DNA of 64,000 bases from Eubacterium sp. (GTDB lineage Bacteria; Bacillota; Clostridia; Lachnospirales; Lachnospiraceae), in assembly GCA_024681515.1 (NCBI GenBank), contig JAILAR010000006.1:1-64000 (forward strand). Reading direction: 5' to 3'. Numbering within the stretch: the stretch's first letter is position 1; the number at the start of each line of letters is the position of its first letter. Shown here piece by piece: positions 1 to 64,000 of the stretch. The translations under genes were made by a program, and so were the position numbers. Below the pieces are notes generated by a model. It ran no database searches, was not told the origin of the DNA, and was given only the letters and a program-made list of their open reading frames with translations.

Positions 1-127
1 CAACCTCAAGATGAGATATCCCACTCCATAAGGAGTTAAGACCCCTTGAAGACTACAAGGTTGATAGGCACAGAGTGGAAGTGTGGTGACACATGGAGCG
101 GATGTGTACTAATAGGTCGAGGGCTTT
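1..127 (+). rRNA. 23S ribosomal RNA, 3' end (partial)
   Basis: Conserved 23S 3' sequence 'aagatgagatatcccactccata...gagttaagaccccttgaagactacaaggttgatagg...gtgtactaataggtcgagggctttt'; end approximate. Confidence 0.93.
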
Positions 128-245
128 TCCTGAGAAAAGCAAAAAGAATGATCCAGTCTGATTCGTGTCTTGTGACTGTTTGTATGAAGTTTTCAGTGAA
201 TGGTGCATTTTTTTGTGCCCGGATTCAGTGAATACAGACAGACAT

Positions 246-304
246 AAAAAGAGTGGGTACACGGTGATACGTGATCGTATCGCTGTGTACCCGCTCTTTT
301 TTAT
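246..304. terminator. bidirectional intrinsic terminator
   Basis: aaaaAGAGtGGGTACACgGtGATACGtgatCGTATCgCtGTGTACCCgCTCTtttttt, between the rRNA and convergent sulP. Confidence 0.85.
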
Positions 305-2082
305 TTCCGCTTTGGACCGTAGGCCCAGGTTTTCTCGGCAATGTGCTCGCTGTGGGTGGCTGCTTCGGGGTGGGACCGTTGGACCAGAGGATAGGGTTTG
401 GTGTACCCTGCGTCCTTCAGTGCCAGGGAAATCCTGGACCACACAGCTCCCTCCGTGACCAGACGCTCCGCACCGAAGGCGCGAAGCTCTGCATTTACCT
501 CCGTAACGTGTCCGGCCAGATAGAAGCGGATTCCTTGTTCTTTATATCGGTCATAAAGCAGGAGCAGGCGCTCCGCGGCGGTTACATCCACACTTCCGAT
601 CCCCGCAGCATCTACCACGATCACACGGGTGTCTTCCAAAGCGGCCTTTTTGAGTCCATCTTCAAAGTCGGAAATATTTGCAAAAAAGAGAGCTCCGGAG
701 AAGCGGTACAGCAGGACATGTTCGATGGGAAGGTACGTGTGCCTTCGCTTCAGACTGTGGAACCCTTCTTCCTCGGGATCCACACCCAGGATCTCGATCT
801 TCGGCCGGGACTGTTTCACGATAAATGTGACGGAGGACAGCAGCACGCCTACAAGAACTCCGTATACGGTACCCATCAGAAGAACGGCCAGCAGGGCTGC
901 CCAGAAGATGATGAACTCGGATTTGTCTACGGCCTTAAGTTTTTTTGCCAGATGGAACTCGAAGGTTCCGATCAGGGCGGAAATGACGATCCCGGTCAGA
1001 ACCGGAACCGGAAGGTAAGAAATGAATCCTGTGCCGAAGAGCAGGATCAGAACCATGGTCAGGGAAGCGGAGACGGACATCCACTGGGAACGAACGCCGA
1101 ACTGGTCTGCGATACCGGAACGGGACACGCTTCCGTTTACCGGACAGCAGCCGGTAAGTGCGGCGGATGCATTTCCGAGAGAAAAGGCGAGGATCTCGCG
1201 GCGGGTATGCAGGGTCTCGTTATATTTCAGTGCGTAGTTTCCGGAAGCCAGAAGGGTTTCGGACAGGATCACAATGGCAATGGTAAAGGTGGGAAGCAGA
1301 AGTTCCTGTACACCCAGAGAAAAATAAGAAAAATCGGGGAAAACGAGTTTCGGAAGCCCGGTGCTGACTTCCGGCAGGCATGCGATCCCTGATTCTTTCA
1401 GGGGAAAGATCAGTGATACGGCGGCGCCGAGCGCCATGACGATGGCCTGCATGGGGATTTTCGGAACGAATCTGCGGCTGACCAGCAGAATGCAGATGGT
1501 GGAAAGCCCCAGAATCAAAGAGGGGGTATGGAAATGTTGCTCGGCCTGTTCGTAGATATGGATCAGAAGTTCCACCAGTTCTCCGCTACCGGAGGTTCCG
1601 CCGAACAGTTTCGGAATCTGCATGCAGATAATGGTGATCCCGATGCCTGTGATAAAACCGCCCATAACGGGCTGGGAGATGAATTTCATCAATCGGTTGG
1701 CTTTCAGTAAGAAGAAGAGCAGGAGCCAGAGTGCGACTAAAAGTGTAATGAGCGGCATGATGCGAACCGCGTCTTCGGAACCGGCGCTGATTCCGAGAGA
1801 GGCCAGCAGAGCACCTGTCAGGGCGGCAGGAGCGGCATCCACGCCGAAGACGAAACGCGGGGAGGTTGTCAGTAGACCGTAAACCAGAATGGGCAGAAAG
1901 GAACCGTAGAGTCCGTAGATCGCAGGAAGCCCGGCTACCATGGCATAGCCCATGGAGATGGGGATCGAGACAAGGGCGATCAGGACTCCGATCAGAAGGT
2001 CCAGGCCGATATTTTTTCCGGGGGATTGGCCATCGGACCGGCCGGACTTAATTGTAGGGAAAAACAGATTTTTTCCTTGCAT
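301..2082 (-). CDS. SulP family inorganic anion (sulfate) transporter with C-terminal STAS domain
   Basis: 593 aa; SulP N-terminus (LIGVLIALVSIPISMGYAMVAGLPAIYGLYGSFLP), STAS-like C-terminus (VIVVDAAGIGSVDVTAAERL). Confidence 0.9.
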   Translation of the reverse strand: MQGKNLFFPTIKSGRSDGQSPGKNIGLDLLIGVLIALVSIPISMGYAMVAGLPAIYGLYGSFLPILVYGLLTTSPRFVFGVDAAPAALTGALLASLGISAGSEDAVRIMPLITLLVALWLLLFFLLKANRLMKFISQPVMGGFITGIGITIICMQIPKLFGGTSGSGELVELLIHIYEQAEQHFHTPSLILGLSTICILLVSRRFVPKIPMQAIVMALGAAVSLIFPLKESGIACLPEVSTGLPKLVFPDFSYFSLGVQELLLPTFTIAIVILSETLLASGNYALKYNETLHTRREILAFSLGNASAALTGCCPVNGSVSRSGIADQFGVRSQWMSVSASLTMVLILLFGTGFISYLPVPVLTGIVISALIGTFEFHLAKKLKAVDKSEFIIFWAALLAVLLMGTVYGVLVGVLLSSVTFIVKQSRPKIEILGVDPEEEGFHSLKRRHTYLPIEHVLLYRFSGALFFANISDFEDGLKKAALEDTRVIVVDAAGIGSVDVTAAERLLLLYDRYKEQGIRFYLAGHVTEVNAELRAFGAERLVTEGAVWSRISLALKDAGYTKPYPLVQRSHPEAATHSEHIAEKTWAYGPKRK

Positions 2083-2215
2083 GGGACTCCTTCTGCAGGA
2101 TCTGCCTGATTGTATTAAGGAATATGGTTGCTGCGGATTACTTAATTGGATCGGATTTGCCGGATTAGCTGAATATGATCAAATCCTCTTATTCACTGAT
2201 AAACACAAAATGAGT

Positions 2216-2626
2216 TTACATAATACTACTGTGCATCAGATCAGACAGCTTCCTTCCGTAGAAGAAATCGTGAACCATTTTGTCGAAGTCTTCCCACATG
2301 GGCAACGTACGGCAGGCATTTCTTCGGCTGCAATCATAGTTCGGATCTGCCAGACAGGCTACGGAGGAGAGTGTACCCTCCATCATTTCGATGATCTCTC
2401 CGACGGTTATGTCCTCCGGCATTCGGACGAGACGGTATCCGCCGCCTTTTCCGCTGGCGCCGCTTAGCAGGCCGCCGGTGACCAGTTCTTTTACGATGAT
2501 CTCCAGATATTTCTTTGAAATGCCCTGTCGCTCTGCGATGTCTTTGAGTGGGACATATCCTTCACTGTGCTGCTCCGCAAGATCGATCATGACACGGAGT
2601 GCATATCTTCCTTTCGTTGAAATCAT
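2216..2626 (-). CDS. Rrf2 family transcriptional regulator (CymR/IscR-like)
   Basis: MISTKGRYALRVMIDLAEQ...GISKKYLEIIVKELVTGGLLSGASGKGGGYRLVR; start set at MISTKGRYA. Confidence 0.93.
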   Translation of the reverse strand: MISTKGRYALRVMIDLAEQHSEGYVPLKDIAERQGISKKYLEIIVKELVTGGLLSGASGKGGGYRLVRMPEDITVGEIIEMMEGTLSSVACLADPNYDCSRRNACRTLPMWEDFDKMVHDFFYGRKLSDLMHSSIM

Positions 2627-2659
2627 GACGTTACCTCCTGTGATCAGAAACATTTCTAT

Positions 2660-2679
2660 AACCTACTCTATCATAGGGT
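2660..2679. promoter_or_regulatory. candidate Rrf2 operator upstream of rrf2
   Basis: AACCTA-N8-TAGGGT imperfect palindrome, same half-sites as 2717-2737. Confidence 0.55.
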
Positions 2680-2716
2680 GAATGGTCGATTCAAGAAAAA
2701 ATGATAAATTTTTAAA

Positions 2717-2737
2717 AACCTATTGACACAGTAGGTT
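2717..2737. promoter_or_regulatory. candidate Rrf2 operator overlapping -35 of metY-cysK leader promoter
   Basis: Perfect palindrome AACCTA-N9-TAGGTT with TTGACA inside the spacer. Confidence 0.6.
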
Positions 2738-2751
2738 AATAGTGATATTAT
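2723..2751 (+). promoter_or_regulatory. sigma70/A-type promoter
   Basis: TTGACA - 17 nt - TATTAT. Confidence 0.8.
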
Positions 2752-2848
2752 GACGATGGTTCCGATAAATACCTACGAACCCGATAGGGTTTTAGGAGAA
2801 CGGAGCACATCTAAGTGCGAAGTATGGAATAATCAGGAGGCAGGAACG

Positions 2849-2968
2849 ATGCGTAACGACAGATACCATTTTGAAAATGCCAATTGGATAATGTGTTGTC
2901 GAATGCGAAACTCCCGGGCATATCATGTGGCTGGGGTGGGTACATGTCGATGTTGCCGCCTCGCTTAA
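2849..2968 (+). CDS. cysteine-rich leader peptide (39 aa) upstream of metY-cysK
   Basis: MRNDRYHFENANWIMCCRMRNSRAYHVAGVGTCRCCRLA; SD caggaggcagg upstream of ATG; 5 Cys codons. Confidence 0.65.
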   Translation: MRNDRYHFENANWIMCCRMRNSRAYHVAGVGTCRCCRLA

Positions 2969-3013
2969 GTATGAGGGTCCCCTGGATCCTTGTGCGATAG
3001 AAAGAGCCATTTG

Positions 3014-3049
3014 CCCGGGAGCCGGAACACAGCAACCGGGTTCTTTTTA
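3014..3049 (+). terminator. putative attenuator terminator in metY leader
   Basis: CCCGG(gagccggaacacagcaa)CCGGG followed by ttcttttta. Confidence 0.5.
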
Positions 3050-3207
3050 TGAAGGCAAGATGCAATGAACCGGATCTGATCGGAATGTATCATGAATGCA
3101 TGGCATGAGCCTCTAAATTAAGAAACATAATAACAGATTCGAAAAAAAAGAATAACAGATCAAAAACAGATCACAACAAATAATCGATATAAAAGGAGAA
3201 CAAAACA

Positions 3208-4491
3208 ATGAGCGATTACAGATTTGAGACACTTCAGTTACACGTAGGACAGGAACAGCCGGATCCGGCAACAGACGCAAGAGCAGTGCCGATCTACCAG
3301 ACGACCTCTTATGTATTCCGCAACAGCCAGCACGCAGCTGACCGCTTCGGTCTGGCGGATGCAGGCAACATCTACGGACGCCTTACCAACTCCACACAGG
3401 ATGTGCTGGAGAAGCGACTGGCAGCTCTGGAAGGCGGCTCCGCAGCACTGGCACTGGCCAGCGGCGCAGCAGCCATCACCTACACCATCGAAGCTCTGGC
3501 AGCAAACGGAGGACATATCGTTGCACAGAAGACCATTTACGGCGGAAGCTACAATCTGCTGGCACACACGCTGCCCCAGTACGGCATCGAGACCACATTT
3601 GTGGATGCTCACAACCTGGCAGAGGTTGAGGGCGCTATTAAAGATAATACCAGAGCCATCTACCTTGAGACCCTGGGTAACCCCAACAGCGACATTCCGG
3701 ACATCGATGCCATCGCAGAGATCGCTCACAAGCACGGTTTGCCGGTAGTGGTTGACAACACCTTCGGTACTCCGTACCTGATCCGTCCTTTCGAGCACGG
3801 TGCAGACATCGTGGTTCATTCCGCAACCAAGTTCATCGGCGGACACGGAACGACCCTGGGCGGTATCATCATTGAGTCCGGTAAGTTTGACTGGAGCGCA
3901 AGCGGCAAGTATCCGAATATCGCAGCTCCGAATCCCAGCTACCACGGCATATCCTTCTATGACGTCGTAGGACCGGCTGCATTTGTAACCTACATCCGCG
4001 CGATCCTGCTTCGTGATACGGGTGCAACGATCTCTCCGTTCAACGCATTCCTGTTGCTGCAGGGCGTGGAGACATTATCTCTCCGCCTGGAGCGCCACGC
4101 AGAGAACACGAAGAAGGTTGTGGACTTCCTGTCCAAGCATCCGCAGGTAGCAAAGGTGAATCATCCGTCGCTGCCGGATCATCCGGATCACGCACTGTAT
4201 GAGAAATATTTCCCGAACGGCGGAGCATCCATCTTCACCTTCGAGATCAAGGGCGGCAAGGACGCTGCATGGAAGTTCATCGACAACCTGAGCATCTTCT
4301 CTCTGCTGGCCAACGTAGCTGATGTGAAGAGTCTGGTGATCCATCCGGCATCCACGACTCATTCCCAGCTGACCGACGAGGAGCTGCTGGACCAGGGCAT
4401 CACCCAGGGAACCATCCGTCTCTCCATCGGTACGGAGCATATCGATGATATCCTGGCTGATCTGCGCAAGGGCTTTGACGCAGTACGGTAG
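3208..4491 (+). CDS. metY: O-acetylhomoserine aminocarboxypropyltransferase / sulfhydrylase
   Basis: [40 protein letters not shown] Lys context [27 protein letters not shown]. Confidence 0.94.
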
Positions 4492-4533
4492 GAGCATTTG
4501 ACGGAAATGTTCGTACAGGTGTATAGTTGTATC

Positions 4534-4584
4534 GTCATTCCGAATGAAGTGAAGGGATTCTTCGGCCTGCGGCCTCAGAATGAC
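4534..4584. repeat. dispersed palindromic repeat of the 'GTCATTC...GAATGAC' type
   Basis: GTCATTCcgaatgaagtgaagggattcttCGGCCtgcGGCCtcaGAATGAC; terminal inverted repeats. Confidence 0.55.
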
Positions 4585-4591
4585 ATGTGCC

Positions 4592-4638
4592 TGTCATCCT
4601 TAGACGGAAGGCAAGCGAGCTTGCAGGCAAAGGATCCT
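4592..4638. repeat. second related palindromic repeat (gtcatcctt...aaggatcctg)
   Basis: gtcatccttagacggaagGCAAGCgaGCTTGCaggcaaaggatcc, hairpin core. Confidence 0.45.
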
Positions 4639-4681
4639 GAAAGTATAGAAGAACATATTAATCAGAAAGAAGGATAATACC

Positions 4682-5614
4682 ATGGCAAATATCTATAAGG
4701 GAACACTTGGACTCATCGGAAATACACCGCTGGTTGAGGTGGTGAACATTGAGAAGGAACTGGGCCTGGAGGCTACCATCCTTGTGAAGCTGGAATATTT
4801 CAATCCGGCAGGAAGCGTTAAGGATCGTATCGCAAAGGCCATGATCGAGGATGCGGAGGAAAAGGGGCTTCTGAAAGAAGGTTCCGTCATCATCGAGCCT
4901 ACATCCGGAAATACAGGCATCGGTCTGGCAGCCATTGCTGCAGCCAAGGGGTATCGGATCATTCTGACCATGCCGGAGACCATGAGCGTGGAGCGCCGTA
5001 ACATTCTGAAGGCATATGGTGCCGAGCTGGTTCTGACCGAGGGCGCAAAGGGTATGAAGGGTGCCATCGCCAAGGCAGAAGAGCTGGCAAAGGAGATCCC
5101 GGGCGGTTTCATCCCCGGACAGTTTGTGAACCCTGCAAATCCGGCGATTCATAAGGCAACTACCGGTCCGGAAATCTGGAAGGACACCGACGGAAAGGTA
5201 GATATCTTTATCGCAGGCGTGGGAACCGGCGGAACGGTTACGGGAACCGGTGAGTATCTGAAGGAGCAGAATCCTGATATCAAAGTGGTGGCTCTGGAAC
5301 CGGCAGATTCTCCGGTACTGTCCGAAGGCAGAGCCGGTGCACACAAGATCCAGGGGATCGGTGCCGGATTCGTGCCGGATGTTCTGAACACCAAGGTGTT
5401 TGACGAGGTATTCAAAGCTGCAAATGACGATGCATTCGCTACGGCAAAGCTTCTTGCAAAGAAGGAAGGTATCTCCGTAGGTATTTCCTCCGGTGCGGCA
5501 CTCTTTGGTGCGATCCAGCTGGCAAAGCGCCCGGAGAACAAGGGCAAAACCATTGTGGCCCTGCTTCCGGACAGCGGCGACCGGTATTACTCAACAGCAC
5601 TTTTTACTGAATAA
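4682..5614 (+). CDS. cysK: cysteine synthase A (O-acetylserine sulfhydrylase)
   Basis: [56 protein letters not shown]. Confidence 0.96.
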
Positions 5615-5627
5615 AACGAAGCAGATG

Positions 5628-5672
5628 ACCGCTCCGACTGCCGGCTGTGCTGACGGTGGAGCGGTTTTTATT
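5628..5672 (+). terminator. intrinsic terminator after cysK
   Basis: ACCGCTCC...GGAGCGGTTTTTA. Confidence 0.75.
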
Positions 5673-5851
5673 ATTAAACGAAAAATGTTCATTTCGTCAG
5701 CTTTCACGGTGTTATGGTCTTATTATGTTAAGAATAGTTAACTGCATGAACGAAAATAAGGGTTGTCATAATACATTTGTCATGTTATAGTTTTGTTTTA
5801 GGGGGGATTCTACTATAAACATTTGGACACAGGTTTTGGGGTGATTGGCAA

Positions 5852-6808
5852 ATGGGCAGAGACGTTGATATTGCGATACGCAGGAATTATTTCGAGGATA
5901 CGATCCTGATCGTGGGAGAATTTGACGTGCTGGGACATCATATGAATTATGTTCTGCGCGTGTCCTCCTTCGGCTCGAGGTCATCGGGAGAAAATCTTCA
6001 TGTTTATTTCGGCTTGCTGGATGATACCATGCGGGATTTTACGGAAACAAGGTATCTGTATCCGCTGGACAAGATCCGTGTAAGTGATGAAGGCCTGATG
6101 ATCCGTGCGGATGATGTGGAGATCTATGAAACCGCTTACGGACTTAAGACGTTTGTGAATTATGACTCCATGACATTGGATTTTCTTATCTCCAATGACG
6201 GACACCGCTCGGAGTTTCAGCCGCTGGGCAAGGGCAATCTCAGCAACCGGATGGAAGGGTATGCGTATCCCTATTGTACCCTGGAGGGAACGGCGCTGAT
6301 CGGATCGAATTACTGTGAGGTGACGGGACAGGCATTTTATGTTCGGAGATTCCAGAATCATGGTGGTTTCTTTGATCGGAAACTCGGACAAACGGCTATC
6401 CTTCGCGGAGGAGACAGCAGTGGCGATAAGGCGATGCGTTCACTGTATGGATTCTTTGTTCTTTCCAACGGAAGGAGAGTCCTTTTCGGATCGTACGGAA
6501 ATGACCGGGAGCAGGATGATTATTTCGGTGTGTCTACAGTGACAGGAGCAGAGGAGATCGAGGCGGAACCCTTCCTGATCTCCGCATCGGAGTTCGGCGG
6601 TGAAGTCGGCGAATCCGGTATGGATGTGACCGTAAGGATCAAGTCGGTGGATGATACCGTATCCCTGAAGACCAGAAGAGATCTGGTCCGTACCCAGGAT
6701 GTGTCACCGGACAACAAGGATTTTTGTACCTATGACCGGTTTGCACGGATGGGTGGGCGTTTCCACGGAGAAAAGATCAGCGGATACGGTTGTATGATCT
6801 ACACATAA
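5852..6808 (+). CDS. hypothetical protein, possibly lipocalin-like AttH/CrtC family
   Basis: 318 aa beta-rich; NYCEVTGQAFYVRRF motif and C-terminal ISGYGC resemble AttH/CrtC-type lipocalin-like proteins; weak. Confidence 0.45.
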   Translation: MGRDVDIAIRRNYFEDTILIVGEFDVLGHHMNYVLRVSSFGSRSSGENLHVYFGLLDDTMRDFTETRYLYPLDKIRVSDEGLMIRADDVEIYETAYGLKTFVNYDSMTLDFLISNDGHRSEFQPLGKGNLSNRMEGYAYPYCTLEGTALIGSNYCEVTGQAFYVRRFQNHGGFFDRKLGQTAILRGGDSSGDKAMRSLYGFFVLSNGRRVLFGSYGNDREQDDYFGVSTVTGAEEIEAEPFLISASEFGGEVGESGMDVTVRIKSVDDTVSLKTRRDLVRTQDVSPDNKDFCTYDRFARMGGRFHGEKISGYGCMIYT

Positions 6809-6866
6809 ACGGAGCACCGAAAGGTGCGAAGTATGAAATAATAAAAAAATAATAATATTAGTAAAT

Positions 6867-6915
6867 AAACGGTTTCGTTTCCGATGCGCGGATGCATCGG
6901 AGGACGAAACCGTTT
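6867..6915. other. long hairpin (possible terminator/structured RNA)
   Basis: AAACGGTTTCGTttCCGATGCgcggatGCATCGGaggACGAAACCGTTT. Confidence 0.6.
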
Positions 6916-7168
6916 CATTATTTAAACGGGATTTTTAATCCCCATATCATAAATATGGAATGGCATGACGTAGAAACGACTAGAATCGAATGATTTGGAT
7001 TGTTTGAGGGCTGATGATTGTGTTATAATAAGATGGTATGCGCTGACCGGACGGGATATTCTGATAAGCGTCCGCAGGGCAGCGTTTTTGAGAATAAACG
7101 GAAATCATTTTGAAATGAGATATATCATCTTCACCGGGTGAGGTTATTAGCGAGGAGTATTAGACCGG

Positions 7169-9523
7169 ATGGAAGCGGCATTAGAACTGTTTGGCGGTGT
7201 CGGCCTGTTCCTTTTCGGGATGAGTCTTATGGGATCATCACTGGAGAAACTGGCAGGTTCGGGCATGGGCCGGATCCTTGAAAAATTGACTACCAGTAAG
7301 AAAAGGGGCGTTGGCGCGATCAAAGGCTGGGCTCTTGGTCTTGGCGTGACCGGGATCATTCAGAGTTCGGCGGCGACCACCATCATGCTGATCGGCTTTG
7401 TGAATGCCGGGATCATGACGCTGGCACAGGCCATACCGGTCGTGTTCGGCTCCAATGTCGGAAGTACCGTGACAGCGCAGATACTGCGGCTCGGCGATCT
7501 GGGGTCCGGCAGCCTGATCCTGCAGCTGCTGAAGCCGTCGTCCTTTGCTCCCATGCTGGTGGCGATCGGCGCCGGCATGTACATTTTTGTGAAAAAGCAG
7601 AAGGTAAAGGATATTGCGGGGATCCTGATCGGTCTTGGTACGCTGTTTTATGGTATGACCATGATGGAAGAGGTGTTTGCACCGCTGAAATCGAACCCGA
7701 AATTCCAGGAATTTTTTACGTCGTTTTCAAATCCGCTGATCGGCATTCTGACAGGCCTGATCCTGACGGCAGTGATCCAGAGCTCCAGTGCGTCTGTGGG
7801 GATCCTGCAGGCTCTGTCGGCTACGGGCGGAGTGACCTTTGGCATCGCCATCCCCATGATCATCGGACAGAACATAGGAAAATGCATGACCATCGTCATC
7901 GGCGGCATCGGTGCCAACAAAAAAGCAAAACGGGTGGCGCTGTCATACCTGCTCTTCAATATCGTGGGTGCGATCGTGATCGGCGGAGTGATCTATGCCA
8001 TTTATTATACGGTAGGGATCTCGGGGTTTGAGAACACGGTCAACCGCGGAGATATCGCCAACCTGCATCTGGGCTTTAATCTGATCATGAGTCTGCTGCT
8101 CCTTCCGCTGTCGAACAAGATGGCGGCGCTGACAGGGAAGATCCTGCGGGATAAGGATGAGGAGCCCGCAGAGGATGAGGCTTTCCGCAGACTGGATCCG
8201 CTGCTCCTTTCAACACCGGGTATCGCGCTCAGTCAGTGCAGACATCTGATGAAAGAGATGGGCGATCGGATCGCCGTAAATTACAGCCTGTCCCTGGGAC
8301 TTCTGGAGACCTATGATCCGAAGGTGGTTGAGAAGATTCAGGAAAATGAGTCCTTTATCGACCGTTGTGAAACGGAGATCACGGAATATGCACTGAAGAT
8401 CGATCCCAAACGACTGACGCCGGATAATCGGTTGATCCTGTCGGAGATCCTGAACTCTATCGGGGATTTTGAGAGAATCGGCGACCGATGTGTGAACATC
8501 GCATTTGCAGCGCAGGAGAAGCAGGAGAAGGAGGTTACCTTCTCGGCAGCAGGTCTGCTGGAGATCGGCTCCATCTCCGGAGCGGTGGAGCAGATCCTGC
8601 AGATTACATTTGAAGCCTTTGATCAGGATCAGGAGAAGGCAGCGCATCGGGTATTCCCGCTTTCCGAAACGATCGTGAGCCTCAGTGAGGCTATCCAGTC
8701 CCACCATGTGGAACGACTGCAGGAGGGGGACTGCGGCGTCAGCGGAGGTGTGGTTCTGTATGACCTGGTGAACAGCTTTGAGAGTATCGGAGATCATGCA
8801 TCGAACATTGCGCGTCATGTTGTAAAGCGTGTGATCGGAGATGCGGCATTTGATGAAATGCATGGAGAGGTGCTGGATCCTTCCAGTCCGGAATATAAGG
8901 CGATGGAGCTTTTCTATCGTGAGAAATATCTGGAACCGATCCTGATCGTGAAACCGGTCAGGGGTCGTATGGATGAGGGAGCAATGAGTCTGTCCTACGG
9001 GTCGGAGACGGAGACCGAATATCGAGATGAGACGGAAGTCCAGGGTGAGACGAAAGTCCAGGGTGAGACGGAAGTCCAGGGTGAGACGGAAGTCCAGGGT
9101 GAGACAGAAGCTCCGGATGAGGCAGAAGTCCAGGGCGAGACGGAAGCTCCGGATGAGGCAGAAGTCCAAAGCGAGACGGAAGTCCGTCATGAGACGGAAG
9201 TTTCGGATGAGCCGGAAGTTCAGGGCGAGACAGAAGTCCGTCATGAGACGGAAGTTTCGGATGAGCCGGAGGTTTCAGATGAGACGCAAGCTCCGAACGA
9301 GAAGGTAGAATCCGCCGGCAGGGATGAAACGGCTGACACGAAGGCAGAGCGCCGGATGGCAGGTCATATGCAGTCACAGATAGGGAAAACGGTGGTCAAG
9401 GAACATCCTGCTAAAAAAGAAAAAGAGAGAGATAAAAAGGACCAGAAGAAAAAGAAAAAAGAAAAGGACAAGAGCAAAGACAAAAATAAAGACAAGAATA
9501 AAGAAAAAAATAAAAAGAAATAA
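7169..9523 (+). CDS. Na/Pi cotransporter family protein with PhoU-like domain and low-complexity C-terminal tail
   Basis: [24 protein letters not shown]...[45 protein letters not shown]; PhoU-like helices; then (ETEVQG)n and Lys-rich end. Confidence 0.93.
9012..9300 (+). repeat. tandem ~18-bp coding repeats (E-T-E-V-Q-G and variants)
   Basis: gagacggaagtccagggt units, degenerating downstream. Confidence 0.85.
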
Positions 9524-9536
9524 CGGGGGTACAATT

Positions 9537-10079
9537 ATGGGCGAGAATCGTTACAAAGGAACTAAAACGGAGCAGAATCTGATGGCGGCTTTTGCAGGAG
9601 AGTCCGAGGCGCGAAATAAGTATACTTATTTTGCGTCCCGGGCGAAAAAGGACGGCTATGAACAGATTGCTGCTCTTTTTTTGAAGACGGCAGATAATGA
9701 GAAGGAGCATGCAAAGCTCTGGTTCAAGGAGCTTGGCGGCATCGGAACCACAGAGGAGAACCTGGAGGCTGCGGCGGACGGAGAGAACTATGAGTGGACC
9801 GATATGTACGAAGGCTTTGCGAAGACGGCCGAGGAAGAAGGCTTTCCTGAGCTGGCAGAGAAATTCCGGGGCGTAGCGGCCATCGAGAAAAAGCACGAAG
9901 AGAGGTACAGAGCGCTCCTGAAAAATGTGAAGGAAGGTCAGGTGTTCCAGAAGGGTGAGATCCGTATCTGGGAATGCCGGAACTGCGGACATATCGTAGT
10001 CGCAGCGTCGGCTCCGGATGTCTGTCCGGTCTGTGCGCACCCGCAGAGCTTCTTTGAGATCCACGAGGAAAACTATTGA
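9537..10079 (+). CDS. rubrerythrin
   Basis: [30 protein letters not shown]...; C-terminal rubredoxin-like CRNCGHI...CPVCAHPQ. Confidence 0.96.
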
Positions 10080-10150
10080 TCGGATCGCAGGGTACGTGAC
10101 AAGCGTACAATAATAAGATTCAGATTCTTAATTTCGAAAGGTGAGCGATA

Positions 10151-11338
10151 ATGGGTGATCTAACCTGGCTCATGATCGTGGTGGCGATCATTCCGCCCAT
10201 CATAATCATGCTGCTGATCTATGCAAAGGACAAACATGACAAGGAACCGCCGGGACTTCTTTTCAAGTGTGCCATTTTCGGTGCGATTTCCGTTGTATTC
10301 AGCCTGATTCTTGAGATGATAACGATGCAGATGATCCCTGAGATCATGCATACCAACAACTCCATTGCGTATTATGCGGTTCTTGCATTTCTGGGAATTG
10401 CAGCGGTGGAGGAAACAGGAAAATATCTGGCTCTGCGTCTGGCGACCTGGCGAAACCGGAATTTCAATTACACCTTTGACGGGATCGTCTATTCCGTTTA
10501 TGCGTCTCTTGGGTTTGCCCTCGTAGAAAATATCGTTTACGTGATCAATCACGGAATGAATACCGGACTTCTCCGGGCAGTGACCGCGATCCCCGGGCAT
10601 GCATCCTTCGGTGTATATATGGGATTCTTCTACGGCTATGCGAAATTTTATGAAGTGGCCGGAAACCAGAAGAAAAAGCGCTCGAATCTCTGGCTGGGCT
10701 GGTTGACGGCCGTGCTTTTGCATGGATTCTATGATTTCTTTGCGCTCAGCGGTACGAAGCTGACCATAGCGCTTTATTTTGTATTTATCGTAGCGGTGGA
10801 TATCATCGTGATCATTCAGGTGTTCCGTTCGGCAAAGAATGACACACCGATCTATCAGGCATATCAGCAGCCGGTATATCAGATGCAGTTCCGGCAGGTG
10901 TATCAGAATCCCTATTATGCACAGCAGATGCAGGGCGCATATCGGGCACCTGTATATCTGCAGCAGCAATACGGCATGTATCCGCAGGGAAATGTCCCGA
11001 TGCAGCCAGGCGCGGGTGCGGCAAATCCGTACATGCCGCCTCAGAACGGAGTGGGTGCAGCGAATCCGTACATGCCGCCTCAGGGAGGAGCGGGTGCAGT
11101 GAATCCGTACATGCCGCCTCAGGGAGGAGCGGGTGCAGCGAATCCGTACATGCCGCCTCAGAACGGGGTGGGTGCGGTGAATCCGTATATGCAGCCTTCG
11201 GGCGGAGTGCGTCCGGGAAATCCGTACGCTCAGCAGGCGGGAGGGTATGCAGGACAGAACGTGAATCAGGCACAGGCACCCCGTGGGTATGGAAATCCGT
11301 CTGATCCCGAAGGAGAAACCGGGCAGCTGCGGAGATAA
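10151..11338 (+). CDS. PrsW family intramembrane metalloprotease with repetitive NPYMPPQ tail
   Basis: EETGKYLALRL, AIPGHASFGVYMGFFYG, LLHGFYDFFA. Confidence 0.9.
   Translation: MGDLTWLMIVVAIIPPIIIMLLIYAKDKHDKEPPGLLFKCAIFGAISVVFSLILEMITMQMIPEIMHTNNSIAYYAVLAFLGIAAVEETGKYLALRLATWRNRNFNYTFDGIVYSVYASLGFALVENIVYVINHGMNTGLLRAVTAIPGHASFGVYMGFFYGYAKFYEVAGNQKKKRSNLWLGWLTAVLLHGFYDFFALSGTKLTIALYFVFIVAVDIIVIIQVFRSAKNDTPIYQAYQQPVYQMQFRQVYQNPYYAQQMQGAYRAPVYLQQQYGMYPQGNVPMQPGAGAANPYMPPQNGVGAANPYMPPQGGAGAVNPYMPPQGGAGAANPYMPPQNGVGAVNPYMQPSGGVRPGNPYAQQAGGYAGQNVNQAQAPRGYGNPSDPEGETGQLRR
11010..11230 (+). repeat. 39-bp tandem coding repeats (AANPYMPPQNGVG)
   Basis: about five copies of A[AV]NPYMPPQ[NG]G[VA]G. 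Confidence 0.9.
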
Positions 11339-11376
11339 ACGAAGATGATTTTTAAGCGCGAAGCAAGGAGAATCGT

Positions 11377-12741
11377 ATGGCAGATTGGATCGTAGTAGTA
11401 GATGATAATATGGCAAACCTCCAGATGGCAGGAACCGTACTCAGCAAGGCCAACAAGAAGGTATCTGCCATGAAATCCGGGCAGCGTTTGCTGACGTTCA
11501 TGCAGGAGAATGAACCGGATCTGATCCTTCTGGATATTATGATGCCGGAAATGGACGGCTTTGAAACGCTTCGCCGCCTCCGGGAGCAGGAGAAAGAGAT
11601 GGGAAGGGATCCGGTTCCTGTCATTTTCCTTACGGCAGATGAGGACAGCAATACGGAGCGGCGTGGCTTTGAGGAAGGCGTATCGGATTATATCCGCAAG
11701 CCCTTTAACCCTGAGGTCCTTCTTCGCCGCGTTGAGAATATCGTGTCCAAAGAGGAGAAACTTCAGAATCTGAAGACGGAGGCCAATATCGACCGGCTTA
11801 CAGGCCTTCTGAACAAGGGGGCCGCAGCGGAAGAACTGAAGTCCTGCTGCGCAGAGCAAAGCGGTCTGCTGATGATGATCGACCTTGACTCCTTCAAGCT
11901 GGTAAATGATCTGTACGGACATGAGATGGGAGATAAGGTCCTGATCGCTTTTGCGGAGATCATCCGGAAATACGTGCCGGCGGGCAGCCGCTGTGCCCGG
12001 GTGGGAGGAGATGAGTTTTCCGCATTTGCAAAGGGCGTGTTTGAAAAAGACTGGCTGGATGAATTCGCAGGTCACCTGAACCGGGATCTGGTGGCAAAGG
12101 CAAAAAGTCTGATGGGAGAGGATATGCCGATCCCTCTGGGGGCGTCGGTAGGAGCCATCGCGGTGCCGGAGCAGGGAAGGGACTACGAAGAACTTCTCAA
12201 AAAGACGGACAAGATGCTTTATATCGTAAAAAAGAACGGAAAGCACGACTCCAAACTGTATCAGGGAGATGAAGCGGAGGAAGAGCCGAAGGGTCAGGAC
12301 TCGGACATTGCTTCTGTGATGACGGTACTGTCGGAGCGCTCCATCCCGAATGCCGCATTGCAGGTGGATAAGGAATCCTTCCCCTATGTCTATCGGTATA
12401 TCATGCGTTATATCGTCCGGAATCACAGAGCCATCGGAAATGTGCTCTTTACACTTTCTAAGGAATCGGGATCCGGCACAGGAAACAGCGAGGAATATGC
12501 GGAACTTTGCAATGAGTTTGCAGACCACATTCGCGAGACACTTCGAAAGTCGGACATTTTTATGCGGTATCGCAGGAATCAGTATTTTGTGGTTCTGATG
12601 GATGTGCAGAAGGAAGCGCTGGATACCGTGGTTGGAAATGTGATCCGGAGCTGGAAGGAGGCACATCCCACCGGCCTTGTGATCGATTATGAAGCATCTT
12701 TCTCAGAGATTCCGGATAGTATTCCGAGAGAACGGGAGTAG
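11377..12741 (+). CDS. response regulator-GGDEF protein (diguanylate cyclase) with C-terminal degenerate GGDEF-like domain
   Basis: REC: DLILLDIMMPEMDGFETLRRLRE; RCARVGGDEFSAFAKG; second domain RKSDIFMRYRRNQYFVVLMDV. Confidence 0.9.
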   Translation: MADWIVVVDDNMANLQMAGTVLSKANKKVSAMKSGQRLLTFMQENEPDLILLDIMMPEMDGFETLRRLREQEKEMGRDPVPVIFLTADEDSNTERRGFEEGVSDYIRKPFNPEVLLRRVENIVSKEEKLQNLKTEANIDRLTGLLNKGAAAEELKSCCAEQSGLLMMIDLDSFKLVNDLYGHEMGDKVLIAFAEIIRKYVPAGSRCARVGGDEFSAFAKGVFEKDWLDEFAGHLNRDLVAKAKSLMGEDMPIPLGASVGAIAVPEQGRDYEELLKKTDKMLYIVKKNGKHDSKLYQGDEAEEEPKGQDSDIASVMTVLSERSIPNAALQVDKESFPYVYRYIMRYIVRNHRAIGNVLFTLSKESGSGTGNSEEYAELCNEFADHIRETLRKSDIFMRYRRNQYFVVLMDVQKEALDTVVGNVIRSWKEAHPTGLVIDYEASFSEIPDSIPRERE

Positions 12742-12744
12742 TAT

Positions 12745-15456
12745 ATGACGGAAGAACGCTATGACAATCAGATCCGGGCCCTGGCGTATATATCGCTGGT
12801 GATCACACTGATGCTGTTCACACTGATCCTGATCCTGATGAATCTTCTTCTGCATTGGGAGAAATGGCCCCTGCCGATCTTGGTAGCGGGCTTTCTTGCC
12901 GTTATTATCATGCATGTTCTGGAACAGCCCGGGGAGCGGGCACGGATCCATATTTACGGCGCGATCCTGATCACGGAGCTTTTTTATTACAGTGTGAACA
13001 TTGATACCGTATACGATTCCACTCCGGTTGTGATCATTTCCATTATCATCTTCTGCATGACTCAGGAGAAAAAAATGACCCGCATCTGTATGGCAGTGGG
13101 GATCTTCGGTATGATCTATCATGTGCTGGCCCTGAATCATGCGGGGCTCCTCCATCTGGATACCTCCGGTGTGATCCGTACCACATGGCATTTCATCCTG
13201 GTGGTGATCGCAGGTCTGGTTGCCGAGAAGCTGGTCACCGGACTGAATAAGACCGAGAAGCTGTTCCACGAGCAGATCGCAGCCATGGAAAAGGAGAATC
13301 GGAGCACCAGTGATTTCCTTGCAAACGTATCCCATGAGATCCGTACACCCATCAATGCCGTGATCGGGCTTGCGGACGTCTGCCTTGAAAAAGCAGAAGA
13401 TAAGGAAATGAAGACGACGCTCCGCTCCATCGAAGAGGCAGGAAAACGTGTGGCCGAGCAGGTCAGCGATATCCTGGATTATTCCGAGATCGATATGGGC
13501 AAGATCGCCATCAATAAAGAAAATTATATGATCTCCTCCGTGCTGAATGATCTCTCTGTGGGCATGGAGCCTTATATGCCGCCGGAGCTGGAATTTGTGA
13601 TCGATGTGGATGCATCGGTACCCGCGGTCATGCGGACGGATGTGTCAAAACTGAAGAAGATCCTCTGGCATCTTGTGCTGAACGGACTGAAATATACAAA
13701 GGAGGGCGGCGTTCTGCTGCGCGTTACGGCCGTCAGACAAAATTATGGCGTGAATCTCTGTATCGAGGTAGAGGACACCGGCGTGGGAATGACGGAACAG
13801 GAGCTGGACCGCGTCTTTGACAGATTTTATCAGTCGGATTCCAGCCGTACCCGTTCTTCCAGCGGACTGGGACTGGGACTTGCCATCGTGTCCGGGTTTG
13901 TCAGTGCCATGAACGGATTCTGCGCTGTGGAAAGTGAGAAGGGCAAGGGCACGAAGGTACGGGTCAGCCTGCCTCAGGAGGTTGTGGATGAGTCAGAATG
14001 TATGTCCGTACGGAATAAAGAAGAACTGTGCCTGGGTGCATTCTTCCGGTTTGACAAGCTTCCGAATCCAAATGTGAGGGTCTACTATGACTCCATGCTC
14101 CGGCATATGGTACAGGGCCTGCATACGGCCATCCACCGTGTCGACAGCGGAAAGGATCTGAAGGAACTCTCAACGAGCATTCATCTGACACACCTTTTTG
14201 TAGGAGAAGAGGAGTATCTGTCGGAGCGGGACTATCTGCAGGAGGTTGCGGCGAAGATACCCGTATTTGTTGTGGTGGGGCGTGAGTCTCAGCTTTCGGA
14301 GGAGCCGGGGATCCGTCTGCTGCATAAGCCGTTCTTCTGTTTCCCTGTTGTAGGGATCCTGAACTCGGCGGAAGGCAAGCCGGGCGAACGGGGCGGAGCA
14401 CTGTATCTTCCAACGGCGCGGGCTCTGGTGGTGGATGATGAACCCATGAATCTGACGGTTGCCACCAGCATGTTCAGCCGGTACGGGATCACGGTGATCA
14501 CGGCAGCTTCCGGACGGGAGGCCATCGATCGCTGCAAGAATGAAACGTTTGATATCGTATTTATGGATCATATGATGCCGGGCATGGATGGCGTGGAAGC
14601 TATGAAGCGGATCCGAAGGGAAGCAAACCGTCATGGTCAGACCTTCCCCATCGTGGCGCTGACGGCCAATGCCATCAGTTCCGCCCGGGAAATGTTCCTG
14701 GCAGAGGGATTTGATGCATTTGTCTCCAAACCCATCGACCGTCTGGAACTGGAACGGGTTCTGAGGCGCGTGATGCCGGAGCACCTTTTCTCCAATCGAC
14801 CGGAGACGGATGAATCGGCCGGCATGGGTGTGATCGGAAACAGCGGTTTGGGCGGAAATGCCGGTGCAGCCGGAAATGGCAATATGGCAGGAAATGCCGA
14901 TATGACCGGCGACTCAGGAAACATCGGAAAGCAGGAACGATCCGGAGAGGATCCGCTGCTTTCGGCGTTATCCGAGTATGGACTGGATGTGAAGCAGGGA
15001 CTTTTCTACTGCCAGGAAGATAAGGAACTCTATCGGGTACTCCTGACACAGTTTGCAGGGGAAGAAAAGAAGAAACATGCCGACTGCGCAAGGTTCCTGA
15101 AGGAAGAAGATTATAAGAGCTATACGATCCAGGTGCATTCCCTGAAAAGCAACGCAAAGACCATCGGAGCCATGGAACTTTCGGAGGCGGCGAAGGCGCT
15201 GGAGGAAGCAGGAAAGCAGGAAGACAGTGCGTATATCCGTGAACATGACGAAGAGGTGTTTGCTGCATATGCGGAGCTTTCCGGTGTGATCCGGAAGGGA
15301 CTGGGAATCGAAGAATCGCCTGCGCAGACAGATGTGGATGATGATGTGATCGAATTCGTCCCAGGCAGTGCGGATGACGAAGTGATGGAATTCGGCCCAG
15401 GCAGTGCGGATGACGATGTGATGGAATTCAATCCGGACAGAGGTGCGGATGATTAA
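12745..15456 (+). CDS. hybrid sensor histidine kinase (TM-HisKA-HATPase-REC-Hpt)
   Basis: FLANVSHEIRTPINAVIGLADV; DTGVGMTEQELDRVFDRFYQ; DIVFMDHMMPGMDGVEAMKRI; Hpt VHSLKSNAKTIGAMELS. Confidence 0.92.
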   Translation: MTEERYDNQIRALAYISLVITLMLFTLILILMNLLLHWEKWPLPILVAGFLAVIIMHVLEQPGERARIHIYGAILITELFYYSVNIDTVYDSTPVVIISIIIFCMTQEKKMTRICMAVGIFGMIYHVLALNHAGLLHLDTSGVIRTTWHFILVVIAGLVAEKLVTGLNKTEKLFHEQIAAMEKENRSTSDFLANVSHEIRTPINAVIGLADVCLEKAEDKEMKTTLRSIEEAGKRVAEQVSDILDYSEIDMGKIAINKENYMISSVLNDLSVGMEPYMPPELEFVIDVDASVPAVMRTDVSKLKKILWHLVLNGLKYTKEGGVLLRVTAVRQNYGVNLCIEVEDTGVGMTEQELDRVFDRFYQSDSSRTRSSSGLGLGLAIVSGFVSAMNGFCAVESEKGKGTKVRVSLPQEVVDESECMSVRNKEELCLGAFFRFDKLPNPNVRVYYDSMLRHMVQGLHTAIHRVDSGKDLKELSTSIHLTHLFVGEEEYLSERDYLQEVAAKIPVFVVVGRESQLSEEPGIRLLHKPFFCFPVVGILNSAEGKPGERGGALYLPTARALVVDDEPMNLTVATSMFSRYGITVITAASGREAIDRCKNETFDIVFMDHMMPGMDGVEAMKRIRREANRHGQTFPIVALTANAISSAREMFLAEGFDAFVSKPIDRLELERVLRRVMPEHLFSNRPETDESAGMGVIGNSGLGGNAGAAGNGNMAGNADMTGDSGNIGKQERSGEDPLLSALSEYGLDVKQGLFYCQEDKELYRVLLTQFAGEEKKKHADCARFLKEEDYKSYTIQVHSLKSNAKTIGAMELSEAAKALEEAGKQEDSAYIREHDEEVFAAYAELSGVIRKGLGIEESPAQTDVDDDVIEFVPGSADDEVMEFGPGSADDDVMEFNPDRGADD
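15337..15453 (+). repeat. 36-bp tandem coding repeats at kinase C-terminus
   Basis: DDDVIEFVPGSA / DDEVMEFGPGSA / DDDVMEFNPDRGA. Confidence 0.85.
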
Positions 15457-15486
15457 CGGCTTACAGAAACTAAGGAGTACCGGCGT

Positions 15487-18159
15487 ATGACACACAAAAA
15501 ATGGAAGGATATGCTGAATAATCCGAATTATCCCATCAAGGATCGGATGTTTATCCTGATCGCTTCGGTGGCCCTGATGGCCATCATCATGGCGCTGGTG
15601 ATCCGCCTGATCATAGGGGAATCAAAGCTGGAAGTTCTGATCCTGGCAGGGGCACTGGTAGTATTCGGCATGATCGTATATCTTTCGGTCCGACATGAAA
15701 AAGTTTATATCGGTGCACGGATCACGGGAACGCTGATGGTATATTCATTGCTTCCGATCATGTTTTTTACATTCGGTGGCATCTACAGCGGAACTCCTCT
15801 CTGGTTCCTGTTCTGCACTCTTTTTATCACACTCACGGTATCAGGTGCGTATATGTGGTTCCTGCTGATCTCCGATATTGCAGTGTGCCTGTTCTGCTTT
15901 ATCATGACCTATACCCATCCGTCCCTGGAGGGCACCCATTCCAGAGCCGGTGAGTACGTGGATATGGGGACGGCCCTTCTCATGGTGACTACCCTGATCG
16001 TCATGATGCTCCGGTTCGTGGGCAAGGTGCATGCGGACCTGATCAAAGAATCCGAAGAGCAGAAGCGGGAGATCGAGGAAATGAGTGCGGCCCAGAACCG
16101 GTTCTTCTCCAGTATGAGCCATGAGATCCGGACGCCCATCAATACCATTATCGGTTTGAATGAAATGATCCTGCGGGAAGACATCTCCGATGAGGTGGCG
16201 GAGGATGCTGCGAACATCCAGGATGCCGGCAAGATGCTTCTGCATACCATCAACGATATCCTGGATATGTCCAAGATCCAGGCGGGACAGCTGGATGTGA
16301 CACCGGTAACCTACAGGACCGGGGATATGCTTTCCGGCATCGTGGGCATGCACTGGCTGAAGGCAAAGGAAAAGGGACTGCTGTTCCATACCAGCGTGGC
16401 GCCTGACGTTCCTTCGGAACTGTACGGGGATGAGATCCGGATCAAACAGATCCTGATCAACCTGCTGAATAATGCGATAAAGTATACGGCAAACGGTTCC
16501 GTCACCCTGTCGATCCAGTGCGAAAAGATCGACAAGGATACGGTACGGATGATCTATTCGGTTGCGGATACCGGCATGGGAATCCGGAAGGAGAGTATCC
16601 CGTATCTTTTCTCGGCGTTCCGTCGGGTGGATGAGGAGAAGAATCGTTACATCGAAGGGACCGGCCTCGGTCTGTCCATCGTAAAGCGACTGGTGGATCT
16701 GATGGAAGGAACCATCACCGTAAACAGTATTTACACCCGGGGCTCCACCTTTGTGGTTGAGATCCCGCAGAAGGTGGTAAACCCCGAGGCCATCGGCAAT
16801 CTGGATATGGATCAGCGGCAGAAGTCCAGAGAGCGCGAGGTTTATCATCAGAGCTTTACCGCCCCGGAAGCGCGGGTACTGGTGGTGGATGATAATGCCT
16901 CAAACCTCCTGGTGGTAACGAAGCTGCTCAGGGACACACAGGTGCAGCTGGATACTTCCACCAGCGGCGCGGATGCACTGATGAAGACCCTTTCCACGGA
17001 GTATCAGGTGATCTTTATGGATCATATGATGCCGGAAATGGATGGTATCGAATGTCTGCACAAGCTGCGGGCACAGACCGGCGGACTCTGTAAGGACGCA
17101 AAGGTGGTAGCCTTCACGGCAAATGCCGGCAGCGAGAATAAAGAGCTGTATCAGAAGGAAGGGTTCGACGGGTATCTTACAAAGCCGATCTCGGGGGAGG
17201 CGCTGGAACAGGAACTGGGACGGCTGCTTCCACGGGAACTGGTACATTTTACAAAGGCCAAGAAGGATGTGCTGGAAGAGAGTATGCAGTGGATCAACAA
17301 CCGACGGAAGAAGGCGGCGGTTGTGATCACTACGGAGAGTGTTGCGGACATTCCGAAGTCGCTTCGGGAGCAGCATCATGTGGTGGTGGTACCGCATGTG
17401 GTGAAGACCAGCGACGGCATGTTCCGGGACGGAGTGGAGATCGAAACGAAGGGGTTCCTTGCTTATATGCGTGATGAATCCAAGACGGCTACGATCATAA
17501 CACCTTCTGCAGAGACCTACGAACTGTTTTATGCAAAGCAGCTGGAGCGGGCAAATCACGTGATCCATATCGCCTCCTCTTCTCAGATGGAGGGGACGGC
17601 GTATCCCGTGGCGGCTGAAGCGGCGCGGGCGTTTGATAATGTTTCGGTGGTGGATTCCGGGCAGGTATCCGGCGGCGTAGGCATGCTGGCGCTCCTGGCG
17701 AGCCAGCTGGCAGAAGACGGCAAGAGTTCTGTGGAGATCCTTGCGGTTCTGGAAAAGCAGAAAGCGAAGATCAATACCAGCTTTATCATTCGGAATCTGG
17801 ACTATCTGGCGCGTTCCAATACCGTGAGCAAAAGGGTTGCCTATACGACCAGAGCGTTGCTTGCGCATCCGACCGTCAAGGTGAAGAAAGGAAAACTCGT
17901 TCCGGGAAAATCCTGCCATGGATCCATGGAGAGATCCTGGAGCTCGTATATTGAGGAAACGTTGGATGTTGCGGAGGATATCGATAAGAGTCTGGTGATC
18001 GTGCTTTACTCAGGCATCACCATGGCGGACCGGGATTATATCCGCGGGGAACTTGCCGGCCGGATCCATTTCAATCAGGTGATCTTCCAGCAGGCTTCGG
18101 TGGTCGTCGCATGCTACTTCGGAGAGGGAGCCATCGGATTGGTTTTCATGACAAGATGA
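15487..18159 (+). CDS. hybrid histidine kinase (6TM-HisKA-HATPase-REC) fused to C-terminal DegV-like fatty-acid-binding domain
   Basis: FFSSMSHEIRTPINTIIGLNEMI; YQVIFMDHMMPEMDGIECL; then AAVVITTESVADIPKSL...DGVEIETKGFLAYM...TATIITPSAETY...IHIASSSQMEGTAYPVAAEAARAF..VSVVDSGQVSGGVGML. Confidence 0.9.
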   Translation: MTHKKWKDMLNNPNYPIKDRMFILIASVALMAIIMALVIRLIIGESKLEVLILAGALVVFGMIVYLSVRHEKVYIGARITGTLMVYSLLPIMFFTFGGIYSGTPLWFLFCTLFITLTVSGAYMWFLLISDIAVCLFCFIMTYTHPSLEGTHSRAGEYVDMGTALLMVTTLIVMMLRFVGKVHADLIKESEEQKREIEEMSAAQNRFFSSMSHEIRTPINTIIGLNEMILREDISDEVAEDAANIQDAGKMLLHTINDILDMSKIQAGQLDVTPVTYRTGDMLSGIVGMHWLKAKEKGLLFHTSVAPDVPSELYGDEIRIKQILINLLNNAIKYTANGSVTLSIQCEKIDKDTVRMIYSVADTGMGIRKESIPYLFSAFRRVDEEKNRYIEGTGLGLSIVKRLVDLMEGTITVNSIYTRGSTFVVEIPQKVVNPEAIGNLDMDQRQKSREREVYHQSFTAPEARVLVVDDNASNLLVVTKLLRDTQVQLDTSTSGADALMKTLSTEYQVIFMDHMMPEMDGIECLHKLRAQTGGLCKDAKVVAFTANAGSENKELYQKEGFDGYLTKPISGEALEQELGRLLPRELVHFTKAKKDVLEESMQWINNRRKKAAVVITTESVADIPKSLREQHHVVVVPHVVKTSDGMFRDGVEIETKGFLAYMRDESKTATIITPSAETYELFYAKQLERANHVIHIASSSQMEGTAYPVAAEAARAFDNVSVVDSGQVSGGVGMLALLASQLAEDGKSSVEILAVLEKQKAKINTSFIIRNLDYLARSNTVSKRVAYTTRALLAHPTVKVKKGKLVPGKSCHGSMERSWSSYIEETLDVAEDIDKSLVIVLYSGITMADRDYIRGELAGRIHFNQVIFQQASVVVACYFGEGAIGLVFMTR

Positions 18160-18172
18160 GGAGATTATTAAT

Positions 18173-19228
18173 TTGACACAGGTAGATCTGATCACCGGTT
18201 TCCTCGGTGCGGGCAAGACCACATTTCTTTTGGATTATGCAAAGGAACTGGCATCGCGCGGAGAGAGGATCGGGATTATCGAAAATGATTACGGAGCCAT
18301 AAACGTGGACCTTCTGCTCCTGCACCGGGAGCTGGGAGACAGGTGCCGTCTGGAAATGGTCATCGGAGGGGATCCGGACTGTCATCGGCGGCGCCTGAAG
18401 ACAAAGCTGATCGCCATGGGCGTGGACCGGTATGACCGGGTTCTGGTGGAACCCTCCGGCATCTTTGATGTGGATGAGTTCCTGGATCTGCTTTACGAAG
18501 AACCTCTGGAGCGGCTGATGTCGCTTGGAAATGTGATTGCGGTCGTGGATGCAGAGGCGGCTCTGACACAGGCCGGGCAGGGGGACAGAATTGCCCCGAC
18601 TGCCGATGCTTCCGACAAAGTTGACGTTGAAACCGGTTTGCACAGGGACTCTGCAGAGACACGCTACGTTTTGGCGGAGGAACTGACAAAAGCCGGTTGT
18701 GTGGTGTTCAGTAAGGCAGAGAGCCTCTCGGGGAAAGATCTGTCACTGGTGACGGAATACCTGAATGCATGTCTGGAGGAGATCGGCTGCCGGAGGAAAC
18801 TGACAGACGCAGAGATCCTTCGGAAAAAAGCAGAGGGCCTCATGGCAGAGGATTTTGACCGGCTGCTGGCAGCCGGAAGCAGAGATTATGCGTACGTGAA
18901 ACGGACAGTTCTGTCAGAAGGAGAGTTTCGCTCGGTATTCTTCTTTCATCCGGTGCTTCCGGAGGGGGCTCCATCGGAGCTGCTCCGTCGGATCTTTGAA
19001 GACCCTCTCTGCGGGAAGCTGGCAAGGATCAAGGGATTTACATTATCGGATCCATCGGGTGACGGGACAAAGGAGGCTCCCTGGCTGGAGATCAATGCCA
19101 CGCGGGAAAAAGTGGAATTAAGGCCCAGCCCGGTGGGACAGCCGGTGATCATCGCCATAGGTGAAAACCTGGATGAGAGTCGGATCGGAAGCTACTGGGC
19201 TTCCTACGAAAACGAATACCGCGGATAA
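18173..19228 (+). CDS. CobW/HypB/UreG (G3E) family GTPase, TTG start
   Basis: VDLITGFLGAGKTTFLLDYAKELASRGERIGIIENDYG; VLVEPSGIFDVDEF; SD gatgaggag. Confidence 0.85.
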   Translation: MTQVDLITGFLGAGKTTFLLDYAKELASRGERIGIIENDYGAINVDLLLLHRELGDRCRLEMVIGGDPDCHRRRLKTKLIAMGVDRYDRVLVEPSGIFDVDEFLDLLYEEPLERLMSLGNVIAVVDAEAALTQAGQGDRIAPTADASDKVDVETGLHRDSAETRYVLAEELTKAGCVVFSKAESLSGKDLSLVTEYLNACLEEIGCRRKLTDAEILRKKAEGLMAEDFDRLLAAGSRDYAYVKRTVLSEGEFRSVFFFHPVLPEGAPSELLRRIFEDPLCGKLARIKGFTLSDPSGDGTKEAPWLEINATREKVELRPSPVGQPVIIAIGENLDESRIGSYWASYENEYRG

Positions 19229-19256
19229 CACAAAGAAAACTGGAAGGTACAGGTCG

Positions 19257-19850
19257 TTGGAAATTGTCAGATTTATAGTAAACAGTGTGCTGCTCGGGGC
19301 CGGGCTGGCCATGGATGCTTTTTCGGTCTCTGTCGTAAACGGCATGCATGAACCGGGGATGTCCTCCGGAAAGAAGCTGAAGATCGCAGGTGTTTTTGCG
19401 GGCTTTCAGACCCTGATGCCACTACTTGGCTGGGTACTGGTACATACCCTGCTGCAGCTGATCAGGCAGGCGGAGGGTTGGATCCCCTGGATCGCATTTG
19501 TACTTCTCTTTTTGATCGGTGGGAAGATGGTACTGGAAGGGATCACGAATTCCGGGGATGACAGATCGGAGCTGACAAAGCACCGGCTGACACCTGCAGT
19601 TCTGGTGGTGCAGGGGATCGCTACCTCCATCGATGCGCTTTCCGTAGGGTTCACCATCGCAGACTATAAGATCTGGGCGGCGATCATCGCGGGACTGATC
19701 ATCGGTATAGTTACATTTGTGATCTGCCGTGTCGGACTGGTTTTGGGCGTGAAGGTCGGGACGAAGCTGAACCGCCATGCATCGATCATCGGCGGGATCA
19801 TCCTGATCGGGATCGGAGTGGAAATCCTGATCTCGCATTTGGTCGGCTGA
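19257..19850 (+). CDS. mntP: manganese efflux pump MntP family (probable TTG start)
   Basis: VLLGAGLAMDAFSVSVVNGM; GIATSIDALSVGFTIA; ~6 TM. Confidence 0.9.
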   Translation: MEIVRFIVNSVLLGAGLAMDAFSVSVVNGMHEPGMSSGKKLKIAGVFAGFQTLMPLLGWVLVHTLLQLIRQAEGWIPWIAFVLLFLIGGKMVLEGITNSGDDRSELTKHRLTPAVLVVQGIATSIDALSVGFTIADYKIWAAIIAGLIIGIVTFVICRVGLVLGVKVGTKLNRHASIIGGIILIGIGVEILISHLVG

Positions 19851-19923
19851 TCGTCGCGGGATCGGCATTTCACAGGGGAAGGAAGAGGTTGCAGGCAGAT
19901 TGTACCGGGGGGTGAAATCGAAT

Positions 19924-21264
19924 ATGCTGAAGGATTATACATTTGAATATGAGAAGAAACTTCGTACGCCGGAGGAAGCGGCTGCGGTGGTAAAGAGCGG
20001 AGACTGGGTGGATTACACCAGTTCTCTGGGCAAGCCCGTGCTGCTGGACGAGGCTCTCAGTAAAAGACGGGATGAGCTGAAAGATGTGAAGATCCGGGGA
20101 AATCTGATCGAAGGACCGATCCATGTGGCCGAGTGTGATGAAACACAGGAGCATTTTGTTTATCACAGCTGGCACTGCTCTTCGTATGAACGGAAGCTTT
20201 GTGACCGTGGTCTTTGCTACTATATTCCTACGGTCTTCCACAACAACGCTGCATACTACGAGTTCTTTATCAAGGTCAACGTGGTGATGGTCAGTGTGTC
20301 TCCCATGGATAAGCACGGGTTCTTTAATTTTTCCGTAAATACAGGTGTGGCCGGTCCGATCTGCAGGAAGGCAGATATCGTGATCGTTGAGGTGAACGAG
20401 AATATGCCGAAGATCCATGGCGGCTACGATGAATGCATCCATGTGTCGGAGGTGGATTATATCGTGGAAGGACACCATGAGCCGTTTCCGGACATGATGC
20501 CCGTCCGCGTCACAGAGAAGGACCGGAAGATCGCGGAGAACATCCTGCCGTATATCGTGAATGGGGCGACCCTTCAGCTGGGTATCGGCAGTGTGCCGAA
20601 TGCCATCGGGGAGCTGATCGCGCAGTCGGATCTGACGGATCTCGGTATGCACACAGAGCTTTGTACGGATGCGTATCTGGAACTGTACCGGTCCGGCAGG
20701 ATCACCAACAAGAAAAAGAATCTGGACAAGGGCAAGGGTGTGTTCGGATGTGCGGTGGGGTCGAATGAACTGTATGAATTCCTGGATGATAATCACGGGA
20801 TCGCAGCCTATCCGCTGGAGTACGTGAACCGGCCGAGCATCATCGCACAGCTGGATAATATGGTGTCCATCAACGGATGTGTGGCGGTAGATCTTTACGG
20901 ACAGGTGGCTGCGGAATCCGCTGGCTCCAGGCAGATCAGCGGAACCGGCGGGCAGCTGGACTTTCTGGCCGGGGCTTCGGCGTCCCGGGGCGGTAAGGCA
21001 TTTATCTGTATGAAATCCACGTATCATGACAAGGAAGGAAATGTGCACTCCAGGATCCGCCCGCAGTTTGACGGGGATATCATCACTTCTCCGCGAAGCC
21101 AGGTCTATTTTATCGTAACGGAGTATGGCGTGGTGAATCTGGAAGGGATGTCCACCTGGGAGAGAGCGGAGCTGCTGATCAGTATCGCGCATCCGGATTT
21201 CCGGGATGCGCTGATCCGTGAAGCAGAGGAACGGAAGATCTGGAGACGGTCGAGTAAGCGATAG
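19924..21264 (+). CDS. acetyl-CoA hydrolase/transferase family (4-hydroxybutyrate or butyryl-CoA:acetate CoA-transferase-like)
   Basis: EKKLRTPEEAAAVVKSGDWVDY; VEVNENMPKIHGG; LQLGIGSVPNAIG; AESAGSRQISGTGGQLDF; STWERAELLISIAHPDFRD. Confidence 0.92.
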   Translation: MLKDYTFEYEKKLRTPEEAAAVVKSGDWVDYTSSLGKPVLLDEALSKRRDELKDVKIRGNLIEGPIHVAECDETQEHFVYHSWHCSSYERKLCDRGLCYYIPTVFHNNAAYYEFFIKVNVVMVSVSPMDKHGFFNFSVNTGVAGPICRKADIVIVEVNENMPKIHGGYDECIHVSEVDYIVEGHHEPFPDMMPVRVTEKDRKIAENILPYIVNGATLQLGIGSVPNAIGELIAQSDLTDLGMHTELCTDAYLELYRSGRITNKKKNLDKGKGVFGCAVGSNELYEFLDDNHGIAAYPLEYVNRPSIIAQLDNMVSINGCVAVDLYGQVAAESAGSRQISGTGGQLDFLAGASASRGGKAFICMKSTYHDKEGNVHSRIRPQFDGDIITSPRSQVYFIVTEYGVVNLEGMSTWERAELLISIAHPDFRDALIREAEERKIWRRSSKR

Positions 21265-21277
21265 ACAGGCACGCAGT

Positions 21278-22444
21278 ATGGAATCAATATATATGAAACG
21301 AAAATGTTGGACCTGTGTAATTGCAGGAATCTTATTATTGGTGTTCGGAGCGTTGGCTTTGGATGCCGGTTTTGTGGTGGAAGCCGCTGCGATCGCTGAA
21401 ACAAGATCAGTCGGAGGTACAATCCGAACCGGATGGATACGGGACGGCGGAGACTGGTACTATTATTCTGAGGACGGTGTAAAACAGACCGGTTGGGTGC
21501 AGGTGGGAAATGACTGGTATTTCATGGACTTCCGCGGTGTGATGCAGACCGGCTGGCAGAAGCTGGGCGGAAGATGGTTTTATTTCCGGAAGAATGGAAC
21601 GATGCTTACCGGTTGGAAGCAGGAGAAGGGATACTGGTTTTTCCTGAAAGCTTCCGGGGCCCTGACCATCGGCTGGCAGCAGATCGGCGGAAGATGGTAT
21701 TTCTTCGGGCAGACCGGACGGATGCTGACGGGCTGGAGATGTATCGGCGGAAAGTGGTATTTCTTCGAGGAGACCGGCTGCATGGCAGCGGATGTCTGGC
21801 TGGGGGATTACTATCTGGATGAAAACGGTGTCTGGGATCCGGAGGCAGGGAAGAAACCGCGAGGGTCGGCAAAGCTGGATGTGGCATGTATCCTGCAAAA
21901 GCCGGAGCTTCCCAACGGATGCGAGGTGACCTCTCTGGCCATCGTGCTGAATCACCTGGGATTTCCCATCTCGAAGGGGGCGCTGGCTGACGGATTTCTG
22001 CCACAGGGAAGGATCGGGAGCACTTCCCCATATGATGCATATATCGGTAATCCCAGGAATAAGGACGCGTCCTGGTACTGTTACAGTCCGGTGATCGTGA
22101 AATGTGCCAACGGATATCTGGCAACGCAGGGGACGGACCGGAGGGCAGAGGATCTGACAGGAAGTGATTTTGATCAGCTGCTGATCGAACTGGACCGCGG
22201 AAATCCGGTGATCTTCTGGGCGACAACGTATATGAACAGTCCGTCGTACGGTTCGGACTGGGTGATAAACGGGAGGCATTACGTCCGCCACTGGAATCTG
22301 CACTGCATGGTCCTGACGGGGTATGATACAGAGCAGGATCTGGTGTATGTGGCGGATCCGCTTCGGGGAAATGTAACATATTCCCTGAGCCGGGCGAAGC
22401 TTCGGTATGAGCAGATCTATTCGCAGGCGGTGGTGATCCGATAA
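21278..22444 (+). CDS. secreted choline-binding-repeat protein with C39-like peptidase domain
   Basis: signal-like N-terminus, TGW..xGGxWYYF repeats; KPELPNGCEVTSLAIVLNHLGFPIS...HWNLHCMVLTGYD. Confidence 0.87.
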   Translation: MESIYMKRKCWTCVIAGILLLVFGALALDAGFVVEAAAIAETRSVGGTIRTGWIRDGGDWYYYSEDGVKQTGWVQVGNDWYFMDFRGVMQTGWQKLGGRWFYFRKNGTMLTGWKQEKGYWFFLKASGALTIGWQQIGGRWYFFGQTGRMLTGWRCIGGKWYFFEETGCMAADVWLGDYYLDENGVWDPEAGKKPRGSAKLDVACILQKPELPNGCEVTSLAIVLNHLGFPISKGALADGFLPQGRIGSTSPYDAYIGNPRNKDASWYCYSPVIVKCANGYLATQGTDRRAEDLTGSDFDQLLIELDRGNPVIFWATTYMNSPSYGSDWVINGRHYVRHWNLHCMVLTGYDTEQDLVYVADPLRGNVTYSLSRAKLRYEQIYSQAVVIR

Positions 22445-22601
22445 AATCATCGTATGGAATGATTATCATGGAGCACGAACTCGAATCGGAAACGTAAAGC
22501 GTATGATCTGTATATACGTGCGAAATGATAATTTACGGAGCGCCGACAATAGGCGGTCACAAAGCATGCGAACACGAAGTGCGAGCGATAAAAAGGAGTA
22601 G

Positions 22602-25820
<3,219 letters not shown>

Positions 25821-25849
25821 GCGCGGACTGTATAAGTAGGAGGTAATTT

Positions 25850-26098
25850 ATGAAACACATTACATTTACACCGCAGGGCGTCTGCTCGCGGCAGATCGAT
25901 TTTGATCTGGATGAAGAAGGAAAACTGCACAACGTACGTTATATCGCCGGCTGCAACGGGAATCTGAAAGCGATCGGCCGCCTGGTGGAGGGAAAGGACG
26001 CAAAGGAGATCGCGGACATTCTTCGCGGAAATGACTGTCAGATGCGCGGCACCTCCTGTGCGGACCAGCTGGCTCAGGCCATCGATCAGGCGATTTAG
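25850..26098 (+). CDS. TSCPD domain-containing protein
   Basis: 82 aa; YIAGCNGNLKAIGRLVEGKDAKEIADILRGNDCQMRGTSCADQL. Confidence 0.88.
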   Translation: MKHITFTPQGVCSRQIDFDLDEEGKLHNVRYIAGCNGNLKAIGRLVEGKDAKEIADILRGNDCQMRGTSCADQLAQAIDQAI

Positions 26099-26108
26099 GA
26101 GGCAGATT

Positions 26109-26708
26109 ATGACGATCGTATTTGATGTCGGAAATGTTCTGATCGATTTCAGGTACCGTGACCATATGCGGGATCTGGGCTTCTCCGAGCAGGCAGTGGA
26201 GGAACTTTCCCGGCGGATGGTGCTGACGGAATTCTGGAAAGAAATGGATCTCGGCGTCCGGATGGAGAAGGATGCGCTGGAGAAATTTACAGCAGAAATG
26301 CCGGAGTACAAGGAAGAGATCGAAACCTTCTGGGCACATACCGAGGGACTCGTAGCGGAATATCCTTATGCGGAGCCTTTGGTGAAGGGGCTGAAGGATG
26401 CGGGGAATCCGGTATACGTGCTCTCCAACTATCCGCAGGAGACCGCCGAGCGGCACTGGCCCACCTTTCGGTTTCTGAAGCATACGGACGGGCATATCAT
26501 TTCCGCGTATGAGAAGGTGGCAAAGCCGGATCCGAGGATGTACCGGCTTTTGGAATCCCGGTTTGGACTGGATCTTACGGATTGTCTCTTTATCGATGAC
26601 CGTCAGGAGAATATCGACGGCGCAAAGGCTTTGGGGATGCAGGGACTGCTCTTTACGGGGTATGAACAGTTGATAACGGATCTCCGTGCGAGAGGGATAC
26701 ACATTTAA
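26109..26708 (+). CDS. HAD family hydrolase
   Basis: MTIVFDVGNVLIDF; VLSNYP; EKVAKPDPRMYRLL; LFIDDRQENIDGAKALGMQG. Confidence 0.93.
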   Translation: MTIVFDVGNVLIDFRYRDHMRDLGFSEQAVEELSRRMVLTEFWKEMDLGVRMEKDALEKFTAEMPEYKEEIETFWAHTEGLVAEYPYAEPLVKGLKDAGNPVYVLSNYPQETAERHWPTFRFLKHTDGHIISAYEKVAKPDPRMYRLLESRFGLDLTDCLFIDDRQENIDGAKALGMQGLLFTGYEQLITDLRARGIHI

Positions 26709-26728
26709 ATACTATAAAGGAGGCAGAT

Positions 26729-27034
26729 ATGGTAAAGCACATCATCTTATGGACACTGAAGGACGAACTCTCCGCAGAGGAGAAGGAAAACGTAAAGCAG
26801 GGGATCAAGGAAGGCCTGGAAGGTCTGAAAGGTGTCGTTCCCGGGATCGTGGATATTCACGTAAATATTCATGGACTGGGCAGCTCCAATGCGGATCTGA
26901 TGCTGGATTCCACATTTGAGGATGAAGCGGCGCTGAAAAATTATGCAGTACACCCGGCACATGTGGCGGTTGCAAACGGCAAAGTGCGTCCTTTCACAAA
27001 GATCCGGAGCTGTCTGGACTTTGAAATGGAGTGA
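26729..27034 (+). CDS. Dabb (stress-responsive alpha/beta barrel) family protein
   Basis: MVKHIILWTLKDELSAEEKENVKQGIKEGLEGLKGVVPGIVDIHVN. Confidence 0.9.
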   Translation: MVKHIILWTLKDELSAEEKENVKQGIKEGLEGLKGVVPGIVDIHVNIHGLGSSNADLMLDSTFEDEAALKNYAVHPAHVAVANGKVRPFTKIRSCLDFEME

Positions 27035-27116
27035 TCGGACCCTGTTTTGTCTCTTTTTTGCCCATATCGGCGAGATAAAGTAAACATACTGATATTTAAG
27101 TAATCTGACAAGTGAT

Positions 27117-27160
27117 AGAGGAAGTGCACAAAAAATGGGCTGCGCACTTCCTCTTTTTGT
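27117..27160 (+). terminator. intrinsic terminator
   Basis: AGAGGAAGTGC...GCACTTCCTCTTTTTG. Confidence 0.8.
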
Positions 27161-27321
27161 GCGTTTTGCTGATGCTTTTCAATTTTGTTACAAAAAGAGT
27201 GTAAATAATACATGAATGTTATGAAAAACGTGATAAAGTGTTGCAAAATTGTTACGCAAATGTTATGATTTGTGTCGTGTTCTAAATCCATACAAAATTG
27301 CAAAGGAGAATTCAAGAAAAA

Positions 27322-28104
27322 ATGAGAGTCAATAAGCTGGCGGCTCTGACGATCGGACTTGTGGCGGCGATCAGTTTTGATCACGCAGTGCGGCTCAATG
27401 CAGACGGTGCCGGTACCGAAATGACAGCTCAGGAGAAGACAGAATTGGTTTCTGTCGGTCCCTCAGTACCGACGGGAAGCATGGATGCTATGTTGAATCG
27501 GATTTCCCTGGAGCAGGTAGCAGAACCGAAGATGACAGAGACAACAAAGATCATGACGAAAGCGACCGCTGAAAGAGTGAAGGCGGAGCGCGAAGAGGAA
27601 GAAGCGAGACTCGCAGAGCAGGAAGCGGCAAGAAAGGCTGCGAATGAGGCTCTGCTGGCAACGCAGAAGACTGAGATCCGGATTGCAAAAGGAAAAGCAG
27701 CCGGAGAGAAGGCAAAGAAGGAAGCAGAGAAGGCGGCAAGGGAGAAAAGGCTGGCCGAAGATGCAACCGGAAGCACCTATAACGGTGTTACGCTTCTGTA
27801 TTCTGAGCCGTATGAAGGAATCCGTGGACATATCACAAGATCCAATGGTGTGGTACACTATAATGGAAACCGTGAGACCTGGTACTCGGTGCATGAGCCG
27901 GGCCAGACGGTTACAGCCGTTTCCATCCCGGGCAAGCACGTTGCCAAGGACGGTACCATCCGGGATGCGGAAGGTTACATCTGTGTGGCTGCATGCCAGA
28001 GATACAAGAGGCTGTATACCACACTGATGACCAGTATCGGACCTGCAAAGGTATACGATACCGGATGCTCCTACGGGACGATCGATGTTTACACAACCTG
28101 GTAA
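27322..28104 (+). CDS. secreted coiled-coil protein with C-terminal 3D/double-psi-barrel-like domain
   Basis: hydrophobic N-terminus, charged Ala/Glu/Lys coiled coil, C-term GPAKVYDTGCSYGTIDVYTTW. Confidence 0.6.
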   Translation: MRVNKLAALTIGLVAAISFDHAVRLNADGAGTEMTAQEKTELVSVGPSVPTGSMDAMLNRISLEQVAEPKMTETTKIMTKATAERVKAEREEEEARLAEQEAARKAANEALLATQKTEIRIAKGKAAGEKAKKEAEKAAREKRLAEDATGSTYNGVTLLYSEPYEGIRGHITRSNGVVHYNGNRETWYSVHEPGQTVTAVSIPGKHVAKDGTIRDAEGYICVAACQRYKRLYTTLMTSIGPAKVYDTGCSYGTIDVYTTW

Positions 28105-28118
28105 AACAAAAGGAAGAG

Positions 28119-28147
28119 CCGCAGTCCGATGGGTCTGCGGTTTTTTT
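28119..28147 (+). terminator. intrinsic terminator
   Basis: CCGCAGtCCgatgGGtCTGCGGttttttt. Confidence 0.8.
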
Positions 28148-28262
28148 GTGAGCAAAATGTCCTATTTTCATAGGGCTTTTTGGCGCTTTTTCCATGTGGT
28201 CTGAGGGTGGACGCTCCCTTGTTTTATATGATAAAATAGAAACGTTATGGGGAGGAGCTAAG

Positions 28263-30122
28263 ATGAGTAAGAATACAAAACGATTTGCAGCAGGGGCGGT
28301 CGGATTGATTATCGCCGGCGGGGTGCTCCTGACACCGATTCCGGAGGCTTTTTCCGGCTATGGAACGTCCCGGGTGGAAGCGGAGACGCTGACGGCAGAG
28401 TCGGCTGCTGTACAGGACGGATGGGTTACAGAAAACGGAAATACTTATTATTATTCGAACGGACAGAAGCAGTATCTGACGTACCGGCTGAAGGGCAGGC
28501 TGTACTATTTTGACCGGGATACCGGAGCCCAGCAGACCGGATGGGTCACCTACGGCGGGGCAACTTATTATTTTACACCCAACGCCACACCGGCGAACCG
28601 CTATGCGGTGACCGGCTGGCAGATCATAGACGGGAAGGCCTATGACTTTGATTCGAATTTCAAACTGCTGAAGAACCAGTGGATCGGAAATACATATGTC
28701 GGTGAGGACGGTGCGAGAGCATCGGGATTCACGAAGATCGGAGACGACTGGTATTATTTTGACCCGCAGTCAGGTGTAAAACAGACCGACTGGCTGACCG
28801 TGAATTCAAAGAAATACTATCTGGGTACGGACGGCATCATGGCCATCGGACTCACTTCCATTGACGGGAAAGAATATTTCTTCGGGCAGGACGGCTCCAT
28901 GCAGACCGGGACCGTGATCTCCGGCGGCTGGCAGTATGAGATCTCCGACACTGGAGAGGTGCTTTCCAAAGAACGGATCGTGAAGCTGACCGGCTGGCAG
29001 ATCATAGACGGGAAGACGTATTATTATGACGATGACGGGAATCCGACCACCGGCTGGCAGACCGTCGAGGGGAAGGAGTATTACCTGGGAACGGACGGTG
29101 TGCTCCAAACGGGCTGGCAGACCATCGGAGGTAAGGACTATTATCTCGGAACGGACGGCGCAAAACAGGTGAGCTGGCAGCAGATCTCCGGAGCCTGGTA
29201 TTTTCTGGGGACCGACGGGGCGAAACGGACCGGCTGGCTGACACAGGGAGGGAAGACCTACTATCTGCTTCAGTCCACCGGCGTGATGCAGACCGGCTGG
29301 CAGAATATTGACGATGCCAGATACTATCTGGACAAGGACGGCGTGATGCAGACCGGCTGGATCGAAGTGGCAGGAAGGACCTTCTTCCTGGCCACCGATG
29401 GTAAGATGCAGACCGGCTGGCAGACCGTGGGAGAGAAGGAATACTATCTGGGTACGGACGGCGTCCGCGTTACCGGAACCGTCGAGATGGACGGCTGGAT
29501 CTATACGTTTGCGGAAACCGGTGAGCTGCTGTCAAAGGAAGAGCAGACACAGCCGGAGCCAGTCTGTATCTCCGGCTGGCAGGTGATCGACGGCGCAAAG
29601 TATTATTTAGATGAGACAGGCACTCCGGTGACCGGCTGGCAGGTGATCGACGGAAAGAAGTATCATTTCAGCCTGGAAGGGAAAATGCAGACGGGCTGGA
29701 AAACGCTGTCGAAGAAGACCTACTACTTTGGCAAGAACGGGGTCGTTACCACCGGTTGGAAGCAGATCAGCAAGAAGTGGTATTACTTCAATGCAAAGGG
29801 CGTGATGCAGACCGGCTGGGCATCGATCGGCAAGAAGTGGTATTATTTCAGCGCAAAGGGCGTAATGCAGACCGGCTGGAAGACCATCGATGGCAAGACT
29901 TACTACTTCCGGGCAGCAGGAGATATGGCGGCAAATGAATGGGTGAAGGGGTACTGGCTGAACAAGGACGGCACCTGGACCTACAAGTACAAGGCTTCCT
30001 GGCATCAGAAGGGCGGCAAATGGTGGTTCGGTGACACCTCCGGCTGGTACGCGAAGAAACAGACTCTTAAGATCGACGGCAAGGATTACACCTTTGATAA
30101 AGCGGGGTATCTTGTAAATTAA
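28263..30122 (+). CDS. choline-binding / cell-wall-binding repeat protein
   Basis: signal-like N-terminus; many TGWQxIxGKxYYLGTDGxxQ repeats. Confidence 0.9.
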   Translation: MSKNTKRFAAGAVGLIIAGGVLLTPIPEAFSGYGTSRVEAETLTAESAAVQDGWVTENGNTYYYSNGQKQYLTYRLKGRLYYFDRDTGAQQTGWVTYGGATYYFTPNATPANRYAVTGWQIIDGKAYDFDSNFKLLKNQWIGNTYVGEDGARASGFTKIGDDWYYFDPQSGVKQTDWLTVNSKKYYLGTDGIMAIGLTSIDGKEYFFGQDGSMQTGTVISGGWQYEISDTGEVLSKERIVKLTGWQIIDGKTYYYDDDGNPTTGWQTVEGKEYYLGTDGVLQTGWQTIGGKDYYLGTDGAKQVSWQQISGAWYFLGTDGAKRTGWLTQGGKTYYLLQSTGVMQTGWQNIDDARYYLDKDGVMQTGWIEVAGRTFFLATDGKMQTGWQTVGEKEYYLGTDGVRVTGTVEMDGWIYTFAETGELLSKEEQTQPEPVCISGWQVIDGAKYYLDETGTPVTGWQVIDGKKYHFSLEGKMQTGWKTLSKKTYYFGKNGVVTTGWKQISKKWYYFNAKGVMQTGWASIGKKWYYFSAKGVMQTGWKTIDGKTYYFRAAGDMAANEWVKGYWLNKDGTWTYKYKASWHQKGGKWWFGDTSGWYAKKQTLKIDGKDYTFDKAGYLVN

Positions 30123-30146
30123 TATATTATAGTTGGGGATATTTTT

Positions 30147-31271
30147 ATGAAGAAGAATACTATTACAAAGCGCATGGCATACGGCTTGCTGGGCTTGACA
30201 CTGGCCGGAGGGATCCTGGCCACGCCACTGGGAAATGCGGTTTTTCAGGAGGATGCAGCATCGGTCAGCCGCGCGGAGGTACTGGACGGCTGGGTAACGG
30301 AAAACGGAAATACCTATTACTACGTAAATGGACAGATGCAGTATCTGACCTATCGTTTGAAGGGAAAACTGTACTACTTTGACCGGGATACGGGCGTGCA
30401 GCAGACCGGATGGATCGATTACGGATCACATACGTATTATTTCCTTCCGGCCTCCACTCCGGAAGGCAGATATGCATGGTACGGAAGCAGCAAGATCATC
30501 GACAATGAGGTGTATTATTTCGAGGATAACGGTTTCCTTAAGAAGAATCAGTGGATCGTGATGACCGGCATGACCACCTATGTGGGCGAGGACGGAAAGC
30601 GCGCTGCCTATTGGACGAAGATCGACGGAGCCTGGTATTATTTTGACAGACAGACCGGAAGCATGTACACCGGAACCCATACCATAGACGGAAAGTCCTA
30701 TACCTTCGGATCGGACGGAAAACTGGTGGGAGATCCCCCGGCGGGACTGGAGGAAAAAGAACCTGACAAGCCGCAGACGAAGACCGGCTGGCAGAAGGAA
30801 GGCACCAAGTGGTATTACTACGACGCAAACGGAAAGAAAGTGACCGGCTGGCAGCAGATCGGCAAGAAGTGGTATTATTTTGATGCGGCCGGTGCCATGC
30901 AGACCGGCTGGCAGCAGATCGCAAAAAAATGGTACTACTTTGACGGCTCCGGTGCCATGAAGAAGGGCTGGGTACAGATTAGCAGGAAATGGTATTATTT
31001 CAACGGCGCCGGCGTGATGCAGACGGGATGGAAGACCATCGGCGGCAAGAGTTATTATTTCTGGGCAAGCGGTGTGATGGCTGCAAATGAATGGGTAAAG
31101 GGCTATAAGCTGAACGCGGACGGCACCTGGACCTATAAATATCAGGCATCCTGGCATTCCCTGAAGGGGAAATGGTGGTACGGTGATTCCAGCGGATGGT
31201 ATGCAAAAAGCGAGACACTGAAGATCGACGGAAAGAAGTATACCTTTGACGCTCATGGCTATACGAAGTAA
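30147..31271 (+). CDS. choline-binding / cell-wall-binding repeat protein (paralog of upstream gene)
   Basis: shared N-term GWVTENGNTYYYxNGQxQYLTYRLKGxLYYFDRDTGxQQTGW and C-term AANEWVKGYxLNxDGTWTYKYxASWH. Confidence 0.9.
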   Translation: MKKNTITKRMAYGLLGLTLAGGILATPLGNAVFQEDAASVSRAEVLDGWVTENGNTYYYVNGQMQYLTYRLKGKLYYFDRDTGVQQTGWIDYGSHTYYFLPASTPEGRYAWYGSSKIIDNEVYYFEDNGFLKKNQWIVMTGMTTYVGEDGKRAAYWTKIDGAWYYFDRQTGSMYTGTHTIDGKSYTFGSDGKLVGDPPAGLEEKEPDKPQTKTGWQKEGTKWYYYDANGKKVTGWQQIGKKWYYFDAAGAMQTGWQQIAKKWYYFDGSGAMKKGWVQISRKWYYFNGAGVMQTGWKTIGGKSYYFWASGVMAANEWVKGYKLNADGTWTYKYQASWHSLKGKWWYGDSSGWYAKSETLKIDGKKYTFDAHGYTK

Positions 31272-31278
31272 AAAATAC

Positions 31279-31307
31279 TTGACGAACCTGCTTTGGAATG
31301 CTAATAT
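31279..31307 (+). promoter_or_regulatory. promoter for rpsT
   Basis: TTGACG - 17 nt - TAATAT. Confidence 0.75.
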
Positions 31308-31443
31308 GATTCGGTACGTGATTTCACGTCGATGATATGAATGAATGATTCCACATGCCCGGCTTTTCGAAGCTGACCGTGTCTTGGCTAAATGGGATCC
31401 ATTACATACAATTATTATCAATGTTTTATGGAGGTACAAAGCT

Positions 31444-31707
31444 TTGGCTAACATCAAATCAGCGAAGAAGAGAATCCTGGTAACAAAGAAGAAAGAACTG
31501 CGCAACAAGTCCGCAAAGTCCAAGATCAAGACCCTCGTAAAGAAGGTTGAGGCTGCCATCGCAGAAGGTGACAAGGCAGCAGCTGAGGACGCACTGAAGG
31601 TTGCGATCTCTGAGATCAGCAAGGCTGCATCCAAGGGAATCTTCCACAAGAATACCGCAGCACGCAAGATCTCCCGTCTGACACTGGCTGTTAACAAGAT
31701 CGCGTAA
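31444..31707 (+). CDS. rpsT: 30S ribosomal protein S20 (TTG start)
   Basis: (M)ANIKSAKKRILVTKKKELRNKSAKSKIKTLVKKVEAAI; SD tggagg then TTG. Confidence 0.96.
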   Translation: MANIKSAKKRILVTKKKELRNKSAKSKIKTLVKKVEAAIAEGDKAAAEDALKVAISEISKAASKGIFHKNTAARKISRLTLAVNKIA

Positions 31708-31765
31708 TGAGATCTCGTTGATCGGCAGATCGTGTCCGGATACGCAGAGTTATAACAGAAATCAT

Positions 31766-31804
31766 AAAAAAGATCGGCAGAGCCACAGTCTGCCGATCTT
31801 TTTT
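31766..31804. terminator. bidirectional terminator between rpsT and holA
   Basis: aaaaaaGATCGGCAGAgccacagTCTGCCGATCtttttt. Confidence 0.92.
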
Positions 31805-31851
31805 GATTCAGAATGGATTCAGAATAATATCTCGGAATTTGAAAGTGAAGA

Positions 31852-32895
31852 TCAAAGTGCCAGCAGATCCAGGATCAGCCGTTCCAGCGCGTTCCGATCC
31901 GACAGCTGTCCGCTTTTGATCGCCTGGTCGGCGGCGAGACATGCATCACAGGCAGAAAGCAGTTGGTGCATGGTGTAGGCTGACGCCAGCGAAGTATATT
32001 TTCCCCGGAGGAAGGGCATGAATCCGGCCAGCTTCGCCATATTTTCCTTTGGCGTATTGTCCGAAAGCATCTGGGACACCTGCGCCAGGATCTGGTATTG
32101 CCGCGCGATGAGATACAGGATCTTCATCACCGGTTCCCGGAGATCCAGCAGATCATTATAGAGCAGAAGCGCCTTCTCCGTATTCTTTTCGGAAATGGCA
32201 TCCACCATGTCAAATACTTTATCTTCAGCCAGAGTCACCGTGATCGCTTCCACGTCTTCGACCCGAATGGCATCTTTTTCCAATGTATAACTGATCAGCT
32301 TTTCCAGTTCCATTTCCAGCATGGACATGTCCGATCCGACGGCTGCCAGGATCCGGTTCGGAACACCGTTTTCGATCTTCTTTCCATTCTCGGAAAGCTT
32401 CGCTGTGATCCAGGAACGTAGCGTACCGTCATCCGGTGCATCAAAGCAGAAAGCACCCTCGGCCTTGTCAAACAGCTTAAAGAGACGTCCGCGTTTATCG
32501 ACGCCCTTGGAAGTTTCCGTGGATTTGATGATATCTGGTTCCACGAAGATCACGATCCCGGTATCGGGAAGCTCTGCAAGTCCGTCCGTCAGTTCATCTA
32601 CGGATTTCGTGAAGAATCCACTGCTTTCCACCAGCACCACCCGGTGCTCCGCCAGAAAGGGCATGGTGGAAAGATCACTGAGGATCGTACGGATATCCGC
32701 GGAAGTTCCCTGGTAAGAGGAGAAATTCATGGTATCGCCGTCATTTACCAGCTTCTTCAGGAGCAGATCCCTGTACTGCCTGAGAAGGTACCTCTCGGAG
32801 CCGTACAGAAGATAAAGATTCCTCACCGTCCCCTCATCCAGTTCTTTTTTCAGTTGTGCCATGCCGCGTACTTCGGCCTTTTTCTTCGGGGGCAT
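31852..32895 (-). CDS. holA: DNA polymerase III subunit delta
   Basis: MAQLKKELDEGTVRNLYLLYGSERYLLRQYRDLLLKKL; start set at MPPKKKAEV. Confidence 0.93.
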   Translation of the reverse strand: MPPKKKAEVRGMAQLKKELDEGTVRNLYLLYGSERYLLRQYRDLLLKKLVNDGDTMNFSSYQGTSADIRTILSDLSTMPFLAEHRVVLVESSGFFTKSVDELTDGLAELPDTGIVIFVEPDIIKSTETSKGVDKRGRLFKLFDKAEGAFCFDAPDDGTLRSWITAKLSENGKKIENGVPNRILAAVGSDMSMLEMELEKLISYTLEKDAIRVEDVEAITVTLAEDKVFDMVDAISEKNTEKALLLYNDLLDLREPVMKILYLIARQYQILAQVSQMLSDNTPKENMAKLAGFMPFLRGKYTSLASAYTMHQLLSACDACLAADQAIKSGQLSDRNALERLILDLLAL

Positions 32896-33141
32896 GTGTA
32901 AGCTCCTTTTATTTGAAACGTGATCCGGATCGGGAAGATAGAAGCGTAAATCGATATGAATGCATGGTGACCCGAATTCTGTTATCACATTATACACGCA
33001 CACCCTGGATTCCGCAAGGCGAGAACAGGAGAAAAAGACATTGAAGAAACGTTTATAAAATGTTAAAATATTAAGGACTGTGAAGGTCAGAAATACCAGA
33101 ACCGGCAGCAGGAAAACTGCCGGATATCAGGAGGGTTACGT

Positions 33142-35367
33142 ATGGACGAGAGACTGAACCACTGGATCAACTGGATCCTCTACGACGAGCTGATGGACGG
33201 GAAGATCAATGCCCCCAAGCATCTGCTCGGAAATCATGATTTCGGAGACGGACAGGTGATCACCTGCTATAAGCCGCATTCCTCCGGCGTATCGATCAAG
33301 ACGCCGACGGGCAAGACCCTGACCCCCATGGAGAAGGTGGGAGAGGACGGATTCTACGGCATCTATTTCCCAAAGAAAAAGTTCAAGGGATCGAACTACC
33401 ATTTTGTAACGGAATACTATGACGGAACCTCCGTGGATACTGCCGACTGCTACAGCTTTGACGGTCAGATCACGGATTATGATGCCTATCTTTTTGCCGA
33501 AGGCAAGAACTATGACATTTACAACAAAATGGGTGCGCACCCCATGACCATCGACGGCGTGAAGGGGACCTATTTTGCAGTCTGGGCACCGGATGCAAGA
33601 CGTGTATCCGTGGTCGGTGATTTCAATATGTGGGACGGTGCGCTGAACCCCATGCAGATCCATCCGACTTCCGGTATCTACGAACTGTTCATTCCGGATG
33701 TGCTTCCCGGTGCGGTCTATAAGTTCCAGATCCTGACACGTTACGGTGAGATCCTGTACAAGGCGGATCCGTACGGCAATCAGGATCAGGTACGTCCCGA
33801 TAACGCAAATATCGTTGCGGACCTTACCTACACCTGGAAGGATTCCGAGTGGATCGAGAACCGGAAGAAGATCGACCGCGTGACCCGTACGAAGCAGCCC
33901 ATGTCCATATATGAGTGTCATTTGGGCTCCTGGAAAAAGAAGATCGAGGATTCCGACTTCGGTTTCTACAACTATCGCGAGCTGGCAAAGATGCTGGGAG
34001 ATTACGTGACCGAGATGGGCTACACCCACATCGAGCTGATGGGTATCGCGGAATATCCTTTCGACGGTTCCTGGGGATATCAGGTAACAAACTATTACGC
34101 ACCGACCTCCCGCTACGGCGCGCCCACGGATTTCATGTATTTCGTGGATGAAATGCACCGCCGCGGCATCGGGGTCATCCTGGACTGGGTACCGGCACAT
34201 TTCCCGCGGGATGCCCACGGACTGGGAAGATTCGATGGTATGCCGCTGTATGAGAATGCGGATCCGCGGAAGGGCGAGCATCCGGACTGGGGAACCTATA
34301 TTTTCGATTACGGCAGAAATGAAGTTATCAACTTCCTGACTTCCAATGCGTTGTTCTGGGTAGAAAAATATCACATCGACGGTCTCCGTGTGGATGCGGT
34401 AGCGTCCATGCTGTATCTGGACTACGGCAAGCGGGATGGAGAGTGGGTAGCCAACAAGTACGGTGAAAAGGAAAATCTGGAAGCCATCGCCCTGCTGCAG
34501 AACATCAACCGGGTGATGGAAGAGCGGAATCCCGGCGCATATCTGATCGCCGAGGAATCCACCGCATGGCCGGGCGTTACCGCACCGGCGGACATGAAGG
34601 GTCTGGGCTTCCTGTTCAAGTGGAACATGGGCTGGATGAACGATTTCCTGGAGTACATGAAGCTGGATCCTTACTTCCGGAAGTTCAATCACAACCGACT
34701 GACCTTTAGTCTGTCCTATACCTATTCCGAGAATTATATCCTCGTCATCTCTCATGATGAGGTGGTTCATCTGAAATGCTCCATGCTGAACAAGATGCCC
34801 GGTCTGGAGTTTGACAAGTTTGCAAACCTGCGGACGGCTTATGGTTTCATGCTCGGCCATCCGGGTAAGAAGCTGCTCTTCATGGGACAGGAATTCGCAC
34901 AGCTCCGTGAGTGGTCCGAGGCACGTTCCCTTGACTGGTACCTGCTGGAGGATCCGAAGCATAAGGGCATGCAGGACTTCGTGAAGGAACTGAACCATAT
35001 GTACACGAAGTACGATGCACTGTACTTCAATGATAACGACGTCATGGGCTTTGAGTGGACCAAGGTGGATGATGCCGATTCCGGTATCGTGGCATTTGTA
35101 CGCCGCGGCAAGACCGCAAAGGATCAGCTCTTTTTCGTCTGCAACTTCGTGCCGGTAGAACGTAAAGGCTATCGTATCGGTGTTCCCTGCATTACTTCCT
35201 ACAAGGAGATCCTGTCCTCCGACGATCCGAAATACGGCGGGCTCGGCAGGAACAATAAGAAGGCGATCAAGGCAGAAGCAGTGGAATGCGACCGCATGAA
35301 GAACTCCATTGTGATGGATGTACCGCCGCTGTCCGTGACAGTGATGAAGTTCGATTTTAAAGAATAA
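33142..35367 (+). CDS. glgB: 1,4-alpha-glucan branching enzyme
   Basis: YFAVWAPDARRVSVVGDFNMWDG; DGLRVDAVASMLYLDYG; AEESTAWPGVT. Confidence 0.96.
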   Translation: MDERLNHWINWILYDELMDGKINAPKHLLGNHDFGDGQVITCYKPHSSGVSIKTPTGKTLTPMEKVGEDGFYGIYFPKKKFKGSNYHFVTEYYDGTSVDTADCYSFDGQITDYDAYLFAEGKNYDIYNKMGAHPMTIDGVKGTYFAVWAPDARRVSVVGDFNMWDGALNPMQIHPTSGIYELFIPDVLPGAVYKFQILTRYGEILYKADPYGNQDQVRPDNANIVADLTYTWKDSEWIENRKKIDRVTRTKQPMSIYECHLGSWKKKIEDSDFGFYNYRELAKMLGDYVTEMGYTHIELMGIAEYPFDGSWGYQVTNYYAPTSRYGAPTDFMYFVDEMHRRGIGVILDWVPAHFPRDAHGLGRFDGMPLYENADPRKGEHPDWGTYIFDYGRNEVINFLTSNALFWVEKYHIDGLRVDAVASMLYLDYGKRDGEWVANKYGEKENLEAIALLQNINRVMEERNPGAYLIAEESTAWPGVTAPADMKGLGFLFKWNMGWMNDFLEYMKLDPYFRKFNHNRLTFSLSYTYSENYILVISHDEVVHLKCSMLNKMPGLEFDKFANLRTAYGFMLGHPGKKLLFMGQEFAQLREWSEARSLDWYLLEDPKHKGMQDFVKELNHMYTKYDALYFNDNDVMGFEWTKVDDADSGIVAFVRRGKTAKDQLFFVCNFVPVERKGYRIGVPCITSYKEILSSDDPKYGGLGRNNKKAIKAEAVECDRMKNSIVMDVPPLSVTVMKFDFKE

Positions 35368-35391
35368 TCCGGGCAATCCGTTTTAGACAGA

Positions 35392-35430
35392 AAACATCCT
35401 TGTATCCGGCAGGATACAGGGATGTTTTTT
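35392..35430 (+). terminator. intrinsic terminator after glgB
   Basis: AACATCCtTGTATCCggcaGGATACAgGGATGTTtttt. Confidence 0.9.
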
Positions 35431-35517
35431 CTTGAAATCATATAGGTTTTGGGGTATACTTTCCAAGGTATGTTGGGTGAGTCTGCCCGATGTATAAGAA
35501 TTTTGGTAAAGGGGTAA

Positions 35518-37068
35518 TTGAAAATGACAACGGCACAAATCGGTATTCTGGTTGCCATCGGTGTCTACCTGGTAGGCATGCTGGTCATCGGCTTCATGGC
35601 ATCCAGGAACACAAATGATGTCGGGGATTTCTATCTCGGCGGGCGCAGGCTCGGACCCTTTGTCACTGCCATGAGTGCAGAGGCATCGGACATGAGTTCC
35701 TACCTGCTGATGGGCGTTCCCGGACTCGCGTACTTCTCAGGTATTGCAGATGCAGGCTGGACGGTTTTCGGACTGGCAGTCGGAACGTATCTGAACTGGC
35801 TCTTCACGGCGAAGCGTCTTCGCAATTATTCCGAGAAGGTGAATGCAATCACCATTCCGGAATATTTCAAGAAACGTTTCCGCGACAGCAGCAATGTTAC
35901 ATTGCTGGTCGGCGCTATCGCCATCATTGTATTCTTTGTTCCTTACACCGCATCCGGTTTTTCCGCCTGCGGCAAGCTGTTCATGAACCTGTTTGATGTG
36001 AAATATGAAGTGGCTATGGTGATCTCCGCCATCGTCATCATTGCATACACCACCACCGGTGGTTTCCTGGCAGCATCCCGAACCGACTTTGTTCAGTCCA
36101 TCGTCATGACCGTCGCACTGTTCATCGTACTCGGTTATGGTATCTACCATGCCGGCGGTTTCGGAGCGGTAGTTGATAATGCAAATAAGCTGGCCGGTTA
36201 TCTGGATCTTTCCGCAACGCATAACAACGTGACCGGAGGAGCAGATGCTTACGGCATCTTCAATAAGATCACCATGTTCTGCTGGGGACTCGGTTACTTC
36301 GGTATGCCCCACATTCTGCTCAGATTCATGGCGGCAAAGGATGCAAAGCAGCTGAAGCTGTCCCGCCGTGTGGCTTCTGTATGGGTTGTCATTTCACTGG
36401 CGGTTGCCATCTTCCTTGGTATCGTAGGCCGTGCCATGACCGAGACCGGTGCGCTGGATTCCCTTATCGAGGATCCTACCAGTGCATCCAAGGCAGAGAC
36501 ACTGATCGTCGTCCTGGCAAGACACATTGCAGAAAATGGTTTCGGTTATGCCCTGATCGGCGGTCTGATCATTGCAGGTATCCTGGCATCCACCATGTCC
36601 ACGGCAGACTCTCAGCTCATTGCAGCATCCAGTGCTGTATCTGAGAACATTTTCCGTGACACCTTCAAGATCAAGATGAGCGAGAAGGCTTCCATGCTGA
36701 CGGCTCGTCTGACACTGATCGTGGTTGCGGTTCTGGGTGTGATCATCGCATGGAATCCGGACAGCTCCGTCTTCAATATCGTGTCCTTCGCATGGGCCGG
36801 TTTCGGTGCCGTGTTCGGACCGGTCATGCTGTTCTCACTGTTCTGGAAGCGCACCAATACGGCAGGAGCCATCGCCGGTATGATCTCCGGTGGTGCCATG
36901 GTATTTATCTGGAAATATCTGGTCCGCCCCATGGGAGGCGCCTGGGATCTGTATGAGCTTGCACCGGCCTTCCTGGTATCCGCGATCTTTATCGTGGTAT
37001 TCAGTCTGGTGACCAAGGCTCCGTCAGAGGAGATTCAGGCAGAGTTTGACGAGGTAAAAGCTCTGTAA
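35518..37068 (+). CDS. putP: sodium/proline symporter
   Basis: DFYLGGRRLGPFVTAMSAEASDMSSYLLMGVPG; SSS family; start TTG 35518 or ATG 35524. Confidence 0.93.
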   Translation: MKMTTAQIGILVAIGVYLVGMLVIGFMASRNTNDVGDFYLGGRRLGPFVTAMSAEASDMSSYLLMGVPGLAYFSGIADAGWTVFGLAVGTYLNWLFTAKRLRNYSEKVNAITIPEYFKKRFRDSSNVTLLVGAIAIIVFFVPYTASGFSACGKLFMNLFDVKYEVAMVISAIVIIAYTTTGGFLAASRTDFVQSIVMTVALFIVLGYGIYHAGGFGAVVDNANKLAGYLDLSATHNNVTGGADAYGIFNKITMFCWGLGYFGMPHILLRFMAAKDAKQLKLSRRVASVWVVISLAVAIFLGIVGRAMTETGALDSLIEDPTSASKAETLIVVLARHIAENGFGYALIGGLIIAGILASTMSTADSQLIAASSAVSENIFRDTFKIKMSEKASMLTARLTLIVVAVLGVIIAWNPDSSVFNIVSFAWAGFGAVFGPVMLFSLFWKRTNTAGAIAGMISGGAMVFIWKYLVRPMGGAWDLYELAPAFLVSAIFIVVFSLVTKAPSEEIQAEFDEVKAL

Positions 37069-37093
37069 GCTTTGACAATATGAAAAAGAGATG

Positions 37094-37141
37094 GCACTAC
37101 GGTCATGTTTCGTGTAAAATATGACTGTAGTGCTTTCTTTT
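37094..37141 (+). terminator. intrinsic terminator after putP
   Basis: GCACTACgGTCAT...ATGACtGTAGTGCtttcttttt. Confidence 0.9.
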
Positions 37142-37293
37142 TATGCCTGACAAAAGAAACGGAAGATTGTCAGGGTGAGTGTTTTAGCAGCACATTGCAC
37201 ACGTAGTGTGCGTGCTGCGAATCATCAGCTGGGGCAAAATACCTTTTGACCCCAGCATCATAATATAGAGGGAGTGAAAGAGAGAATCCGATC

Positions 37294-38835
37294 ATGGCAC
37301 GAAAACTCATGCTTCAGGGCACAATGTCAAATGTGGGGAAAACCCTTCTTACCGCCGGTCTATGCCGGATCCTTCGGCAGGACGGGTATGTTGTCATGCC
37401 CTTCAAAGCACAGAATATGTCCCTCAATTCCTGCATCACCGCAGACGGGAGTGAGATCTCCCGCGCCCAGGTCCTTCAGGCGGAAGCGGCCGGAGCAGAA
37501 CCTACGGCAGATATGAATCCGCTGCTCCTGAAGCCCACCGGCCTTACCGGTTCTCAGGTGATCCTGCAGGGGCATGTGCTGGAGAATATGACTGCTGCGG
37601 ATTTCTATCGACGAAAAGCTGAGTTCCTTCCTTCGATACTGGAATCCTTCCGACGTTTGGAAAAACAGGCGGACATCCTTTTGATTGAAGGCGCGGGAAG
37701 TCCGGTGGAGTTGAATCTCAGGAAGGATGATTTGGTGAATATGGGCTTTGCCGAGCAGGTGGATGCACCGGTGCTGCTGATCGGAGATATCGATCCCGGT
37801 GGGGTATTTGCGCAGCTGCTGGGAACGCTGGAACTGCTTGCCGAAGAGGAACGTGCACGGGTGAAGGGGCTCATCGTAAATAAATTCCGTGGGGACCGCG
37901 CCTTATTCGAGGACGGTGTCCGAATCCTGGAGGAACGCTCCGGGCTTCCGGTGGTGGGGGTGGTTCCGTATATGGACCTGGCACTGTCGGATGAAGACAG
38001 TATGTCGGAGCGGCTGCGAGGGCGGAGTCGGCTGAGTGGATCGAATGCAAAGGAGCAGGAAACTTATGGATTTGAGACGCAGAGCGAAGGGAGCGCTGTT
38101 TTTGACATCGCGGTGATCCGATATCCCAGGATTTCCAACTTCACTGACTTCGATGTCTTTGATGCGTGGCCGGATATGTCCATACGCTATGTGACGCATC
38201 CCGCGGAACTGGGAAATCCTGATCTTCTGATCCTGCCGGGCTCCAAGAATACCATGGCAGATTTGACGTGGATGCGTGAAACCGGTATGGACCGGGCAGT
38301 CCTGGCCTATGCAAAGCATGGACCGGTTTTCGGGATCTGCGGTGGGTATCAGATGCTGGGAGAGACCATTGACGATCCCTGGAATGTGGAACAGGGTGGG
38401 ATTATCGAGGGCCTTAGATTGCTGGAAACGGATACCGTTTTGGAAACTGACAAAACCCAGGGAAGACGGGAGGGTGTCATCGATGATTCCCTGTATGGGG
38501 CCTTGAGATGCCTCAGAGGGTGCCGCGTCTCAGGATATGAGATCCACATGGGCCGGACAGTGCTTGTGATCTCTTCGGATGTGGCAAAGAGTCTTCAAGG
38601 CACGGTTCTTTATGAGGAACACAGTATCTATGGCACGTATCTGCATGGCTTCTTTGACGCACCGGAGGTGATCCCGGCGCTCAGGCGGTCGCTGGCAATC
38701 GGGCGGGGAATAACGCTTCCTGAGCCGGAAGCTGTGGATTTTGCGGCGTTTAAGGAGAGGGAGTATGACCGGCTGGCGGAGGTGCTTCGAAGCAGTCTGG
38801 ATATGAAGAAGATATACGAGATCCTGGATGTCTGA
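37294..38835 (+). CDS. cobQ: cobyric acid synthase
   Basis: MLQGTMSNVGKTLLTAGLCRILRQDGYVVMPFKAQNMSLNS; GICGGYQMLG; GTYLHGFFD. Confidence 0.96.
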   Translation: MARKLMLQGTMSNVGKTLLTAGLCRILRQDGYVVMPFKAQNMSLNSCITADGSEISRAQVLQAEAAGAEPTADMNPLLLKPTGLTGSQVILQGHVLENMTAADFYRRKAEFLPSILESFRRLEKQADILLIEGAGSPVELNLRKDDLVNMGFAEQVDAPVLLIGDIDPGGVFAQLLGTLELLAEEERARVKGLIVNKFRGDRALFEDGVRILEERSGLPVVGVVPYMDLALSDEDSMSERLRGRSRLSGSNAKEQETYGFETQSEGSAVFDIAVIRYPRISNFTDFDVFDAWPDMSIRYVTHPAELGNPDLLILPGSKNTMADLTWMRETGMDRAVLAYAKHGPVFGICGGYQMLGETIDDPWNVEQGGIIEGLRLLETDTVLETDKTQGRREGVIDDSLYGALRCLRGCRVSGYEIHMGRTVLVISSDVAKSLQGTVLYEEHSIYGTYLHGFFDAPEVIPALRRSLAIGRGITLPEPEAVDFAAFKEREYDRLAEVLRSSLDMKKIYEILDV

Positions 38836-38868
38836 TCTACGGAGCGCCTTGGGCGCAGTATGGAATAG

Positions 38869-39426
38869 GTGTCAAGTAGGGATAATGGGGGGATACGGGA
38901 TGACAACGATCCGGAGAAGAAGGCTCTGGTGGTGATCGACATGCAGAATGATTACCTGTGGGAACTGCGCAGGCCCAAGTTCAACTATGACACGGAGCAG
39001 CTGGTGAGTGCTGTGAATGAGGCCATCGCTTCCTATCGGGAGCAGGGATATGATATCATTTATGTGGCGCATATTCTTCCGGATCTTCCTACAAACAGGA
39101 AACTCATCGGCTTCTCCATTCAGGGAACCGCAGGTGCGGAGCTGTATGGGAAACTGGATATCGTATCCGGGCTTTATTTTGAGAAACATTTCTCCGACAC
39201 TTATACATCCAAAGACTTCCGGCAGCATATGGAGCAGCAGAAGTATTCCGAGGTGGTGCTCTGTGGTCTGGATGAATGCGGCTGCGTAGGCGCAACGGCC
39301 AAGGGAGCCGTAAAGACCGGAGCCAGAGTCTATATGCCGGAGAACTGTATCGGACGGCGCTTCCCGGAGAAGAAGGTGCAGAAAATGCGGAATGATCTGA
39401 AGGCGTTGGGGGTAGTTTATATTTGA
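38869..39426 (+). CDS. isochorismatase-family cysteine hydrolase (start uncertain)
   Basis: ALVVIDMQNDYLW; VVLCGLDECGCVGATAKGA. Confidence 0.87.
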   Translation: MSSRDNGGIRDDNDPEKKALVVIDMQNDYLWELRRPKFNYDTEQLVSAVNEAIASYREQGYDIIYVAHILPDLPTNRKLIGFSIQGTAGAELYGKLDIVSGLYFEKHFSDTYTSKDFRQHMEQQKYSEVVLCGLDECGCVGATAKGAVKTGARVYMPENCIGRRFPEKKVQKMRNDLKALGVVYI

Positions 39427-40082
39427 TGGACCGGATGGGATCAAGGGAATCAATGAGATCAATGGGATCTATGGAACCCATGCTGAAAACCTGGCGGGGG
39501 ATCCGTCTGATCCTGGGTGGCGCAGCCTCCGGAAAATCGGAATATGCGGAGAAGCTGGCGCTGGAAGGTCCGAATGCAAGGATTTATCTGGCAACCATGC
39601 AGCGAAGTGCCTCGGCGGAGGCGAGGATCCGGAAGCATGTGGAGCGAAGACGGGATATGGGATTTATCACTGTGGAGGATCCCGTACTGGATCTGTCACG
39701 CTGGGAAGGCTCTGCGGCGGGAGTGATCCTGCTGGAGGATCTGCCGAATCTTCTGGCAAACCGGATGTTTGCAGACGGAGGAACGACATCCTCTGCGGAT
39801 AGTGATACGAAAGACAGTGATACGATAGTTTCTGCGTCCATGCCGGATCCGGGGAGCGGAAACTCACAGGATATCGTTCTCAGACTCGAAGAGGATATAG
39901 CTCGGCTGGCCGGACATACGGAGCAGCTGATCATCGTGTCCGGGAATCTCTTTGAGGATTGTGAGGCATACGACGATGCCACAATGCAGTATTTGAAATG
40001 TTTGGGCGAGCTGCACCGCAGACTGGCGGTGCGGGCAGAGCGTGTAACGGAGGTAGTCTGTGGGATTCCGGTCGATCATTAA
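39423..40082 (+). CDS. cobU: adenosylcobinamide kinase / cobinamide-phosphate guanylyltransferase
   Basis: RLILGGAASGKSEYAEKLAL; RIRKHVERRRDMGFITVEDP; VILLEDLPNLLANRMF. Confidence 0.93.
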   Translation: MMDRMGSRESMRSMGSMEPMLKTWRGIRLILGGAASGKSEYAEKLALEGPNARIYLATMQRSASAEARIRKHVERRRDMGFITVEDPVLDLSRWEGSAAGVILLEDLPNLLANRMFADGGTTSSADSDTKDSDTIVSASMPDPGSGNSQDIVLRLEEDIARLAGHTEQLIIVSGNLFEDCEAYDDATMQYLKCLGELHRRLAVRAERVTEVVCGIPVDH

Positions 40083-40932
40083 ATCCATAGGAAATGCATT
40101 TTCCACCTATTCGCGGATCCCGATCCCACAGGGGAAGAATGCAAACTGGAACCCGGAGGATATGCGGTATACGCTGGGCTTTTTTCCGTGGGTGGGTATC
40201 CTGCTGGGAGCTCTGGAATATATTACGTTTCGTTTTCTGCCGGTTCCTGCGGTCGCAAAGGCGCTGGTGATGGCGGTGCTTCCGCTGATCATTACCGGTG
40301 GGATCCATGTGGATGGATTCATGGATACGGCGGATGCGTTTCATTCCTACGGGGATCGGGAGAAGAAACTGAAGATCCTGTCCGATCCGCACATCGGAGC
40401 CTTTGCGGTGATCCGCATGCTGATCCTGGCGGGACTGTATCTGGCTGGACTTGTGGTCATCACTCAGGGAACGGGAAGCAACGGTATATTGCAAATCTAT
40501 ATCGGTGCAGCGGCAGATGTGCAGCTGCAGCGGGAGATCGGTTTCGTCTTTGCAGGGACATTTATCCTCAGCAGAGTTGCATCGGGGATCCTGGTCCTTA
40601 CGCAGCCGTCAGCGAAGAAAGACGGAATGGTAGCGGATCTGAAATCCGGTGTGGATGGATCCAGCACCGGGGGAAAAGCACAGTACATGAAGGGGAATAT
40701 GATCCTCCTCGTGGGAATGGGGCTGTTGGTCGGGATCGCAGGTTTGATCATTTCGCCGCTCATGATGACCATGGCGCTTCTGGCCATGGTCTTTACCACC
40801 GGCTGGTTTTTGTTTGGGAGAATACGTCCTCTCGGAGGGATCACCGGAGATCTGGCGGGGTGGTACCTTTCCGTCAGTGAATGTGCCATGCTCCTCGCTA
40901 TCGCGGCAGAGTGCTGTGCTTACAGGATCTGA
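40060..40932 (+). CDS. cobS: adenosylcobinamide-GDP ribazoletransferase
   Basis: AFSTYSRIPIPQ; GGIHVDGFMDTADAFHSYGDREKKLKILSDPHIGAFAV. Confidence 0.95.
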   Translation: MGFRSIIKSIGNAFSTYSRIPIPQGKNANWNPEDMRYTLGFFPWVGILLGALEYITFRFLPVPAVAKALVMAVLPLIITGGIHVDGFMDTADAFHSYGDREKKLKILSDPHIGAFAVIRMLILAGLYLAGLVVITQGTGSNGILQIYIGAAADVQLQREIGFVFAGTFILSRVASGILVLTQPSAKKDGMVADLKSGVDGSSTGGKAQYMKGNMILLVGMGLLVGIAGLIISPLMMTMALLAMVFTTGWFLFGRIRPLGGITGDLAGWYLSVSECAMLLAIAAECCAYRI

Positions 40933-40962
40933 ACCGGAAAATGTCAGGTTATAGAATATGCG

Positions 40963-41340
40963 ATGGGAGCATTGCTGAGCACCGGCCTTTGTATTAAGGG
41001 GATTGGTCTCCGGAAGGATAAAACAACCAGGCTGTACCGCAGCGTTCATGATCGCCTGATGAATGAGGGCGTGATGTGCATCGGCTATATCGCGTCTATG
41101 AATCTGGTGAAGAAGGAGTCTCACCCGGTGGCGGAAGCATTCCTGATCGTGGCGGATCAACGGTATGTCAATCAGGACAAGAATTACTACAATTACACCG
41201 TGGTATACATGGATCCGGATCATAATGAGAAAACGACGGAGACCTACCTTGTTGCAAACCCGAAGGAGTCTTACGTGGGAAAAAGGTGTACGGTTTATGT
41301 GAGTGAAGGTAAGGCGATCGTGGATGCCATCGAAAGATAG
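40963..41340 (+). CDS. hypothetical protein
   Basis: 125 aa ORF in operon context. Confidence 0.6.
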   Translation: MGALLSTGLCIKGIGLRKDKTTRLYRSVHDRLMNEGVMCIGYIASMNLVKKESHPVAEAFLIVADQRYVNQDKNYYNYTVVYMDPDHNEKTTETYLVANPKESYVGKRCTVYVSEGKAIVDAIER

Positions 41341-41377
41341 GATTGTATAGATGAGACTGTGAGAAAGGGATCATGGG

Positions 41378-41743
41378 ATGATATTTTTTGTCGGAGGAAA
41401 GGCACAGGGAAAGCAGGCGGCTGTGCGTGCAAAATACGGAGCGGAGTGCGACGTGTGGATGTATCCGGAAAAACTGCTCCGGGAAAGGCTTCGGAGCAAA
41501 AGGGCAGATCAGTTTCAGGAGATCCCGGCAATTGTGGAAGAGATCATGGATATGATCCGTGCGTCGGAGGAGCCGGACCGGCCGCTGGTGGTTGTGTCTG
41601 AGCTTGTGGGCTGCGGCGTGATCCCGACAGATCCGATGCAGGAAATGTACCGCGAGACAGTGGGGCGTCTGCAGGTGAAACTTGCCGAGCGGGCAACGGA
41701 AGTCTGGCGCGTTACCTGCGGTATAATGGAGCGTCTGAAATAA
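41378..41743 (+). CDS. short CobU-like protein (second, truncated paralog)
   Basis: MIFFVGGKAQGKQAAVRAKYG; VVVSELVGCGVIPTDPMQEMYRETVGRLQVKLAERATEVWRVTCGI. Confidence 0.78.
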   Translation: MIFFVGGKAQGKQAAVRAKYGAECDVWMYPEKLLRERLRSKRADQFQEIPAIVEEIMDMIRASEEPDRPLVVVSELVGCGVIPTDPMQEMYRETVGRLQVKLAERATEVWRVTCGIMERLK

Positions 41744-41760
41744 TCGAGGAGGTTTAAATT

Positions 41761-42117
41761 ATGAAGATTCGACCGAAAAAAGCGATGCTGATCGGACTGG
41801 CATCTTCTGTTCTTTTCAGTACAGCCGGCTGTGTGAGAAACGGTGAGACGGATACGGAGGAACCGAAGACAGCGACTACGGAGAATAATATTCCGGCAGG
41901 GGTTTACGGACCGCCGGAAGTATTTACGGAGACACCGACAGTGGAGGATAACGAGCTTCCGGATGTTTATGGCCCACCTGAGGCATTTACGGAGGCACCT
42001 GCCGTAGATGATAATGAAGTGCCGACGGTCTACGGTCCTCCGGAAGCATTTACGGAGGCAATGACAGTAGAAGATAATGAACTTCCGGATGTCTACGGTC
42101 CGCCGGAGGATTTTTAA
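41761..42117 (+). CDS. repeat-containing putative lipoprotein, candidate substrate of adjacent radical SAM protein
   Basis: 118 aa; N-terminal signal with STAGC lipobox-like; four VYGPPE[VAD]F repeats, the last at the extreme C-terminus. Confidence 0.75.
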   Translation: MKIRPKKAMLIGLASSVLFSTAGCVRNGETDTEEPKTATTENNIPAGVYGPPEVFTETPTVEDNELPDVYGPPEAFTEAPAVDDNEVPTVYGPPEAFTEAMTVEDNELPDVYGPPEDF

Positions 42118-42119
42118 AA

Positions 42120-43217
42120 ATGACGAAGAGAGAGATCAAACTTGCCAATTTAAATACGCTGGCGGATCATCAGGAACAGCTCTGCAGGAAACCACAGCTG
42201 CGGCAGCTATTCTTTGAGCTGACATTACGCTGCAATGAAGCCTGTTTTCACTGTGGCAGCAGCTGCGCGTCCAATCGCCCCGACGGGCTTCCTCTGGCGA
42301 AACTGAAAGAGATCCTGGATGAAGTGAAGGAGAATTTCGGAACGGGCGTAAGGATCGCACTGACCGGAGGAGAACCGTTACTGTATCCGGATTTCTTTGC
42401 ATTCACGGAATACATTCATGAACAGGGCTTTCGCTGGGGGATGACCAGCAATGCCACGCTGATCACGAAGGAGGTTGCAAAGCATCTTCGGGATACGGGA
42501 ATGACCGGAATATCCGTCAGCATCGACGGACGCAGGGAAACCCATGACCGTTACCGGAACTATCCGGGCGGATATGATCTGGCGATGGAAGGACTGCAGA
42601 ACCTGATCGAAGTCAGCGGGCAGGACGAGCCCGCCGACAAGCCGGGGATCGACGCCATCATGGTGACCACCGTTGTAAATCACGAGAATATCCGTGAGAT
42701 CCCTGCACTCTTCGATATCTTCGATCACATGGATATCAACGAATGGCGGCTTACCGGAATCGAACCCATCGGTCGGGCGCTGAATTTCCCGGACATGCTT
42801 CTCACACCGGAGGATAACCGCTGGCTGATGGAATATATCAAAGAGAAGCGGAGACAGAAACTTCCGGTGGAATACTCCTGCTGCCATTTCCTGGGACTGG
42901 ATTATGAGGCGGAGGTCCGGGACTGGTATTTCCTTTGCAATGCCGGGATCTATGTTGCTTCGATCATGGAGAACGGGGATGTGGGCGCCTGTCTGGATGT
43001 CCCGCGGAACGATGTGTCTGTCCAGGGAAATGTTCTGAATGATTCTTTTACACGGATCTGGAATGAGGAGTTCGCGTTCTATCGCACACCCCTTTCCGAA
43101 CGAAATGAGAAGTGTAAAGAATGTCCGGAGAAACGCTTCTGCCGCGGAGGCTCCTATCACAGCTGGAACTTTGAGAAGGAAAAGCCGAGAGTCTGTTTCA
43201 AGGATGTATTGTTCTAG
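42120..43217 (+). CDS. radical SAM/SPASM domain protein (putative peptide/lipoprotein maturase)
   Basis: FELTLRCNEACFHCGSSC (CX3CX2C); TGGEPLLYPDF; C-terminal CNAGIYVASIMENGDVGAC...CKECPEKRFCRGG. Confidence 0.92.
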   Translation: MTKREIKLANLNTLADHQEQLCRKPQLRQLFFELTLRCNEACFHCGSSCASNRPDGLPLAKLKEILDEVKENFGTGVRIALTGGEPLLYPDFFAFTEYIHEQGFRWGMTSNATLITKEVAKHLRDTGMTGISVSIDGRRETHDRYRNYPGGYDLAMEGLQNLIEVSGQDEPADKPGIDAIMVTTVVNHENIREIPALFDIFDHMDINEWRLTGIEPIGRALNFPDMLLTPEDNRWLMEYIKEKRRQKLPVEYSCCHFLGLDYEAEVRDWYFLCNAGIYVASIMENGDVGACLDVPRNDVSVQGNVLNDSFTRIWNEEFAFYRTPLSERNEKCKECPEKRFCRGGSYHSWNFEKEKPRVCFKDVLF

Positions 43218-43241
43218 GAGAGGCTTACATGGGGATCGATT

Positions 43242-44240
43242 ATGCTTCCTGAATGGTTAAAATATCATATCATCGCACTGGGGATCGGCGTCCTGCTGGA
43301 TCTTCTGGTCGGCGATCCGGAGTGGCTGCCGCATCCGATCCGCTGGATGGGGAGTCTGATCGCAGATCTGGAAGAAAAATGGAACAAGTCCGCTTTGTCC
43401 GCGGAGGAACGGCGGAGGCGGGGAAAACGGATGGTGAGTACGGTTCTGATCCTGACGGTGATGTACAGCGGTGCGGCAGTATTTCCGGCGTACTATATCC
43501 ATCCGTGGATCGGCGTGGCAGTGGAGGCCGTTCTGTCTGCGTATATGCTGGCGGCACGTTCCCTGGCAAAGGAAAGCAGCAATGTGGCAAAGGCACTGGA
43601 GACGGAGGGACTGGAAGCCGGACGGATGGCGGTGGCCCGGATCGTGGGACGTGAAACGGCCCGCCTGGACAAGCCGGGGGTGATCCGTGCAGCGGTGGAG
43701 ACGGTGGCGGAAAATGCCTCCGACGGTGTGATCGCTCCGTTTTTTTATCTGCTGATCGGCGGACCGGTCCTGGGATGTGCATATAAGGCTGTAAATACCA
43801 TGGATTCTATGGTAGGTTATAAGAGTGAGCGGTATATCGATTTCGGACGGGCAGCGGCAAGGCTGGACGATGTGCTGAACTACATTCCGGCAAGGCTGAC
43901 AGGCGGGCTGCTGACACTGGCGGCGGTATTTCTGCCGGGCTGCAGTGCAGGAGATTCCGTAAGGATCCGCCGAAGAGATGCAAAGAAGAGTACCAGTCTG
44001 AACTCCGGCGTTCCCGAAGCCACCGTGGCAGGCGCGCTGGGTGTGGAACTGCTGGGCGATGCATATTACCATGGAGAACTGGTGCATAAGCCGAAGATCG
44101 GAGATCTAAGGCGCGAGATCTGCACGGAAGATATCGGAAGGACCAACCGGATGATGTTTCTTGCGGAAGGATTGCTGATCATACTGGTGGGGTTGCTCAC
44201 AGTGATCGCGGTGATTGCCATAGGTGCGGTGGTGTCCTGA
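43242..44240 (+). CDS. cbiB: adenosylcobinamide-phosphate synthase
   Basis: LLDLLVGDPEWLPHPIRWMGSLI; ARIVGRET; ENASDGVIAPFFY; AVNTMDSMVGYKSERY. Confidence 0.95.
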   Translation: MLPEWLKYHIIALGIGVLLDLLVGDPEWLPHPIRWMGSLIADLEEKWNKSALSAEERRRRGKRMVSTVLILTVMYSGAAVFPAYYIHPWIGVAVEAVLSAYMLAARSLAKESSNVAKALETEGLEAGRMAVARIVGRETARLDKPGVIRAAVETVAENASDGVIAPFFYLLIGGPVLGCAYKAVNTMDSMVGYKSERYIDFGRAAARLDDVLNYIPARLTGGLLTLAAVFLPGCSAGDSVRIRRRDAKKSTSLNSGVPEATVAGALGVELLGDAYYHGELVHKPKIGDLRREICTEDIGRTNRMMFLAEGLLIILVGLLTVIAVIAIGAVVS

Positions 44241-44386
44241 ATGTGGGAGACATGAACATGCCCTGCGACAAAACCGGCATGAAATCGATATAACAAGCAT
44301 GAAAATGATAGAGTTTTATAAAATCATCCGTTATTATGAACGGGAAGAAGAGGGATAGAATTTTTCCGAAAGGGTAGGGAGAAAGC

Positions 44387-45910
44387 ATGAAAAAACGTCA
44401 TTTATCTAAGGCATTGATCCTGACTGCGGCGCTGGGTATGGTGATGACCGGCTGCGGAAAGGACGAGCAAAGCACCAGCGGACAGGCGACGGAAGCTGAC
44501 ACACAGGCAACTACCGTGGAAATGCTGACAGAGAATCTGGAAGTTCCTACGGACGGACCGAAGGAGGTAGATACGGAAATGCCAACAGAGATCGTAACAG
44601 AAGAGCCGGGTGTGGAACCGGCACAGACGGTGATCACCGGTGTACCGGAAGGTTACACCCTGGTCTGGGAGGACAACTTTGACGGGACCGAGCTGAATGA
44701 GGCAGACTGGAATTATGAAGAGCATGAGGTTGGCTGGGTCAACCATGAGCTGCAGGAGTACATCCCCAGTTCGGAATATGCTTACGTTGAGGACGGCAAC
44801 CTGGTCATCAAACCGGTGAAGGAAGTAAATGCAGACGGCAGTGTGCATTACATCTCCGGCCGTGTGAATACCCAGAACAAGCATGACATCAAGTACGGAT
44901 GGATCGAAGCACGTCTGAAGGTGCCGCAGGGCAAGGGCTTCCTGCCGGCATTCTGGATGATGCCGAAGGATGAGGACTATTACGGTCAGTGGCCGAAGTG
45001 CGGCGAGATCGATATCATGGAAGTGCTGGGCAACAACATCGGCACCAACTACGGAACTCTCCATTTCGGAGAACCCCATAAGCAGCAGCAGGGCAGCATC
45101 ACCCTTCCCGAAGGGGATTTTGCAAATGAATATCATACCTACGCCATCGAATGGAATCCGGGCGTGATCCGCTGGTATGTGGACGGCGTTCAGTATTATG
45201 AGACCAGCGACTGGTTCTCTGCACTGGACGGGGAAGAGCGGGCATATCCGGCACCCTTCAACCAGCCGTTCCATGTGATCCTGAACGTTGCAGTCGGCGG
45301 CGACTGGCCGGGCGATCCGGATCCGGACCTGGTATTCGATGAGAAGACCTGCATGTATGTGGATTATGTCCGCATGTATCGTAAGAGAAATTACAACGAA
45401 AATGTAACCAAGCCGGTTCGTGAGATGGTTTGGAAGGAAGCGGATGCTACCGGTAACTTTGTAACTAACGGTGACTTTGCGGAAGCAGAGGATCTGACGG
45501 ATGATACAAACTGGAAGTTCCTGGAGCTGAACGATGGTAAGGGTTCTGCAGAGATCAAGGACGGCGAGATCATCATCAAGACCGATAACTTCGGTACGGA
45601 AGAATACTCCATCCAGCTGGTACAGCCAGGCATGCCGATGATGCAGGGCAAGAGATACAAGTTCTCCTTCGAAGCATATGCGGATGAAGAACGCCAGATG
45701 AAGCCGGCCGTAACCGCACCGCTGGCAGACTGGATCCGGTACTTCCCGGATACGCCGGTGAAGCTGACCAAGGACTGGCAGACCTTTGAGTTCGAGTTTG
45801 AAATGAAGGACAAGGACGACGACAGCGGACGTGTAGAGTTCAACATGGGCAACCAGGGAAGTACGGCTACAATCCATATCAGGAATGTAAGACTTGAAGA
45901 AGTACAGTAA
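44387..45910 (+). CDS. glycoside hydrolase family 16 lipoprotein with C-terminal carbohydrate-binding-like module
   Basis: lipobox MTGC; WPKCGEIDIMEVLG (ExDxxE); WNPGVIRWYVDG. Confidence 0.93.
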   Translation: MKKRHLSKALILTAALGMVMTGCGKDEQSTSGQATEADTQATTVEMLTENLEVPTDGPKEVDTEMPTEIVTEEPGVEPAQTVITGVPEGYTLVWEDNFDGTELNEADWNYEEHEVGWVNHELQEYIPSSEYAYVEDGNLVIKPVKEVNADGSVHYISGRVNTQNKHDIKYGWIEARLKVPQGKGFLPAFWMMPKDEDYYGQWPKCGEIDIMEVLGNNIGTNYGTLHFGEPHKQQQGSITLPEGDFANEYHTYAIEWNPGVIRWYVDGVQYYETSDWFSALDGEERAYPAPFNQPFHVILNVAVGGDWPGDPDPDLVFDEKTCMYVDYVRMYRKRNYNENVTKPVREMVWKEADATGNFVTNGDFAEAEDLTDDTNWKFLELNDGKGSAEIKDGEIIIKTDNFGTEEYSIQLVQPGMPMMQGKRYKFSFEAYADEERQMKPAVTAPLADWIRYFPDTPVKLTKDWQTFEFEFEMKDKDDDSGRVEFNMGNQGSTATIHIRNVRLEEVQ

Positions 45911-45934
45911 GTACGGATGCATGTCTCTTCAATC

Positions 45935-46119
45935 TGTCCATTCGACGAGGCACTATATGGGAATGGCCACGCAATTTGCGCGGGCAGTGAGCCATGCGGA
46001 CGTGCTTGCACGTCCATATGGCGAGCGCCGCGACATCGCGCGAAGCGCGAACGCGAGTCGGTCCGAGAAAAGCATCTGTGGCCAGGCCATAGTGCCGAGG
46101 ACAATTTGCGCGGGCAGTG
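45935..46119. repeat. structured intergenic element: ~170-bp imperfect inverted repeat with internal hairpins and 18-bp direct repeats
   Basis: TGTCC/GGACA, GGCACTATATGG/CCATAGTGCC, TGGCCAC/GTGGCCA outer arms; GCCATgcGGACGTGCttGCACGTCCatATGGC inner; CAATTTGCGCGGGCAGTG at 45972 and 46102. Confidence 0.75.
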
Positions 46120-46206
46120 TGTGAAGTATAGAATGATTTGAGAAAAAATGACAAGTATGGTACTATAGATGCATGATTGAATTACGGATGATCGGAGGAT
46201 ACATCG

Positions 46207-47247
46207 ATGAGAGAATTTGCAGGCTATCAGCATGGAATCGATCTGGGCGGCTGGCTCTCCCAGTGTGACCATTCGCAGGAACGCTATGACACCTTTATCA
46301 CCAAGGACGATCTGGCGGTTGTGAAGTCCTGGGGACTGGATCATGTCCGCGTACCGGTAGACTATAATTTGGTGGAAGATGCTGAGGGAAACTACAAGGA
46401 GGAAGGCTTTGAACGTCTTGAGACGGTGATCGGCTGGTGCAGAGAGTACGGTCTCAATATGATCCTGGATCTGCACAAGACCTTCGGCTTCTCCTTTGAC
46501 AGCGGGGAGCACGAGTTCGGGTTCTTTGAAAATGAATCCTATCAGGAGCGTTTCTACCGCTTGTGGGAGCAGTTCGCGAAGCGCTTTGGAAAGTACAGTG
46601 ATCATCTGGCATTTGAGCTTCTGAATGAAGTGACGGAGAAGAGATTCAGTGACGAGTGGAATCGGATCTCCACGGTCTGCATCGGGAAGATCCGCGCCTA
46701 TGCACCGGACATCTGGATCCTGCTGGGCGGATATTACAACAACAGCATCGAGTCCCTTCCGGATCTGGCCATGCCGGTGGATGACAGGATCGTTTACAAC
46801 TTCCACTGCTATGAACCGCTGGTGTTCACACATCAGGGCGCTCATTGGGTGGATGGAATGAATACGGAGTTCCGTATGCCGTTTGATTGCACATACGGAC
46901 AGTATCTCGAGTATTCCATGAAGTATCTGGACTGCTATCGCGATCTGGAAGAGACCGCGTTCTCCGGATTCGATAAGGAGCAGATGGTCGGACCCCGTTA
47001 TTTTGAGAAAATGGTGGAGAATGCGGTTCGTGTTGCCGAAGAACGAAATGTTCCGCTGTATTGCGGCGAGTATGGAGTGATCGACCGGATCACGCCGGAG
47101 GATGCACTGCGTTGGTACAAGATGATCACGGCCTGCTACGATAAGTTCGGCATCGGCCGCGCTGCATGGACTTATCGCGAGATGGACTTCGGCATCGTGG
47201 ATGCACGCATGGACAGTGTTCGGGACGAGCTGGTGAAGCTGCTGTAA
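46207..47247 (+). CDS. glycoside hydrolase family 5 (cellulase-type)
   Basis: GIDLGGWLSQC; HVRVPVDYN; MILDLHKTFG; FELLNEVTEK; YCGEYGVID. Confidence 0.92.
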   Translation: MREFAGYQHGIDLGGWLSQCDHSQERYDTFITKDDLAVVKSWGLDHVRVPVDYNLVEDAEGNYKEEGFERLETVIGWCREYGLNMILDLHKTFGFSFDSGEHEFGFFENESYQERFYRLWEQFAKRFGKYSDHLAFELLNEVTEKRFSDEWNRISTVCIGKIRAYAPDIWILLGGYYNNSIESLPDLAMPVDDRIVYNFHCYEPLVFTHQGAHWVDGMNTEFRMPFDCTYGQYLEYSMKYLDCYRDLEETAFSGFDKEQMVGPRYFEKMVENAVRVAEERNVPLYCGEYGVIDRITPEDALRWYKMITACYDKFGIGRAAWTYREMDFGIVDARMDSVRDELVKLL

Positions 47248-47286
47248 GCAGATAGAAAGCCGGAATAAAAGATAACGGAAAAGGAA

Positions 47287-47337
47287 ACGTTTTCGGTGGA
47301 TTCTCATTGAAAACGATTCTTTTTTTTTGTTGTGTTT
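47287..47337 (+). terminator. probable terminator
   Basis: gaaaCGTTTTC...GAAAACGattcttttttttt. Confidence 0.6.
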
Positions 47338-47403
47338 ACCGCTGAAAAAAGATATAATTTTATTATCTATTGCCTTAAATACGGCGGAAACTGAGGAGCG
47401 ATC

Positions 47404-48537
47404 ATGGCGCACGGAGGAGACCGGTACAGGAACCGGGTGGAATATGATTTTTCGATAAATGTGAATCCGCTCGGGATGCCCGAGGTTCTCCGTAAGGCGC
47501 TGATGTGTGGGATCGAAAATGCGGGATTCTATCCGGATCCCCGGCAGGAGGCTGTGCGTCAGGCGGCGGCGCTCTTTTACGGAGAACGGGCGAGGACGGA
47601 GCTCTCACCGGAGTGGGTGATTCCGGGAAACGGGGCCTCGGAGCTCATTACAGCGGTGATGCAGGTTCTGCGGCCGAAGAATGTGCTTCTGCCTGTGCCG
47701 TGCTTTACAGGATATTCCCATGCTGCGTATGGGATCACTTTCACCGATAAGGCAGAGAAAATAATGATACGGGAGTATCAGACACAGGAGAAACGTGGGT
47801 TTCAGCCATTCTCTGATTTTCTTGCCGAATTCATGGATCATACCTCAAAGGAGACAGATCTGCTGATCCTTGCGAATCCCTGCAATCCCGGAGGGATGAT
47901 GATGGATTATCAGGTGCTGCGGGCGATCCTGAAGGCAGCGGCATGGCGCCATATCCCGGTGCTTCTGGATGAATGCTTCTTCGAATTTACCGTGAGGAAA
48001 GAGGAAAGCGGTCTGAGGCTCCAGGAGGAATATTCGAATCTACTGGTGCTTCGTGCATTTACAAAGATCTTTGCCATGCCGGGTGTGCGTCTGGGCTGTC
48101 TCTTCTGCCGGGATGAGGAGCTGGGTGAAAGGATCCGCAGGGCGCTTCCGGAATGGAACCTGTCTTCTTTTGCGGAAGCGGTAATGATTTCGGCCGGAAA
48201 GCAAAGGCGCAGGTTATATGGGTTTCTGGATAAAACGGTACGGGAAACTGCGAGCCTCAGAGAAAGTATGTTACGGCGGATCGAAGGGATCTCGGCAGAC
48301 AGGAACCGGAAGATAACCACATTTCCGTCGGTTTCAAACTTCCTTCTTACAACCGGTTGGGGGATGCCGGGAAAAACTCTGGCAGGCGAACTTCTGAAAC
48401 GGGGAATCCTTGTTCGGTGCTGCGGAGACATGTCTCCGCTGAACGATGACTATATCCGTCTGGCGGTTCGTCCGGAGGAAGAGCAGGATAAGCTTTTTGA
48501 AGCTTTGTATGCATGCCTGAAGCAGGAGATAAAATAA
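47404..48537 (+). CDS. cobD: threonine-phosphate decarboxylase / class I-II aminotransferase
   Basis: DFSINVNPLGMPE; ANPCNPGGMMM; LVLRAFTKIFAMPGVRLG; in cob cluster. Confidence 0.88.
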   Translation: MAHGGDRYRNRVEYDFSINVNPLGMPEVLRKALMCGIENAGFYPDPRQEAVRQAAALFYGERARTELSPEWVIPGNGASELITAVMQVLRPKNVLLPVPCFTGYSHAAYGITFTDKAEKIMIREYQTQEKRGFQPFSDFLAEFMDHTSKETDLLILANPCNPGGMMMDYQVLRAILKAAAWRHIPVLLDECFFEFTVRKEESGLRLQEEYSNLLVLRAFTKIFAMPGVRLGCLFCRDEELGERIRRALPEWNLSSFAEAVMISAGKQRRRLYGFLDKTVRETASLRESMLRRIEGISADRNRKITTFPSVSNFLLTTGWGMPGKTLAGELLKRGILVRCCGDMSPLNDDYIRLAVRPEEEQDKLFEALYACLKQEIK

Positions 48538-48553
48538 AAAGGAACGCCGCAGA

Positions 48554-49243
48554 ATGACATCAAAACCGATATCAAATGAGAGGATTGAACAGAATAAAAC
48601 GGACCATATGGAAATGATCCTGCGCCCGGAAGAGATCGAAGCGGAGAGCTTTCGGATCATAGCGGCGGAGCTGTCGGATATGGGCATCACCCTGCCGGCG
48701 GAGACGGATCCGGTGATCCGGCGGGTGATCCATACAACGGCGGATTTTTCCTACGCGGAGACCATGCGGTTTTCCGAAAATGCGGTGGAGGTCCTGCGGG
48801 AACTTCTTCGAAACGGCGCGCGGATCGTTACGGATACACAGATGGCGCTGTCCGGCATCAATAAACGGAAGCTGGCAGATCTTGGCGGAGAGGTGCATTG
48901 CTTCATGTCGGATCCGGAAGTGGCAGCCGAGGCAAAAAAGAGGGGCACAACACGGGCGGCAGTAAGTATGGAGCGTGCGGCAGCGTTTCCGCAGCCGGTC
49001 ATTTTCGTGATCGGAAATGCACCCACGGCGCTGCTCCGGCTTCGGGACATGATCGAATCCGGAGAATACCGGCCTGCATTTATCATCGGTGTTCCGGTGG
49101 GATTCGTGAATGTGGAATATGCCAAGGAATGTATCATGGAACTGGGGAACGCGAAGACCGTTCCTTACATCGTGAACGCAGGGCGAAAGGGTGGCAGCAA
49201 CGTGGCCGCGGCGATCGTGAATGCCGTGATGTATATGGTATGA
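48554..49243 (+). CDS. cbiC: precorrin-8X / cobalt-precorrin-8 methylmutase
   Basis: PVIRRVIHTTADFSYAETMRFS; TDTQMALSGI; VIGNAPTALLRL; GVPVGFVNVEYAKE. Confidence 0.96.
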   Translation: MTSKPISNERIEQNKTDHMEMILRPEEIEAESFRIIAAELSDMGITLPAETDPVIRRVIHTTADFSYAETMRFSENAVEVLRELLRNGARIVTDTQMALSGINKRKLADLGGEVHCFMSDPEVAAEAKKRGTTRAAVSMERAAAFPQPVIFVIGNAPTALLRLRDMIESGEYRPAFIIGVPVGFVNVEYAKECIMELGNAKTVPYIVNAGRKGGSNVAAAIVNAVMYMV

Positions 49244-49289
49244 GCAGGAACCATGCGAAATTGATAAAAGAAAACTGATTAATAAAAAA

Positions 49290-50576
49290 ATGAAGCTGTA
49301 TCTCAATAAAAAATCAATAAAGAAACTGAGTTTATCTCTTGTTCTGGCGGTCTGCCTGGTATGCCTATGCATCATTGCCCCTGCGTCAGAAGGCGGGGAG
49401 GACGCAGCGCACGCTACCACCGTGCAGGAAGTCCGTTCCATGGATGATTTCAAAACAAAGCTGGCGGATCAGATCTACCGCCGGGAGGTGCTGGAATACT
49501 ATACGGTAAAGGATAAATCTCTGGGGAAGCAGATCGTTCATACCGATCTGTCCGGATTTCAGGCACACGTCAATCCGTCGGAGCCGCTGAAGAGTGGCTG
49601 TTATCTTTGCTACTATCTGAAAACGGTTTATTATGAGTATTCCGGGACACAGCTGAAGGTGATGGTGGTTTTTCCGTATGATAAAACGGAAATGGACAGC
49701 CACTTCGAGAAGATGGATCGTCTGGCTGAGGAACTAAAGGGCGAAACCGACTATGACACCGTGAAAAACGTGCATGATTATCTCGTTAAGAACTTTGAGT
49801 ATGATTACAGCACTTCCATGGTGAACCACACGGACATTGACGGTTTCCGGGACGGACGGATGGTCTGCTCCGGTTACGGGCTTGCAACCTATTATCTGCT
49901 GAACAAGGTTGGTATCAAAACAGAGATCGTTACCGGAGGCTCCGGAACTCCGCCGAGCAACACATCGGATCATATGTGGAACATGGTCTGTCTGGATGGA
50001 AAATGGTACAACCTGGATGTAACCTGGGATGACGCAGGTGGGGAGAATGTCAAGTATACCTATTTTCTGAAAAGTGATGCAGACTTTCCGGGACATAAGA
50101 GGCTGGGGGAGTATGATACGTCCTATTACAACAGTCTGGTTTCAAAGGAATCCTATCCCATGCCGACGGAATTTAACAAAAATTGGCTGATCCTCGGAGG
50201 TGCAGCTCTCCTTCTTCTGATCGTGTTCATATGGAGCAGGAAGAAGAGGGCGGACGATCCGTCAAGGTATCGCGGCTATGTGGTCGGAGAAGACGGAAAT
50301 CCTATTGGTGGGAGCGCCGGAGCCGGTTTTGAATATGATCCGGCAACCGGGAAGCCGGCACCTCAGTTTCCGGGGGGATTCGATACCGGACGGCAACCCG
50401 GAGATGGCTTCGGACGGGATATGAACGGAAATGGCGGCCGGTATGCGGGATCATATGACATGCATCGTCAGACCTGGGATGCTGACGAACGTCAGCGGAG
50501 ACAGGACGTAGGCCGGGGGTCTCCCTGGGATGTGACTCGAAAGAATGACGAATCGGGGGAAAATGGTTTTATCTAG
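49290..50576 (+). CDS. membrane-anchored transglutaminase-like protein
   Basis: DGRMVCSGYGLATYYLL...SDHMWNMVCLDGKWYNLDVTWDD; TM segment; G/D/R-rich tail. Confidence 0.9.
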   Translation: MKLYLNKKSIKKLSLSLVLAVCLVCLCIIAPASEGGEDAAHATTVQEVRSMDDFKTKLADQIYRREVLEYYTVKDKSLGKQIVHTDLSGFQAHVNPSEPLKSGCYLCYYLKTVYYEYSGTQLKVMVVFPYDKTEMDSHFEKMDRLAEELKGETDYDTVKNVHDYLVKNFEYDYSTSMVNHTDIDGFRDGRMVCSGYGLATYYLLNKVGIKTEIVTGGSGTPPSNTSDHMWNMVCLDGKWYNLDVTWDDAGGENVKYTYFLKSDADFPGHKRLGEYDTSYYNSLVSKESYPMPTEFNKNWLILGGAALLLLIVFIWSRKKRADDPSRYRGYVVGEDGNPIGGSAGAGFEYDPATGKPAPQFPGGFDTGRQPGDGFGRDMNGNGGRYAGSYDMHRQTWDADERQRRQDVGRGSPWDVTRKNDESGENGFI

Positions 50577-50677
50577 AAAGCGTTTCATTAAATGATTACA
50601 GAGGAACTGTTTCGAAACCTGTAAAAGATAATAAGATCGTGCAACTCAGAGACGGAATAATATGGAGATGGTGAGGC

Positions 50678-51946
50678 ATGCGGACAGGGTTTACCACGGG
50701 CAGCTGTGCAGCGGCCGCCGCGAAGGCTGCCGCCTGGATGCTTCTGACCGATCAGAAGAAAGAGAAGATAAAGGTCATGACACCGGCAGGAATCCCCTAC
50801 GAGGCAAAGCTTCTGGACCTGGAGATCACCAAGCGGTCGGTGTCCTGCAGTGTGCGGAAGGATGGTGGGGATGACCCGGATGTGACCACGGGTCTGCATA
50901 TCACTGCACGGGTGGAACGCATCGGCGACAATCGGAGCGTGGGAGAAGACACGTGTGATGATCGTAAGCCCGGCAACGGGGAAATGGATGCAGGAAACAG
51001 TCATGATCGGAATGGCAAAGGGAAGACGGCAGCTTCTCGTGTCATTATCCATGGCGGTGAAGGGGTCGGAACGGTAACACAACCGGGCCTGGATCAGCCG
51101 GTGGGAGAGGCGGCGATCAATCATGTTCCACGGGAAATGATCATTCGTGAGGTAACGGAGGTCATGGATATCCTGGATGAGCCGGGACCGCTTTCCGTTA
51201 CGATCTCCGTTCCCGGCGGAGAGGAGATCGCAAAAAAGACATTTAATCCCAGACTTGGGATCGTCGGTGGGATCTCCATCATCGGTACCAGCGGGATCGT
51301 GGAACCGATGAGTGAAAAGGCTCTGACGGATACCATCCGTCTGGAACTCAGGCAGCGCTTCCGGCAGGGACAGAGGATCGCGGTGGCGACTCCGGGCAAT
51401 TACGGAATGGATATGCTTCGGAATGCCTATGATTATGATCTGGACCGTGCAGTGAAATGCAGCAACTTCATTGGCGATACAATCGATATGGCATCGGAAG
51501 AAGGCTATGACCGGATGGTGCTCCTCGGACATATGGGGAAACTGGTGAAATGTGCCGGCGGTGCAATGAATACACATTCCAGGTACGGCGACCGGCGCAT
51601 GGAGCTGCTGGCAAAGGCGGCGGAGCGGGTCATGGCGGAGAAAGCCAGGGCAGGAAAAGATCCTGGCACGAGCGTGACCGGAGAGAGCGATATAGATGAC
51701 AAGGTTATCGAGCGGATCCGAGGCTGCGTTTCCACGGAAGCGGCTCTGGCCCTTCTGACAGAGGAACAGGCGAAAGAGGTATCGCGGGTGATCCTGGATC
51801 TCGCGTTGGATCATTTACGGAAGAAGGCAGACGGGCGCATCGCCATCGAGATGATCATTTATACAAATGTGCAGGGGATCCTTGCAGAGAGTGAACACGC
51901 AGTAATGTGGCTTGCGGAAAGCGGCGATTTCAACGGGTATGAATGA
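50678..51946 (+). CDS. cbiD: cobalt-precorrin-5B (C1)-methyltransferase
   Basis: MRTGFTTGSCAAAAAKAAAWML; GGISIIGTSGIVEPMSEKAL; LLGHMGKLVKCAGGAMNTHSRYGD. Confidence 0.95.
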   Translation: MRTGFTTGSCAAAAAKAAAWMLLTDQKKEKIKVMTPAGIPYEAKLLDLEITKRSVSCSVRKDGGDDPDVTTGLHITARVERIGDNRSVGEDTCDDRKPGNGEMDAGNSHDRNGKGKTAASRVIIHGGEGVGTVTQPGLDQPVGEAAINHVPREMIIREVTEVMDILDEPGPLSVTISVPGGEEIAKKTFNPRLGIVGGISIIGTSGIVEPMSEKALTDTIRLELRQRFRQGQRIAVATPGNYGMDMLRNAYDYDLDRAVKCSNFIGDTIDMASEEGYDRMVLLGHMGKLVKCAGGAMNTHSRYGDRRMELLAKAAERVMAEKARAGKDPGTSVTGESDIDDKVIERIRGCVSTEAALALLTEEQAKEVSRVILDLALDHLRKKADGRIAIEMIIYTNVQGILAESEHAVMWLAESGDFNGYE

Positions 51947-51989
51947 AGATCTCACGGAACGCATAAGAGCGAAGCGAACAGGAGGGTAT

Positions 51990-52751
51990 ATGGTACATTT
52001 TGTGGGGGCGGGTCCCGGAGCCGTGGATCTGATCACGGTTCGTGGGCAGAAATTGTTATCGGAAGCAGATGTAGTGATCTATGCCGGTTCGCTGGTGAAT
52101 CCGGAGTTACTCACTTACTGTAAGCCGGACGCACAACTTCATAACAGTGCGGAAATGGATCTTCCGGAGATTCTGGATGTGATGAAGCAGGCAGCCGGAG
52201 AAGGAAAGTCGATTGTTCGTCTTCACACCGGTGAACCCAGCCTTTACGGCGCAGTTCGGGAGCAGATGGATGGTCTGGACCGCCTGGGAATCTCTTATGA
52301 CAGCTGCCCCGGTGTAACGGCAGCTTTCGGCGCGGCGGCGCAGCTGAATATGGAATTTACCCTGCCCGGCGTCTCCCAGTCCCTGATCCTGACGCGGCTG
52401 GAAGGGCGTACTTCGGTGCCGGCTTATGAATCCATGGAGAGCCTTGCGGCTCATCAGTGTTCCATGGCGATCTATCTTTCCGCCGGCATGCTGCCGGAAC
52501 TGGCCAGGAAGCTGATCATCGGCGGACGCTCCGGAGATACACCGGTGGCGGTGATCTATAAGGCAACCTGGCCGGATGAGAAGAGAGTGCATACAACCAT
52601 TTCCAGAATGGCTGAGGAAGCAGCGAAGGCAGGAATCGACCGGACGGCGGTGGTGCTGGTGGGAGATGCGGTGATCGGAAGCAGGTACGAGAATTCCAAA
52701 CTGTATGACCCTTCGTTTGAAACCGGCTACCGCAAGGCGCGGATAGAATAA
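51990..52751 (+). CDS. cbiF: precorrin-4 (C11)-methyltransferase
   Basis: MVHFVGAGPGAVDLITVRGQKLLSEADVVIYAGSLVNPELL; RLHTGEPSLYGAVREQMD; SD ggaggg. Confidence 0.96.
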   Translation: MVHFVGAGPGAVDLITVRGQKLLSEADVVIYAGSLVNPELLTYCKPDAQLHNSAEMDLPEILDVMKQAAGEGKSIVRLHTGEPSLYGAVREQMDGLDRLGISYDSCPGVTAAFGAAAQLNMEFTLPGVSQSLILTRLEGRTSVPAYESMESLAAHQCSMAIYLSAGMLPELARKLIIGGRSGDTPVAVIYKATWPDEKRVHTTISRMAEEAAKAGIDRTAVVLVGDAVIGSRYENSKLYDPSFETGYRKARIE

Positions 52752-52781
52752 AAATGCAGTATGAAATAACAGGAGTTCAAT

Positions 52782-53300
52782 ATGACAAAACAGGACGTAG
52801 AAAAAATCTATTTTGACATGGATGGGGTGCTGGCGGATTTTGACCGGGGTGTCCGGGAATTCTGTCACATGGAACCCACGCCGCAGAACGAGGGATGGAA
52901 GCCGGGCATGGACGATCCCATGTGGGCGGAAGCACGAAAGGTGCCGCATTACTATGACCGGCTGGAACTGATGCCCGGTGCAAAAGAAATGTTTGATCGT
53001 GTGTATGAGACCTATGGTGACCGCTGCGAGATCCTGACGGGGATCCCGAAACCGAAGCGCGGCATGGAAGGGGCGGCGGAGGATAAAGTGACCTGGGTAC
53101 GCAGACTGCTTTCAAAAGATGTGGTCGTTCACACGGTATATCGTGAAGAGAAACCGCAGTATTGCTCCGGAAAAAACTGCATTCTGATCGATGATCTGAA
53201 GGCAAATATCGCATCCTGGGAGGAGATCGGCGGAACGGGCATCGTTCACGTGTCCTCGGAGGATACGATCCGTACACTGGAGGAGATGGGACTTCTGTAA
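52782..53300 (+). CDS. 5'-nucleotidase / HAD-like hydrolase
   Basis: KIYFDMDGVLADFDRGVREFC; EILTGIPKPKRG; ILIDDLKANIASWE. Confidence 0.9.
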   Translation: MTKQDVEKIYFDMDGVLADFDRGVREFCHMEPTPQNEGWKPGMDDPMWAEARKVPHYYDRLELMPGAKEMFDRVYETYGDRCEILTGIPKPKRGMEGAAEDKVTWVRRLLSKDVVVHTVYREEKPQYCSGKNCILIDDLKANIASWEEIGGTGIVHVSSEDTIRTLEEMGLL

Positions 53301-53342
53301 GATGATGACAGGGTCAATATATGATTGGCATGGGTGAATGAT

Positions 53343-54449
53343 ATGCTCAGGATCATAACATTCACTTCGCAGGGTTGCCTTCCTGCAAAACGCATTGCAG
53401 ACAGGATCCCGGCGAGGTTATATCGGAAATTTCATACACCCGGCAAAACGGAAATGTGTCCGGAGAATTTTGAACCGGTGAAGACGCCCCTGGCTGACTG
53501 GGCGGCGGATGGGTTTGCCGCCGGAGATCCGCTTCTTTTTATCGGTGCGGCAGGGATCGCGGTACGTGCGATCGCAGGATGTATCCGTGATAAGCTGACG
53601 GATGTTCCGGTGCTGGTGCTGGACATGCAGGGAACCTACGTGATCCCGATCCTGTCGGGTCATTACGGCGGTGCCAATGCCCTGGCAAGGCGGATCGCAG
53701 AGCTGACCGGCGCTGTGGCAGTCATCACCACGGCAACGGATCAGGTGGGTGCATTTGCGGCGGATCTTTTCGCAAAAGAGCATAACATGCGAATCCGGAA
53801 TCCAAAGGCACTTCCCGGACTTTCCGGAAAAGCTATTTCAGGAGAGAGCATCCGTATCGCATGTCCGGAGCACCTGCGTGTGGTCTGTGGAACACCGGCG
53901 GGTGTCTGCATCGTTTCTCCGGAAGATGCGGCAGATATCCGGATCACTGCATTTCCGCTGACAAAGGAGGAGCTGGAGAGTACGGAGACGCTCTATCTGA
54001 CGCCGCAATGTATCTATGCAGGGATCGGCTGTAAAAAGAACGTTCCGGCTGAGCAGATGGAAGCCTTTGTCAGGTCCATGTGTGAATCGTCGGGGATCGA
54101 TCCGGAAGCTCTGGCGGGGATCGCAAGTATAGATGTGAAGAAGGAAGAGCCGGCGATCCTCGCGCTGGCTGAAACACTGGGGATTCCTTTCGTTACGTAT
54201 AGTGCAGAAGAGTTACAGGCGGTACCGGGACATTTTCCGGAGTCGCCGTTTGTGGAGAAACAGGTAGGAGTGGGAGAGGTTTCCGGCAGAGCCGCCGCAA
54301 GGCTGGCAGGAGAAGGATACCGGATGCTTCTTCCGAAAGTATCCCGATGGGGGATCACGCTGTCGCTTGCGGTAGCCGCAGCGATTGATAAAACGGGGGA
54401 GACGGATGAAGAGAAGGAAGATCGCATTACTTGTAGCGCAGGCAGATGA
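53343..54449 (+). CDS. cbiG: cobalt-precorrin 5A hydrolase
   Basis: PLLFIGAAGIAVRAIAGCIRDKLTDVPVLVLDMQGTYVIPILSGHYGGANALARRIAEL; YAGIGCKKNVP. Confidence 0.94.
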   Translation: MLRIITFTSQGCLPAKRIADRIPARLYRKFHTPGKTEMCPENFEPVKTPLADWAADGFAAGDPLLFIGAAGIAVRAIAGCIRDKLTDVPVLVLDMQGTYVIPILSGHYGGANALARRIAELTGAVAVITTATDQVGAFAADLFAKEHNMRIRNPKALPGLSGKAISGESIRIACPEHLRVVCGTPAGVCIVSPEDAADIRITAFPLTKEELESTETLYLTPQCIYAGIGCKKNVPAEQMEAFVRSMCESSGIDPEALAGIASIDVKKEEPAILALAETLGIPFVTYSAEELQAVPGHFPESPFVEKQVGVGEVSGRAAARLAGEGYRMLLPKVSRWGITLSLAVAAAIDKTGETDEEKEDRITCSAGR

Positions 54450-57400
54450 AGAGTATCAGAGCGATTTCGTGCATGGGGCTTTGGAGAGGGCATTTGCGGA
54501 GGATGTGGATGTATATGTATTCTCCATGTTTATCAAATACCAGAGCACAAGAGCCCGGGAAGACGGAGACTCCAACATCTTCAGTCTGGTGAATTATTCG
54601 GAGTTCGATGGGGTGATCGTGCTTTCGGACATGATCCAGACACCGGGGGTGGAACCGGAGATCCAGGAGAAGATCCATGCATGTTACTCCGGACCGGTTG
54701 TTTGCGTGGATACGGAAAGCAAATACTTCACCACGTTCTGGACGGACGGCTATCAGGCGGTGTATGACACGGTCAGTCACATGATCGAGAAACATGGCAT
54801 GAAAGAGATCGCATACCTTACCGGACGTCAGAACCATGTGCATTCCATCCGGAGGCTGGAAGCGTATCGGGCCGCCATGAAGGATCATGGTCTGGAGGTA
54901 AATGAAGACTGGGTGTTCTACGGTGATTTCTGGTATTACAGCGGGGTTGCATGTGCCGAGAGTCTGCTTCGTGACAGAGAACACATGCCGCAGGCTGTGG
55001 TATGTGCAAATGATCCCATGGCCATCGGAGTCGGGATCGGTCTGGAAAATGCAGGTATAAAGATCCCTGATGATCTCGCTGTCGTGGGCTATGGTACCTC
55101 CGAGGAAGGACGTAAGAGTCCCTGCCCGATCACGTCCCCCTGGGTTCCGGGTGGATACTACGGAGCCTTTGCAGTGGAAACTGTGCTTCGGGAATTAAAT
55201 GGTGAGAAGCCGATCCTGCCGGAGCCTGAGACAAGTTTCTTTATCGGTGAAAGCTGTGGCTGCACGATGGCACGGGAAGAATCCGTTATCGCAAGAAGGC
55301 AGATCTGGGAAACCGGGAATTCTGTCGGAGGCTTCCAGTCTTTGCATGATTATCTGATGGAGGATCTCCTGCTGGCCGAAAATCTGGAGGATTTCTTCCG
55401 GACCGTCTATGATTATGTGTATTTCCTGGAGGGAGTACGCAGGCTGGATATCTATCTGGATGAGCAGTGGCTGAATCCGGACCGTCTGGCCCGCGACCTC
55501 TTCCTTTCCGAAGGGTATCCGGAACGAATGCTCCATGTGATGTCCTATGATCTGGATCATTCCGAACAGGCAGCGGCAAGGACCGGAAAAATGATCGACA
55601 CGGCAGTGATGCTGGAGGATGCGGAATCAGAACGCCCCATGGCACATTTCTTTGTCCCTATCTTTAATGAGCGGAAAGCCTTTGGTTATGCCGTGTTTGA
55701 TTACGGCGGAGAACCGACGGTTTTCACTACCGTAACCCGGTTCTGGATGTATGCGGTTTCCCGAGGCCTGGAGATCCTGCGCCGTACCATTGTCCTGAAG
55801 AATTACAGTCAGCTGCTGACACCGGATAAGGAACTGAACTATCCCACTTTTATCGATGACCGGTTCCAGCCGAAGGAGGAGGAACTGACGGACGAGGAGC
55901 AGAGAGAACGGAAAGAAGTGCAGCGGATCCTGGACAAGAATCTGTTTACATATCATTTCCAGCCCATCGTCAGTGTAAAGGACGGGGAGATCTATTCCTA
56001 TGAGGCGCTGATGCGCTCCGGATCGGCCTGGAAGGTTCCGCCGCTCCAGATCATCCGCCATTCCAGCGGACTCGGCCGGCTTCAGGATGTTGAGAAGGCC
56101 ACATTCCTGAATGTGCTGGGTCTCGTGGAAACGAAAAGCGATGAATTCAAAGACAGGAAGATCTTTGTAAACAGTATTCCGGGGATCAAACTGAAACGTG
56201 AAGATCAGATGCGGGTGGATCATCTGCTTCGGGAGCATGCGCAGCAGATCGTTGTGGAACTGACGGAGCAGGCGGAGTTAGAGGACGAGACGCTGGAGAA
56301 TCTGAAGACCCATCTTATGGAACTCGGAAGTGGCATCGCCGTCGATGATTACGGAACGGGCTACTCCAATATCAGCAATCTTCTTCGGTACATGCCGAAT
56401 GTAGTAAAGATCGACAAGTCCCTTCTGACAGAGATCCAGAGCAGTTCGCAGAAGCAGCATTTTGTAAGAAACATCATCGAATTCTGCCATGACAACAATA
56501 TCCTCGCGCTGGCAGAAGGTGTGGAGACCAGGGAGGAGCTGCAGGCTGTGATCCGTCTTGGGGCGGATCTGATCCAGGGCTTCTATCTGGCGCGTCCTAC
56601 CGCGGAGATACAGCAGTCCATCGATACCAACATGAAGATGGAAATCTGCAGGTTCTATCGCGAGCATCTGGACGGGCTCGCGGATCAGGTTTATCGCGCG
56701 GGGAAAACGGCCCGCGTGACCATCAACAACCTGATCAAGGAAGCGAAGACCACAATCCTGATCGGAGAGAAGGATTCCACCTGCCGCGATATCACCATTG
56801 CGGGAAATCCGAACGTGGGCTCCAATATTCATATCGAGATCCTGGAAGGATATTCCGGAGCCGTGACCATGGAGAATGTCATCCTGTCGAACCAGAAGCA
56901 GCGTCCATGTATCCGGATTGCCGAAAATGCGAATCTGACGCTTCGTCTGGTGGGTGAAAACCGGCTGGAGGGCGGAGGGATCCTGGTGCCGGAGAGTTCG
57001 TCCCTGACCGTCGAAGGAGACGGAAATCTGAAGATCGAACTGGATGGCACGGAGGTCTTCGGCATCGGAAATGAATCCGGCAAGACCCACGGTCCGCTGA
57101 TGTTTTATCAGGACGGAGAGATCATCATTGAAGCTTCCGGAAAGACCATGTACGGGATCGGTTCCGGCCTGGGCGGACGGATCGAGATCAACAAGGGCAA
57201 GTATACCTTCAGCATGAGCGGAAGCGAGGGCGTGGGCATCGGATCCATGCACGGACGGGAAGAACTTCTGATCCATGACTGTGATCTCTATATGGATTAT
57301 GCGTTCCGCGAGGGTGTCTGCATCGGAAGTACATACGGCTCCATGCAGCTGGAGGCAATGAGCTCCATGTTCCGGTTCAACTGCAGCGGAACCAGACTTG

Positions 57401-57744
57401 CGGTGATCGGAACGCTGGCAGGAGAGTTTGCGGATTTAAAGCTTCATGATCTGTCCATGCATATCAATCTTCGCTCGGATCGGACGACCGCTTTCGGAAG
57501 CCTGAAGGGTGCGTCAAGGATCGACATCGTATCTGCTGCGATCCGTTACAAAGGGGCAGGTATCGAAGCATGGCTCTTCGGAGGAGAAAGCGAGAGTACC
57601 ACGATCCATGTGGACGGAGTGGATATGAAGGCCCGGATGGATATGAAGGAAGGCCATGTTACGAACGCACCGAGAAAGCAGGTCAACATTACCCGAAGCA
57701 TTACAGATGTCATTATCAACGATGAGGAAATGGAGCTTACATGA
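54406..57744 (+). CDS. periplasmic-binding-like (LacI-type, no HTH) sensor + EAL phosphodiesterase + C-terminal beta-helix-like domain
   Basis: AVVCANDPMAIGVGIGLENAGIKIPDDLAVVGYG; FQPIVSVKDGEIYSYEALMR, VELTEQ, DDYGTGYSN, LAEGVETREE, QGFYLARP; repetitive GIG-rich beta C-terminus; start overlaps cbiG end. Confidence 0.9.
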   Translation: MKRRKIALLVAQADEEYQSDFVHGALERAFAEDVDVYVFSMFIKYQSTRAREDGDSNIFSLVNYSEFDGVIVLSDMIQTPGVEPEIQEKIHACYSGPVVCVDTESKYFTTFWTDGYQAVYDTVSHMIEKHGMKEIAYLTGRQNHVHSIRRLEAYRAAMKDHGLEVNEDWVFYGDFWYYSGVACAESLLRDREHMPQAVVCANDPMAIGVGIGLENAGIKIPDDLAVVGYGTSEEGRKSPCPITSPWVPGGYYGAFAVETVLRELNGEKPILPEPETSFFIGESCGCTMAREESVIARRQIWETGNSVGGFQSLHDYLMEDLLLAENLEDFFRTVYDYVYFLEGVRRLDIYLDEQWLNPDRLARDLFLSEGYPERMLHVMSYDLDHSEQAAARTGKMIDTAVMLEDAESERPMAHFFVPIFNERKAFGYAVFDYGGEPTVFTTVTRFWMYAVSRGLEILRRTIVLKNYSQLLTPDKELNYPTFIDDRFQPKEEELTDEEQRERKEVQRILDKNLFTYHFQPIVSVKDGEIYSYEALMRSGSAWKVPPLQIIRHSSGLGRLQDVEKATFLNVLGLVETKSDEFKDRKIFVNSIPGIKLKREDQMRVDHLLREHAQQIVVELTEQAELEDETLENLKTHLMELGSGIAVDDYGTGYSNISNLLRYMPNVVKIDKSLLTEIQSSSQKQHFVRNIIEFCHDNNILALAEGVETREELQAVIRLGADLIQGFYLARPTAEIQQSIDTNMKMEICRFYREHLDGLADQVYRAGKTARVTINNLIKEAKTTILIGEKDSTCRDITIAGNPNVGSNIHIEILEGYSGAVTMENVILSNQKQRPCIRIAENANLTLRLVGENRLEGGGILVPESSSLTVEGDGNLKIELDGTEVFGIGNESGKTHGPLMFYQDGEIIIEASGKTMYGIGSGLGGRIEINKGKYTFSMSGSEGVGIGSMHGREELLIHDCDLYMDYAFREGVCIGSTYGSMQLEAMSSMFRFNCSGTRLAVIGTLAGEFADLKLHDLSMHINLRSDRTTAFGSLKGASRIDIVSAAIRYKGAGIEAWLFGGESESTTIHVDGVDMKARMDMKEGHVTNAPRKQVNITRSITDVIINDEEMELT

Positions 57745-57804
57745 TCATCAGTCGGTTATAGCTAACTGCTGAACCGGATATCATGAGATGGAGCATATTG
57801 TACT

Positions 57805-58560
57805 ATGGGATCGGAGCGTAAAAAAATATTATACGTTGTTGGCATCGGTCCCGGAAAGACTTCCGGTATGACGGGTGAGGCTCTGGCGGCTCTCCGGGAA
57901 AGTGATGTGATCGCAGGATATCCGGTGTATCTGGAACTGCTTCCGGAAGAGATCCGCGGAAAAGAACAGATTGCAACCGGCATGACCCGGGAGATGGAAC
58001 GGTGCCGTCTGGCGCTTCAGGCGGCTGCTGCAGGCAGAACGGTTTCTCTGGTCTGCAGTGGGGATGCAGGGGTCTACGGCATGGCCGGCCCCGTGCTGTC
58101 TCTGGCCGGAGAGTATCCGGAGGTGGAGATCTCCGTGATCCCCGGAGTTACGGCAGCAACCGCAGGTGCATCGGTTCTGGGCGCGCCGCTGATGCATGAT
58201 TTCGCAGTGATCAGCATGAGTGACCGTCTGACCCCCTTTGAGGTGATCGAAAAGAGGCTTCGTCTGGCTGCGGAATCGGATTTTGTGATCGTTCTTTACA
58301 ATCCGGAATCCAGAGGACGCGCAGGGTATCTGAAAAAGGCCTGTGATATCCTGTTGGAAAAGCTTCCGCCGGATCGGGCGGCGGGCTATGTCCGACAGAT
58401 CGGACGGGAGGGTGAGACCGCATGGGTCGGACACCTGAGTGAACTGCGGGAACAGGCAGTGGATATGTTCACCACGGTCTATATCGGAAACAGTACGACA
58501 TACATATCGGGAGCGCGGATGGTAACGGAGCGGGGATATGTATCACATGCGAAGCAATAA
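57805..58560 (+). CDS. cbiH: precorrin-3B / cobalt-factor III (C17)-methyltransferase
   Basis: YVVGIGPGKTSGMTGEALAALRESDVIAGYPVY; VCSGDAGVYGMAGPVL; VLYNPESRGR. Confidence 0.95.
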   Translation: MGSERKKILYVVGIGPGKTSGMTGEALAALRESDVIAGYPVYLELLPEEIRGKEQIATGMTREMERCRLALQAAAAGRTVSLVCSGDAGVYGMAGPVLSLAGEYPEVEISVIPGVTAATAGASVLGAPLMHDFAVISMSDRLTPFEVIEKRLRLAAESDFVIVLYNPESRGRAGYLKKACDILLEKLPPDRAAGYVRQIGREGETAWVGHLSELREQAVDMFTTVYIGNSTTYISGARMVTERGYVSHAKQ

Positions 58561-58605
58561 TTCACGGAGCGCTTCAGGCGCGAAGTATGGAACAGAGAGA
58601 ACAGT

Positions 58606-60753
58606 ATGAAACAGGTTTTTTTATTTGCGGGAACAACAGAAGGAAGACGCCTGGCGCGGCGTCTGGGGGCGGCAGGCATCGGGACGGCAGTCTCGGTGGC
58701 AACGGAATATGGTGTACTTGTGCTGGAGGAAGCGGGACTTGGTGAATCCGTCTCCGTGCTGCACGGACGCATGAACACGGAGAAAATGGTAAGCGCCATC
58801 CGGGAGCAATCTCCGAAGATCGTGGTGGATGCCACGCATCCCTATGCGCTGGAGGCTTCGGAAAATATCCGAGCCGCCGCAGAGCAGGCAGGGGTTCCGT
58901 ACCTTCGACTGAAGAGGAAGACGAAGGACTCACCGGATCGGAAAGTGTTCCGTTTTTCAGAGGTAGATCAGGTGATCACGGCATTGCAGCGAACCAGCGG
59001 AAACATTCTTCTTACTACAGGTGTCAATTCTCTGGCACAGTTTGCAGAGGCAGAGGGGCTTCGGGAGCGCCTGTTCGTTCGTGTCCTTCCGGGAGAAGAA
59101 AGCCTGTCCAAATGTGAGGAGGCGGGTATCCGCGGACGCCAGATCATCGCCATGCAGGGACCGTTCTCACAGGAAATGAACCGCGCTTTGATCCATTCCT
59201 ATGATATCCGCCATCTGGTGACCAAGCAGAGCGGGAAGAGCGGCGGTTTTGCAGAGAAGGTATTTGCAGCTCAGGAGACGGAGACGGCGGTTTACATCGT
59301 CGGCGCTCCGGAAGAGGAAGGACTCCCTTATGCGGAGGTTCTGGACCGGCTGGGAGAACTGCTGGAGGTGGATCTGAGGGATACGGTAACGATCACCGTT
59401 TCCCTGGTCGGAGTAGGTCCCGGAAACCGGGATTACATGACAGAGAAGGCAAAACGAAGCATCCGGGAGGCGGATGTGCTGTTTGGCGCACAGCGCCTGA
59501 TCGAACCTTATCAGAATGAGAAAAAAGCATATCCCTATTATCGCGGGGACGATATTCTCCCGCGGCTGGAAAACCTGCTGCAGGAGGCACGGCAGGGGGA
59601 TCCGCATGTCCGTGTGGCGGTACTGCTGTCCGGGGATTCCGGTTTTTACAGCGGGGCATCCGGACTGATCTTCTACCTGACGAACTGGCGCCGCCGCATG
59701 CAGCTTTCCGATACGGGAAAATTTGAGATGCAGATCCATACGGTAGCCGGCATTTCCGCGGTGGCATTTCTGGCATCGCGTCTGCAGGATCACTGGGATA
59801 CGGCCTATGTGGCCAGCCTGCATGGGAGTGATGAGGAAGCCTGGAAAGAGGTGCTGCGACATCTGACCTATGAGAAGCGTTCCTATCTTCTGACTTCGGG
59901 TCGCGAGGATGTGGAGCGGCTCCGGGCATGGATCCGGGAGACGGAGTCACCGGAAAACTACTCACTTTATGCAGGTTATCAGCTGTCCTATCCGGAGGAG
60001 ATCATCTTTGCCGAGGAGGGAGAACGTCCGGGGATCGGTGCGGAGGATGCTAAGCGGATTCCGTTCCCGGACATTCTTCCGGAGGGACTGTATACGGTAA
60101 TGATCCGGAATAATGAACCGGAGGTACCGCCGGAGAAGCGGGAGAGACAGGCGCTGGCAGGACTTCCGAATGATGCGTATCTGCAGGAGAAAGGGGTTCC
60201 CATCACCAAAGAAGAGATCCGGACCATCGCTCTCGGAAAACTTCGGATCAAGGAGCCCGCAGTCATTTATGATATCGGAAGCGGAAGCGGCAGCTTTGCC
60301 ACGGAACTGGGACGGATCCTGGTGAATTCGGAGATCTATGCCATCGAGAAGGAACCCCAGCGTGCGGAGCTGGTGCGCAGGAATCTGCGGCATCTTTCTG
60401 CGGATCATGTGACGGTCGTGGAAGGGGAAGCACCGGAAGCGTTCCGTAATCTGCCGGCACCGACCCATGTGATCATCGGCGGTTCGGACGGGAATCTTTT
60501 TGCGATCCTGTCGGAGCTTTTTAAGAAATCCGTGAATGCGAGGGTGGTGATCCCCGCAGTGACATTGGAGACCAAGACGGAACTGACCATGCTTCTGAAC
60601 GGGACCTTTACCACGGAATACACGATCCGGGATGCGGAGTATGTGGAAGTGAATATCTCCCGGAACCGGAAACTGGGACGTTACCAGTCCCTTGCGGCGG
60701 AGAATCCGGTGGCGATCCTGTCCTTCCAGTTTGGAAGGAGGCCCGGAGCATAG
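58606..60753 (+). CDS. trifunctional fusion: precorrin-6A reductase (CbiJ) + precorrin-6B methyltransferases (CbiE-CbiT)
   Basis: FAGTTEGRRLARRLGAAG...DATHPYALEASENI; VSLVGVGPGNRDYMTEKAKRSIREADVLFGAQRL; IYDIGSGSGSFATELGRI. Confidence 0.94.
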   Translation: MKQVFLFAGTTEGRRLARRLGAAGIGTAVSVATEYGVLVLEEAGLGESVSVLHGRMNTEKMVSAIREQSPKIVVDATHPYALEASENIRAAAEQAGVPYLRLKRKTKDSPDRKVFRFSEVDQVITALQRTSGNILLTTGVNSLAQFAEAEGLRERLFVRVLPGEESLSKCEEAGIRGRQIIAMQGPFSQEMNRALIHSYDIRHLVTKQSGKSGGFAEKVFAAQETETAVYIVGAPEEEGLPYAEVLDRLGELLEVDLRDTVTITVSLVGVGPGNRDYMTEKAKRSIREADVLFGAQRLIEPYQNEKKAYPYYRGDDILPRLENLLQEARQGDPHVRVAVLLSGDSGFYSGASGLIFYLTNWRRRMQLSDTGKFEMQIHTVAGISAVAFLASRLQDHWDTAYVASLHGSDEEAWKEVLRHLTYEKRSYLLTSGREDVERLRAWIRETESPENYSLYAGYQLSYPEEIIFAEEGERPGIGAEDAKRIPFPDILPEGLYTVMIRNNEPEVPPEKRERQALAGLPNDAYLQEKGVPITKEEIRTIALGKLRIKEPAVIYDIGSGSGSFATELGRILVNSEIYAIEKEPQRAELVRRNLRHLSADHVTVVEGEAPEAFRNLPAPTHVIIGGSDGNLFAILSELFKKSVNARVVIPAVTLETKTELTMLLNGTFTTEYTIRDAEYVEVNISRNRKLGRYQSLAAENPVAILSFQFGRRPGA

Positions 60754-60754
60754 A

Positions 60755-60779
60755 TGGACATCTGCGAAGCAGATGTCCA
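60755..60779. other. perfect 11-bp hairpin
   Basis: TGGACATCTGC-gaa-GCAGATGTCCA. Confidence 0.8.
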
Positions 60780-60826
60780 GGTGTGGAGTCATACGACGTA
60801 GCCGCGAAGGCGGCGGAGGCGGATGA

Positions 60827-60870
60827 CGGAACCCTTTGCCGGAACCCTTTGATCGGAACCCTTTGATCGG
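60827..60870 (+). repeat. short tandem repeat
   Basis: CGGAACCCTTTGc / CGGAACCCTTTGat / CGGAACCCTTTGat / CGGAgc. Confidence 0.85.
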
Positions 60871-60895
60871 AGCTATGTAATGAATACCATGACAT

Positions 60896-62362
60896 ATGGA
60901 GCAGGATATGAAAAGGCCGGGAATCATGATCGCTGCACCGGGCAGCGGCAGCGGAAAAACTACATTTACGACGGGACTTCTGGCTGCGCTGAGTGCAAGA
61001 GGCGAAACGGTCTATGCATATAAATGCGGACCGGACTATATCGATCCCATGTATCATATGGCGGCGCTTCGGGAAGGACAAAAGCAGCAGGCCGGGTGGA
61101 ATCAGAAACCGGTCAGCCGCAATCTGGACACGTTTTTTACGGATGACCAAACGACCCGACGTCTCTATCTGGAAGATCCTGATGACGGGTATCATATCGT
61201 GGAAGGCGTCATGGGACTTTACGACGGTGTGGCAGGTACGGAGGAGCAGGGTTCTTCCTATGATCTGGCACGTGCACTGGGTCTGCCGATCATACTGGTA
61301 GTAAATGCCAGAGGGCAGGGGCGGTCTCTGGCAGCGCTTCTGGCGGGTTTTCAGAAATTTGACGTTCATCATCTGATCCGGGGCGTGGTTCTGAATCAGA
61401 CATCGAAGGAGATGTATCTTCGTCTGGCACCATTGATCGAATCGGAGACCGGCCTTGCCTGTCTTGGATTTCTTCCGAAGGATTCACGGCTGGAAGCACC
61501 GAGCAGACATTTAGGACTTCTGGCACCGGGGGAACTTCCGGAGGCGTATATCCGCGCAGCAAGGGAAACTGTGGAGCAGCAGCTTGACTGGGAACGATTT
61601 TTCCGGATCGCAAGTGCGGCAGAGCGGCCAAACGGAGAAATGAAAGCTGATCCCAACGATCGATCAGATGATAAACCGAAAAATCAAACATATGATAAGT
61701 CGTCCGTCCGTCTGGCGGTAGCGCGGGACGCTGCATTTTCCTTCTGCTATGCGGACAATCTGCGGATGCTGGAACGGGCCGGTGCGGAGCTCGTGTTCTT
61801 TTCTCTGCTGGCGGATGCTCATCTGCCGGAGCGGATCGACGGACTGCTTCTGTCCGGGGGATATCCGGAACTCTATGCGGAGCAGCTGTCGGAAAACAGC
61901 GGAATGCTTCGAGATATCCGAGACGCGGTGAGAAGCGGTCTGCCCACGGTGGCGGAATGCGGAGGATTTCTGTACCTCCAGCAGGAACTGCAGGGGAGCG
62001 ACGGGCAGATGCACCCGATGGTGGGAGTACTTCCCGGCATGGCAAGCAATCAGGGACGGCCGGTTCGGTTCGGATACGCCATGATCCGTGAAAAAAGCCC
62101 GACATTTCTGCCGGAAGGAACCATCTGCCGCGGGCATGAATTTCACTATTATGACAGTACCGAAAACGGGAGTTCCTGCCTGGTGGAGAAACCCGTGACC
62201 GGCAGAAGCTGGGAGGCTGTATTTACGACAGAGACATTGTGGGCAGGCTTCCCGCATGTATATTACCCGGCGTGTCCGGAATTTGTGGAATCGTTCATTT
62301 CCAGAATGAAGAGATACTCACAATCTATGGAGGAATACGCCTCAGTGCGAAGTATGGAATAA
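60896..62362 (+). CDS. cbiA: cobyrinate a,c-diamide synthase
   Basis: GIMIAAPGSGSGKTTFTTGLLAAL; YKCGPDYIDPMYH; EGVMGLYDG; AECGGFLYLQQEL. Confidence 0.96.
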   Translation: MEQDMKRPGIMIAAPGSGSGKTTFTTGLLAALSARGETVYAYKCGPDYIDPMYHMAALREGQKQQAGWNQKPVSRNLDTFFTDDQTTRRLYLEDPDDGYHIVEGVMGLYDGVAGTEEQGSSYDLARALGLPIILVVNARGQGRSLAALLAGFQKFDVHHLIRGVVLNQTSKEMYLRLAPLIESETGLACLGFLPKDSRLEAPSRHLGLLAPGELPEAYIRAARETVEQQLDWERFFRIASAAERPNGEMKADPNDRSDDKPKNQTYDKSSVRLAVARDAAFSFCYADNLRMLERAGAELVFFSLLADAHLPERIDGLLLSGGYPELYAEQLSENSGMLRDIRDAVRSGLPTVAECGGFLYLQQELQGSDGQMHPMVGVLPGMASNQGRPVRFGYAMIREKSPTFLPEGTICRGHEFHYYDSTENGSSCLVEKPVTGRSWEAVFTTETLWAGFPHVYYPACPEFVESFISRMKRYSQSMEEYASVRSME

Positions 62363-62367
62363 TAAAT

Positions 62368-62664
62368 ATGAGCAAAGAGAATTCAAAACATCATAGGTTT
62401 TTTGAACATACGGAATGCGAGTATTATCCCTGTCATGCCGGCATCGAACATATCAACTGTCTGTTCTGTTACTGTCCGATGTATCATCTGGAGAATTGTC
62501 CGGGAAATCCGGAGTGGCGGGAGAAGGACGGAAGACGTGTGAAAAGCTGTGTAAACTGCACATTTCCGCACAGAGCCGAGAATTATGACGCGTTGATGCA
62601 GATCCTGAAATCAACCGCTCAGGAAAATGCATCGGATTGCGTTTCGCACCAAACAGGCGTATAA
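62368..62664 (+). CDS. cysteine-rich small domain protein (putative metal-binding, cob-associated)
   Basis: FFEHTECEYYPCHAGIEHINCLFCYCPMYHLENCPGNPEW...VKSCVNCTFPHR. Confidence 0.82.
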   Translation: MSKENSKHHRFFEHTECEYYPCHAGIEHINCLFCYCPMYHLENCPGNPEWREKDGRRVKSCVNCTFPHRAENYDALMQILKSTAQENASDCVSHQTGV

Positions 62665-62757
62665 TGAGAGCCGATTTACAACACTATTTTGTGGTCTCAT
62701 GGGATCACGGAAGGGAACAGGCCGATGCACCGGGTTCGGTACACGGCAGAGAGAGGT

Positions 62758-64000
62758 ATGAATATTCTGATCGCAGGCTGCGGCCAGGTGGGAAAGTCTC
62801 TGGCTCAGCAATTAAATGAAGAGGGTCATGAGGTCACTGTCATGGACGTGGATGAGCGTGCCGTGAAGTCTGTGACCAATGCCAGCGACGTGATCGGATA
62901 CCGGGGAGACTGCACCAGTCTGGCGGCGCAGATCGAAGCCGGGATCAAGGATATGAACCTTCTGATCGCGGCGACCAACCAGGATGAGAAGAACATGCTG
63001 GCCTGCCTGATCGCGCGGAAAGCGGCGAAGATCAATACCATCGCCCGGGTGCGGGATCCGCAGTATCTGGAGGAGATGAATTTTCTGAAAGATGAATTGG
63101 GACTCTCCATGGCCATTAACCCCGAGCAGGTTGCCGCATCGGATCTGGCACGTCTGATCCAGATTCCCTCGGCGCTGGAGGTGGACACCTTTGCCAAGGG
63201 AAAAGTCAGTCTGATCCGCCTGGTGATCCCGAAGGGGTCTGTGCTGGACGGCCTGCAGCTGAAAGACTTTGCATCCAAGGTCGGGACGGCAGCCCTGATC
63301 TGCGTGGTGGAGCGTGGAAATGAGGTTGTGATCCCCGGCGGTAATTTCCGGCTGGCAGCCGGAGATTCCATATCCGTAACCCTGTCGCTGGAAAATCTGA
63401 CCGCGTTCCTGACCAAGGTCGGGATCACGGCAAGACGGATCAGAAATGTCCTGATCGCCGGTGGCGGAACCATAGCATATTATCTGGCAAAACGTCTGCT
63501 GGAAATGAAGATCTCGGTCAAGATCATTGAAATAGACAAGAAGCGCTGTGATGAACTTGCATCCGCACTGCCGAAGGCCATGGTGATCCATGGAGATGCC
63601 ACGGACAAGACGCTTCTGATGGAGGAGTCCATCGAGGACATGGATGCGGTCTGCGCCCTGATGGAGCATGACGAGGCAAATATCCTGCTGTCCCTTTTTG
63701 TAGATAAGGTCTGTGATGCAAAACGGATGATCAAGATCCACCGGAATTCCTTCGAGGAAATGGTGGCAGAACTTCCTGTGGGAACCATCATTTCCACAAA
63801 GAAGATCACGGCGGAATACATCACCCGGTTTGTCCGTTCCAAGCAGAACAGTGTGGGGAGCGGGAGCGATGTGGAAGCGTTGTACCGTCTGATGGACGGG
63901 CGCGTGGAAGCAATGGAGTTTAACGTGGGTGAGGATGCAAAGGTGACCTGGGGAACTCTGAAGGATCTGAAGATCAGAAAAAATACCCTGATCTGCTGTA
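62758..64000 (+). CDS. trkA: Trk-type potassium uptake regulator TrkA (partial, runs off window)
   Basis: MNILIAGCGQVGKSLAQQLNEEGHEVTVMDVDERAV; second NAD-binding repeat VLIAGGGTIAYYLAKRLLEM. Confidence 0.95.
   Translation, partial: MNILIAGCGQVGKSLAQQLNEEGHEVTVMDVDERAVKSVTNASDVIGYRGDCTSLAAQIEAGIKDMNLLIAATNQDEKNMLACLIARKAAKINTIARVRDPQYLEEMNFLKDELGLSMAINPEQVAASDLARLIQIPSALEVDTFAKGKVSLIRLVIPKGSVLDGLQLKDFASKVGTAALICVVERGNEVVIPGGNFRLAAGDSISVTLSLENLTAFLTKVGITARRIRNVLIAGGGTIAYYLAKRLLEMKISVKIIEIDKKRCDELASALPKAMVIHGDATDKTLLMEESIEDMDAVCALMEHDEANILLSLFVDKVCDAKRMIKIHRNSFEEMVAELPVGTIISTKKITAEYITRFVRSKQNSVGSGSDVEALYRLMDGRVEAMEFNVGEDAKVTWGTLKDLKIRKNTLICC

Follow-up and report, generated by a model that had tools for sequence, protein, structure and literature searches.

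Cysteine control in Clostridia is usually framed in terms of T-boxes and of repressors such as CymR. The cysteine-specific T-box of Clostridium perfringens reads the charging of tRNA-Cys by binding the tRNA directly, with no leader ORF, and ends transcription before cysK and transporter genes (PMC2940859). The classical attenuators of the trp, his and ilv type, including ilvB1 of Mycobacterium tuberculosis (PMC13236596), depend instead on a short ORF led by a Shine-Dalgarno (SD) sequence and carrying tandem codons for the amino acid of the pathway, together with a mutually exclusive antiterminator and intrinsic terminator ahead of a biosynthetic operon. A survey of 2010 stated that, before its own histidine example in bacilli, no amino-acid leader-peptide attenuator was known outside Proteobacteria and Actinobacteria (PMC2965389). 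For cysteine, uORFC-8-2 of the alphaproteobacterial Rhodobacterales is a predicted ribosome-mediated attenuator with two tandem Cys codons at positions 14-15, a preference for UGC and an intrinsic terminator, found before cysS only (PMC8632094). Cys-rich short ORFs also precede sulfur or cysteine genes in Actinobacteria (PMC1262725), and the polycysteine ORFs of mycobacteria are cysteine-responsive, which the account within PMC13236596 reports as translational attenuation (Canestrari 2020).

The leader considered here lies in a stretch of 64,000 nucleotides of Eubacterium sp. DNA (the window), where it precedes metY-cysK. It is very probably a ribosome-mediated, Cys-tRNA-responsive transcription attenuator, a function predicted from computational evidence: the ORF, its frame and Cys codons, three covarying helices, a terminator and the sulfur-gene context.

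The leader and its surroundings in the window

The features of the locus are as follows.

301-2082: SulP-type permease gene, upstream of the leader
2216-2653, minus strand: divergent Rrf2-family regulator gene (PF02082)
2717-2738, plus strand: inverted repeat AACCTA-N9-TAGGTT(A), overlapping the -35 element; candidate operator of the divergent Rrf2 regulator
2723-2751, plus strand: sigma-70 promoter TTGACA-17-TATTAT with extended -10 TG (11/12 matches)
2834-2844, plus strand: leader SD, cAGGAGGCagg, core GGAGGC at 2836-2841
2849-2968, plus strand: leader peptide ORF of 39 codons, ATG at 2849, TAA stop at 2966-2968
2894-2902, plus strand: proximal sensor TGT TGT CGA (Cys-Cys-Arg), conserved at codon level
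2911-2920, plus strand: antiterminator 5' arm A, CTCCCGGGCA, inside the leader ORF (codons ..C Ser Arg Ala)
2927-2931, plus strand: inner antiterminator helix, 5' side, GTGGC (ATGGC in the family)
2945-2956, plus strand: distal Cys cluster TGT CGA TGT TGC, lineage-specific
2958-2962, plus strand: anti-SD segment GCCTC near the end of the leader ORF, able to pair with GAGGC at 2837-2841
3006-3010, plus strand: inner antiterminator helix, 3' side, GCCAT
3012-3021, plus strand: arm B, TGCCCGGGAG, pairing with A (antiterminator) or with the terminator 3' arm
3013-3048, plus strand: intrinsic terminator, stem 3013-3018/3036-3041, T-rich tail 3041-3048
3208-4491, plus strand: metY, O-acetylhomoserine/O-acetylserine sulfhydrylase (PF01053; TIGR01326 above cut-off)
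4682-5614, plus strand: cysK, cysteine synthase A (PF00291; TIGR01139 above cut-off)

Direct reading of the sequence bears out the SD-led, 39-codon, Cys-rich ORF of the original prediction: the product is MRNDRYHFENANWIMCCRMRNSRAYHVAGVGTCRCCRLA, with five Cys at residues 16, 17, 33, 35 and 36. The perfect complementarity over 10 nt between 2911-2920 and 3012-3021 is likewise present. The hairpin proposed ahead of metY stands, with a stability of -14.5 to -14.8 kcal/mol; it was originally placed 46 nt after the leader stop codon, and the distance from stop to arm B is 43 nt. A simple terminator scan overlooks this hairpin on account of a loop exceeding 8 nt. The helix between SD and anti-SD amounts to only 5 bp in the window. 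The fold of the leader beats all 100 shuffles (z -4.3), which, together with the fact that scores of genera repeat the peptide, the frame and both arms, with changes that compensate one another, shows that the leader is not a product of chance.

Transcription of the unit appears to be subject to a further input. Two CCTA-N8/9-TAGG inverted repeats lie at 2660-2740, in the interval from the divergent Rrf2 gene to the metY promoter, and are probable operators for Rrf2 autoregulation and metY control. The AACCTA-N9-TAGGTT repeat has no second copy in the genome at one mismatch or fewer, and the promoter/operator block ahead of the leaders is kept within the genus. Rrf2 is a probable second layer of control at the promoter; in Bacillales, CymR is such a second layer (PMC2940859). 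Two further elements of the region are a dispersed, hairpin-like repeat of 26 nt, GGAGCACnnCTnAGTGCGAAGTATGG, at 2800-2833 directly 5' of the leader SD and present in 8 places in the genome, and, at the edge of the window (1-133), the 3' terminal part of a 23S rRNA gene.

A leader family in Clostridia: distribution, coding and pairing

Related leaders occur at more than 150 loci in many genera of Lachnospiraceae and in other Clostridia. Translation of the core block shared by genomes of the same genus gives the peptide family M..CCRMxxSRAxxMAG, whose Cys-Cys core is invariant in 14 aligned leaders. In a DNA search of same-genus genomes the main matches are the promoter/operator and the Cys-Cys core region, with arm B and the terminator matched in a few genomes. 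A protein profile search found about 77 leader loci. Of 61 genomes from the genus 36 have a match, and the matches are spread over many genera within the family and extend to a second family within the order. The DNA pattern TGYTGYCGAATGN5CTCCCGGRCA was found in at least 120 stretches of GTDB species genomes, representing at least 118 loci that are partly the same as the profile loci; the matches listed carry the labels Lachnospiraceae, Ruminococcaceae/Oscillospiraceae, Saccharofermentans, Eubacterium, Blautia, Clostridium porci and others. The exact pattern is present in 7 of 391 genomes drawn from the class, so the leader is widespread and not universal, and a search of viral contigs for it returned none. 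One contig labelled Eggerthellaceae (Actinobacteria; L183) carries the core pattern before metY and is probably mislabelled or from a mixed bin.

The genes behind these leaders are of a consistent kind, nearly all being metY(-cysK) or cystine/methionine-type ABC transporter genes. The first gene is metY at 47 and an SBP3/NlpA-type binding protein at 16 of the profile-found loci; for the DNA-found loci among the matches listed the numbers are 49 for metY and 26 for SBP/NlpA, with ABC components or cysK in others. The two sets partly coincide, and F6(-) entries in the downstream-gene lists, which are long antisense ORFs lying over metY or other genes and read as artefacts, were left out of the counts. 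Several genomes have two or more copies of the leader, each before a different sulfur operon. One leader (L102:1599-4061) stands before hpsG, (2S)-3-sulfopropanediol dehydratase (NF048011 far above cut-off), a sulfonate-degrading enzyme, and suggests that sulfonate use is controlled by cysteine supply. A recurrent operon behind the leader encodes an NlpA lipoprotein, an iron-containing alcohol dehydrogenase (386 aa) and a 184-aa protein of unknown function (L129:3975-6634 and similar loci), and is possibly a pathway for a sulfonate or another sulfur source. In three single polypeptides (L056:1788-3116, L106:2345-4018, L107:5039-6742) SBP_bac_3 and NlpA/MetQ domains are fused, so that the binding protein of an ABC transporter is, unusually, a double one.

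Is the Cys frame the one that selection keeps open? At 114 loci analysed from DNA alone, among the matches listed, an SD, an ATG and an open path into the core are found in the Cys frame at 100, as against 0 and 8 in the other two frames, and the 36 nt 5' of the core are stop-free in the Cys frame at all 114, as against 62 and 43. This bias in frame and SD indicates that the reading frame, the SD and the Cys codons are selectively kept. The original prediction made its own survival depend on conservation of the leader ORF and its Cys codons in relatives; both are conserved, before sulfur genes. The core is mostly reached 11-15 codons after the start, and its two Cys positions hold TGT 124 times and TGC 13 times (TGT in 124 of 137 Cys codons), with a non-Cys codon 9 times. 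The distal part of the leader is variable: Cys is enriched there (11% of residues, compared with 4% before the core), CRCC is found in the clade of the window, elsewhere the ORF often ends ...CGA TGT stop, and 26 leaders end CGATGTTGA.

The core itself, TGTTGTCGAATG, is near-invariant. The Arg that follows Cys-Cys is encoded by CGA in 64 of 66 cases, yet in the downstream genes CGA is the rarest Arg codon, accounting for about 5%; where the core CGA does change, it becomes a Cys or Ser codon in 7 cases and a synonymous Arg codon in 2. The near-invariance of CGA beside the core Cys codons (2900-2902 and across the family), and its return distally as CGA TGT stop, are unexplained by the pairings found. 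As a pairing partner for TGTTGTCGAATG, CGAATG with the CATTTG just before B was tried and rejected, for it fails where CATTTG is CATATG or CATGTG.

The pairing of the arms is maintained across the family, and the covariation sought for it in homologous leaders is evident in the form of compensatory changes. Nearly all homologs have a complement of arm A, usually about 65-105 nt 3' of A and followed by a T-run. Arm A is variant at 32 loci. Twelve of these carry a 10-nt segment perfectly complementary to their own variant, and the consensus complement is absent from all 12; the pairs include CTCCCGGACA/TGTCCGGGAG, CTCCCAGGCA/TGCCTGGGAG and CTCCCGAGCA/TGCTCGGGAG. At locus L077 arms A, B and C are all altered together (AACTCGGGCA / TGCCCGAGTG / CTCGGGC). 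Such compensatory variants rule out a chance 10-nt match between A and B. In an alignment of 56 sequences 99.6% of the A:B cells are paired and 6 of the 10 pairs show compensatory change, the partners there having been picked by complementarity, a choice of which the variant-specific test (12/32) is independent. In the same alignment the inner helix is paired in 89.6% of cells with 4 of 5 pairs compensated, for instance by change from ATGGC/GCCAT to ATGAC/GTCAT, and a third helix, which joins the leader SD to the distal ORF, is paired in 71.4% of cells with all 10 pairs compensated. Most of the covariation signal is lost when the partners are slid by 1-3 columns, and permutation of partners for the SD helix lowers its score from 15.09 to 12.73 (sd 0.22, z 10.5). 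Finally, 133 of the 146 homologous loci have a hairpin with a T-run; its mean stability is -14.7 kcal/mol, compared with -6.2 for shuffled sequences. A few homologs are without a clean terminator or B arm.

The proposed switch and alternative readings

How might these elements work together? Transcription would start just 5' of the leader and a ribosome would enter the ORF, to stall, when Cys-tRNA is short, at the tandem UGU UGU. Arm A starts 14 nt after the first base of the second core Cys codon, and given the usual ribosome footprint a ribosome holding that codon in its A site would reach almost to the arm without covering it. Arm A would thus stay free for B as B is made, the antiterminator, consisting of the 10 bp of A:B and the inner AUGGC:GCCAU helix, would hold B from the terminator, and RNA polymerase would read through into metY-cysK. 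With Cys plentiful, the ribosome would pass A and reach the stop codon, which usually precedes B by about 20-40 nt, and A would be hidden or outcompeted, leaving B to pair with C and transcription to end. The SD helix crosses A:B and should therefore act as a protector that promotes termination if the ORF has not been translated or its translation is complete, and should also limit re-initiation; in trp leaders, too, a helix hides the region where translation of the leader begins. The distal Cys codons may hold a ribosome over the anti-SD segment and so block the protector helix. In all of this, what we infer is that the ribosome stalls, in which direction control runs, how the steps are timed and that cysteine is the signal.

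When the ribosome footprint is masked in an equilibrium folding model, which leaves timing out, the result lends support to readthrough when Cys runs short and to termination when translation goes on. With the ribosome at Cys-Cys the modelled probabilities are 0.71 for A:B and 0.22 for the terminator, with the ribosome over A they are 0.00 and 0.76, and with the ribosome at the stop codon, which lies well past arm A and leaves it not directly covered, 0.38 and 0.48. With no ribosome (0.56 and 0.34) the average still favours A:B, and in the window the SD helix plus terminator falls short of A:B by about 4 kcal/mol; the switch would therefore rely on timing or on the protector helix, which is weak in the window. 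The same calculation bears on the original proposal that a stall at the distal CRCC frees arm A. With the ribosome at the last distal Cys codon, A:B reaches only 0.44, against 0.44 for the terminator, and is not favoured. CRCC as main sensor was set aside, being lineage-specific and confined to the window's own clade, with other lineages often ending ...RC-stop; the conserved sensor is the proximal TGT TGT (2894-2899) beside arm A, not the distal CRCC.

The conservation of the CGA and ATG codons after Cys-Cys exceeds what attenuation needs. It is rather unlikely, but conceivable, that UGU-UGU-CGA-AUG is a dedicated pause element, in which slow CGA decoding or the MCCRM chain synchronises the A:B decision with RNA polymerase; if so, the leader would be a combined codon-sensing and arrest-peptide switch unlike classical attenuators. 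An arrest-peptide attenuator proper, where the nascent MCCRM.. or slow decoding of CGA pauses the ribosome and the signal is free cysteine or another sulfur metabolite and not simply uncharged tRNA-Cys, would also account for a core conserved beyond helix pairing and for a CGA retained despite its rarity. We hold it improbable, for, the Cys codons apart, it is codons and not residues that are constrained, as the replacements of CGA (7 by Cys or Ser, 2 by synonymous Arg) illustrate, and the remaining peptide varies freely.

Strong conservation of the core at the nucleotide level and the terminator/antiterminator pair could also point to a metabolite-binding riboswitch or T-box-like RNA with the ORF as a passenger, a reading to which we give very little weight. 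Rfam searches of 2650-3230 at permissive thresholds gave no T-box, S-box or other family and only a chance snoRNA match, the SAM (S-box) riboswitch core was not found at the leader, and in the window the T-box model (RF00230) has no match at the gathering score, with six T-box matches elsewhere in the genome; moreover, the frame, SD and Cys codons are selectively kept, and A:B plus coding explain most of the conserved nucleotides. Scarcely credible is a functional small protein (metal-binding, secreted or modified) with the hairpins as the ordinary terminator of its gene. Such a gene would indeed comprise a conserved Cys-rich peptide, its own promoter and a terminator, but the N- and C-terminal parts are unconserved, some copies stop right after the core (e.g. 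CCRMLNSRAQK), no shared maturation gene is seen downstream, and the covarying arms A and B lie on either side of the ORF boundary.

Comparison with known systems

The attenuator reading places the leader in a known category. It has every defining feature of a ribosome-mediated amino-acid attenuator that can be judged from sequence, namely (i) an SD-led, maintained frame, (ii) tandem codons for the amino acid of the operon, and (iii) a mutually exclusive terminator and antiterminator. Cysteine attenuators of this kind are known in Actinobacteria and Rhodobacterales; the family in Clostridia is apparently undescribed. The original prediction knew of no Clostridial equivalent, and none was found in Rfam, in Pfam and NCBIfam, where the leader peptide belongs to no known family, or in the literature searched for the peptide strings or a Clostridial Cys leader, a search covering a minority of subscription papers, so that an unseen description is possible.

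As proposed, a single cysteine attenuator family covers a sulfur regulon in scores of genera, many of them from gut and rumen samples, and predicts which sulfur-scavenging genes answer to cysteine: metY, cystine/methionine transporters and hpsG. Its near-invariant module allows one to ask why a rare CGA follows the sensor codons, and the covariance-supported family is on offer for Rfam and for genome annotation.

The predicted control by Cys-tRNA charge, with termination before cysK and transporter genes, resembles that of the C. perfringens T-box, but here there is an ORF and no T-box (PMC2940859). With the Cys leaders of mycobacteria (Canestrari 2020, via PMC13236596) and other Actinobacteria (PMC1262725) the Clostridial leader shares the Cys-rich short ORF before sulfur or cysteine genes, whereas those leaders are leaderless or without terminators and the Clostridial one has an SD and an intrinsic terminator. 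Predicted ribosome-mediated Cys attenuation with an intrinsic terminator is common to it and uORFC-8-2 (PMC8632094), from which it differs in its occurrence in Clostridia, in preceding metY-cysK and transporters, in preferring UGU and in having a CGA codon next. The architecture is finally that of the classical attenuators, with the difference that the amino acid is cysteine, the hosts are Clostridia, one family is common to many operons, and arm A is part of the ORF, directly following the sensor codons, with the stop codon well beyond it.
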